The notes beneath the pieces are model-generated. The model saw nothing but the letters and a program-made list of their open reading frames with translations. It searched no databases and was not told the DNA's origin. Positions 1-37,559 of a stretch of DNA of 37,559 bases are shown in pieces. The stretch covers positions 1-37,559 of the forward strand of contig SUWB01000034.1 of the NCBI GenBank assembly GCA_015061745.1, read 5' to 3'. Position 1 is the stretch's first letter, and every line of letters begins with the position of its first letter. The stretch comes from Lentisphaerota bacterium. Lineage in GTDB: Bacteria; Verrucomicrobiota; Lentisphaeria; Victivallales; Victivallaceae. Position numbers and translations under genes: made by a program.

Positions 1-38
1 TGTCCTAACACTGCCATATTATGTTCTTGAGGATTCAT
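1..38 (-). CDS. start of a truncated gene at the left edge
   Basis: An ATG at 38-36 on the minus strand opens a frame that runs off the window after 12 codons (MNPQEHNMAVLG). An AAGGAG ribosome binding site lies at 50-45, seven bases before the ATG, so the start is credible. It follows the WbqC-like gene on the same strand with a gap of about 70 bases, so both may be co-transcribed. The product cannot be identified from 12 residues. The start codon and ribosome binding site lie inside an inverted repeat, listed separately. Confidence 0.5.
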   Translation of the reverse strand, partial: MNPQEHNMAVLG

Positions 39-86
39 GATTTTCTCCTTTGGATTGTAGCAGAGAAAAAGGTAGCATGAATCCTC
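29..86 (-). promoter_or_regulatory. inverted repeat covering the SD and start codon of the left-edge gene
   Basis: GAGGATTCATG at 29-39 is perfectly repeated as CATGAATCCTC at 76-86 (11 bp). A second, inner pairing of TTTTCTC with GAGAAAA lies inside it. On the minus-strand transcript the hairpin buries the ATG, the first codons and the GGAG of the left-edge gene. There is no U-run after it in that direction. On the plus strand it is followed by six T, so a plus-directed terminator is the alternative reading. Confidence 0.45.
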
Positions 87-109
87 TTTTTTGTCAAATC
101 AGAAAAATT

Positions 110-811
110 TTATGGGATATCTGTGCATTTTAACAGTTGTTTTGTTTCCTCCACTCCATTGAACATTAGTACATCAATTATTGACAAATATGGGACAAAT
201 TCATTTTTGTACTGCTTATAGCAAATTTGATCCGTTGCTAAAAATGAGAGTTTAATACCATTTTGAGCAAAAATTTCTTTGTCATACAATTCGGTACCAC
301 CGATGGCATTATAATATACAGTAGCGTGAAGGTTTTTACAAATATCCAAAACTTTATCTTGTGCACGAAGATCAGTATTTTTTTCCACATCGCGTGATGA
401 AAGAAGAATATTGGTATTCATTCCCAAATGTTTTGCAATTGATCTGATTTGAAATTCAAGCAATCCACTGGCATATTCATAGTCAGACAATATAATAGAT
501 TCGAGCAATGGCATAGTTTCATCATAAAAGGCCGCTTTTTTATAAGCACTGTCCAGAGATTTAATTAATTTCTCAAATGATTTCCGGTCTGTTGAAAGTT
601 GGACATCTTTGATCAAAACATAAGAACTGGCTCCCACGGTCGGAAGGTTGAAATATCTTGCTTCGCCGTTGATCAAGATGCGGTTTCGATTGATCCAGCC
701 ATTTTTGATAAATGTGACATCATCATAAATCACATAAGTATCCACCGCATTCATCAGTTGCCAATAACCGATATAAGGAAAAAAATACGGTTGCATAATG
801 CCTAATTTCAC
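110..811 (-). CDS. WbqC-like family protein
   Basis: This 233-residue protein begins MKLGIMQPYFFPYIGYWQLM, the hallmark N-terminus of the WbqC-like family (PF08889), followed by the family's acidic YDD and the NGWINRNRIL block. WbqC-like proteins occur in O-antigen and other surface glycan loci. Their chemistry is not well defined; a role in making or attaching an unusual sugar is usually suggested. No signal peptide or membrane helix is seen, so it should be cytoplasmic. It precedes the truncated left-edge gene on the same strand and may share a transcript with it. Family assignment is firm and function is inferred. Confidence 0.85.
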   Translation of the reverse strand: MKLGIMQPYFFPYIGYWQLMNAVDTYVIYDDVTFIKNGWINRNRILINGEARYFNLPTVGASSYVLIKDVQLSTDRKSFEKLIKSLDSAYKKAAFYDETMPLLESIILSDYEYASGLLEFQIRSIAKHLGMNTNILLSSRDVEKNTDLRAQDKVLDICKNLHATVYYNAIGGTELYDKEIFAQNGIKLSFLATDQICYKQYKNEFVPYLSIIDVLMFNGVEETKQLLKCTDIP

Positions 812-919
812 AAAACTGCCTCTTTTCGAATAATATTAATTATTCACTTGGAATTTGCCAGTCCAAGAGGAACTTTTCAGCCCTTTACTGCGCTGAAATT
901 TTTACCGGACAGCAGTAAT

Positions 920-1537
920 TCAAAGTATATTATCAATAGCCTTGCACAAGCCGTCAAAAATCAGCTGTTGCCCCTCTGAATTGGGGTGCATACCGTCAGG
1001 CAGAAGTTTGACCAATTCATCATTATTGGCTGCGGCTTTGCGGAAAATCGTGTTGACATCGACGACAGAAATCTCTTTTTCTGCCATAAGTTTTTTGGCT
1101 GCTGCGATGAATTGATCGATCATAAAGTTGAAGCCGTTGGAAAGATAAGGTTCTCCGCCGTAGTAAGGTTTCAAGCCCTCAACCAGTACCATAGGGGGCG
1201 GTGTGAAAAAAATCAGCTTCCCCCCTTGTTTGCAAACTTCATCAATGAAAAATGTAAGGTTGCTGATGTATTCTTCAATAGTAAGACGGGGTGTCGTTTT
1301 TTCTTTCCAAACGTCGATTGCGGCATCGTTGCAACCAAAAGAAAATATAACAAGATCGGGTTTTTCGGCCAGCACATCAGTTTCAAAACGTTTCTTTGCC
1401 AGATTGGTATCATTGCCGCCTACGCCTTTATTGACGATCCTGTGTTGAGGATACTTTTGAGCGATCATTTCTGAAGCAACGACAATATTTTTACGCAGAG
1501 CGGTAATAGAGTCTCCGAAAAAAAGGATTTTTGCCAT
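920..1537 (-). CDS. SGNH/GDSL-type hydrolase
   Basis: A 205-residue protein starting at MAKILFFGDSIT. An upstream in-frame start at 1687 is rejected, because a GGGAT-type ribosome binding site precedes 1537 and a promoter lies at 1580-1608. All SGNH blocks are visible: block I GDS (Ser10), block II Gly in KGVGGND (about 38-43), block III GCND (68-71) and block V DGMHPN (Asp181, His184). This is the esterase/lipase fold that acts on acyl or acetyl esters, often on glycans. There is no signal peptide, so a cytoplasmic deacylase is most likely. The substrate cannot be read from the sequence. Confidence 0.85.
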   Translation of the reverse strand: MAKILFFGDSITALRKNIVVASEMIAQKYPQHRIVNKGVGGNDTNLAKKRFETDVLAEKPDLVIFSFGCNDAAIDVWKEKTTPRLTIEEYISNLTFFIDEVCKQGGKLIFFTPPPMVLVEGLKPYYGGEPYLSNGFNFMIDQFIAAAKKLMAEKEISVVDVNTIFRKAAANNDELVKLLPDGMHPNSEGQQLIFDGLCKAIDNIL

Positions 1538-1579
1538 TTTTATCCCTTTGTATTTTTGTTTGTTTGCTGTCCCTGATAA

Positions 1580-1608
1580 AATATACTTCCGGGAGATAGT
1601 TTTGTCAA
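1580..1608 (-). promoter_or_regulatory. promoter of the SGNH hydrolase gene
   Basis: On the minus strand TTGACA (1608-1603) is followed after exactly 17 bases by TATATT (1585-1580). It lies about 45 bases upstream of the chosen start at 1537, which also argues against the longer ORF. Confidence 0.65.
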
Positions 1609-1637
1609 GCTCTTTCAAGAAAATGCGGATATTGAAT

Positions 1638-1666
1638 TTGAAAAAAGTTTTGAAAAATGCTATATT
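1638..1666 (+). promoter_or_regulatory. promoter of the riboswitch-pseudopilin unit
   Basis: TTGAAA (1638-1643), 17 bases, then TATATT (1661-1666), with an extended -10 TGC just before it. Transcription would start near 1673, leaving a leader of about 170 bases that contains the cobalamin riboswitch. Confidence 0.7.
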
Positions 1667-1712
1667 ATAGGGCTGTGATATTTCCAAAAAAGTGAAATAT
1701 CGTAAAAATCAT

Positions 1713-1827
1713 TATCCGGAGCTCCAGGTGAATTCCCGTGAAAATCGGGAGCTGTCGTGCAACCGTGAGCCAGTGACCATTCTGGTAAGTCGGATCCCTG
1801 CCGGATACAATTGTGCACGTAACACAA
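1713..1827 (+). promoter_or_regulatory. cobalamin riboswitch
   Basis: The core reads in the canonical order. The outer stem is TATCCGG (1713-1719) with CCGGATA (1801-1807). The GGTGAA box at 1727 is followed by stem P5, CCCG/CGGG. Then come AGCTGTCGTGCAACCGTGA (1749-1767), a short CCAG/CTGG stem, and the closing AAGTCGGATCCCTGCCGGA element. After it lies a hairpin TTGTG/CACAA (1811-1827). Its loop CACG is the exact complement of CGTG (1737-1740) in the P5 loop, as expected for the L5-L13 kissing interaction. The compact form resembles class II/variant cobalamin riboswitches. The expression platform probably acts on translation of the gene starting at 1847. Confidence 0.85.
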
Positions 1828-1846
1828 AAGAAAGAACAACACCCCT

Positions 1847-2923
1847 ATGACATTCTTTACGGATGCCCGTCGTGGTGCGGCTTGGCTGCACCGTCATTCC
1901 CTCAAACAGCAATTTTTTGACGATTCTGCGGAAAAACATAGCGTCACTTGTCAAATATGTGTCTATGTTTTGCACAAAATTGCTCCTTGCCTTAATATTT
2001 ACCGTTGCAATTCTGCAAAATGCGGGATTGTCGGTTTTGCAAATGCAAAAACGGCAATCCACCAAAAGTTTTTGGCAAGGATGGATGGGGTCCGGGGAAG
2101 GAAGGGAGAACCTTTTTTCAAAAAGGGTTCCCTTCCTTCCCCGGCTCCTTTCACCTTGATAGAACTTCTTGTCGTGATTGCTATTATTGCCATATTGGCC
2201 GGAGTTCTGCTCCCTGCATTGGGAAAGGCCCGGGAAAATGGAAAAAGTATCAATTGTACCGGCAATGTCAAGCAATTGACTATGGCTAATCTGCTTTACA
2301 GTGACGGCAATAAAGGTTTTTTTGTTCCTTATGCCAGAGATATGCTCAGTTTTAATAAACAGCGGTGGTGCGGAACGACTGAAACTTCAAGCAGTCAGGG
2401 GGATTCTGCGGTATATGACCTTTATACTTCACCCTTGACTCCCTACATAGGAACGCTGAGTGGAATTACACATTGCAGCAGTTTGATTTCACCGCCAAAG
2501 AGTTTTGAAAAGAATTGCGGCGGCTACGGATATAATGTGCTGGTCGGGACTTTGTATGCAGGGGAGTATTCAGTGGAAAGTTTTTCTTCCGGCTGCTCCG
2601 CAAAACGGATGAAAAATGCCGGAAAAAAGATTATGTTTGCAGATTCCGGTATTATGGTCGACGATAAGGGCAATTGGAGTTCCCGGCCCACCCGGCACGG
2701 ATACAGTGCCAGTATTGAAGCTCCGGGAGATGAGGGTGGCTGGCTCGCCAATCCTACGATGCACTTCAGACATAACAAAAGGGCTGTGATCTCTTATTGT
2801 GACGGCCACGTCGGGAGTTCTCCTCTTATAGACTCTGCCTATGGGGATGAAAAGTATCTTTTGGGACATCCCTGTGCCAATACGAATGAAATGCGTAGAG
2901 AAATTTTTGATCCCCGCTATTGA
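1847..2923 (+). CDS. pseudopilin-like protein with H-X9-DG motif, behind a B12 riboswitch
   Basis: A 358-residue ORF. Residues 102-118 form the prepilin helix [17 protein letters not shown], followed by [10 protein letters not shown], as in the many type II secretion/type IV pilin-like proteins of Lentisphaerota and Planctomycetes. Near the C-terminus is [15 protein letters not shown], an exact H-X9-DG motif. The N-terminal 101 residues are not typical. About residues 34-110 are encoded by a 230-bp repeat also found in the gene at 12319, and residues 1-33 resemble nothing I recognise. The residue before the usual cleavage Phe is Pro, not Gly, so prepilin peptidase processing is doubtful. The start is uncertain: 1847 has only a weak purine-rich site (AAAGAAAGA), and ATG 2081 is an internal alternative. 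The product should sit in the inner membrane or periplasm. Confidence 0.75.
1946..2175 (+). repeat. 230-bp palindromic coding cassette, copy A
   Basis: This stretch matches 12370-12599 at 219 of 230 bases without gaps. Ten of the 11 differences fall in roughly the first 75 bases. It contains successive stem-loops: TTGCA/TGCAA (2005-2018), an imperfect 16-bp stem at 2025-2060, CCAAAA/TTTTGG at 2062-2075, and a perfect 16-bp stem CCGGGGAAGGAAGGGA/TCCCTTCCTTCCCCGG with a partly paired interior at 2092-2144. It is translated in frame and ends within the FTLIELLVV codons. Beyond 2175 the two genes diverge at synonymous positions, which sets the 3' boundary. Confidence 0.85.
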
Positions 2924-2951
2924 GTTTGTAATGAAAAAAGGTGAAATAATA

Positions 2952-3173
2952 ATGAAAATTCTGTTTGTATTTCTTTTTATACTGATACTTTCCGGTTGCG
3001 GCAAAAAACAGGTCAAGACTGATCCTGTTGTTGAAGCGGAGATGAAAATTCCAGTAACTTGCATCCGGTGCCGTCAGACTGCACCGCGTATTTCCTATCG
3101 GCGTGTGAATCAGGTTTTGGTGCAGTGCACCAGGTGTCAAAAGATTTTCACTACTCTGAAAAAAGGACGGTAA
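2952..3173 (+). CDS. small lipoprotein with a CxxC-CxxC zinc-ribbon-like domain
   Basis: A 73-residue protein. The N-terminal MKILFVFLFILILSGC is a lipoprotein signal with lipobox LSGC, so it should be lipid-anchored on the periplasmic side or at the outer membrane. The mature part has two CxxC pairs, CIRC and CTRC, separated by about 20 residues, resembling a small zinc-ribbon or MJ0042-like finger. That is unusual in an exported protein. An AAAGGTG ribosome binding site lies about ten bases before ATG 2952; an upstream in-frame ATG at 2931 is possible. It follows the pseudopilin by 28 bases and is closed by a terminator, so both are probably under the cobalamin riboswitch transcript. Function unknown. 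Confidence 0.7.
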   Translation: MKILFVFLFILILSGCGKKQVKTDPVVEAEMKIPVTCIRCRQTAPRISYRRVNQVLVQCTRCQKIFTTLKKGR

Positions 3174-3197
3174 GAAGAAGAAAAAAATCTTGACTGT

Positions 3198-3244
3198 CGC
3201 TGTTCTTTCTTTGCGTTATGAGCAGGAAAAGCAGCGGCTTTTTT
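3198..3244 (+). terminator. probable intrinsic terminator of the riboswitch unit
   Basis: CGCTGTTCTTTC (3198-3209) pairs with GGAAAAGCAGCG (3225-3236) with one mismatch and two G-U pairs, followed by GC and a run of six T. It separates the lipoprotein gene from the promoter of the permease. Confidence 0.55.
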
Positions 3245-3264
3245 GTAATCTGTGTGCGGCAGAC

Positions 3265-3293
3265 TTGAAAAATTTTACAGTTTGCTATATATT
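3265..3293 (+). promoter_or_regulatory. promoter of the metal permease gene
   Basis: TTGAAA (3265-3270), 17 bases, TATATT (3288-3293). It lies about 50 bases before the ATG at 3342, so the permease is transcribed independently of the upstream riboswitch unit. Confidence 0.65.
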
Positions 3294-3341
3294 ATGCCGA
3301 TCAAAAAATTTATTTATTCATAATTAAAGGAAGGTATATTT

Positions 3342-4388
3342 ATGAATATTGTTGCGGATTATGCGGAGAACTTCTGGAGTATATTTTCAGCAATGGCACC
3401 GTGGCTGCTTTTCGGTTATCTTGCTGCCGGAGTTATTGCATATTTTCTGAAACCGGAGCAAGTCAAAAAACATCTGGGGGGCCAAGGGATCAAAGCGGTA
3501 TTAAAAGCTGTGTTTATCGGTATTCCTTTGCCCGTTTGTTCCTGCGGCGTCATTCCCATAGCCACGGCGTTGCGGGATGAAGGGGCCGGCAAAGGAGCGA
3601 CCGGAGCATTTTTTATTTCCACGCCGCAAATCGGTGTGGACAGTGCGATCGTTACGGGAAGTATGCTGGGCTGGAGTGCTGCTGTTTTCCGGGCGGTTAC
3701 GGCTTTTATTTCCGGGATCACCGGAGGGATGCTGATTTCGCTCTTGTGCAAGGAAACTTCAGCGCCTCAGGAAGAAAAAAAGAAATCCTGCTGCTGTTGC
3801 TGCTGTCATTCAAAAAAGGTTGTAAAAGAGGGGCAGAATCCCCTTGTTTTTATGCTTTCTTACGGTTTCTTGCGTATGATGAAAAGCACCGCGCCTTCTC
3901 TGCTGCTGGGTATGGCAATAGCCGCTTTGATCCGGCAGCTTGTTCCGGAAAACTTCGGAGCTGAATATCTTTGCGGCAGTATTTTTCTTGAATTTGCAGT
4001 TGTATTGATTTTTTCGATTCCCCTTTATGTTTGTTCAAGTGCCTCAGTTCCGGTGGCACTTGCTCTGATACTTAAAGGCTTTTCACCCGGGGCTGCCTTG
4101 CTGTTTTTGATTGCGGGGCCGACGATCCACAGTGTTTCCATTACCTCTATGCGGCAGATCATCGGAACAAAAGCAATGCTGATCGCTGTGGGAACGATCG
4201 CTTTCTGGGCTGTTATGGCGGGCGTTATTGTCAATGCGTTCAACATTCCTGTCAATACAGCTGTCTCTTATATATCTTCATCCGGAAACTGTGCCGTTTT
4301 GAAAACGGTTTGCGGCATCGTACTTGCGCTTTTGGTCTGCCGGGCATTGGCAGCAAGGTATCTTGAGAAACATCCAATAAAGAAATAA
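3342..4388 (+). CDS. SO_0444/DUF318-type permease (putative Cu/Zn efflux)
   Basis: A 348-residue polytopic membrane protein with about eight predicted helices in two similar halves. The first half carries the family signature PLPVCSCGVIPIATALRDEG followed by GATGAFFISTPQIGVDS. The second half has the matching PLYVCSSASVPVALALILKG and FLIAGPTIHSVS. This places it in the DUF318 (PF03773) permease group, named in databases as SO_0444 family Cu/Zn efflux transporters or ArsP-like proteins. The central cytoplasmic loop has a run of six cysteines followed by His, flanked by lysines, a plausible soft-metal binding site. It has its own promoter and terminator. The metal specificity cannot be determined from the sequence. 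Confidence 0.8.
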   Translation: MNIVADYAENFWSIFSAMAPWLLFGYLAAGVIAYFLKPEQVKKHLGGQGIKAVLKAVFIGIPLPVCSCGVIPIATALRDEGAGKGATGAFFISTPQIGVDSAIVTGSMLGWSAAVFRAVTAFISGITGGMLISLLCKETSAPQEEKKKSCCCCCCHSKKVVKEGQNPLVFMLSYGFLRMMKSTAPSLLLGMAIAALIRQLVPENFGAEYLCGSIFLEFAVVLIFSIPLYVCSSASVPVALALILKGFSPGAALLFLIAGPTIHSVSITSMRQIIGTKAMLIAVGTIAFWAVMAGVIVNAFNIPVNTAVSYISSSGNCAVLKTVCGIVLALLVCRALAARYLEKHPIKK

Positions 4389-4414
4389 TAATTATTGAAA
4401 TACCTGTTCTTACA

Positions 4415-4444
4415 ACAGAGTCCGGAAAAGGGCTCTGTTTTTTT
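4415..4444 (+). terminator. intrinsic terminator after the permease gene
   Basis: ACAGAGTCC (4415-4423) pairs with GGGCTCTGT (4430-4438) around a short A-rich loop, followed by a run of T. Confidence 0.8.
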
Positions 4445-4514
4445 GTGTCAACAAAGGGAAGGGGGATTGTCAAAGAATGAACAATGAATAGTTTTTTTGT
4501 TTAAAACAAAAAAA

Positions 4515-4589
4515 TGGCTCCGGCGCTTGGGCTCGAACCAAGAACCAAGTGGTTAACAGCCACCTACTCTACCATTGAGCTACGCCGGA
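4515..4589 (-). tRNA. tRNA-Asn (GTT)
   Basis: On the minus strand the acceptor arm TCCGGCG pairs with CGCCGGA. The D arm (GCTCAATGGTAGAGT), the anticodon loop CTGTTAA on a five-base stem (GTT, Asn) and the T arm GGTTCGAGCC are all in place. CCA is encoded at the 3' end. It lies 18 bases downstream of tRNA-Arg and is probably co-transcribed with it. Confidence 0.95.
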
Positions 4590-4607
4590 GCATCTGATAC
4601 TCTTAAA

Positions 4608-4684
4608 TGGTACACCCAAAGGGATTTGAACCCCTAACCTTCTGGTCCGTAGCCAGACGCTCTATCCAATTGAGCTATGGGTGC
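4608..4684 (-). tRNA. tRNA-Arg (ACG)
   Basis: On the minus strand GCACCCA pairs with TGGGTGT (last pair G-U), discriminator A, and CCA is encoded. The anticodon loop is CTACGGA on stem TCTGG/CCAGA, giving anticodon ACG (Arg, read as ICG after deamination). The T arm contains GGTTCGAATCC. It is the first gene behind the promoter at 4758-4730. Confidence 0.95.
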
Positions 4685-4729
4685 ACGTTTTAGTCTTTGT
4701 TGAACGTTGTCATCATTGACTATGTTCCT

Positions 4730-4758
4730 AATATACACCCGGAAAAACAACTTTTCAA
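4730..4758 (-). promoter_or_regulatory. promoter of the tRNA-Arg/tRNA-Asn unit
   Basis: On the minus strand TTGAAA (4758-4753), 17 bases, TATATT (4735-4730), about 45 bases before the tRNA-Arg 5' end. Confidence 0.7.
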
Positions 4759-4778
4759 GTAAAAATTTGAAAAAAATG

Positions 4779-4807
4779 TTGATTTTTTTGAAAAAAAGTG
4801 GTATTTT
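4779..4807 (+). promoter_or_regulatory. promoter of miaB
   Basis: TTGATT (4779-4784), 17 bases, TATTTT (4802-4807). It lies divergent from the tRNA promoter and leaves a leader of about 105 bases before the miaB ATG. This also disfavours a longer miaB ORF starting at 4798. Confidence 0.5.
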
Positions 4808-4920
4808 ATGCAATGCGACACTTCCGGCAGGAAAAAAAGAGTTCTCTGCGGGGAAAAATTTGTCGGGAATTGACTTTGAAGTTGAAAATTTGCTCCTTTG
4901 CAGATCACAGAGGTTTTTAT

Positions 4921-6249
4921 ATGAAATACTTTATCCGTACTTACGGCTGCCAAATGAATGAGAGAGATTCTGAAGCGATCGGTGCCGCTTTGGAAGCTGC
5001 CGGATTTACCAGAGGAACTGAAGAAGATGCTGATTTGCTCCTTTTTAATACTTGCAGCGTCAGAGATGCCGCCGAACGCAAGGCAAAAGGAAAAATCGGC
5101 TATATCCGCAAACTGAAACAGAAAAATCCCAACCTTATTATAGGCGTGACCGGTTGTATGGCCCAGCGGCTGGGGGAAGAGCTGCTCAAAGAACTTCCTC
5201 ACCTTGATTTTGTTCTCGGTACCGGCCAGATGCAGCGGCTCGTCCCTCTTGTGAATGAAATCGCCCGGGATCGCGTCCGCCGGGTCGAAACGGAACCGTC
5301 AGCTGAAGTCCTTGAAAGTATGGGCGGGCACGATGCCGCTCCTTCCTGGCACGGTCAAATCGCCATTACCCGGGGGTGCAACCGCTTTTGTTCCTATTGT
5401 ATTGTCCCCTATGTCCGGGGACGTGAGATCAGCCGGACAAGAGAATCCATTATGGCTGAAGCACGGGCACTGGTGGATAAAGGCGTCCGGGAAATTATGC
5501 TCTTGGGACAGAATGTGGCCGCTTACGGCCTTAACGGAGATACCCGCCCTCCTGCCAGCGGTCACTCTCCCTTTGCAGAACTCCTTGAGGAAATGAATGA
5601 GATCCCCGGATTGCTCAGGATCCGTTTCACTTCTCCTTACGTCAGCTATTTCAATGACCGGCTGATCGGGGCTTTGAAAAATTGTTCAAAAGTCTGCCAT
5701 AATATTCATTTACCGCTGCAATCCGGTTCCGACCGCATCCTGAAAGCGATGAACCGGCAGTATACGGCCGAAAGTTTCCTTGCCAAAGTGGATGAAATCC
5801 GCAGTGCCATTCCGGATGTGACATTTTCCACCGATGTGATCGTCGGATTCCCGGGGGAAGAAGAGAGCGATTTTCTTATGACAAGGGATGTGATGAACAA
5901 AGTGGGCTTTGAACAGGCCTATGTCTTTAAATATTCACCTCGCCCCGGAGCGAAATCAGCCCTTCTGGCAGATTCCGTTCCCGAAGAAATCAAAGAAGAA
6001 CGCAATCAGATCCTCTTGGGGGATCTTAAAGAAAGAGTCGTAAAAAAACTTAAAACCCTCAAAGGAGAAACTGTGGAAGTGCTCCTTGAAGGTGTCAGTG
6101 CCAGAAATGCCCAGCGGTGGAGCGGCCGTACATCCACAAGTTTTGTGGTGCACTTTGAGCCTGATGCTCAGTGTATTCCCGGGATCTTGCGCCGGGTGAA
6201 AATCACTCAGGTCAACACCGTGTCACTCTTTGGCGAATTGCTGCCTTAA
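4921..6249 (+). CDS. miaB: tRNA-2-methylthio-N6-dimethylallyladenosine synthase MiaB
   Basis: A 442-residue radical-SAM methylthiotransferase that adds the 2-methylthio group to i6A37 in tRNAs reading UNN codons. The N-terminal UPF0004 domain supplies the auxiliary 4Fe-4S cysteines: Cys10 in TYGCQMN, Cys45 in NTCSVRD and Cys79 in GCMAQ. The radical-SAM CxxxCxxC motif is CNRFCSYC (Cys153, 157, 160), followed by VPYVRGRE and GQNVAAYG. The HLPLQSGSDRIL and DVIVGFPGE blocks are typical of MiaB, and a C-terminal TRAM domain covers about the last 65 residues. The start at 4921 gives the normal MKYFIRTYGCQMN terminus; the upstream extension to 4798 is not conserved sequence. The 3' end overlaps the convergent gene by 27 bases. 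Confidence 0.95.
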   Translation: MKYFIRTYGCQMNERDSEAIGAALEAAGFTRGTEEDADLLLFNTCSVRDAAERKAKGKIGYIRKLKQKNPNLIIGVTGCMAQRLGEELLKELPHLDFVLGTGQMQRLVPLVNEIARDRVRRVETEPSAEVLESMGGHDAAPSWHGQIAITRGCNRFCSYCIVPYVRGREISRTRESIMAEARALVDKGVREIMLLGQNVAAYGLNGDTRPPASGHSPFAELLEEMNEIPGLLRIRFTSPYVSYFNDRLIGALKNCSKVCHNIHLPLQSGSDRILKAMNRQYTAESFLAKVDEIRSAIPDVTFSTDVIVGFPGEEESDFLMTRDVMNKVGFEQAYVFKYSPRPGAKSALLADSVPEEIKEERNQILLGDLKERVVKKLKTLKGETVEVLLEGVSARNAQRWSGRTSTSFVVHFEPDAQCIPGILRRVKITQVNTVSLFGELLP

Positions 6250-6849
6250 TGATTCCGCCCGGGCCCGAAGGGTTTTCTTTTCTCCCTGAGGATAAAAGAA
6301 GATTTTTGCCTCTTTTTCAAGCAGGGAAAGGGCTTCTTCCGGGCGGCCGAGCTGTATTTGCCAGTCGGCGTAACGGAGTACGATGGGCAAATTGAGTTCA
6401 TTATAACGCCAGGGACGGTGTTTGAAGTAAAAAAGACAATCATTGAGAGCTGATTCAAGATCGTGAAACTCCAGTGCGTGCAGGTTTGCCAGCATCAGAG
6501 TTATTTCCGGTGAACCTTTGTGGTTTTGCCGTACTTTCAGGAGTTCAAGTTCTGCTTCTTCAAAGCGTCTGCGGGCAATAAGCCCCTGCTGATGAGAGAG
6601 AATGGGGGGAGCTTTTTTCAAAAAACGCCGGGGATACAAAAGAAAGTCGATCAACGAAGCTGCTGCCGGACCGGAATAAAGCAGGGCTGTGACCAAACCG
6701 TAAAGATAAAGAGCCGCCAGAAGAAAAAAGCCGCCCAGGATGACTTCCAGCGGATTATCTGCTTTGAACATCTGAATAAAAATGTACACCGGCAGTGCCG
6801 CATGCAGTATTGTAACGATGATTCGCAGAGATACAGATATTAATGACAT
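6223..6849 (-). CDS. small membrane protein with TPR-like C-terminal part
   Basis: A 208-residue hypothetical protein. The N-terminal part has two hydrophobic segments (about residues 5-27 and 37-60), then a soluble part of about 140 residues rich in short amphipathic helices (QGLIARRRFEEAELELLKVR, LANLHALEFHDLESALND, RPEEALSLLEKEA). These read as two to three degenerate tetratricopeptide repeats facing the cytoplasm. The start is MSLISVSL at 6849 with AAGG upstream. The longer reading from 6903 would begin within the -10 region, so it is rejected. It converges with and overlaps miaB. I do not recognise a specific family; a scaffold or assembly role is only a guess. Confidence 0.7.
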   Translation of the reverse strand: MSLISVSLRIIVTILHAALPVYIFIQMFKADNPLEVILGGFFLLAALYLYGLVTALLYSGPAAASLIDFLLYPRRFLKKAPPILSHQQGLIARRRFEEAELELLKVRQNHKGSPEITLMLANLHALEFHDLESALNDCLFYFKHRPWRYNELNLPIVLRYADWQIQLGRPEEALSLLEKEAKIFFYPQGEKKTLRARAESLRQQFAKE

Positions 6850-6894
6850 AAACAGCCTTTCTGAAAATATCCGGATGAAGTTGATACTTCCCTT

Positions 6895-6923
6895 AATATA
6901 CATTGCAATATTTCTGATGTCAA
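6895..6923 (-). promoter_or_regulatory. promoter of the TPR-like membrane gene
   Basis: On the minus strand TTGACA (6923-6918), 17 bases, TATATT (6900-6895): a near-consensus sigma-70 promoter. It fixes the coding start downstream, at 6849. Confidence 0.7.
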
Positions 6924-6945
6924 AAAAGTTTTTACATTATTTTTC

Positions 6946-6974
6946 TTGATAATTCACTGCCGGTGTACTATATT
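6946..6974 (+). promoter_or_regulatory. promoter of the kinase-HAD-sfsA operon
   Basis: TTGATA (6946-6951), 17 bases, TATATT (6969-6974), with the GTG start of the first gene only 32 bases downstream. It is divergent from the promoter at 6923-6895. Confidence 0.65.
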
Positions 6975-7005
6975 AACAGCAGAAATATGATGTGGAGGAA
7001 CGGCG

Positions 7006-8001
7006 GTGAAAGGTGAATATGCAGGGCATCTGCCCGCAAGTGATCCGATGTTCGGTTTTTTGCGGGAATCTATTTTTCCGCAGCTCGGGAGTGACTGTTC
7101 TGAAGGAGTGAGAGTTTTCAGAACAAACGGCTCCAATGCCGTTTATATTTATGAAGACCGGAAAAGCTGTAAAAGTGTTGTCGGCAAATTTTTCCGTTCC
7201 GAACACAACAGAGATTACGATCTTGCCCGGCAGCGTTTGAACAGAGAGTATGACAATATCGGCCGTTTTTCCTCTTATTTGGGTAAAGAACATCACGTTG
7301 CCCGGGTACTCGGACGTAATGAGGCGTTGAATTGCCTGCTGGTGGTGGAATATTGCCCGGGACTGCTGCTCGATCAGATCATCTGGCGGAGTGTCGCAGA
7401 AGCCGATCCTGTGCTGCTCAAAAGAAAACTTGGGGCTTTGGCAGATTTGCTTGTGACGGTACACAATAAATCTGCTTCAGGAGTCCGGGTCGATTCTGAT
7501 CCGGTGTGTTCTTATTGCAATGCCCTTGTCGGGGAGCTGCGGGGATTGTTTGCCCCCGGAGAAAGGGAATGGTTTGAAGGGCAAATCGGACTCTGGCACC
7601 GGGATCCTGTTATGGAAGAAGATAATCAGGTGTTGGTACACGGAGATGCAACGCCTTCCAATTTCGCTTTCGGAGAGGGCAGGGCGGTTTTTGCATTTGA
7701 TATGGAACGGGTCCGCTATGCAGACCGCTGCTTTGATGTCGGACGTATTGCAGGTGAATTACAGCATTTCTTTATGCGTACTGTTCACGATCCCTGGGCC
7801 GCTGAGGAGTTTATTCATCATTTTTTGCAAGAGTATTCCGGACATTTTCCCGACAGAGAAGCGGCTTTCAAAGCTATTACCCGCAGACTTCCTTTTTATA
7901 TGGGAGCAACTTTACTGCGGATCGCACGCAATTCCTATCTGGAAAAAGAGTACCGCAGAGTTCTCATTGAGGCTGCCGGCAGGTGTTTGAGGAGGGAATG
8001 A
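7006..8001 (+). CDS. aminoglycoside phosphotransferase-fold kinase
   Basis: A 331-residue protein starting with GTG, with GGAGG seven bases upstream. The C-terminal lobe has the APH/choline-kinase catalytic loop HGDATPSNF (His212-Gly-Asp214, Asn219) and a DFG-equivalent FDMERV at 231-236. VVGKFF near residue 60 could be the nucleotide-binding beta strand with the ATP lysine, and VVEYCPG at 113-119 is the hinge. The fold phosphorylates small hydroxylated metabolites such as sugars or choline. There is nothing here to suggest antibiotic resistance. Its stop overlaps the start of the HAD gene (ATGA), and sfsA follows, so the three are translationally linked. The substrate is unknown. Confidence 0.75.
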   Translation: MKGEYAGHLPASDPMFGFLRESIFPQLGSDCSEGVRVFRTNGSNAVYIYEDRKSCKSVVGKFFRSEHNRDYDLARQRLNREYDNIGRFSSYLGKEHHVARVLGRNEALNCLLVVEYCPGLLLDQIIWRSVAEADPVLLKRKLGALADLLVTVHNKSASGVRVDSDPVCSYCNALVGELRGLFAPGEREWFEGQIGLWHRDPVMEEDNQVLVHGDATPSNFAFGEGRAVFAFDMERVRYADRCFDVGRIAGELQHFFMRTVHDPWAAEEFIHHFLQEYSGHFPDREAAFKAITRRLPFYMGATLLRIARNSYLEKEYRRVLIEAAGRCLRRE

Positions 8002-8732
8002 TGAAGTTCAAAGCACTTTTGTTTGATATTAACGGAACTGTCTGCAATATCCTGACATCTGAAGATGATGAAAATCTTTACCGGGTAACCGCAAATTATC
8101 TGTGGTACAGAGGGGTGAAAATATTGCCCGGTGAATTGAAAAAACGTTACCTTGAACTGAATCGGCAGCAGAGAAAAGAAAGTCCTGAAACCTATCCGGA
8201 ATTTGATGTGGTCAAGATATTTCAGGTCGTGATCGAACAATACCGGGGAAGTGTTCGTGCCTCGCATACCCTTGCTGTTGCTGCTGCAACTCTTTTCAGA
8301 GCAGCGTCTCTTTTTCGCCTTGAGCTTTATGAAGGGGTGAACGAAGTCCTCTCTGTAATGAAAAGGCATTACCGGTTGGGAGCTGTGTCTGACGGGCAGA
8401 GTTTATGGGCCGCACCGGAAATGAAAATGACCGGGTTGAACCGTTTTTTTGAATTTTCAGTCGTTTCCGGAGATTATGGATTCCGCAAGCCTGACAGCAG
8501 AATGTTTGAACTTGCCTTGACCCGGCTCAGGCTTGACAAAAGTGAGGTGATTTATGTGGGAAATGATATGTACCGGGATATCTGGGGAGCTTGCAATGCC
8601 GGATTGAAAACCATTTTTTTCAAATCCAATCAGGGGGAGCAGGCCTTTGCCGGGGCTGACCCTGACTATATTATTTACAACTTTAATGAACTTCCTCAGG
8701 CAGTGGAATTTCTGGAAAATAAAGGAACTTGA
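8001..8732 (+). CDS. HAD-superfamily hydrolase-like protein with altered motif I
   Basis: A 243-residue HAD protein. Motif I reads LFDINGT: the nucleophile Asp9 is present, but the usual acid/base Asp two residues later is Asn11. Motif II Ser is in GAVSDG, motif III Lys in GFRKPD, and motif IV in VGNDMYRDIWGA. A helical C1 cap occupies about residues 20-110. The family is mainly phosphatases; with DxN the phosphatase turnover may be weak or altered. The start at 8001 fits the GAGGAGG site at 7989-7995 (five-base spacing); the ATG at 7998 is too close. It overlaps the kinase gene by one base. Confidence 0.8.
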   Translation: MKFKALLFDINGTVCNILTSEDDENLYRVTANYLWYRGVKILPGELKKRYLELNRQQRKESPETYPEFDVVKIFQVVIEQYRGSVRASHTLAVAAATLFRAASLFRLELYEGVNEVLSVMKRHYRLGAVSDGQSLWAAPEMKMTGLNRFFEFSVVSGDYGFRKPDSRMFELALTRLRLDKSEVIYVGNDMYRDIWGACNAGLKTIFFKSNQGEQAFAGADPDYIIYNFNELPQAVEFLENKGT

Positions 8733-8736
8733 TTGT

Positions 8737-9417
8737 ATGCGTTATGAAAAAGTGATCCGGGGAATCTTTCTCAACCGTCCCAACCGTTTTATCGCTGAAG
8801 TTGAAGTAAATGGTCAAATTGAACGTGTCCACGTCAAAAACACCGGACGCTGCCGGGAACTCCTTGTACCGGGCTGCTGCTGCTTTTTAAGCGATTCCGG
8901 CAATCCGGAACGTAAGACCCGGTACGACTTGATCGCTGTTCAAAAAGGGAATTTGCTTATCAATATGGATTCTCAAGTTGTAAACAGTGTGGCAGAGGAA
9001 TATTTGAAAAAGGGAACGCTTTTTTCAAAAGATGCTCTCATCCGCCGTGAGGTGACTTACGGTAAATCCCGCTTTGACTTTTATATAGAAGACGGAGCAA
9101 GGAAAATTTTTCTTGAGGTTAAAGGAGTGACTTTAGAAAATGAAGGAATCGTCTCTTTTCCTGATGCCCCCACGGAAAGAGGCGTTAAACATCTGAATGA
9201 GTTGATCAGTGCGGTGAAAGATGGTTTTGAATGTTATGTGTTCTTTGTCATTCAGATGAAAGGCGTCAAATCCTTTTTTCCAAACGATGTGACCCATCCT
9301 GAATTCGGAGAAACTCTGAGAAGGGCTGAAAAAAATGGCGTCAGGATCCTCGCTATGGATTGTCAGGTCACCCCCGATACTCTGATAATCGCAGAGCCGG
9401 TGAAAATCTGCCTTTGA
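8737..9417 (+). CDS. sfsA: SfsA family protein (sugar fermentation stimulation)
   Basis: A 226-residue SfsA homologue, close to the usual 230-240. The N-terminal OB-like half includes VHVKNTGRCRELLVPG. The C-terminal half has a nuclease-like fold with RFDFYIEDG, FLEVKGVTLE, FPDAPTERGVKHLNEL and YVFFVIQM, all highly characteristic of SfsA. E. coli SfsA was described as a maltose-gene regulator and DNA binder; the fold suggests a nucleic-acid enzyme, and the true role is unsettled. The ATG at 8737 with AAAGGA ten bases upstream gives the normal terminus; an earlier frame opening would overlap the HAD gene. It is the last gene of the three-gene operon. No terminator was seen before 9433. Confidence 0.9.
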   Translation: MRYEKVIRGIFLNRPNRFIAEVEVNGQIERVHVKNTGRCRELLVPGCCCFLSDSGNPERKTRYDLIAVQKGNLLINMDSQVVNSVAEEYLKKGTLFSKDALIRREVTYGKSRFDFYIEDGARKIFLEVKGVTLENEGIVSFPDAPTERGVKHLNELISAVKDGFECYVFFVIQMKGVKSFFPNDVTHPEFGETLRRAEKNGVRILAMDCQVTPDTLIIAEPVKICL

Positions 9418-9432
9418 AACCGGAAAGAACGC

Positions 9433-9461
9433 TTGAAAATAATTTTTTCGTGTGCTATATT
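9433..9461 (+). promoter_or_regulatory. upstream (distal) promoter of the glycosidase-pseudopilin operon
   Basis: TTGAAA (9433-9438), 17 bases, TATATT (9456-9461) with an extended TGC before the -10. It begins 16 bases after the sfsA stop codon. Confidence 0.65.
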
Positions 9462-9520
9462 ACCGCAAAGATCATATTTTAAATTTGATAAAATAAGATA
9501 TTACATTAAAATTTAAGTCA

Positions 9521-9549
9521 TTGAAAATCTTTTTACAAAACACTATATT
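9521..9549 (+). promoter_or_regulatory. proximal promoter of the glycosidase-pseudopilin operon
   Basis: TTGAAA (9521-9526), 17 bases, TATATT (9544-9549), about 42 bases before the ATG at 9591. With the distal promoter it forms a tandem pair 88 bases apart. Confidence 0.65.
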
Positions 9550-9590
9550 AGTTCACAGATGCACACCATTTGTCAATCAGGAACTGAAAA

Positions 9591-12299
9591 ATGAAACATA
9601 TTGCCGCGCAGTATTTTCTCAATACTGATCTCCGCAAAGAGGAACTTGAAGAACAAGGTGAAATGCTTTGCGATACCGGTTATGAAGAAATCTATCTTCA
9701 CGCCCGCGCCGGAATGAAGACACCATACCTTTCCAAACAGTGGTTTGAAGCACTTCAGACAGTAACAGAGGTCCTTAAAAAGCACAATGTCAGATTTTCC
9801 ATCTGGGACGAAGACAATTTCCCCTCGGGAACCGCCGGCAACCGCATTGTCAACAACTACCCCGAACTTGCCGCCCAGCGGTTGAATTTTCTGGTATTTG
9901 ATGCACCCGAAGGGGAAAAGCTCCGGGAGTTTTTTTCAGGATCAGGTGCTTTTCTCAAAGCCTTTGCAGTCAGTTCTCAAGGGGAGATCACAGACATTTC
10001 GGAATACTGCGGCACTTTGAGAAGCAAGTGGACCTCCCCCCGTACCAATCTTTCGGCTTATTCGCCTTACGGTCAGCTGCCCCTGCCTCACCGGCGCCGT
10101 TCTATGGACACCACCCGTATGGCCATTGAGTACACCCCTGCCGTGGATTGCAGGATCGTGGTGGTGGAGATCCTCAGAGATGCCCTGCGCCACAACACCG
10201 ACCTTCTGAACAGCGAAACTGTTGACCGTCTGGTTGAATACACTCATGAAGAATACAAGCGTATCTGGGGAGCGGAAAACTTGAAAAAAGAGTGTCTGTC
10301 CTCATTTCTTGATGAACCTGCTCCCGAAGGCTGTTTCCCCTGGACACGTCGTTTTCCGGAGGAGTTCCGCAAAGACCATAACTACGATCTTCCCCCTCTT
10401 CTGCCTCATATTTTCCTTGATCTGACATCTGAAAGTGCCAGGATCCGCAACGACTACCGTACCACGCTCCACAGACTTCTCTGTCAGAACTATCTGGGAC
10501 ATCTGAAGAAATATCTCAATACCAACGGACTCCTCAGCGTCGGACACCTGAGCCGTTCTGAATATCTCTCCTGTTCCAACACCAGGTGGCCCAATGAACT
10601 GCGTTGTCTTCAATATCTGGACATCCCTTGTGGTGATCCTCTGGGAGGCGGTGTGGGCAGAATGGGCAGTATGGCACACCATCTGGGGCTGAAAACCGTA
10701 GCCGCCGCCGCCCGTTTTGCCGGAAAACCCGCCGGTGCCGACGCTTTCGCCGTGGGCGGTGACAGTATCAGTCTGCGTGATCTTAAATTTATGGCTGATT
10801 ATCACCTTGTTATGGGGATCACCTATTTCAACATCCACGGTCTCAACTACACCATTGAAGGGGAAAGTTTTGATGAAACGCCCCCGTCCCTCTTTTACCA
10901 GCACAGTCAGTGGCAGCATATGAAAGAGTTTATAAGTTATCTGAAAAAACGCTGCCAACTCCTCTCTGCACCGCATATCTGCACCACAGGATTCCTTTAT
11001 CCCGATGTCACACTGAAGTGTCTGGCTCAAGATGCCCCTGTTCCTGATGAACTCTTTCATCAAACGGCAGAGGAACTTCTTTCACACCAGCGGGATTTTG
11101 AACCCATCGACAGCATAACCCTTGCGGAACAGTCCCCTGAGGATTACGCCCGGCTGCGCCCCTTTTTCATCGTTGCCAACAATGACAGGATCGTCCGCTC
11201 AACAGCAGAATTTCTGGAACGCTACGTTGAAGCAGGAGGTCGCCTCATCGTCACAGGATGTATCCCTCAAATCGTCGATCTCCCCGGCGTTCCCGTGTGG
11301 AATTTTGCTGAACGATATTATACCGGCGACATTGTTTCCTCCATTCCCGGTCCGGAACTCAAAGGTGAAGGCAGTGAAGCTGTACTCATCCGTCAGTTTG
11401 AAACAGCCGATGGTACCGACACCTTTATTTTCAACCGTTCCGACCTTCCCTTTGAAGGCTCCTTTGAGGGTAAAAAACTTCTTCTTGAACCGGGAGAGTC
11501 AAAACTGGCAAGTGAACTTGCAACTTGCTCCCCCGCTCAGATCCTCCCCCTTCCGGAAATTTGGACACTCCGCTTTGAAGGGCTCAATTCAGTTCCTCTG
11601 ACCTTCTGGAATTATCGCAGCGGTATGATCGAACTTTTCAGCCTGGCGAGGCAGGAAGAACATCCCCTTGCGGAAGCAAAGGAGTTCCACTCAAATTTTC
11701 TGGTCTCCTCCGGCTTCAGAGTTTTCCTGACTGTTGAGGAAAATATGCTGAAAAAAGGGGCTTTTTCTGTTAATGGAGTCCCTGTCACCGGTTTTGCCAA
11801 AACACGATTCCGGGATTGCCGCGATCTGGAGTGTGATATTACCGGACACCTCAACACAGGTCGTTCCCCTCTGCTGAACAAGATCACCTTTACAGGAACT
11901 CCCCTCTTTGGCAGTCCCCCTTATCTGCGGGGAGTTTTCAGTGCCAGAGTCCCCCCCGGCGGAGAAAATTATCCCATCCTGACGGCAGCTCCCGGAGAAT
12001 ATACCTTCAAGGACAAAGCAGATTTTCGCGGATTCGGTTACGGAACATACTCAGGTCCGGCACGCTGCACAGCAAAAGCAGAAGTTGTTCAAAAAGAGAA
12101 ATACACCATCCGTTTTGCAGCGATCAATGACTCCGCGTGTCTCTTCATCGACGGCGAAGATCAGGGGATCCGCATAGCCCCCCCTTACGTATGGGAGGTT
12201 GAACTTTCACAGGGAGAACATACAATAGAGCTTGAAATATGCAACAATTCCGGCAACCGTGACCGCAATCTGGGGTTACCCGCCGGAATGCAAATTTAA
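9591..12299 (+). CDS. putative GH106-like glycoside hydrolase, cytoplasmic
   Basis: A 902-residue protein without a signal peptide. It opens with [20 protein letters not shown], and a barrel-like region spans about the first 480 residues. That region includes [18 protein letters not shown] and [15 protein letters not shown], which resemble the (alpha/beta)8 start of glycosyl hydrolase family 106-type proteins (alpha-L-rhamnosidase-like), and [10 protein letters not shown] as a candidate acidic catalytic strand end. A middle Rossmann-like region (about 480-600) contains [16 protein letters not shown]. The C-terminal 250 residues look like beta-sandwich ligand-binding domains ([20 protein letters not shown]). 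It probably splits an imported oligosaccharide. It is first in an operon with a pseudopilin and a secreted hydrolase. The family call is moderate and the substrate is not established. Confidence 0.6.
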
Positions 12300-12318
12300 T
12301 CAAAAGGAGCAAAAAGTC

Positions 12319-13362
12319 ATGAAATTACAGAAAAAACATTTTGCCTTGATCGAACTGCTGGTGAGTAAAACTTGTCAAATATGTGTTTATACTTTGCGAA
12401 AAATTGCCTCTTGCCTTAATATTTGCCATTGCAATCCTGCAAAATGCGGGATTGTCGGTTTTGCAAATGCAAAAACGGCAATCCACCAAAAGTTTTTGGC
12501 AAGGATGGATGGGGCCCGGGGAAGGAAGGGAGAACCTTTTTTCAAAAAGGGTTCCCTTCCTTCCCCGGCTCCTTTCACCTTGATAGAACTTCTTGTCGTA
12601 ATTGCAATAATTGCCATTCTTGCGGCTATGCTTCTGCCTGCTTTGCAGCAGGCACGGGGCAGAGCGCAGATTGCTTCCTGTATCAATAACTTGAAACAGC
12701 TGGGGCAGGGGGCTTTTACTTATACTCAGGATTTTAAAGATTATTACGTGCCAGGCTACCATTTTGACCAGAAGTTCGGTGACCGCAAAGACAACTGGGT
12801 GCGCCGTCTTATCAGAACCAATTGTATTCAAGGCAACATCCTGATTTGTCCCAGTCGTAACCATGGATTGACTGGCGGAAAAGTCAGCTGGAGAAATGAA
12901 TTGAAACAGACAACTGCTCAAAAATATAGTTTCAGCACCTACGCTTGTGATGTGCCGGAGTATGGGTATAATTATTATTTTGTCGGTATGAACCGGCTTA
13001 AATATTCCGGTGGAGAAACTAAAGAACCTGCTAAAGTCGGTACGTTCAAAGAGCCTGCAAGAAAAATTATGTTTGCTGACGTTGAGGAGTATAATACAGG
13101 AAATTCCGATAAAAGTGATGCTGCCCATGGCGTAAATCCCATTTTGATTTTCTATCCGACCTTGACTACAAATGAAACGGCAGGCTATCTTTCTCCCCGG
13201 CATCAGGCAAGCACCAATATCCTTATGGTTGCGGGTAATGTTGCCAATTTCAAAACTGTCGGAACCGGAACTCCCGGTATCAACTTTTTGCATACCTATG
13301 TTGCAAAAAGTGCCAATACTGCGGGAAATATGTGGACCCGCGGCAGCAAGATTCCGTGGTAA
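12319..13362 (+). CDS. pseudopilin-like protein with a duplicated prepilin motif
   Basis: A 347-residue protein. It starts [15 protein letters not shown], a normal pseudopilin beginning, but the helix is interrupted after residue 15 by about 70 residues encoded by the 230-bp repeat. The complete helix [17 protein letters not shown] then appears at residues 86-102, followed by [13 protein letters not shown]. The interrupting segment is Cys-rich (CQIC, CHC) and ends in a basic and Pro-rich stretch. Near the C-terminus [13 protein letters not shown] matches the H-X9-DG pattern except that Asp is Ala. AAGGAG at 12304-12309 supports the ATG at 12319. It is 19 bases behind the glycosidase and 32 bases before a secreted hydrolase, so it belongs to a carbohydrate operon. 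Confidence 0.8.
12370..12599 (+). repeat. 230-bp palindromic coding cassette, copy B
   Basis: Same cassette as 1946-2175 (219 of 230 bases identical, no indels). Stem-loops lie at 12449-12484, 12486-12499 and 12516-12568, the last with a perfect 16-bp stem. Its 5' end abuts the host gene's own LIELLV codons (ending 12363), and its 3' end carries a second set of FTLIELLVV codons with different synonymous choices. This marks the insertion junction. Confidence 0.85.
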
Positions 13363-13394
13363 GAGCGTTAAAACATATAAAGGAATTCCGAATT

Positions 13395-16300
13395 ATGAAA
13401 AGGATGCTGATACTTTCCTCTCTGGTCCCCCTTTTGCTCTGCGGAAGTTCTATTGAGTGGAAATTTGACAAAAGCAACGATAAAAAAAGCGAAATAAAGG
13501 GAGAAACATTCCGCGGTGCCCTTGTTGCCCCCAATATGGGAGTCAACGGCTCAGGAGCTCTCCTTTGCAACGGAACGGTGCGCAATCATCAGGTTCTTGA
13601 CCTGACCTGGCCCGAGTGGAGTGTTTCGCTGGATTTTAAACTCTTCCCCCGGAAAGAAAAGGGGAGCAGAACGATTTTTGCCTACGAGCGCAAAGCATGG
13701 AATTTGTCACGCTTTTTGCTCAATATCACCCCCGACGGCCGCATCTCTGCCTCTTTCAGGGTCCATAATCACAAGCAAAAAAAAGATTTGCTCAACTATG
13801 TTGTGATTTCTTCTCCCGTCAAGTGGCAGACAAACCGTTGGTACTCTTTGAGATTCGGCTCCAAAGCAGGCGGATTTTTCAAACTCGAACTCGACGGTAC
13901 TGTCCTGCTTATGAAAGACAAGGCCCCCGCTCTGACTTCTCTTGGCACAGCAAAAGCCGACAGATGGTATCCGCAGCTCACTTTGGGCTGTGATCCCGCA
14001 GTCCCTCAGAAAGTCCTGCGTCCTCTGCACGGTGTTATCGACAATGTCAGAATAACCAAACGCTTTGGGGAGAACCGGAAAGACAGCACTCTGGGGACGG
14101 CTTCTTTCAGCAAGGTCAGGATGGAAAAACATATCCTTGCAGGCTCTGTGCCCCATTGGACTTGTAATTTCGATTCTCTTGACAAAGAGACAGAGGTTCT
14201 CGGAGCCTTTCAGCAGGTGGACAGGAAATTCAGGGACAAGACGGGTACTGCCGCTATGACCATCAAAAATAATATGGTGACGGTCCGTTTCCGCTGTCCT
14301 GTTCCCGTTGGAGTCCCCTTTGCAGTCAAGCCCTCCGATCCCTTGTGGAAAGAATGTGTGGAGTTTTTCCTGAGACCCAATCCGGAAAAGGGCATTTACT
14401 ATCATTACGCAGTAGGGGCCAACAATAAAACTTATTCTGCCAGAAATACGGCGGCAAACAGCCCTGACAATACCTTCAAAAGTGCTATGAAATCTTCTGT
14501 CAGGGTGACTTCCAACGGCTACGAAGTCACTTTGCAGATCCCTGTAAAAGAGTTGGAACTTGAAAACCTTGCTCCCGGAAGTGAAATTTCGGGCAACTTC
14601 ACCCGCACGGGAGCCTCCTGCGGCGGCTTGGCAACATGGGCTCCAATGGGACGCAGTTTCCATCTGCCTGAACAGTTCAGCAAAATCATCATCGGCGATT
14701 ACCGTTCATGGTTCAGTAAGCGCATTGCCGCATTGAGAAAAGAACTTTCAACAATGGCGGCGGGCGATCTTCTCAGCAGACTTGATGCAGTCAATGCTCT
14801 TAATTCTGCAAAAAATATCACAAGTGCTGACGCCGAAAATATCCACAGTCAGCTTGAGAATTTCCGTCAGGCCATCATCATGCGCCGTCTTGAAGGAAAA
14901 AAGCTCCTGATATGGCGTCCTCAGGTGTGGGAAAACAACATTGAAGTTGCTCTGACTTCCCAGGCTCTCGACAAGATTGTTCTCTCCGGAGCCCGCAACA
15001 GCAAAAGGCTTTTCGGGTTCGCCGTTTCCAATTTATCCGACCAGCCTTTCTTAGGTCAAATCAAGCTCTTTCCCGGGGAATATCCGGGAAAATCCAACAA
15101 AAATGCCTTTGGCCATGATGCTTATTTTACCTCTCTTTTCAGGCAGGTACGGATGTATGAAGGTTTGCCCCTGCACACAAGTTCAGGAACAGCTTGCTAC
15201 GATGCACTGGCTCCGCTGCCTATGAATACTCTTGTGCGCATCCCTCCGAAAACAACTGTGCCTCTGTGGGCGGAATTTTCAACAAAAAATCTCCCCGCAG
15301 GAAAGTACAACGGTACTCTTGTTCTGAAATCCGGGTACAGCGGATTTCCTGTTGAAAAAATTCCCTTTGAATTCAACTGTTCTTCTGTCGATCTGGGCAA
15401 CACTTTTGTCAGAAATTTCAATTATATCTATATGGAAAGCCGCAGTAAGTACAACAGGGAAATTTCAACTTTCCTTGCTGAGCGCGGAGTGAATATGATT
15501 TTTATTGACGGTTTTGCCAACTGTTATCCCAAACTGGACAAGAACGGAAATTTTGACAAAGCTGATTTTTCAGGTTTCAACAAACTTATCAGAAACTATC
15601 TTGATGCAGGCATTGACAGCTCTCAATTGGGGATTTGTGTTTACCTCGGCTGGGAACATAAGTGGCAGAGATTCTATTACCGCAAATTTGAGACTTTGGC
15701 AGACGGAGAAACGCGCATTGTCAAAAGTTCAACCCGTCCGCCCTGCGGAACTGACAATCCTGTTTGGGAAAAAGCTATGACAAGATATTTGCAGCTTTTT
15801 GTCGGATATATGGTCAAAGAGTTCAAGATCAACCCTGCCAATATAGTCTTTTATCCTGTTGATGAACCCAGCGGTGATCCCGCGGACAAGAAATCCAGGG
15901 CCCACCTTGCCATACGCTACGGAAAACTGATCAAAAAGGCTTTGCCCCAGTGTCCCGTAATGACAAATCCCTACATCAGCAAAATGAACCCCCGCGATTT
16001 TAAGAGAGCCTTGCACGAATACTGTAAAGTATACGATATTATCGAGCTTTACCGTCCCCGTGCAACCGTGGCATCTGAACTTGAGATCGTGCGGAAATAC
16101 AAAAGAAAGATTTGGTTCTACCACATCATCAACAAAGATACCTCCCCCGATGTGTACCGCCGGTTTTACTGGGAAAATTTCAGAGACGGTTCTGACGATG
16201 TAGCTTCTTTCTGGCATATAGATGCCCATGCAGGCGGTGACGGAATCGACCCCAACGACAGCAGCGGAAAAAACCGGACTGATTACGGCGCAGTCTATGC

Positions 16301-16532
16301 CGACTCCAATTTCGGAAAAGTCATTTCCAGCCGCCGTATGGAAGCTCATGTGCAGGGCCTTTACGATTACAAAGCGGCAAAACTCTGTCGGGAACTTTTG
16401 AAGAAAAGTCCCAATTCTGCCGCACAGAAAAAACTTGATTCCATTGTCAAGCGTGCCATTGCGGGCAACTGCGATACTATGGACGCCTGCCGCATGGAGT
16501 TGATTCAGCTGGCGGAAACGTTGCAAAAGTAA
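13395..16532 (+). CDS. secreted multi-domain glycoside hydrolase-like protein (LamG + CBM9-like + DUF4091-like)
   Basis: A 1045-residue protein. MKRMLILSSLVPLLLC is a signal peptide; Leu before Cys argues against a lipobox. Residues about 25-230 look like a concanavalin A/LamG domain (SVSLDFKLF, NRWYSLRFG, GVIDNVRITKRFGEN). Residues about 250-430 resemble a CBM9-like or DOMON carbohydrate-binding domain (WKECVEFFLRPNPEKGIYYH, GYEVTLQIPVKEL). The C-terminal half is a barrel of DUF4091/DUF6067 type, with FLAERGVNMIFIDG, IVFYPVDEPSGDP and a tail SSRRMEAHVQGLYDYKAAKL typical of the family. It probably acts on an extracellular polysaccharide in the periplasm or outside. The start at 13395 has AAAGGAA upstream. 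It is the last gene of the operon, before a strong terminator. Confidence 0.65.
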   Translation: MKRMLILSSLVPLLLCGSSIEWKFDKSNDKKSEIKGETFRGALVAPNMGVNGSGALLCNGTVRNHQVLDLTWPEWSVSLDFKLFPRKEKGSRTIFAYERKAWNLSRFLLNITPDGRISASFRVHNHKQKKDLLNYVVISSPVKWQTNRWYSLRFGSKAGGFFKLELDGTVLLMKDKAPALTSLGTAKADRWYPQLTLGCDPAVPQKVLRPLHGVIDNVRITKRFGENRKDSTLGTASFSKVRMEKHILAGSVPHWTCNFDSLDKETEVLGAFQQVDRKFRDKTGTAAMTIKNNMVTVRFRCPVPVGVPFAVKPSDPLWKECVEFFLRPNPEKGIYYHYAVGANNKTYSARNTAANSPDNTFKSAMKSSVRVTSNGYEVTLQIPVKELELENLAPGSEISGNFTRTGASCGGLATWAPMGRSFHLPEQFSKIIIGDYRSWFSKRIAALRKELSTMAAGDLLSRLDAVNALNSAKNITSADAENIHSQLENFRQAIIMRRLEGKKLLIWRPQVWENNIEVALTSQALDKIVLSGARNSKRLFGFAVSNLSDQPFLGQIKLFPGEYPGKSNKNAFGHDAYFTSLFRQVRMYEGLPLHTSSGTACYDALAPLPMNTLVRIPPKTTVPLWAEFSTKNLPAGKYNGTLVLKSGYSGFPVEKIPFEFNCSSVDLGNTFVRNFNYIYMESRSKYNREISTFLAERGVNMIFIDGFANCYPKLDKNGNFDKADFSGFNKLIRNYLDAGIDSSQLGICVYLGWEHKWQRFYYRKFETLADGETRIVKSSTRPPCGTDNPVWEKAMTRYLQLFVGYMVKEFKINPANIVFYPVDEPSGDPADKKSRAHLAIRYGKLIKKALPQCPVMTNPYISKMNPRDFKRALHEYCKVYDIIELYRPRATVASELEIVRKYKRKIWFYHIINKDTSPDVYRRFYWENFRDGSDDVASFWHIDAHAGGDGIDPNDSSGKNRTDYGAVYADSNFGKVISSRRMEAHVQGLYDYKAAKLCRELLKKSPNSAAQKKLDSIVKRAIAGNCDTMDACRMELIQLAETLQK

Positions 16533-16552
16533 TTTTTCTCAACAATCATCAA

Positions 16553-16601
16553 TCAGCCCGGAGCATTTCTTTAAAGAAGTGCGCCGGGCTGAATAATTTT
16601 T
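16553..16601 (+). terminator. intrinsic terminator of the glycosidase-pseudopilin operon
   Basis: TCAGCCCGG (16553-16561) pairs with CCGGGCTGA (16584-16592), with a further TTCTTT/AAAGAA pairing in the loop, followed by AATAATTTTT. Confidence 0.85.
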
Positions 16602-16651
16602 ATTTGCAAGACGCCTGATTCACTAAAGCGCAACAGAGAATAACAGGCAAC

Positions 16652-16687
16652 AAAAAACGGCACTTCCCGAAGGAAGCACCGTTTTTG
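16652..16687 (-). terminator. terminator of the GGGtGRT gene pair
   Basis: On the minus strand a long stem AAAACGGTGCTTCC / GGAAGTGCCGTTTT closes a TTCG tetraloop and is followed by a T-run. The mirror-image T-run on the plus strand suggests it may also work bidirectionally as a backup to the terminator at 16553. Confidence 0.85.
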
Positions 16688-16706
16688 TTTGCAGAAATTG
16701 CAAATA

Positions 16707-17705
16707 TTATGCCATAGCCTGAGCAACAGCCACAGCCACGTCGACGGAAGCACCGACCATAGGGTTATTACCCATACCGATGAGCCCCATCATTTCAACG
16801 TGAGCAGGCACGGAAGAAGAACCTGCGAACTGAGCGTCAGAGTGCATACGGCCCATTGTGTCGGTCATACCGTAGGAAGCAGGACCGGCAGCCATATTGT
16901 CGGGATGCAGGGTACGGCCGGTACCGCCGCCGGAAGCCACTGAGAAGAAGGGCATCCCCTTTTCGATACGCTCTTTCTTGTAGGTGGCCATAACGGGATG
17001 CTGGAAGCGGGTGGGGTTGGTGGAGTTACCGGTAATGGCAATGTCAACACCTTCCAGCCACATAATGGCAACGCCTTCACGGACGTCGTCAGCACCGTAG
17101 CAGCGGACAGCGGCACGTTCGCCCTTGGAATAGGCACGCTCGGAAACGACTTTCACTTTGCCGGTGGCATAGTCAAATTCAGTTTCCACGCCGGTGAAAC
17201 CGTTGATGCGGGAAATGATCTGAGCGGCATCTTTTCCGAGACCGTTGAGGATGACGCGCAGGGGTTCTTTACGGGCTTTGTTGGCACTGCGGGCCAGACC
17301 GATAGCACCTTCAGCGGCTGCGAAAGATTCGTGACCGGCGCAGAAAGCAAAGCATTTGGTCTCGTCGCGGAGCAGCATAGAAGCCAGATTACCGTGTCCG
17401 ATACCGACTTTGCGGTCATCGGCAACAGAACCGGGGATGCAGAAGGACTGGAGTCCTTCGCCCAGAGTTTTTGCAATTTCAGAAGCGACGGTCTGACCGC
17501 GCTTGATAGCGACAGCGGCACCCACAAGGTAGGCCCAGCAGGCGTTTTCAAAGCAGATAGGCTGGATGTCGCGGACACGCTTGATGATGTCCAGACCTTT
17601 GGATTCGGTGATCTGCTTGGCTTCGTCCAGAGAAGCGATGCCGTTGGCTTTCAGGAAGGCTTCGATCTGGGCGATCCGGCGTTCATAACTTTCAAAAAGA
17701 GCCAT
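16707..17705 (-). CDS. GGGtGRT family protein
   Basis: A 332-residue protein with the name-giving motif GGGTGRT at residues 259-265 (FFSVASGGGTGRTLHPDN). Other notable stretches are QPICFENACWAYLVGAAVA, KCFAFCAGHESFAAAEGA and a Gly/Met-rich C-terminus (MMGLIGMGNNPMVGASVDVA). Proteins of this family are known mainly by name and have, as far as I know, no established function. They occur mostly in anaerobes. It follows the IscU-like gene by 24 bases with its own AAGGAG site, so the two are one operon and probably one functional unit. The glycine-rich motif suggests nucleotide or cofactor binding, and the several Cys residues suggest an Fe-S or radical-related role; both are inference. No membrane segments. 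Confidence 0.85.
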   Translation of the reverse strand: MALFESYERRIAQIEAFLKANGIASLDEAKQITESKGLDIIKRVRDIQPICFENACWAYLVGAAVAIKRGQTVASEIAKTLGEGLQSFCIPGSVADDRKVGIGHGNLASMLLRDETKCFAFCAGHESFAAAEGAIGLARSANKARKEPLRVILNGLGKDAAQIISRINGFTGVETEFDYATGKVKVVSERAYSKGERAAVRCYGADDVREGVAIMWLEGVDIAITGNSTNPTRFQHPVMATYKKERIEKGMPFFSVASGGGTGRTLHPDNMAAGPASYGMTDTMGRMHSDAQFAGSSSVPAHVEMMGLIGMGNNPMVGASVDVAVAVAQAMA

Positions 17706-17729
17706 GATTATTACTCCTTAAAATATCAA

Positions 17730-18422
17730 TTACTGCTTGCGGGGGTCGATGACCTTGACCGCATCGGCGAAACGGCCGTAGGTGCCGGTGAACTTCTTGA
17801 GAGCTTCGTTGGCATCCATACCGCCCTTGATGGCGTCAAGCATCTGACCCATCTTGATGAACTGGTAACCGATGACGTGATCTTCTTCGTCAAGAGCAAG
17901 GCCGGTGACATAACCTTCGGCCATTTCCAGATAACGGACGCCCTTGGCGGAAGTTCCGTACATTGTACCGGTGATGCTGCGCAGACCTTTGCCCAGGTCT
18001 TCCAGTCCGGCACCGATGGGGAGACCGCCTTCACTGAAAGCAGTCTGGGTACGGCCGTAAACGATCTGGAGGAAAAGTTCACGCATAGCAGTGTTGATAG
18101 CATCGCAGACCAAGTCGGTATTGAGAGCTTCAAGCAGGGTCTTGCCGGGGAGGATTTCGGCAGCCATAGCGGCAGAGTGGGTCATACCGGAACAACCGAT
18201 GGTTTCCACCAGAGCTTCCTGGATGATGCCTTCTTTGACGTTGAGGGTCAGTTTGCAGGCACCCTGCTGGGGGGCGCACCAGCCCACACCGTGGGTCAGA
18301 CCGGAAATGTCGGTGATTTCCTTGGCTTTAGTCCACTGTCCTTCCTGCGGGATCGGGGCGGGACCGTGTTTCGGACCCTTGGCCACGCAGACCATCTGCT
18401 CGACTTCGTGACTCAGATTCAT
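17730..18422 (-). CDS. IscU/NifU-like iron-sulfur scaffold protein
   Basis: A 230-residue protein. The IscU core is recognisable with its three ligand cysteines spaced as in the family: Cys49 or Cys56 in GWCAPQQGACK, Cys77 in IGCSGMTHS and Cys106 in DLVCDAIN. The C-terminal about 100 residues extend beyond IscU (normally about 130 residues) and are distinctive. The start at 18422 has AAGGAG eight bases upstream, and the promoter is at 18553-18525; the longer ORF to 18485 is rejected. Pairing with the GGGtGRT gene suggests it delivers or holds a cluster for that partner, rather than serving as the general scaffold. No iscS or nifS is nearby. Confidence 0.8.
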   Translation of the reverse strand: MNLSHEVEQMVCVAKGPKHGPAPIPQEGQWTKAKEITDISGLTHGVGWCAPQQGACKLTLNVKEGIIQEALVETIGCSGMTHSAAMAAEILPGKTLLEALNTDLVCDAINTAMRELFLQIVYGRTQTAFSEGGLPIGAGLEDLGKGLRSITGTMYGTSAKGVRYLEMAEGYVTGLALDEEDHVIGYQFIKMGQMLDAIKGGMDANEALKKFTGTYGRFADAVKVIDPRKQ

Positions 18423-18524
18423 CGAGTTTTCTCCTTTGCTTTGGATGTTGTTTCTCGTTTTGGGGAAATATCCATAACCGCACAACCGGAAAAATTCCGG
18501 TCATACCGTCACTATTCTTTCTAT

Positions 18525-18553
18525 AATATACACCATATTTTTCATTTTTCCAA
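18525..18553 (-). promoter_or_regulatory. promoter of the IscU-like/GGGtGRT operon
   Basis: On the minus strand TTGGAA (18553-18548), 17 bases, TATATT (18530-18525). The leader to the ATG at 18422 is about 95 bases. Confidence 0.6.
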
Positions 18554-18562
18554 AAGCAACGA

Positions 18563-18591
18563 TAGATTTTTTTCAAAATTGGTGGTATATT
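18563..18591 (+). promoter_or_regulatory. probable promoter of rnhA
   Basis: TATATT (18586-18591) with a weak -35 TAGATT (18563-18568) at 17 bases. It is divergent from the promoter at 18553-18525. Confidence 0.45.
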
Positions 18592-18624
18592 TTAAAGAAT
18601 TTTTTGAAAGGAACCCCGTAAAAT

Positions 18625-19092
18625 ATGATGAAACAGGTGGAAATCTACACCGACGGTGCCTGCTCCGGAAATCCCGGACCCGGCGGTTACGGTATCATTC
18701 TGACCTATAAACGCCACAAAAAGGAACTGTCTGGCGGCTATTCCCGGACGACGAACAACCGTATGGAACTTCTGGGGGCCATCATCGCTCTGGAAACTTT
18801 GACGGAATCCTGCAATGTGACCTTGTACAGTGATTCACGCTATCTTGTTGACGCCGTGACAAAAAACTGGCTGTGGAGCTGGAGACAGCGCAACTGGATC
18901 AAAGCAGATAAGACACCGGTTAAAAATGTGGATTTGTGGGAACGTTACCTGGCCGTTCAGTCCAAACACCGGATCACGATGGTGTGGGTCAAAGGACACG
19001 CTGAAAATGAAATGAACAACCGCTGCGACGAATTGGCTCGAAATGCCGCCGCAGCTCCGGATCTGCCGGCAGATCCCGGATTGGATGTATAA
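18625..19092 (+). CDS. rnhA: ribonuclease HI
   Basis: A 155-residue type 1 RNase H that cuts the RNA strand of RNA-DNA hybrids in the cytoplasm. The length matches E. coli RnhA. The DEDD carboxylates are present: Asp10 in [16 protein letters not shown], Glu48 in NRMELLGA, Asp70 in YSDSRYLVD and the final Asp in NNRCDELAR. The catalytic His is in [12 protein letters not shown], and the basic handle region [13 protein letters not shown] is also present. Two adjacent ATGs (18625 and 18628) are possible starts, with a GGAACC-type site upstream. An MBL hydrolase follows after 30 bases in the same direction. Confidence 0.96.
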
Positions 19093-19122
19093 ATCCCGGA
19101 ACAAAGAAAGAGCTTTTTTTTT

Positions 19123-19917
19123 ATGAAAATCACCGTCGTTACCGGAGAAGGGCAGTCAGCTTCTCTCATCTCTGAATTCGGACTTTCTCTGCTGCTTGAA
19201 AATGAAGGTCAGAGTTTCCTTTTTGATACCGGTGCAGGAGAAGCACTGCTGCCCAATTTGAAAACTTTGGGGATCGCTCCTGAAAAATATGAAAAAGTCA
19301 TTCTGTCACACGGTCATTACGATCACTCCGGCGGTCTGGCTCATTTGACTCCCAGGGAGATCTGGTGCTGTCCCGGGGTGGAAGATCCGCAGTTCAGCCG
19401 TCATTCAGACGGAACAGTCCACGAGATCGGAATGCCTCAAGATGCTTTTCTGGCGGCAAAAAACTCCAAAGTGACTCCCCTCAATCTCTTTGATTACATC
19501 GGATACGGGATTTTTCTCACCGGCCCCATTCCCAGAGTTTCTCCGGAAAACTGCGGCGGAGATTTTTACCACAACGCAGAATGTACCGAAAAGGATATCG
19601 TTCCCGAAGAACAAGCCCTTTTGACCACTGACGGCACCCTTGTTACAGGATGCTGCCACGCCGGAATCATCAATACGCTGCTTTTCTGTTATAAGATCCT
19701 GCCTGAACTTCCGATCAGGACCATTGTCGGCGGGCTCCATTTGAAAAATGCGGATGAGGCACGGCTTGATCAAACTGCCAATATTATCAAACAGTTCAAG
19801 GTGAAAGAACTTTTCCTGATGCACTGTACAGGTGAAAAGGCTGTTGAATATTTGAAAGAACGTTTGCCCCAATGCCGGATCTGTACGCCTGAACTCGGGG
19901 AAACTTTCTGCTGCTGA
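19123..19917 (+). CDS. MBL-fold metallo-hydrolase
   Basis: A 264-residue metallo-beta-lactamase-fold protein of the group that includes proteins annotated as dihydropterin (MptA-like) ribofuranosyl-aminobenzene phosphate synthase. The metal motif is LSHGHYDHSGG (HxHxDH), with further ligands GCCHAGIINT, GGLHL and LMHCTGE. The N-terminus MKITVVTGEG...GLSLLLENEG and FLFDTGAG is typical. It has no signal peptide and so should be cytoplasmic. It probably shares the rnhA transcript (gap 30 bases), which says little about its substrate. Fold certain, reaction unknown. Confidence 0.85.
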   Translation: MKITVVTGEGQSASLISEFGLSLLLENEGQSFLFDTGAGEALLPNLKTLGIAPEKYEKVILSHGHYDHSGGLAHLTPREIWCCPGVEDPQFSRHSDGTVHEIGMPQDAFLAAKNSKVTPLNLFDYIGYGIFLTGPIPRVSPENCGGDFYHNAECTEKDIVPEEQALLTTDGTLVTGCCHAGIINTLLFCYKILPELPIRTIVGGLHLKNADEARLDQTANIIKQFKVKELFLMHCTGEKAVEYLKERLPQCRICTPELGETFCC

Positions 19918-19983
19918 AGCAAGGTCTCTGATAAAGGAAGTGTTTTTCTTTTATTTTTAGTGAAAGAGTACTTCGTTATGGGC

Positions 19984-20012
19984 TTGCATAATTACGCTTG
20001 AGAGGTTATATT
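19984..20012 (+). promoter_or_regulatory. promoter of the six-gene carbohydrate/envelope operon
   Basis: TTGCAT (19984-19989), 17 bases, TATATT (20007-20012), about 50 bases upstream of the ATG at 20063. Confidence 0.6.
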
Positions 20013-20062
20013 TAAGGTATGTAAATCGTTTTTTATGGACAATAAGATAAAGGAAATTGAAA

Positions 20063-21931
20063 ATGTCTAATTACGGTGATCTGATCCAGGAATACTATGT
20101 TAAGAAGTTCCGGGCTAATGCTGCTCAGCGCAAAGCTGAAATCGATGCCCTTAAAACTCCTGAAGATGCAAAGAAATTCATTGCCAAGGTCCGTGCCCGT
20201 ATTGCCGGTGCTTATGATTTTCCCGCTGAAAAATGTGATCTCAATGTCCGGATCACCGGAAGCGTCGAACGGGAAGATCTGATCGTCCAGAACGTGATTT
20301 ATGACAGCCGTCCCAACTTCCCTGTCACGGCCAATCTTTATATTCCTAAAAAACGTACCGGTAAAGTTCCCGGTGTGATTTTCCTTTGCGGCCACTCCGG
20401 TGACGGCAAGTTCTGCGATACCTATCAGGCTGTTATGATGTCTCTCTGCCGCAAAGGCTGTGTCGTCCTCGGTATCGATCCTATCGGTCAGGGGGAAAGA
20501 ACACAGTATCCTTATGAGGAAACGCTGCAAACTGTGACTGAACACAATCTGTTGAGCCGCCGTATGCTGCTTTCAGGCGACAATATCGGTACCTGGCGTG
20601 TTTATGATGCTGTCCGCGGACTTGATTACCTGTTGAGCCGTGAAGAGGTCGACCCCGAAAGAGTCGGTGTCACCGGAAACTCAGGCGGCGGTACTCTGAC
20701 CACTCTGGTGGCAGGTGTGGATGACCGTTTTACCGCTGCCGCCCCCAGCTGCTACATCACCCGCTGGGTGCGTAATGTCGAGAATGAACTGCCCGTCGAT
20801 GCTGAACAGATCCCTCCGGGTGTGGCTGCCGACGGCGGTGAAATGGCCGACTTCCTCATTGCTCAGGCCCCCCGTCCTCTGCTGATCCTCGGTCAGAAAA
20901 ACGACTTCTTCGATATCCGGGGAACCCGGGAAGTTTATGAAGAAGTCAAGCGTATCTACGCTCTGCTCGGCAAGGAAGAAAATGTGGATATCTTTGTGGG
21001 CCCCACAAATCACGGTTATTCCATTCACAACCGTGAAGCCGCTTACGGATTCTTCGGAAAAAACTTCAAACTTGATGCCGATGACAAGGAACCCGAAAAT
21101 CACTATTTCTCTGTCGAGGAACTGACCTGTGCCCCCGGCGGATTTTCTGTCAATGTCCCCGGTTCACTCACCGTTAATGACTATATCGCCAAACGGACTC
21201 TTGAAACTGTTGCCAAACGGCCCAAACTTTCCCCCGATGCACTCCGTGCCGAACTGAAAAAGGTGCTGGGGATCGGTGAGGTCAAAGTTCCCACCTACCG
21301 GCAGCTCCGGGGCAAATATTTCCCCGATGCCAAAAAAGGTTACAGCCGCTACGGTGTGGAAACTGAAGAACATCTGATCTGTACTCTTTCTCTGCTGGGA
21401 GAACTGCCTTCATATCAGCATATCCCTGAATCTGATGTGGCCGAACTCTATATCCCCAACATCAGCAGTCAGGACGAATTGCTTAAGCGGGTCGTTCCCC
21501 AGAGCCGCAAACTTTACGGATTCGACTACCGCGGTGTCGGCGAAAATACTCCTGACGGCTGTGATCAGGGTTCAAGAGAATTCTTTGCCTACTATACCTA
21601 TGACTACCACTACGCCTCACTTGCTCTGCTGCGTAATGAATCTATGCTGGGCAGCCGGGTGTATGATATCCTCTGTGCCATCAAACTGCTTAAGGCTTAC
21701 GGAAACAAAGAGATCGTTCTTACCAGCAGCGGTATCGGTCAGATCCCCGCACTGCTGGCGGCATTCCTGACGGATGAAAAAATCATCCCCAGCTTCGGAC
21801 ACCGTGTCCGCACCTGGCAGGAATCTGCTCTTTCCACCCGGGATATGCTGCCTCAGTCTATGGGACAGTTCAACATCCTCGCCCTCACTGACCTTGACGA
21901 GATCCAGGATCTTGTTGAAGCCGGTAAGTAA
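20063..21931 (+). CDS. two-domain alpha/beta hydrolase (acetyl xylan esterase-like)
   Basis: A 622-residue protein starting at ATG 20063 with AAGGA upstream; a TTG six bases earlier is not needed. The first domain (about 1-340) is an alpha/beta hydrolase. It has the oxyanion region VIFLCGHSGDGK, GIDPIGQGER, the nucleophile elbow GNSGGG with Ser207, an acid candidate in GQKNDFFDI and the His in GPTNHGYS, resembling AXE1 or dienelactone-type esterases. The second half (about 400-622) looks like a degenerate copy of the same fold, with TSSGIGQIPAL in the elbow position and no clear triad. There is no signal peptide, so the esterase should act in the cytoplasm, probably de-acylating imported sugars. 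First gene of a tightly spaced operon. Confidence 0.75.
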   Translation: MSNYGDLIQEYYVKKFRANAAQRKAEIDALKTPEDAKKFIAKVRARIAGAYDFPAEKCDLNVRITGSVEREDLIVQNVIYDSRPNFPVTANLYIPKKRTGKVPGVIFLCGHSGDGKFCDTYQAVMMSLCRKGCVVLGIDPIGQGERTQYPYEETLQTVTEHNLLSRRMLLSGDNIGTWRVYDAVRGLDYLLSREEVDPERVGVTGNSGGGTLTTLVAGVDDRFTAAAPSCYITRWVRNVENELPVDAEQIPPGVAADGGEMADFLIAQAPRPLLILGQKNDFFDIRGTREVYEEVKRIYALLGKEENVDIFVGPTNHGYSIHNREAAYGFFGKNFKLDADDKEPENHYFSVEELTCAPGGFSVNVPGSLTVNDYIAKRTLETVAKRPKLSPDALRAELKKVLGIGEVKVPTYRQLRGKYFPDAKKGYSRYGVETEEHLICTLSLLGELPSYQHIPESDVAELYIPNISSQDELLKRVVPQSRKLYGFDYRGVGENTPDGCDQGSREFFAYYTYDYHYASLALLRNESMLGSRVYDILCAIKLLKAYGNKEIVLTSSGIGQIPALLAAFLTDEKIIPSFGHRVRTWQESALSTRDMLPQSMGQFNILALTDLDEIQDLVEAGK

Positions 21932-21957
21932 GTTCAAAAAAAACACAGGTGAATGTG

Positions 21958-22899
21958 ATGAAAAAAGTAATCGTTTTCGGCGGTACCGGGTGGGTCGGAC
22001 ACAAGATCGCTTTGAAATTTGCTGCGGCAGATTATGATGTGACCGTGGTTTCACGGGGGAATAAAGAGGTCTTTGCCGACCGTCTCAGCGGTCTGCGCAG
22101 AATCAAGGCGGATAAAACTTCTGAAGAAGATATGCGTAATGTTCTTTCTGAAGGGTATGATGTGATCGTTGACAGCGTGCCTCAGCTTGGTTCTATGGAA
22201 TTGATCCATCGGTATGCCGGGAAAAATCTGGCCCATTACATTCACTGTTCTTCCACAGGGGGCTATTCTCCTCTGCCTTTCGTTCCCTGCAATGAAACGG
22301 CTCCTTATGTCGGTTTTGACGGGGGGCGCGGCTGGGTGCAAAAGGCTAAGGTGGATAACTTTGCTATGGAGCTTTTCGGGAAGGACGGATTTCCCGCAAC
22401 GGTGATCCGTCCCTGTTATATCACCGGCGGCGGAGATATGCTGCCTCTTGACAATCTGGGAGGACGACGCAAGGATTTTATTCCGGATATTCTTGCCGGG
22501 AAAGTTCTTGATCTGCCCGGTGACGGACAGGCTTTGCTGCAGCCCATTCACGTTGATGATCTGGCAGACGCCTTTGTTCTGGCGGCCTCCACGCAGATTT
22601 CCGTCGCTCAGAAGTACAACATCTGTCTTTCTCACGCCTTGCCCATCAAACGGTATATTGAACTCAACGCTGAAGCTGTCGGCGGTAAGGCTGAGATCAA
22701 CTTTATGAGTGTTGATGATATGCTTGCCAAGTACGGGAGTGCTGTGGATGAGATCGGATTGCGTTTCTTTGCCACCCATATGTGTTTCACTATTGAAAAG
22801 GCCCGGCGGGAACTGGGATTCAACCCGAAACATACTCCTGAGGAAACCATCCGTGAGACTGCCCGTCTGACGGCCCTGAAATGCGGAGCTTCTCTGTAA
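21958..22899 (+). CDS. NAD-dependent epimerase/dehydratase-like protein
   Basis: A 313-residue extended-SDR protein. The Rossmann motif GGTGWVG is at residues 8-14. HCSSTGGYSPLP marks the active-site Ser/Thr strand, and VIRPCYITGGGD and QPIHVDDLADAF are typical of nucleotide-sugar epimerases and CSP41-like proteins. The usual YxxxK is not obvious: the corresponding stretch is WVQKAKVDNF, with no Tyr. The start at 21958 is chosen over a GTG nine bases earlier because it gives the normal MKKVIVFGGTG terminus. It follows the esterase after 26 bases. It probably converts a nucleotide sugar or acts as a sugar oxidoreductase. Confidence 0.8.
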   Translation: MKKVIVFGGTGWVGHKIALKFAAADYDVTVVSRGNKEVFADRLSGLRRIKADKTSEEDMRNVLSEGYDVIVDSVPQLGSMELIHRYAGKNLAHYIHCSSTGGYSPLPFVPCNETAPYVGFDGGRGWVQKAKVDNFAMELFGKDGFPATVIRPCYITGGGDMLPLDNLGGRRKDFIPDILAGKVLDLPGDGQALLQPIHVDDLADAFVLAASTQISVAQKYNICLSHALPIKRYIELNAEAVGGKAEINFMSVDDMLAKYGSAVDEIGLRFFATHMCFTIEKARRELGFNPKHTPEETIRETARLTALKCGASL

Positions 22900-22903
22900 A
22901 AAA

Positions 22904-23251
22904 ATGAATTGGATTCTTGTCAAAACCATCGGTTTGCTGGTGCTGTCAAACTGCTTTATGACCTTTGCCTGGTACGGGCATCTGAAAAACCTCAACAATA
23001 AACCCTGGATCATTGCCGCACTTGTCAGCTGGGGGATCGCTCTGTTTGAGTACATTATTCAGGTTCCAGCCAACCGGATCGGTCACGACGGCGGTTTGAC
23101 ACTTGCTCAGTTGAAGATCCTGCAGGAGGTCATCACTCTTTCGGTGTTTGTACCTTTTTCTCTGTTATATATGAAGGAATCTTTACGGTGGAACTACCTT
23201 TGGGCAGCCCTTTGTATGGCAGGAGCCGTCTACTTTATTTTCAAGAAATAA
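22904..23251 (+). CDS. DMT/DUF486 family small membrane protein
   Basis: A 115-residue protein with four hydrophobic segments. Diagnostic stretches are NCFMTFAWYGHLK, ALVSWGIALFEYIIQVPANR and ITLSVFVPFSLLYMKE, which match the DUF486 (PF04342) family of four-helix, SMR-like DMT proteins. It lies in the inner membrane, perhaps as a dimer. The ATG is four bases after the preceding stop, so translation is coupled. Its cargo is unknown; the operon context of sugar and envelope genes hints at a lipid- or sugar-linked substrate, but this is inference. Confidence 0.85.
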   Translation: MNWILVKTIGLLVLSNCFMTFAWYGHLKNLNNKPWIIAALVSWGIALFEYIIQVPANRIGHDGGLTLAQLKILQEVITLSVFVPFSLLYMKESLRWNYLWAALCMAGAVYFIFKK

Positions 23252-23260
23252 GCTGAAATT

Positions 23261-24358
23261 ATGGAAATATTGCATTTTTCAATGAATGATCCGGCAGGCT
23301 ACGGATTGCCCCGGGTGCGGATCCCCGCAGATTGCTGGCGTAACGGACTGGTCGTCCGGATGCCGAATCATCTGGGAGATGCGGTTATGGCTCTGCCTGC
23401 TTTGCTTTCTTTGAGCAAACTGGTGCCGGAGCACTGCGGACTGTTTGTGGTCGCTCCTGAAATGTTCAGACATTTTTATGCTGCCATTCCGCAGGTCGGA
23501 ATGTTTCTGGGGCTTCAAAAGGCCCATACCAACTGGTCGTGGCGTGAGATCAAAGAGTTGAAAAAAGTTCGTGCCGGAGTCGGGGTGTTTTTCAATAATT
23601 CCCCCCGGGACGTGATCGCTATGCGTCTTGCCGGAGTTCCGAAACTTTATGGTGCTGCCGCAAGAGGGCGTTCCATACTGCTGAGTCGCGGATTCAAGCT
23701 GCGCCGTCAGCAGATCCCCGGTGTCCGGGCAGGGGAACATCTCTGTTCCAGATATCTTGCCATTACGATGGCATTGGGAGCTCCCGCCTGGGATGGCACA
23801 TTGCCTGAGTTTTCCTTTTCCCGTTCCGGTGATGAAGCCAAAGAAAAAATCTGGTCCTGGTGTGAGCACCCTGAAATGCTGCTGCTGGGACCGGGGGCTG
23901 CTTACGGTGATGCCAAGTGTTACGACAGTGCCAACTATAACAAATTGGCCCGCTGGTGGATCGAGCGGGGCGGCGTGGTGGTCGTTGCCGGGGGCAAATC
24001 TGAAGCCGATACCGGGGCCGCCGTCTGTGCGGGACTTCCCGCTGAAAAGTGTGTTAATATGTGCGGACAGACCGATTTGCAGGAATTGATGCAATTGATC
24101 CGTTTCAGTCGTTTTATGATCTGCAATGACTCCGGAATTATGCATTTGGGGGGAGCATTAGGCAAAGAAGGGATTGCTGTTTTCGGATCGACAGATCCCA
24201 CGGCGACCGGGCCGATTTCCGCCAAATGGCAGTGTATTTCAAACCGGAGCAAGTGTTCTCCCTGTTTCGAGCACGTTTGCCCTCTGGGGCATAAGGAATG
24301 TATGAAGCAGGTCGGGGTTGAATTTATTATTGAACAATTGCAAAAGAAAGGCTTTTGA
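23261..24358 (+). CDS. waaF: GT9 family glycosyltransferase (heptosyltransferase II-like)
   Basis: A 365-residue GT-B enzyme of glycosyltransferase family 9. Motifs: VVRMPNHLGDAVMALPALLS at the N-terminus (WaaF-like R/PxWxGD region), GPGAAYGDAKCY at the sugar-nucleotide binding loop, ICNDSGIMHLGGALG and FGSTDPTATGP in the C-terminal half, and a Cys-rich end SKCSPCFEHVCPLGHKECM, seen in LPS heptosyltransferase II. It adds a heptose (or related sugar) to the LPS inner core on the cytoplasmic face of the inner membrane. The symbol is by similarity only, since the core of this lineage is unknown. It starts ten bases after the DMT gene. Confidence 0.75.
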   Translation: MEILHFSMNDPAGYGLPRVRIPADCWRNGLVVRMPNHLGDAVMALPALLSLSKLVPEHCGLFVVAPEMFRHFYAAIPQVGMFLGLQKAHTNWSWREIKELKKVRAGVGVFFNNSPRDVIAMRLAGVPKLYGAAARGRSILLSRGFKLRRQQIPGVRAGEHLCSRYLAITMALGAPAWDGTLPEFSFSRSGDEAKEKIWSWCEHPEMLLLGPGAAYGDAKCYDSANYNKLARWWIERGGVVVVAGGKSEADTGAAVCAGLPAEKCVNMCGQTDLQELMQLIRFSRFMICNDSGIMHLGGALGKEGIAVFGSTDPTATGPISAKWQCISNRSKCSPCFEHVCPLGHKECMKQVGVEFIIEQLQKKGF

Positions 24359-24413
24359 AAGTTCTGTTTCAAAGGGCCGTTTTTGAATCTTGTCATAAGG
24401 AGTAATTTTATCT

Positions 24414-26408
24414 ATGGGAGAGTTGGTCTTTCAGGATATCAGAGTTGTTTGGGATGAGCATACGCTTGCATTTTCCAATTCCGGTTACAGCCGCACTGTT
24501 TCTCTGGCGTCTCCAGTGCCGCATACTTTGGAAATGAAAGACGGCAGCGGCAGGATCTTTGCCTCAGAAAATACTCTCTCCTACGATGCGGATTTTTACG
24601 GACTGACCGGTAAAAGCGAGCAGAAAAAGTGGCACCTTGAAACTTTTAACGCCGCTGTGATGAAAGATCTTCCCTTTGAAAGCGATCACGTTCTTGTGAC
24701 ATTGCGTTATTTCGATGACTTCAGTCACGCCCGTTTGACCCGGGAGTTTTTTCTCTATCCCGGAGTTGGAATGTACGGTGTCCGCAACAAGATCAAAACG
24801 CCGGTTCTGCCGGACTGCAGTGTGCCCTGCCGTCCCGGCTTGCGTGAGGAATATATCCGATTTGCCGCCGCACACGGTAATGATATCCGTTTCAACAAGG
24901 AGCCTGTGGTGGAAATACTGCACCCGGCTCAGGGATTCAAGCCGGTTGCGGCTGTGGAGTTTGCCGGACATACCGATGTACACGATACACCGGTGAGAGA
25001 ACACAAACTTGCTCCCGGAAATGATTTGTACACCGGCAATCTGCTTTTTTGTGAAGATGAAACAGAAGCCGGGTTTATGATCCTTCAGGAAGCTCCCCCG
25101 TCAACGGAACGGCGTGAAAAAGAATCCTTTGATTTCCGCCTGTCCGGGAATGGTGATATCATCAGTCTGGGCTGGGGCTTTACGATGGAAGAACTCATTC
25201 AGAATGAAACCTTTGTTTCCTACCGCAATGCAGTGGGTATCTATCATAATGCAGAAGAAAAAGACCGGCTTCTCAAAGAGTATTGCCGTGCCCGTTTCAA
25301 CTACGGTAAAGAGTATTACGGTGTTGTCTGCAACGCCTGGGGATGCGGCCGGTTCGGTGAATTTCTCAATCCCCGATTCCTGGCAGATGAAGTCAAAGGT
25401 GCTGCCGAATGCGGTGCTGACAGCTATCAGGTCGATGACCAGTGGCAGTTCGGCAACCTGGGGGATCTGATGGTCAGGTGCAAAGATGTGGTGCTCCGGG
25501 AGTTTTGGAACATCAATCCTGAAAAAGTGGAAAATGGTTCTTTTGATTCCCTTATGGAACTTGCCCGTAAATGCGGTATCAAGCTGGCTCTCTGGATCGC
25601 TCCCAGTTTCAGTAAAAGTTATCAGGATTACGAAGAATTTACAGAATTGCTGCTGGATTTTCACCGGCGGTACGGTTTTGAACTCTTTAAGGTCGATGGG
25701 GCTTATTTTTCAAGTTATCGTGCTGAGCAGAATTTTGAAAAGCTGCTCAAAAATACAGCTCTCGCCAGCGGTAAAAAGATTTTCTTTAATCTGGATGTGA
25801 CTGCCGGTATGCGGGGAGGGTATTTCAAGCTGCTGGAATACGGAAACCTCTTTCTGGAAAACCGTTATGCCTGTCACAACTGGGGAATGGGATATCATCC
25901 TTTGCGGACACTGCGGAATGCCTGGAATCTTGCCAAATATGTGAGATTGCAATATCTTCAGCTTGAAGTGCCTTACTGCGGAGATGTGCTTGATGAGTTT
26001 TACATTTCCCGCAATGAAACAAATCCCAATGTCTACCCCTGGGAATTCTGGTTTGCAGTTTCTTTCTTTGGCAATCCTCTGCTCTGGTTTGCTCCTTCAA
26101 CGGTCAAACCGGAATACCGGGCTGTTTCGGCAAAGATGATCGGACTTCATAAAAAGTACCGTGAGGAAATTTTTGCAGGCGTGATCTCTCCTGTGGGGGA
26201 TGAACCCGGTGCAGATGCTTTGAGCGGTTTGGTTTCCCGCAGAGACGGAAAGGAGCAGTTTATGGTGCTTTTCAGAGGACACGAAGCTGAAAAATCCGCT
26301 TTTGCCACTGATTGCAGCTGGGAACTCCTTGCCGGAAAAGCCGAATTTGCAGACGGAAAGGTCATTATCCCTGAAAAAGCCTCTTATGCTATCCTGAAAC
26401 GGAAGTGA
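24414..26408 (+). CDS. GH36-like (clan D) alpha-galactosidase-type glycoside hydrolase
   Basis: A 664-residue protein. The N-terminal about 270 residues form a beta-sandwich, then a barrel. The barrel carries YQVDDQWQFG, LALWIAPSFSKS, FELFKVDGAYFSS with the candidate nucleophile Asp in KVD, FNLDVTAGMRGG, and a candidate acid/base Asp in VPYCGDVLDEF. This arrangement resembles GH36 alpha-galactosidases. A short beta domain ends the chain (FMVLFRGHEAEKS). There is no signal peptide, so it should act on sugars inside the cell. AAGGAG at 24397-24402 supports the start. It sits between waaF-like and EamA-type genes of the same operon. Confidence 0.7.
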   Translation: MGELVFQDIRVVWDEHTLAFSNSGYSRTVSLASPVPHTLEMKDGSGRIFASENTLSYDADFYGLTGKSEQKKWHLETFNAAVMKDLPFESDHVLVTLRYFDDFSHARLTREFFLYPGVGMYGVRNKIKTPVLPDCSVPCRPGLREEYIRFAAAHGNDIRFNKEPVVEILHPAQGFKPVAAVEFAGHTDVHDTPVREHKLAPGNDLYTGNLLFCEDETEAGFMILQEAPPSTERREKESFDFRLSGNGDIISLGWGFTMEELIQNETFVSYRNAVGIYHNAEEKDRLLKEYCRARFNYGKEYYGVVCNAWGCGRFGEFLNPRFLADEVKGAAECGADSYQVDDQWQFGNLGDLMVRCKDVVLREFWNINPEKVENGSFDSLMELARKCGIKLALWIAPSFSKSYQDYEEFTELLLDFHRRYGFELFKVDGAYFSSYRAEQNFEKLLKNTALASGKKIFFNLDVTAGMRGGYFKLLEYGNLFLENRYACHNWGMGYHPLRTLRNAWNLAKYVRLQYLQLEVPYCGDVLDEFYISRNETNPNVYPWEFWFAVSFFGNPLLWFAPSTVKPEYRAVSAKMIGLHKKYREEIFAGVISPVGDEPGADALSGLVSRRDGKEQFMVLFRGHEAEKSAFATDCSWELLAGKAEFADGKVIIPEKASYAILKRK

Positions 26409-26412
26409 CTCT

Positions 26413-27318
26413 ATGACTCCTGTTGCCTTCGGGCTGATATTACTTTCCATTTTTCTGCACGTGGGGTGGAATCTTATCAGCAAAAAAAGTCAGCCTTCAG
26501 CGGCTTTTTATCTTTTGACTTCTGTGACCTCTTTTCTGCTTTATGTTCCCTGTGTCTTTTTTGCCGGGATCGAGTGGGGGGCTTTGGGGGCAAACTTCTG
26601 GGGAATGGTCTTTTTGAGTATTCTGTCTGAAATACTCTACTTTATAGGGCTTTTCAAAACTTACCGGAGTACAGATATTTCACTTGCCTATCCTATGGTC
26701 AGAGCTCTGCCGGTGCTGCTGGTTGCCGCTGTGACTGCGGTATGCGGTATCGGAAAACCCCTCAACGCAGTGGCTGTTGCCGGAATGTTTATCGTTTTTG
26801 CCGGCTGTTTGTTAATGCCTCTGCAAAGTTTTTCCCAGTTTTCTCTGCGGAATTATATGACACCGGTTTTGGGATATATGATCCTTGCCGCCTGCGGGAC
26901 GACCGGATATACGATTTTTGACGGTTTGCTCATACCGCAAATTCTGGCTCATACCAAAGGCAGTGACCTGGCAGCCACAGGGGCCTTTATTTCTCTTTTG
27001 GAGCTTGGCATTACCACGGGGTTGTCGGTTTATGTCCTCAGCAGAAAATCAGAACGTGAAGAACTTAAAAAACTTTTGGGCCGTTCCTGGACGCCCCATA
27101 TTTGCGGTATCTGTTCTTCTTCTGCCTACATTCTGGTGGTGCTTGCTATGCCCCGGGTGACAAATTTGAGTTATGTACAGGCCTTCCGGCAGATGAGTTT
27201 GCCTCTTGGAGTGGCTGCCGGAGTGTTTATTCTGAAAGAAAAATGTCCTGCCGTGCGGCTGGCGGGAGTGGCCGCCATTGTGGCCGGACTGATTATTACA
27301 GCTCTGAAACAGGGGTAG
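26413..27318 (+). CDS. EamA/DMT family transporter
   Basis: A 301-residue membrane protein with about ten hydrophobic segments arranged as two EamA repeats. Typical pieces are LHVGWNLISKKSQPSAAFYLL at the start, DISLAYPMVRALPVLLVA in the first repeat and TNLSYVQAFRQMSLPLGV with VAAIVAGLIITALK in the second. DMT exporters carry small metabolites across the inner membrane. It follows the GH36-like gene after four bases and is the last gene of the operon. Its 3' end overlaps the convergent phosphoethanolamine transferase gene by 23 bases. Substrate unknown. Confidence 0.85.
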   Translation: MTPVAFGLILLSIFLHVGWNLISKKSQPSAAFYLLTSVTSFLLYVPCVFFAGIEWGALGANFWGMVFLSILSEILYFIGLFKTYRSTDISLAYPMVRALPVLLVAAVTAVCGIGKPLNAVAVAGMFIVFAGCLLMPLQSFSQFSLRNYMTPVLGYMILAACGTTGYTIFDGLLIPQILAHTKGSDLAATGAFISLLELGITTGLSVYVLSRKSEREELKKLLGRSWTPHICGICSSSAYILVVLAMPRVTNLSYVQAFRQMSLPLGVAAGVFILKEKCPAVRLAGVAAIVAGLIITALKQG

Positions 27319-28936
27319 AGCGGTTTTTCATCGTCTCATATTCAACGCTCCGGGTGGAAACACGCCGGGGCGTTTTTTTGTAGGCGGGATTCAGTAATGA
27401 CCGTTCCGGCAGAAAACAATTGGCTTTGAGGTTCGCAAGTTCCATAAGCAAGTGGGGCAGATCAGAGGAAAGAAAAGGAATTTTTGCCGCCCGGGCAGCA
27501 GCTTTTTTCAGTTCCGGACGGGCAAAATGGGGCGACAGCCACAGAAACATTGGGATCTCTGCCGTGGCGGCAGTGGGGAAAAGGTCAGAGTGGCCCGCAA
27601 AATTATCTTCTTCGTAAAGGGATTCGCCGTGGTCAGCCAGATAGAGAAAAAAGCTGTTTTGGTTTTGTTTTTCAAGAAGTGAGATGAGGCGGGTCAGGTT
27701 TTTGTCCAGATAGTGCAGAGAATTGTCATATTCATTGATTATTTTTTCTTTGTGCGATGCTTGAGCTGAGCTCTTGAAAACACTTGCTGCTTTGGGGTAA
27801 GTACTGCTGTATTCCCAGTGATTTCCAAGCAGTTGGATGATAATAAATTTTTTTCTGCAAGGTGATTGCAGGATTTCTGAAAAAACATCAATGATTTTAC
27901 TGTCCGGTTCCTGTTTGGGACGTGCCAGGGAAATGAAGTGATCCGAACGTTTGGCGGCAGCAAGAAAGGGCAGCTCTTTTTCTGAATCAGGCATCTGATT
28001 GCAGATATACCAAACCTCGAAACCGGCTTTGCGGAATATGTCAGGCAGGGAAGGAAAATGGGAAAAATGTTTCTTTTCTCCCCGGTAAAGCGTAAGCAGT
28101 TCCGGCAGGGCAAAAATAGTCATCGTGTGGGGAGTTACGGCATCGTCAAAACGGATGATTTGTTTTTTCCGCACCATCTTTTTCAGTTCTGGAGTTGTGT
28201 TTTTACTGAAACCGTAAAATGAAGAACGCCGCCTGGAATGGCTTTCGCCGATGACCAGCACATAGAGTGCTTCAGCGTCATCGTGTGAGACGGTCAGGGA
28301 ATTGGCTGCTTTCTCAAGATTCTGGTGAAGCCTGACACTTTGCCAGGATTGCAGAAATGACTTCAGTTTTTCAGCCGGGGTGCGGATATGAAGCTTTTTC
28401 GGGGGGATCACACTGTTGAAAAAGAAAAGAACCGCTCCCGTGAAAAGCAAAAGGAGCGTCAGAAGATTTTTGTTTTTTTTGACAGTAAAAATAATGATTC
28501 CCGCTGCCGGATAAAGAAGCAGGATCGCCAATGTGGTGAAACGCAGCAAAAAGAGCTGAAAGAATCCTTTTGCTTCGTGCCAGGGCGCGACCCTGATAAG
28601 CTGCCAGATGCCGTAATCAAAAGTTGTTCCGAAGTGGATCAATAAAAAGATGTCCAGTAAATTGAAAATTCCGGCACCGATGCTGCCTGCGATCATAAGA
28701 GCCCAGGCAGCTTTACGGGGGATCCGGGGCAGCAGCAGAATGAAAAGTGTTCCGGCAATTCCCCTGAGAAGCAAAGTGACAAGCAAGTTGCCCCATTGTG
28801 CTCCTGTAAAGGAAAACAGCCCGAAAATCATCTGAAGCAAAAGAGGAAAGAGCAGCAGCCAGGTGAAAAAAAAGTTCCACCGGCACAGAAAATCTTTCTG
28901 CGGCAGTGGAACTTTGATATTCTGGAGTTCTTCCAT
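27296..28936 (-). CDS. phosphoethanolamine transferase-like protein (EptA/EptC family)
   Basis: A 546-residue protein. The N-terminal about 175 residues contain five hydrophobic segments. The rest is a periplasmic alkaline-phosphatase-fold sulfatase domain. The nucleophile region is VIGESHSRRRSSFYGFSKN, with Ser232 right after GE where EptA enzymes usually have Thr and EptC-like ones Ser. Metal-site motifs LADHGESLYEEDNF and GHSD follow near residue 440, and LLGNHWEYSSTYP and NEYDNSLHYLD are typical of the family. Such enzymes move phosphoethanolamine (or phosphoglycerol) from phospholipid onto lipid A, core sugars or other glycans at the periplasmic face. The C-terminal tail of about 20 residues is encoded across the terminator of the convergent operon. 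Last gene of the hisB operon. Confidence 0.8.
   Translation of the reverse strand: MEELQNIKVPLPQKDFLCRWNFFFTWLLLFPLLLQMIFGLFSFTGAQWGNLLVTLLLRGIAGTLFILLLPRIPRKAAWALMIAGSIGAGIFNLLDIFLLIHFGTTFDYGIWQLIRVAPWHEAKGFFQLFLLRFTTLAILLLYPAAGIIIFTVKKNKNLLTLLLLFTGAVLFFFNSVIPPKKLHIRTPAEKLKSFLQSWQSVRLHQNLEKAANSLTVSHDDAEALYVLVIGESHSRRRSSFYGFSKNTTPELKKMVRKKQIIRFDDAVTPHTMTIFALPELLTLYRGEKKHFSHFPSLPDIFRKAGFEVWYICNQMPDSEKELPFLAAAKRSDHFISLARPKQEPDSKIIDVFSEILQSPCRKKFIIIQLLGNHWEYSSTYPKAASVFKSSAQASHKEKIINEYDNSLHYLDKNLTRLISLLEKQNQNSFFLYLADHGESLYEEDNFAGHSDLFPTAATAEIPMFLWLSPHFARPELKKAAARAAKIPFLSSDLPHLLMELANLKANCFLPERSLLNPAYKKTPRRVSTRSVEYETMKNRSTPVSEL
27344..27379 (+). terminator. terminator of the six-gene operon, inside the convergent gene
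   Basis: AACGCTCCGG (27344-27353) pairs with CCGGGGCGTT (27364-27373, one mismatch or wobble), followed by seven T. It lies within the last codons of the gene on the opposite strand. Confidence 0.75.
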
Positions 28937-28943
28937 TGATTTT

Positions 28944-30149
28944 TCAGCCTTTTTTGACCGGCCACTTCAAGCGTTCAAAAAGCAAAAGCGATACAAAGAT
29001 GAGCAGACACAGCGGCACCAGCAGAACACTGATCCGCAGAGAGAACATATCTCCGAATTTTCCCAGCAGCCAGCTCAGTAAACCGCATCCCGGTGTTCCC
29101 GCACAGGAAAGAATGATGTACACAACCGTGGAATCCAATTCCGGCATCCGGTCGGTACAGTAGCTTTGACTGCTGGGCCACAGGGGGGAGCAGGAAATTC
29201 CCAAAAGCAGGAAAAGAAAATAGGCAAGATAGAGAGAGGTTGTGAAACTGAGCAATATCCCCCCAAGAATACCGCTTCCTGCTGTAAACAAAAGCAAATG
29301 AAAGAGCCGTTTCTGGGGAATTACTGCCGCAGAACCAAGTCTGCCGACAATCATACCAACTGAGAAGATCAAGGTCGCCAGAGCTCCCTGCAAAGGCGTG
29401 GCACTGAAGTTTATCCGTACAAAACTGGACGCCCAGAATGTCAGACCGAATTCAGCCCCGCCGCCGAGAAACATCAGACAGAAAAAGATCCAGAATCTCC
29501 CTGATTTCATAATGGTGCAGGTGTGGCTGCAGACTGTGGAAAAGTCAACTTTTTCTTTTTTGAAAACATTTTTCTTTCCGGGCAGCAGAAAAAGAAGTGC
29601 CGGAGGAATGGAACAAAGAGCCACTCCGGTAAGAATATACCGCCAGTTGACCTGAAGTGTCAGCAGAACGCCCACCAGCAAGGTCATCAAAACGATACCT
29701 ATGGACCAGAAGCCGTGTCCGAAGTTGATGTAACGGCTGGGTTCATCATCTTCGTGAAGCTCCTGAAGCACAGGGGTACACAAGCCCTCTACAATGCCTT
29801 CTCCGAATCCGGCAACAGCAAGAGCAAGGAAAATAATTCCGTAAGACGGAGCCACCGCTGCAAGGCCGATCCCCGCTCCCATAAGGAGCACTGAATAGCC
29901 GACAGTAAGCCTTTTTCCCCAGCGTCCTGCCAAAAAACCGCAAAAAATCATTGCAATGACCATAAAGAGACTGCGGCCGATCTGCAGGGCTCCGCCCGCT
30001 CCCTGACCTCCTGATTCAAGAGGAAAATTCAAGGTGCGGGCGATTTCTATGAGGACAACAGGAACAATTACAGAACAGCTGGAATAGGCGATGTAGGTTG
30101 CAAAGGTTGCAAAGTCATACCTTCCCAGCTTGCGCAAGGAAAATCCCAT
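28944..30149 (-). CDS. MFS transporter
   Basis: A 401-residue major facilitator with 12 hydrophobic segments. The loop 2-3 motif is GFLAGRWGKRLTVGYS (the family's GxLaDrxGrr signature in modified form). GFGEGIVEGLCTPVLQEL resembles sugar (fucose/FHS-type) permeases. A charged central loop GKKNVFKKEKVD separates the halves. AGGAG lies upstream of the ATG at 30149. It starts 20 bases after hisB and ends seven bases before the transferase gene, so the three form one operon. The substrate is unknown; sugar or a small metabolite is most likely. Confidence 0.85.
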   Translation of the reverse strand: MGFSLRKLGRYDFATFATYIAYSSCSVIVPVVLIEIARTLNFPLESGGQGAGGALQIGRSLFMVIAMIFCGFLAGRWGKRLTVGYSVLLMGAGIGLAAVAPSYGIIFLALAVAGFGEGIVEGLCTPVLQELHEDDEPSRYINFGHGFWSIGIVLMTLLVGVLLTLQVNWRYILTGVALCSIPPALLFLLPGKKNVFKKEKVDFSTVCSHTCTIMKSGRFWIFFCLMFLGGGAEFGLTFWASSFVRINFSATPLQGALATLIFSVGMIVGRLGSAAVIPQKRLFHLLLFTAGSGILGGILLSFTTSLYLAYFLFLLLGISCSPLWPSSQSYCTDRMPELDSTVVYIILSCAGTPGCGLLSWLLGKFGDMFSLRISVLLVPLCLLIFVSLLLFERLKWPVKKG

Positions 30150-30169
30150 AGGGTGCAGACTCCTGTTTT

Positions 30170-30757
30170 TCAGAGAGAGCCTTTGGTCGAAAGTACGCCT
30201 TCGACCCGGGGATCAACATAGGTTGCCTGATCCAGTGCTTTGGCAAAGCCTTTGAAGACAGCTTCGAAAAGGTGGTGGACTTCACCGGAACAGATCATCC
30301 GGATATGCATATTGAGTCCCGCATTGGTACAGAGAGCTTGGAAAAACTCATAAAAAAGCCGGGCATCAATATCTTTGATCATCGGAGCAGGAGGTGTTAC
30401 ATCATAGTAGAGTCCGGCACGTCCGGACAGATCAAGGGCAATCATAACCAGAGTTTCATCCATAGGCAGCAAAAAGTTTCCGTAACGGCGGATACCTTTT
30501 TTATCTCCGGCAGCCTTGACAATTGCCTGACCGAGAACGATGCCCAGATCTTCCATTGTGTGATGATAATCGACCTCAATGTCTCCTTTTGCCTTGATTT
30601 CAAGGTCAAAGAAACCGTGGCGGGCAAACAGATTGAGCATATGATCGAGGAAAGGGATCCCCGTATCAATGGCGGCTTTTCCGCTGCCGTCAAGTTCAAG
30701 GCGGACGAAGATGTCTGTTTCGCCGGTCGTACGGCGGATTTCAGCGTTGCGGCTCAT
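30170..30757 (-). CDS. hisB: imidazoleglycerol-phosphate dehydratase HisB
   Basis: A 195-residue monofunctional IGPD, sixth enzyme of histidine synthesis (imidazoleglycerol phosphate to imidazoleacetol phosphate), cytoplasmic. It has the two Mn-binding repeats: FLDHMLNLFARHGFFDLE and VDYHHTMEDLGIVLGQA in the first half, and MHIRMICSGEVHHLFEAVFK in the second, plus RRYGNFLLPMDETL. The start MSRNAEIRRTTGET at 30757 with GGAG upstream is standard; the ORF to 30817 would run into the promoter. No phosphatase (HisB-N) domain is fused. No other his gene is in the window; it leads an operon with a transporter and an envelope enzyme. Confidence 0.96.
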   Translation of the reverse strand: MSRNAEIRRTTGETDIFVRLELDGSGKAAIDTGIPFLDHMLNLFARHGFFDLEIKAKGDIEVDYHHTMEDLGIVLGQAIVKAAGDKKGIRRYGNFLLPMDETLVMIALDLSGRAGLYYDVTPPAPMIKDIDARLFYEFFQALCTNAGLNMHIRMICSGEVHHLFEAVFKGFAKALDQATYVDPRVEGVLSTKGSL

Positions 30758-30808
30758 AATTTTTTTTCTCCGTATTGATAAAATAGAAATCTTGTCATTC
30801 ACACCCAT

Positions 30809-30837
30809 AATATACACCGGAAAGCTTTTTTTTTCAA
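30809..30837 (-). promoter_or_regulatory. promoter of the hisB operon
   Basis: On the minus strand TTGAAA (30837-30832), 17 bases, TATATT (30814-30809), about 50 bases before the hisB ATG. Confidence 0.7.
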
Positions 30838-30950
30838 GGGAACCGGAAGCTGTCCGGAAGTGAAAGGTGGGGCGGCGGAAAAGATAAGTTGAGGTATAGA
30901 AAAGTTGGGGGTGGGAAAATTTATTGAAATTTTTATTTTTTTTATTCTTT

Positions 30951-30982
30951 TTGACTTGACTTTTTTCTTGTTTTGGTATATT
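30951..30982 (+). promoter_or_regulatory. probable promoter of the mraZ (dcw) cluster
   Basis: TATATT (30977-30982) preceded by overlapping TTGACT hexamers (30951-30956 and 30956-30961), giving spacers of 20 or 15. This is the only clear TATATT promoter in the window without a 17-base spacer. G-rich TGGGG/TGGGA motifs at 30868-30917 lie just upstream. Confidence 0.5.
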
Positions 30983-31038
30983 TTAGGTATTGTTAGGGTT
31001 GAAAAGGAATAAAAAAGTATTAAAAAGGATTTTGAAAA

Positions 31039-31512
31039 GTGATTTTTGTCGGAGAATATGATTACACTGTTGATCCTCAGGGGCGCATTTCTCTGCCCGG
31101 AGAATGGCGGGGTGACGGCGAAAATTCCTGGGTCGCATTGCCGGAAGGCAGTGAGGCTCTGCTCCTTATGCCTGAGGCTGCTTTGCTTTCCTTTTTTACG
31201 GAACTGCAAAAATTGTCTCTGGCTGATCCTGCGCTGCGTCTTGTGGTGGCCAGACTTGGATCACTCGCCCGGAATTGCCGCTGTGACCGGCAGGGGCGGA
31301 TGACTCTGATCAGGAGTCAATTGGAGTCGGCAGGAATAAATAAGAATATCAAGCTGATCGGGGCAGTGACTCATATCCGTGTCTGTGCTCCTGAAAAATG
31401 GAATCCTCAGGAAGTCGACGGGCGAATCACAAATTCTCTCGGAAGTGTTGAAAGAATCGGTAATGATAACGGTGCTCTTGCGGCATTGGTGGAAGGGATC
31501 CTTGACTTATGA
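31039..31512 (+). CDS. mraZ: transcriptional regulator MraZ
   Basis: A 157-residue MraZ with two SpoVT-AbrB-like swapped-hairpin repeats: YTVDPQGRISLPGEWR (about 9-24) and CRCDRQGRMTLIRSQLESAG (about 76-95), the latter with Arg in the usual DxxGR signature. MraZ binds direct repeats upstream of its own gene and regulates the dcw cluster. The start is GTG with AAAAGG about ten bases upstream. Its stop overlaps the rsmH ATG, as in most genomes. Gene order confirms the call. Confidence 0.93.
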   Translation: MIFVGEYDYTVDPQGRISLPGEWRGDGENSWVALPEGSEALLLMPEAALLSFFTELQKLSLADPALRLVVARLGSLARNCRCDRQGRMTLIRSQLESAGINKNIKLIGAVTHIRVCAPEKWNPQEVDGRITNSLGSVERIGNDNGALAALVEGILDL

Positions 31513-32459
31513 GTACATTTCATCACATTCCTGTCCTTGCGGAAGGCGTGCTTGAGTATCTGACATTTCCGGAGGATCGTAAAGTCCGAATGATCGACGG
31601 AACTCTCGGCGGCGGCGGACACAGTTCTATGCTGCTTGAAAAGTATCCTCAATTGGAACTTCTCGGTATTGACCGGGATGAAATGGCCTTGGAAAATGCA
31701 GCGAAAAAACTTTCCTTTGCCGGGGAAAGAGTCCGTCTCTGCCACGGCGAATATGCGGCGATGAAAGAACTTGCCCTTGCTGCCGGATGGGAAAAAGTTG
31801 ACGGAATATTGTTGGACATCGGTGTGTCATCTCCTCAAATCGATTTGCCGGAAAGAGGTTTTTCGTGGCGGCACGAAGGACCGCTTGATATGCGTATGGA
31901 TCAAAGTTCCGATGTGACTGCGGGGCGGATCCTTAACTTTTCGTCAGAAAATGAGCTGTGCCGCATTTTTCGTGAGTACGGAGAATTGCGTTCAGCAGCA
32001 AAGCTCGCCCGGGCGGTTGTGGAACAGCGTGCAGAAAAATTTTTCGGAACAACTGCCGATCTGGTGGCTCTTTGTGATAATACCCTGGGAAAGTCGGCTC
32101 CCGGAAAACTGCCCATCCCGACGTTGGTATTCCAGGCGTTGCGCATCGCTGTCAACAGGGAATTGGAACAGTTGGAAGCCGGACTTGCAAGTGCCGTTGA
32201 ATTGCTCACCCCGGGCGGCAGGCTTGCGGTTATTTCATTTCATTCACTTGAAGACCGCATCGTAAAGGATTTTTTCCGCCGGGAAAGTGCCGGATGCATC
32301 TGTCCTCCCGGACTGCCTGTGTGCTGTTGCGGGCATCAGGCCGCTTTGACTTTGCCCTTGCGTTTCAAAGTTGTAAGCGCATCGAAAGAGGAACTGAAGC
32401 TCAACCCGCGGGCAGCTTGTGCAAAGTTGAGAATCGCCGAAAAAGTAAAGAACCATTGA
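31509..32459 (+). CDS. rsmH: 16S rRNA (cytosine-1402-N4)-methyltransferase RsmH
   Basis: A 316-residue SAM-dependent methyltransferase that modifies C1402 in the ribosomal P site. Landmarks: HHIPVLAEGVLEYL at the start, the SAM loop DGTLGGGGHSSMLLEKYP, ILLDIGVSSPQID, GPLDMRMDQS, FQALRIAVNRELEQLE and ISFHSLEDRIVKDFFR. The C-terminal CxCPPGLPVC segment is the usual Cys-containing loop. It overlaps mraZ by four bases and precedes ftsL by 40 bases. Confidence 0.97.
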   Translation: MSTFHHIPVLAEGVLEYLTFPEDRKVRMIDGTLGGGGHSSMLLEKYPQLELLGIDRDEMALENAAKKLSFAGERVRLCHGEYAAMKELALAAGWEKVDGILLDIGVSSPQIDLPERGFSWRHEGPLDMRMDQSSDVTAGRILNFSSENELCRIFREYGELRSAAKLARAVVEQRAEKFFGTTADLVALCDNTLGKSAPGKLPIPTLVFQALRIAVNRELEQLEAGLASAVELLTPGGRLAVISFHSLEDRIVKDFFRRESAGCICPPGLPVCCCGHQAALTLPLRFKVVSASKEELKLNPRAACAKLRIAEKVKNH

Positions 32460-32499
32460 CATAAAGAAGAAAACTTAAACTGAAAGAAAGGATGGCGTT

Positions 32500-32934
32500 A
32501 TGGTACAGGTCGTGGAAGAACGTGGCAGAACCCTCAGAAGTTCACGTAAAAAGCAAAATAGTGAGAAAATTGCCAGTTACAGCATTTTTATGTTTAAATT
32601 TGTTTGTGTTATCCTTGCTTTTACAAGCGTGTTTGTGATTCATCTTTATCTGCGTCAGCAGTGTGTCAAGTCTGCTGAACGGACCGATAATATCAAAAGA
32701 CAGCTTATGGATGTCAAAGTCGAGAATATGAATTTGCGCAATAAGGTGGCTTCTTTGACCGGTTGGCCTCACATCAGCCGGAAGATCCGCGAATTCAATC
32801 TGGCTCTCAGACCGGCTGAATCCGGTCAGATCGTCAGGATCGTTGTGTATTCTCCCAAACAGGCGGCAGCTATTCCTCTGACTCCTATCAAGGTTGCTTC
32901 GGCAGGAAATAACTCTCGCTACCGCACGCGCTGA
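32500..32934 (+). CDS. ftsL: FtsL-like cell division protein
   Basis: A 144-residue single-pass membrane protein. A basic cytoplasmic tail of about 30 residues precedes a transmembrane helix (MFKFVCVILAFTSVFVIHLY) and then a coiled-coil-like segment (SAERTDNIKRQLMDVKVEN) with leucine-zipper spacing. This, and the position between rsmH and the division transpeptidase, identifies FtsL, the divisome partner of FtsB and FtsQ that activates FtsWI. Sequence similarity within the family is always low, so the call rests on topology and order. GAAAGGA precedes the ATG. The C-terminal 40 residues are unusual and probably periplasmic. Confidence 0.75.
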   Translation: MVQVVEERGRTLRSSRKKQNSEKIASYSIFMFKFVCVILAFTSVFVIHLYLRQQCVKSAERTDNIKRQLMDVKVENMNLRNKVASLTGWPHISRKIREFNLALRPAESGQIVRIVVYSPKQAAAIPLTPIKVASAGNNSRYRTR

Positions 32935-32943
32935 GAGTAGACG

Positions 32944-34845
32944 ATGCCCAAAAACGACAATACAGATGCAGCAGTCACTTCTCCGGAGTCGATCAGGGTC
33001 AGGTTCCGCTTTGTCGGTTTTATACTGATCCTTATCGGCCTTGGGCTGGCTGGACGTTTCTTTTACATTCAGGTGATCAAAGGAGAAGACTACCTGCGGG
33101 CTGCTAAAAAAATTTATACCGAAAGACAGGAGGTTTTCGGACAGCGGGGAGAGATTTTTGACCGGAATGGTAATTTGCTGGTAGCCAATGCTCCCAGAGT
33201 ACATATTGCCTGCGGTCCCTATCATCTGAAAAATGATGAAGAACGCAAAAGGCTTGCCTGGGTCGTTTCACGTCATTTCCCGGAAAAAAGTTATCAGGAA
33301 TACTATCGGCGTTTTGCCAAGTACAGGTACGTGACCGACAAAAGCGGTAAACAAATCAAACGCAGGAATAATTATCAGCTCATCAAGCGCAATGCCACTC
33401 TTGATGAAGTGAAGCTCCTCAAAAAGAGTCTTACGCCTGTTGTACAAAAAAATAAGAGCAAGAAAAAAGATAAAAGACAGAACTTGCTCCGGGTGCTTTC
33501 TTATGAACCTGCTGCCGTAAGAACTTATCCCAAAGGGCAGATGCTTGCCAATCTGCTGGGATATGTGGACATCGAAGGCAGCCGGATGACTCCCCGCAAC
33601 GGATTGGAAAAACGGTATAACGCTGATATGGCACCGGACAAGGTGCGCAATGTTTTTGAAAAAACTCCTGCAGGACACCCCATTATCTTTGCCGATAATA
33701 AGATTCTGAAACCTGCTGACGGAAAAGATCTTTATCTGACCATTCTTGAACCCGTACAGGCGATCCTCGAAGAAGAATTGGATGCCGTAATGGAAAAATG
33801 GAAGCCGGAAGCCGTTTTTGCCGCTGTTGCTGATCCCCGTACAGGCGAGGTACTTGCTATTGCACAGCGTCCCACTTTTAATCCGGCTGACCGCAAAACT
33901 TATAAGCCGGATGTCATACGTATGCGGTATGCCGAGGATACTTATGAACCCGGTTCTCTGGCAAAACCTTTTTCTGTGTTGTTGGCTCTTGAACGGAAAT
34001 TGGTCAAGCCTGATGATTTGATCGATTGCGAAAAAGGCCGCTGGGGGGAGAAAAAACTGACAGACTCTCACGCTTATGACCGGCTTACCGTTTCAGAAGT
34101 TATCCAGAAGTCCAGTAATATCGGCACTGCAAAGATTGCTCTTATGCTGGGAAAAGATGGTGTATATCACGCATTGCGGCGTTTTGGTTTCAATACCCGC
34201 AGCGGATTGCCTATCCCCGGTGAAGTGAGGGGCGAATTGCGTAAGCCTAAGGTTTGGGATTCTCTTGCGATTACCCGTATCCCCATTGGATACAGTTTCA
34301 GCACGACAGCACTTCAGCTGCTGCGAGCCTATTGCGGACTGGCAAATAACGGAAAAGTGCCGGAACTGAAATTGATCCACGGATTCAGAGATCCTGAAAC
34401 CGGTGGAATGCAGCTTGCTCCTCCTGTCAAATTTCTTGACAGCGGAACTGATCCGGTACAGCTTTATAAGCTCATTGATATGATGATCTCAGTGACCGGC
34501 AAAGGCGGAACTGCACGCAAGGCGGCTATCCCCGGATTTCAAGTGGCAGGAAAAACAGGTACCAGCCGCAAAAATATTCAGGCGGTCAAAGATCCTGTGA
34601 CCGGCAAGATCCTGGTTAAAAGCCATTATGCTGCCGGACAGTATTATGCCAGCTTTGCCGGCTTTGTTCCGGCTCACGATCCCCGCCTTGCTATGGTGAT
34701 TACCCTTGATAACCCCAAAGGAGCCAGCTATGGCGGAGTTGTTGCCGCTCCGGCATTCAAAAATACGATGGAACGGACACTGCGTTACCTCAATATCCAA
34801 CCTACAGAACCGGTGCTTTCCCGGTCTCGGCAGAAGGGGCGTTAA
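32944..34845 (+). CDS. ftsI: division penicillin-binding protein 2B/3 (FtsI)
   Basis: A 633-residue class B PBP, the septal peptidoglycan transpeptidase. The transmembrane helix is about residues 22-44, followed by the dimerization domain with RGEIFDRNGNLLVAN. The transpeptidase motifs are SLAK (Ser338-Lys341, in YEPGSLAKPF), SSN (390-392) and KTG (537-539, AGKTGTS). SLAK replaces the common STFK but keeps the essential Ser and Lys. A lysine-rich stretch (about 160-180) enlarges the pedestal domain. It starts nine bases after ftsL. A strong terminator follows, so murE and the rest of the usual cluster are absent here. Confidence 0.93.
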   Translation: MPKNDNTDAAVTSPESIRVRFRFVGFILILIGLGLAGRFFYIQVIKGEDYLRAAKKIYTERQEVFGQRGEIFDRNGNLLVANAPRVHIACGPYHLKNDEERKRLAWVVSRHFPEKSYQEYYRRFAKYRYVTDKSGKQIKRRNNYQLIKRNATLDEVKLLKKSLTPVVQKNKSKKKDKRQNLLRVLSYEPAAVRTYPKGQMLANLLGYVDIEGSRMTPRNGLEKRYNADMAPDKVRNVFEKTPAGHPIIFADNKILKPADGKDLYLTILEPVQAILEEELDAVMEKWKPEAVFAAVADPRTGEVLAIAQRPTFNPADRKTYKPDVIRMRYAEDTYEPGSLAKPFSVLLALERKLVKPDDLIDCEKGRWGEKKLTDSHAYDRLTVSEVIQKSSNIGTAKIALMLGKDGVYHALRRFGFNTRSGLPIPGEVRGELRKPKVWDSLAITRIPIGYSFSTTALQLLRAYCGLANNGKVPELKLIHGFRDPETGGMQLAPPVKFLDSGTDPVQLYKLIDMMISVTGKGGTARKAAIPGFQVAGKTGTSRKNIQAVKDPVTGKILVKSHYAAGQYYASFAGFVPAHDPRLAMVITLDNPKGASYGGVVAAPAFKNTMERTLRYLNIQPTEPVLSRSRQKGR

Positions 34846-34867
34846 GAAAGAAAAAATTGTATTCTTC

Positions 34868-34918
34868 CGGGCAAGTTTTGTTTCTGGCAGTAAAGAAACA
34901 AAACTTGCCCGTTTTTTT
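34868..34918 (+). terminator. strong intrinsic terminator of the dcw segment
   Basis: A perfect 17-bp stem, CGGGCAAGTTTTGTTTC (34868-34884) with GAAACAAAACTTGCCCG (34895-34911), and a ten-base loop, followed by seven T. Confidence 0.93.
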
Positions 34919-34938
34919 TAATTTTCTCCGGTCTGGTA

Positions 34939-34967
34939 TTGAAAAATTCCCTTTACTGTGATATTTT
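34939..34967 (+). promoter_or_regulatory. promoter of the DUF4838 gene
   Basis: TTGAAA (34939-34944), 17 bases, TATTTT (34962-34967), about 40 bases before the ATG at 35008. Confidence 0.6.
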
Positions 34968-35007
34968 ATCTTAGAGTGCATTTCAAATAAGAACAGAAAG
35001 GTGTTTT

Positions 35008-37401
35008 ATGTTATTGCGTATTTTTTTGATGGCGGTGTTTTTGCTTTCTTTTGTGGCGGGAGCTTTGGAAGTTGAGCCCGGGAAGGCTGTGATTCTTTAT
35101 TCTGAAGCTCAAGGTACGGCACTCAAAAGTTATGCTGCTTATGAACTTCAGAGACATCTTGAACTGGTTACAGGTGTCAGGATTCCGGTCCGGGCTGGCT
35201 TGAGCGTAAAAAAAGGTGAGTATCCTTTTTATGTCGGCAAAATTCCTGCGGGAGATAAACGGAAACTGAAGCCGGAAGAAGGGCGTTTCCTTGTGACTCC
35301 TCAAGGAACTTATATTTACGGTAAGGATGTCCGGGGACTCTGGAAAAAGTGTGCTTCTGACAAACCTGATGCAACAATTCATTTCAGAGCGCAGACGGGA
35401 ACTTATTTCGCTGTATTGGAATTTCTGGAAAAACAATTCGGATTCCGCTGGGTTGAGCCCGGTGACAGAGGCTATGTTTTCCGTCCCGGCAGGACACTTG
35501 TTATGAATGTGCCTTCCGGTGCCTGGGATCCCGGAAAACTGGTTATGCGTGAGCTGCGCCCCGGATATACGACTCCCGATTACTCTGCTTATAAAAGACG
35601 CTTTTCCTCAACGGTTCCCGCCGGATTGCTCTATACCCAAAAAGAGTATGAGAAATTCTATCTCGATGAGCGGCTCTGGCTCAAACGTCAGCGTATGGGA
35701 CGCAATCTCGGGATCCGGTACGGTCACGCTTTTACAGAGTGGCGGAACCGTTTTCTCAAAACTCACCCTGACTATCTGGCTCAGGACGGGAAAGGTAAAG
35801 TCCGTCCCACTGTTCCGGGGTGGCCAAAACATTTTCTCCTTTGTGTGAGCAACCCCGGCGTGCATAAGCAGATTATGGCTGATTTCCGCCGTTCTCCCGG
35901 GGATACCTTGAACATTTGTGAAAATGACGGCGGAATTTTCTGCCTTTGTGCACGCTGCAAAGAGTGGGGCGAAGGTCTCCCCGGACAGGGAAAAAAACGT
36001 ATTTATACCGACCGCTATATGAAATTTGCCAACATTATGCAGGGAATGCTTGATAAAGAGTTCCCCGGTAAATCTGCGGTGTTTTACATTTATTCCGACT
36101 ATCGTTTCCCTCCGCTGCAGGAAAAGGTCAACCCCAATCTGATTTTCGGCTTTGTCCCTGAATTGATGGAGCTGCCGGCTGTTGACAATATGTACAAAGC
36201 CTGGCGTAAAGCAGGAGCTGGAAAAATGTTTCTGCGGCCCAACGATCATCACTTCAATACCGGATTGCCTATGGGGTTTGAAAAGCAGATCTATGACGGC
36301 TTCAAACTGGGGCTCGATAACGGGATCATCGGCAGCGACTATGATTCGCTTCACAACTTCTGGCCCGTGACAGGTATTGCAGACTATATTCTCGCCCGGG
36401 CTCACGTTCATCCGGAATGGAGTTTTGAGGAATTGGAAGCTGATTTTCTTTCAGCTTATGGTGCCGCTGCACCTGAGGTCGGAGCCTTTTTCCGGTACTG
36501 GCGTAATGAAGTGTGGCAAAAGCGTTTGCTGCCCAACCGGAAGAAAATCCTTGAAAGAGGCCGCTACGGCAATTACCGCAGAGGGATGATTTGGGATCTG
36601 CCTCTTTATTTTACCAAAGCTGATCTTGATCTGACTGATGCACTGCTTCAAAAAGCTGCCCGGAAAAAACTTGATCCCCGGGAAAGACTGCGTCTTGAAA
36701 CATTGATCCTCAGCAACAAACATACCCGGTTGATGCACAATGCCATTGCGGCCCGCAGTGCGGGTGATAAGCTGGCGACAGCCCGTGAACTTTACCGTTT
36801 CCGCGTGAAAAATAAAAGCAATATGCACTATAACTGGGCAAAACTTATTGATCTTGAAAAGAGTTTCGGGGACTTGACCGGAACTGCTCTTGCCACCAAC
36901 TTTGAAGGTAAGACCGCTGTCGCCCCCTTGAATGCTTACTGGACATTTAAGGATGATCCCAAGCAGCTCGGAGACAAAGAGAAATGGTACAAGCTCAATG
37001 TGGTTATCACCAGAGATAAATGGGAGACCATTTATATCAATCAGCCCTGGGAAGGTCAGACTTCAAAGCGTGTTCCGGAATCTCTTAAAAAGCGGATGAA
37101 AAACTACAACGGCACCGGCTGGTACGCCCTTGCCATCCGGGTTCCCGAAAAGTGGCGGGGAAAAGGAAAAATCAAGCTCCACTTTAATGCTGTGGACGAA
37201 TCTGCAACTGTTTATCTCAATGGAAAATTGTGCGGCAAACATATTTACCGCCCCGGTACAGATGACTGGAAAACGCCTTTCGAAATCGAGATCACCGATG
37301 CCATCGATTGGAAAAAATCTCATCAGCACCTTGTGGTAAAGGTAGATGACAGCAACGGGCAGGGCGGTATCTGGAAACCTGTCTTTCTGGTAATGGAATA
37401 A
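35008..37401 (+). CDS. secreted DUF4838-type glycosidase-like protein
   Basis: A 797-residue protein with a signal peptide (MLLRIFLMAVFLLSFVAGA). Residues about 25-150 resemble the GH20/GH67-type N-terminal domain (YAAYELQRHLELVTGVRIPV, FYVGKIP, GTYFAVLEFLEKQFGFRWVEPG). The middle (about 230-560) matches DUF4838 (PF16126): THPDYLAQDGKGK, LCVSNPGVHKQIMADF, NICENDGGIFCLCARCKEWG and IYSDYRFPP, ending with a helical part. The C-terminal 140 residues look like a galactose-binding beta-sandwich (ESATVYLNGKLCGKHIYRPG). Such proteins are abundant in Lentisphaerota and are presumed to act on host or plant glycans outside the cytoplasm; their reaction is not established. Single-gene transcript with its own promoter and terminator. 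A GAAAGG site precedes the ATG. Confidence 0.75.
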   Translation: MLLRIFLMAVFLLSFVAGALEVEPGKAVILYSEAQGTALKSYAAYELQRHLELVTGVRIPVRAGLSVKKGEYPFYVGKIPAGDKRKLKPEEGRFLVTPQGTYIYGKDVRGLWKKCASDKPDATIHFRAQTGTYFAVLEFLEKQFGFRWVEPGDRGYVFRPGRTLVMNVPSGAWDPGKLVMRELRPGYTTPDYSAYKRRFSSTVPAGLLYTQKEYEKFYLDERLWLKRQRMGRNLGIRYGHAFTEWRNRFLKTHPDYLAQDGKGKVRPTVPGWPKHFLLCVSNPGVHKQIMADFRRSPGDTLNICENDGGIFCLCARCKEWGEGLPGQGKKRIYTDRYMKFANIMQGMLDKEFPGKSAVFYIYSDYRFPPLQEKVNPNLIFGFVPELMELPAVDNMYKAWRKAGAGKMFLRPNDHHFNTGLPMGFEKQIYDGFKLGLDNGIIGSDYDSLHNFWPVTGIADYILARAHVHPEWSFEELEADFLSAYGAAAPEVGAFFRYWRNEVWQKRLLPNRKKILERGRYGNYRRGMIWDLPLYFTKADLDLTDALLQKAARKKLDPRERLRLETLILSNKHTRLMHNAIAARSAGDKLATARELYRFRVKNKSNMHYNWAKLIDLEKSFGDLTGTALATNFEGKTAVAPLNAYWTFKDDPKQLGDKEKWYKLNVVITRDKWETIYINQPWEGQTSKRVPESLKKRMKNYNGTGWYALAIRVPEKWRGKGKIKLHFNAVDESATVYLNGKLCGKHIYRPGTDDWKTPFEIEITDAIDWKKSHQHLVVKVDDSNGQGGIWKPVFLVME

Positions 37402-37435
37402 TTTTTCCGGGGGGGGAGGCTCTGTTCTCAACAGG

Positions 37436-37477
37436 GGCTGTTGCAAAACCTCAAAAAAGGTGAGCAACAGCCTTTTT
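37436..37477 (+). terminator. intrinsic terminator after the DUF4838 gene
   Basis: GGCTGTTGC (37436-37444) pairs with GCAACAGCC (37464-37472), with ACCT/AGGT pairing inside the loop, followed by TTTTT. Confidence 0.8.
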
Positions 37478-37514
37478 CTATTGTTTGAGCAGAAAGTTGG
37501 AGGTATAATAAGTT

Positions 37515-37559
37515 ATGATAGGAGAAAATCATAGCTTATTTTACAAATTCTCAAGGCTA
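37515..37559 (+). CDS. possible start of a gene cut by the right edge
   Basis: ATG at 37515 with GGAGGT ten bases upstream opens a frame of 15 codons (MIGENHSLFYKFSRL) that runs off the window. It is too short to identify. The strong ribosome binding site is the main support. Confidence 0.35.
   Translation, partial: MIGENHSLFYKFSRL

Follow-up and report, generated by a model that had tools for sequence, protein, structure and literature searches.

In-frame cassettes at the prepilin motif of Lentisphaerota pseudopilin genes: probable selfish elements of the leader

Results

Two pseudopilin genes with a common cassette

The window, by which we mean the whole stretch of 37,559 nucleotides analysed here (contig SUWB01000034.1, positions 1 to 37,559), belongs to the draft genome of a Lentisphaerota gut bacterium (GCA_015061745.1; G000 among our genomes) of 3,101,592 bases in 75 contigs that is 91.55% complete. 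Two genes in it carry a copy of the same cassette, which we assign to a class A, at their prepilin motif. The features are as follows:

1847..2923, plus strand: pseudopilin-like gene 1, 358 amino acids, with the presumed working prepilin motif from residue 101
1939..2172, plus strand: class A cassette copy 1, 234 nt, its probable left edge placed by alignment with copy 2
2025..2060, plus strand: second hairpin of copy 1, 17-nt arms, 88% complementary
2092..2144, plus strand: large hairpin of copy 1, perfect 16-bp outer stem, with compensatory changes among homologues
2156..2172, plus strand: cassette-borne LIELLV of FTLIELLV in copy 1, the gene's last, presumed working motif
12319..13362, plus strand: pseudopilin gene 2 from its ATG (DUF1559/SBP_bac_10), identified by profile matches
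12340..12362 (valine codon through 12363), plus strand: host-encoded upstream motif FALIELLV, with the insertion point after its GT
12363..12596, plus strand: class A cassette copy 2, 234 nt, delimited by alignment and motif reading
12516..12568, plus strand: large hairpin of copy 2, from inverted-repeat pairs and the RNA fold
12580..12596, plus strand: cassette-borne LIELLV of FTLIELLV in copy 2, the last, presumed working motif

The N_methyl profile matches the product of gene 1 at residues 102–122 with 20.3 bits, below the cut-off of 21.2, and TIGR02532 (prepilin-type N-terminal domain) scores 21.3 bits, over its cut-off of 16.3. Gene 2 reaches 26.4 bits with PF07596 (DUF1559; cut-off 23.3) and 20.5 bits with TIGR02532 (cut-off 16.3); its N_methyl score likewise falls just under the cut-off.

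An initial annotation, made from the letters of the window, had described two nearly identical, gapless stretches within host genes otherwise unrelated at the DNA level. Alignment reproduces the identity, which amounts to 219 of 230 positions between 1946–2175 and 12370–12599 without gaps, and the left flanks of the two copies agree at just 15–20 per 60 bases when aligned row by row. The chain of stem-loops that it reported is found as well: the arms CCGGGGAAGGAAGGGA and TCCCTTCCTTCCCCGG form the perfect 16-bp stem, and both copies fold far more stably than 200 shuffled sequences (z of −8.2 as DNA and −7.4 as RNA). Its statement that the cassette is translated in frame was borne out by reading both host genes. 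In gene 1 the upstream motif has been lost, and its position now reads FDDSAEKH. In gene 2 the first base of the cassette is the third base of the FALIELLV valine codon, and the copy closes with the GT of the FTLIELLV that it carries. Over its first 17 bases (GAGTAAAACTTGTCAAA) it is identical to the class D cassette that a close relative, G044, has at the orthologous site.

Class A copies and their junctions

A blast search of the source genome with the window cassette returned about 41 long matches at 87–100% identity, and 41 distinct copies, from matches spanning more than 150 query bases, were read with their flanks. All 41 lie in pseudopilin genes at the prepilin motif, and all are in frame and free of stops, 37 running into the pseudopilin and four into a further cassette. 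The proposed tie to the prepilin motif thus holds in 41 of 41, with ends positioned at the motif and not at random relative to it, and the two copies known to the initial annotation have become 41, besides fragments at contig ends (L113, L120, L122, L126), so that the true number is probably higher. Since contigs also start inside cassettes (C8, C45, C52, C63 and C66 of the source genome and several contigs of G044), their number in draft assemblies is probably too low. That the two window genes are simply recent paralogues, which the initial annotation had considered as an alternative, is rejected on the unrelated left flanks and the 41 copies in different genes. Six copies are nearly identical, namely window copy 2 and five others at 99–100% identity in other gene contexts. 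An assembly artefact is judged unlikely, as many copies are internal to long contigs and others occur in other draft genomes.

A typical copy begins where the GT of the final valine codon in the host FTLIELLV ends and closes with an FTLIELLV of its own, after which follows the host VIAII helix or another cassette. A second, host-encoded motif stands directly upstream; it was read in 39 of the 41 copies (all but L011 and L040) and is exactly FTLIELLV in 29 of these 39. The sequence of the class A end is basic, as in a prepilin leader. One copy, L040, lacks an internal stretch close to its 5' end, keeps the frame across the deletion and resumes at LNTCRC.

The wobble bases of the upstream motif, at 29 class A sites where it is host-like, resemble in frequency those of 32 motifs at which no cassette is recognised, and the downstream motif (46 class A right ends) has a cassette-like wobble pattern in which positions 5 and 14 are split between two bases. 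Across 42 class A right ends, identity is about 0.98 before the motif, 0.84–1.00 in its first part and 0.94 and 0.83 at positions 9–14; from the bin containing the GT onward it is at the level of sites without a cassette (0.81). In a nearest-neighbour test on 40 copies (L040 left out; 1000 shuffles), right position 5 and the left wobble base track cassette likeness (equalled in 0 and in 3 of the shuffles). Right position 14, equalled in 131 of 1000 shuffles, is not clearly linked. No link to the cassette is seen for the right wobble base, for positions +20 and +26 on the right or for any of the five left positions tested, of which three lie within the motif and two ahead of it. Junction identity and linkage together define a unit of 234 nt, from the base after the host GT to the GT of its own motif; the initial annotation had thus correctly placed the end within the FTLIELLV codons, and its extent of 230 bp has to be revised. 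In some copies, and above all in classes B–D, the right junction varies over the last ~7 nt of the motif.

A family of cassette classes

The motif pattern occurs 158 times in the source genome, against three times for the reversed control. In 96 cases it is followed by G and in 62 by another base, and at least one of these 62 (on C49) is not a pilin. Five classes, to which we gave the names A–E in this analysis, begin at the same base and so have a common left junction:

Class A: SKTCQIC..., 234 nt
Class B: SAACKVR...FTQSA
Class C: TTAQQNC...FTQSA
Class D: SKTCQ...ACEASAS...PCFIRSA
Class E: KRSHLCC...VKLYS

Classes B–E span 29–77 codons and can stack. We collected 112 units (68 from the source genome, 36 from G044 and eight from others), which are in frame by construction and measure 29–78 codons, apart from one merged interval of 88; only intervals of at least 25 codons were collected. 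Modules are mixed among cassettes, stacks reach three deep (L004, L125), and L001 and L002, which belong to the six nearly identical class A copies, have a chimeric, D-like 5' end. Text patterns find at least one cassette in about 63 of the 95 pseudopilin genes that have a terminal motif (L080 being excluded as a false class A).

Reading frame was assessed on a set not selected for it, consecutive motifs no more than 400 nt apart. The pairs are in frame and free of stops in 56 of 57 cases in the source genome and 35 of 35 in G044 (91 of 92 together), and the sole exception, L096, holds a run of N.

Five cassette peptides compared with known protein domains gave a best E value of 0.041 and no domain. 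Rfam returned 33 matches in five loci, all below the gathering threshold and, except for one viral CRE, to microRNA precursors; with nothing above that threshold, a known RNA family is ruled out as the identity of the cassette. Nine pseudopilin genes of the source genome (L077, L081, L092, L101, L102, L106, L112, L121 and L123) have no upstream motif and a short leader like SPACRQVKLYS. Such leaders correspond to the 3' end of class E and are perhaps cassette remnants or solo ends.

Selection on peptide, motifs and hairpins

Among the 40 class A copies used for selection (L040 left out), differences at the three codon positions number 122/111/93 and the dN/dS-like ratio is 1.27; the amino acids of class A look neutral. 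None of the 40 contains an in-frame stop, and both other forward frames are stopped in 40 of 40. The chance of finding no in-frame stop is 0.049 on the class A substitution spectrum, which is weak, and the evidence for the frame therefore comes mainly from the consecutive motifs (91 of 92). Amino-acid changes are found in 10 of 39 upstream motifs and in 0 of 39 downstream motifs (Fisher p 0.001); that of window copy 1 is one of the ten and is unrecognisable.

For class D, 17 of 19 listed sequences (two longer ones were dropped) and five helices were analysed. Paired cells make up 98.8%, against 93.4% after shuffling, and double-changed cells number 37 against 13.8 (0 of 500 shuffles as high). 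The class A hairpin, in 11 of 17 listed sequences from three genera, is paired in 96.4% of cells against 94.0%, with 11 double-changed cells against 4.2 (again equalled in 0 of 500). The number of pairs that contain a double change and that of further pair types show no excess over shuffles in class D (93 and 485 of 500) or in class A (273 and 449 of 500). As the shuffles keep relatedness, the compensation is supportive, and not proof, of hairpins being kept with compensatory changes.

Orthologous sites in a close relative

A match of more than 500 nt in G044 was found for 33 of 99 loci of the source genome, and the flanks are ~95% identical or more only at L001, L011 and L015, so that statements on gain and loss rest on few pairs. 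In G044, 100 of 129 motif places were listed, and 60 of 72 planned stretches were read in addition to eight earlier ones. At the orthologue of window gene 2, where the flank is 98.8% identical across 2,907 nt, the position of the class A copy is taken by a class D cassette. Cassette bodies also differ at one site between L011 and L218 (95.5%, on the downstream side alone, as the contig of the source genome starts inside the cassette) and between L002 and L205, where the flanks are 68–72% identical. The 36 units read in G044 include 17 of class E and none of class A, and none of the 10 of 77 class A candidates scored there proved to be one. The close relative thus has another cassette at the site of the window gene and many copies of another class.

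At L015 the source genome has a class B followed by a class A cassette, and the first G044 copy, L169, has class B alone, with flanks of ~95% identity. The G044 motif consists of the left part of the motif before A in the source genome and the right part of the motif after A. This composite relates the two alleles, as gain or as loss, and marks them, as judged from the aligned bases, as differing by recombination between the two motif copies that flank class A. The crossover fits inside the motif, between positions 5 and 9, and not a cut at the GT; a deletion in G044 might also account for the difference. The single gene at L015, which looks fused, has two pseudopilin genes in tandem as its counterpart in G044 (C2).

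Spread across genomes

Class A DNA has a match in six of 78 genomes of the family, the source genome included, one of them to the hairpin only; 10 candidates per genome were scored, which leaves the record of its absence elsewhere incomplete. Eighteen named loci come from Lentisphaeria MAGs from sheep and roe deer colon. Of 137 genomes in the order, 24 match the 3' half common to classes B–D, here called class Q; they belong to eight of 48 genera and to two families. Thirteen of the 17 class Q loci examined, four of them in family f8, have 99 identical nt in common; L232 (f8), L234 (the genus of the source genome) and L235 have 129 in common, and L237 (f1), L239 and L242 (f8) have 138. In five cross pairs the host DNA drops to 60–70% over 90 nt and then to 30–39% (ungapped). 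Runs of 99–138 identical nt between two families, in different host genes, indicate that cassettes move horizontally.

The genomes are drafts, and several of the identical copies lie at contig ends. L231, L233, L236, L237, L239, L241 and L242 are near an end or have little sequence on one side; L229, L232, L234, L235 and L238 are not near contig ends, so that mis-binning alone does not explain the identity across families. A 201-base class Q query had no match in phages and plasmids, and an exact 35-mer had none in viral contigs; on these searches a phage, plasmid or virus is ruled out as carrier. At L243, in another genus (G068), a class Q cassette is directly followed by a local class A-like cassette (VTAQILCDFAKKTITVFADAKNVITR).

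Candidate movers

Y1_Tnp has a match in nine of 34 genomes of the genus. That of the source genome is a fragment of 36 positions (86–121 of 121), G044 and G048 have none, and the class Q carriers G032, G040 and G047, all drafts, do have one. RVT_1 (reverse transcriptase) is matched in eight of 34, the only class Q carrier among them being G055, with none in the source genome, G044 or G048. IS110 (DEDD recombinase) is matched in five of 34, with none in G044, G048 or G055. The IS110-type transposase match of the source genome, G000:C54:11-352, begins 11 bases from a contig end. Among Y1_Tnp, RVT_1 and IS110, the three families searched, these drafts hold no mover common to the source genome, G044 and G048. 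With no gene common to the three drafts, Y1 transposase, reverse transcriptase and IS110 each appear unlikely as the mover.

Discussion

The cassettes have multiplied within the genome, are stacked, differ at orthologous sites and are identical in different genera and families. We consider it likely that they are selfish leader cassettes which use the prepilin motif as insertion site, rebuild it and recombine by way of it, within a leader that is probably removed. They would be short mobile units, encoding no enzyme and specialised on this motif. Because each starts after a GT, consists of whole codons without stops and brings its own FTLIELLV, frame, motif and hydrophobic helix are restored downstream. 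Only the last motif would then be in use, and the cassette would become part of the prepilin leader cut by the prepilin peptidase. A match to the prepilin peptidase family is present in 32 of the 34 genomes of the genus, the source genome included (its prepilin peptidase is at C33:24209), so a cassette before the last motif would presumably be lost together with the leader, which would make its insertion nearly harmless. Spread would proceed by recombination via motif copies and common 5' cassette ends and would start from a putative nuclease or recombinase cutting at the GT, and the hairpins would be what is recognised or maintains itself. A specific cut at the GT is favoured by how sharp the left junction is, and ordinary recombination across short homologous stretches by the chimeric 5' ends and by the L015 case; we think that both act, recombination swapping and excising cassettes and the specific cut starting new insertions. 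Only tentatively, and with somewhat less than even confidence, do we propose that this is a new class of mobile DNA parasitising one protein motif, which cuts at the GT, restores the motif and is removed with the leader by the peptidase; such an element would tolerate synonymous variation because it follows the protein code.

Two readings divide the evidence on movement. Ordinary leader segments might be shuffled among paralogues by gene conversion or unequal crossover through the repeated motif, with neither dedicated mobility nor selfish drive. The D-like 5' ends on class A copies L001 and L002, the mixing of modules between cassettes, the G044 motif at the L015 locus, which is an exact recombinant of two motifs of the source genome, and the fact that Y1_Tnp, RVT_1 and IS110 offer no common mobile enzyme all suit recombination of this kind; however, efficient spread is suggested by the five further copies at 99–100% to window copy 2 in other contexts and by the identical DNA found in a second family, no linkage to the cassette body is seen at the upstream motif positions tested, and boundaries cluster near the GT where a scatter over the homologous stretch would be expected, and we regard homologous recombination as the whole explanation as rather unlikely. 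Alternatively, a serine, tyrosine, IS110-type or HUH recombinase might act in trans and join a circular cassette to the motif with crossover at the GT. The order of host motif GT, cassette, cassette motif GT and host is the geometry of half-site integration, the left junction is common to five classes, the left wobble base tracks the cassette and the right one does not, and the identity of L232 and L234 stops at the GT. Site-specific transposition nevertheless appears doubtful to us on the three enzyme families searched: the source genome has no RVT_1, a mere fragment of Y1_Tnp and an IS110 match beside a contig end, and G044 and G048 have none of the three.

The remaining readings concern what becomes of the cassette in the gene product. 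Elements subject to translational bypassing go by the name byp. Strong hairpins between two copies of the same codons are what one might look for if ribosomes skipped the cassette from the first to the second motif, and the part of PMC6649704 that deals with the mitochondria of the yeast Magnusiomyces capitatus describes ribosomal bypassing of palindromic elements. Skipped gaps need not stay open, whereas the frame here is open in 91 of 92 motif pairs and in 41 of 41 class A copies, and the first motif, which would be the take-off site, decays (10 of 39); bypassing is therefore highly improbable. That the cassettes are adaptive and tune expression, targeting or processing of individual pseudopilins would accord with their presence in ~63 of 95 genes by text pattern and with the basic end of class A, as found in prepilin leaders, but the near-neutral amino-acid change in class A, the different cassettes at orthologous sites and the patchy distribution make adaptive diversification of leaders an unlikely account.

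The selfish-cassette reading which we prefer has parallels in known systems. Rickettsia palindromic elements (RPEs) were reportedly described by Ogata et al. in 2000 and 2002. As characterised in the relevant portion of PMC10969869, they are hairpins of ~150 bp in several families, inserted in frame, translated and apparently selfish. The initial annotation had proposed an RPE-like coding palindromic element at the prepilin motif, mobile or spread by gene conversion. Copy number, frame and motif position fit this proposal, which is supported; the upstream host motif, the further classes, the identical DNA in another family and the swap and gain-or-loss alleles are what it had missed. Like RPEs, the cassettes form hairpins and lie in frame in host genes; unlike RPEs, which are reported from many unrelated genes, class A is in pseudopilin genes in 41 of 41 cases, at one protein motif and in a probable leader, and it restores that motif. 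According to the passage on them in PMC6649704, the arms of RPEs become less identical over time, in contrast to the compensatory change in the cassette hairpins. The likeness is one of features.

PARCELs of Mollicutes and others, as described in PMC2996958, are coding palindromic repeats with a patchy horizontal distribution, intragenomic shuffling and a link to membrane proteins, and consist of a 25-residue, tandemly repeated amphipathic motif. The cassettes are similar in all four of the former respects; by comparison with that description, they differ in measuring 29–78 codons, with none of 25 among intervals of at least 25 codons, and in a peptide that varies by class. REP elements are mostly extragenic. 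Associated with RAYT transposases, they are short, high-copy hairpins which are thought to need a factor in trans and which bear a GTAG or CGTC tag, as stated where PMC3733652 introduces them. The cassettes, too, are short, numerous and hairpin-forming, but no intact Y1 transposase is seen in the drafts of the source genome, G044 and G048. MITEs make target duplications. They are likewise short and high-copy, with terminal inverted repeats, in the brief treatment of PMC10969869. No inverted pair of at least 8 nt joins the unit ends in the two window copies, and in most loci synonymous differences separate the two motif copies on either side, unlike the equal copies of a target-site duplication. 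Coding inverted repeats that are apparently actively maintained occur in Nematomorpha mitochondria, on the account given in the pertinent part of PMC6649704; the cassette hairpins also lie in coding sequence and seem to be maintained, but theirs are scattered in ordinary mitochondrial genes, while the cassettes are at a fixed motif. Among the matches listed from open-licence papers (in part the best 10–20 of at least 23) there is no account of such cassettes; novelty in print is not established.

Introns are concealed by splicing of the RNA and inteins by splicing of the protein. If the leader-cassette reading is true, a cleaved leader would be a third way for an element to reside in genes harmlessly, with protein-processing machinery doing for the cassette what splicing does for introns and inteins. 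The same reading would account for the long leaders that many pseudopilins of these bacteria have, and it provides a set of sites at which a coding mobile element can be tracked between close strains as it is gained, swapped or lost. As to the cleavage site itself, the residue before FTLIELLV in 31 terminal-motif genes without a recognised cassette is glycine in four and most commonly serine (11), and the rarity of glycine at −1 suggests that the prepilin peptidase of this lineage may have an unusual specificity.
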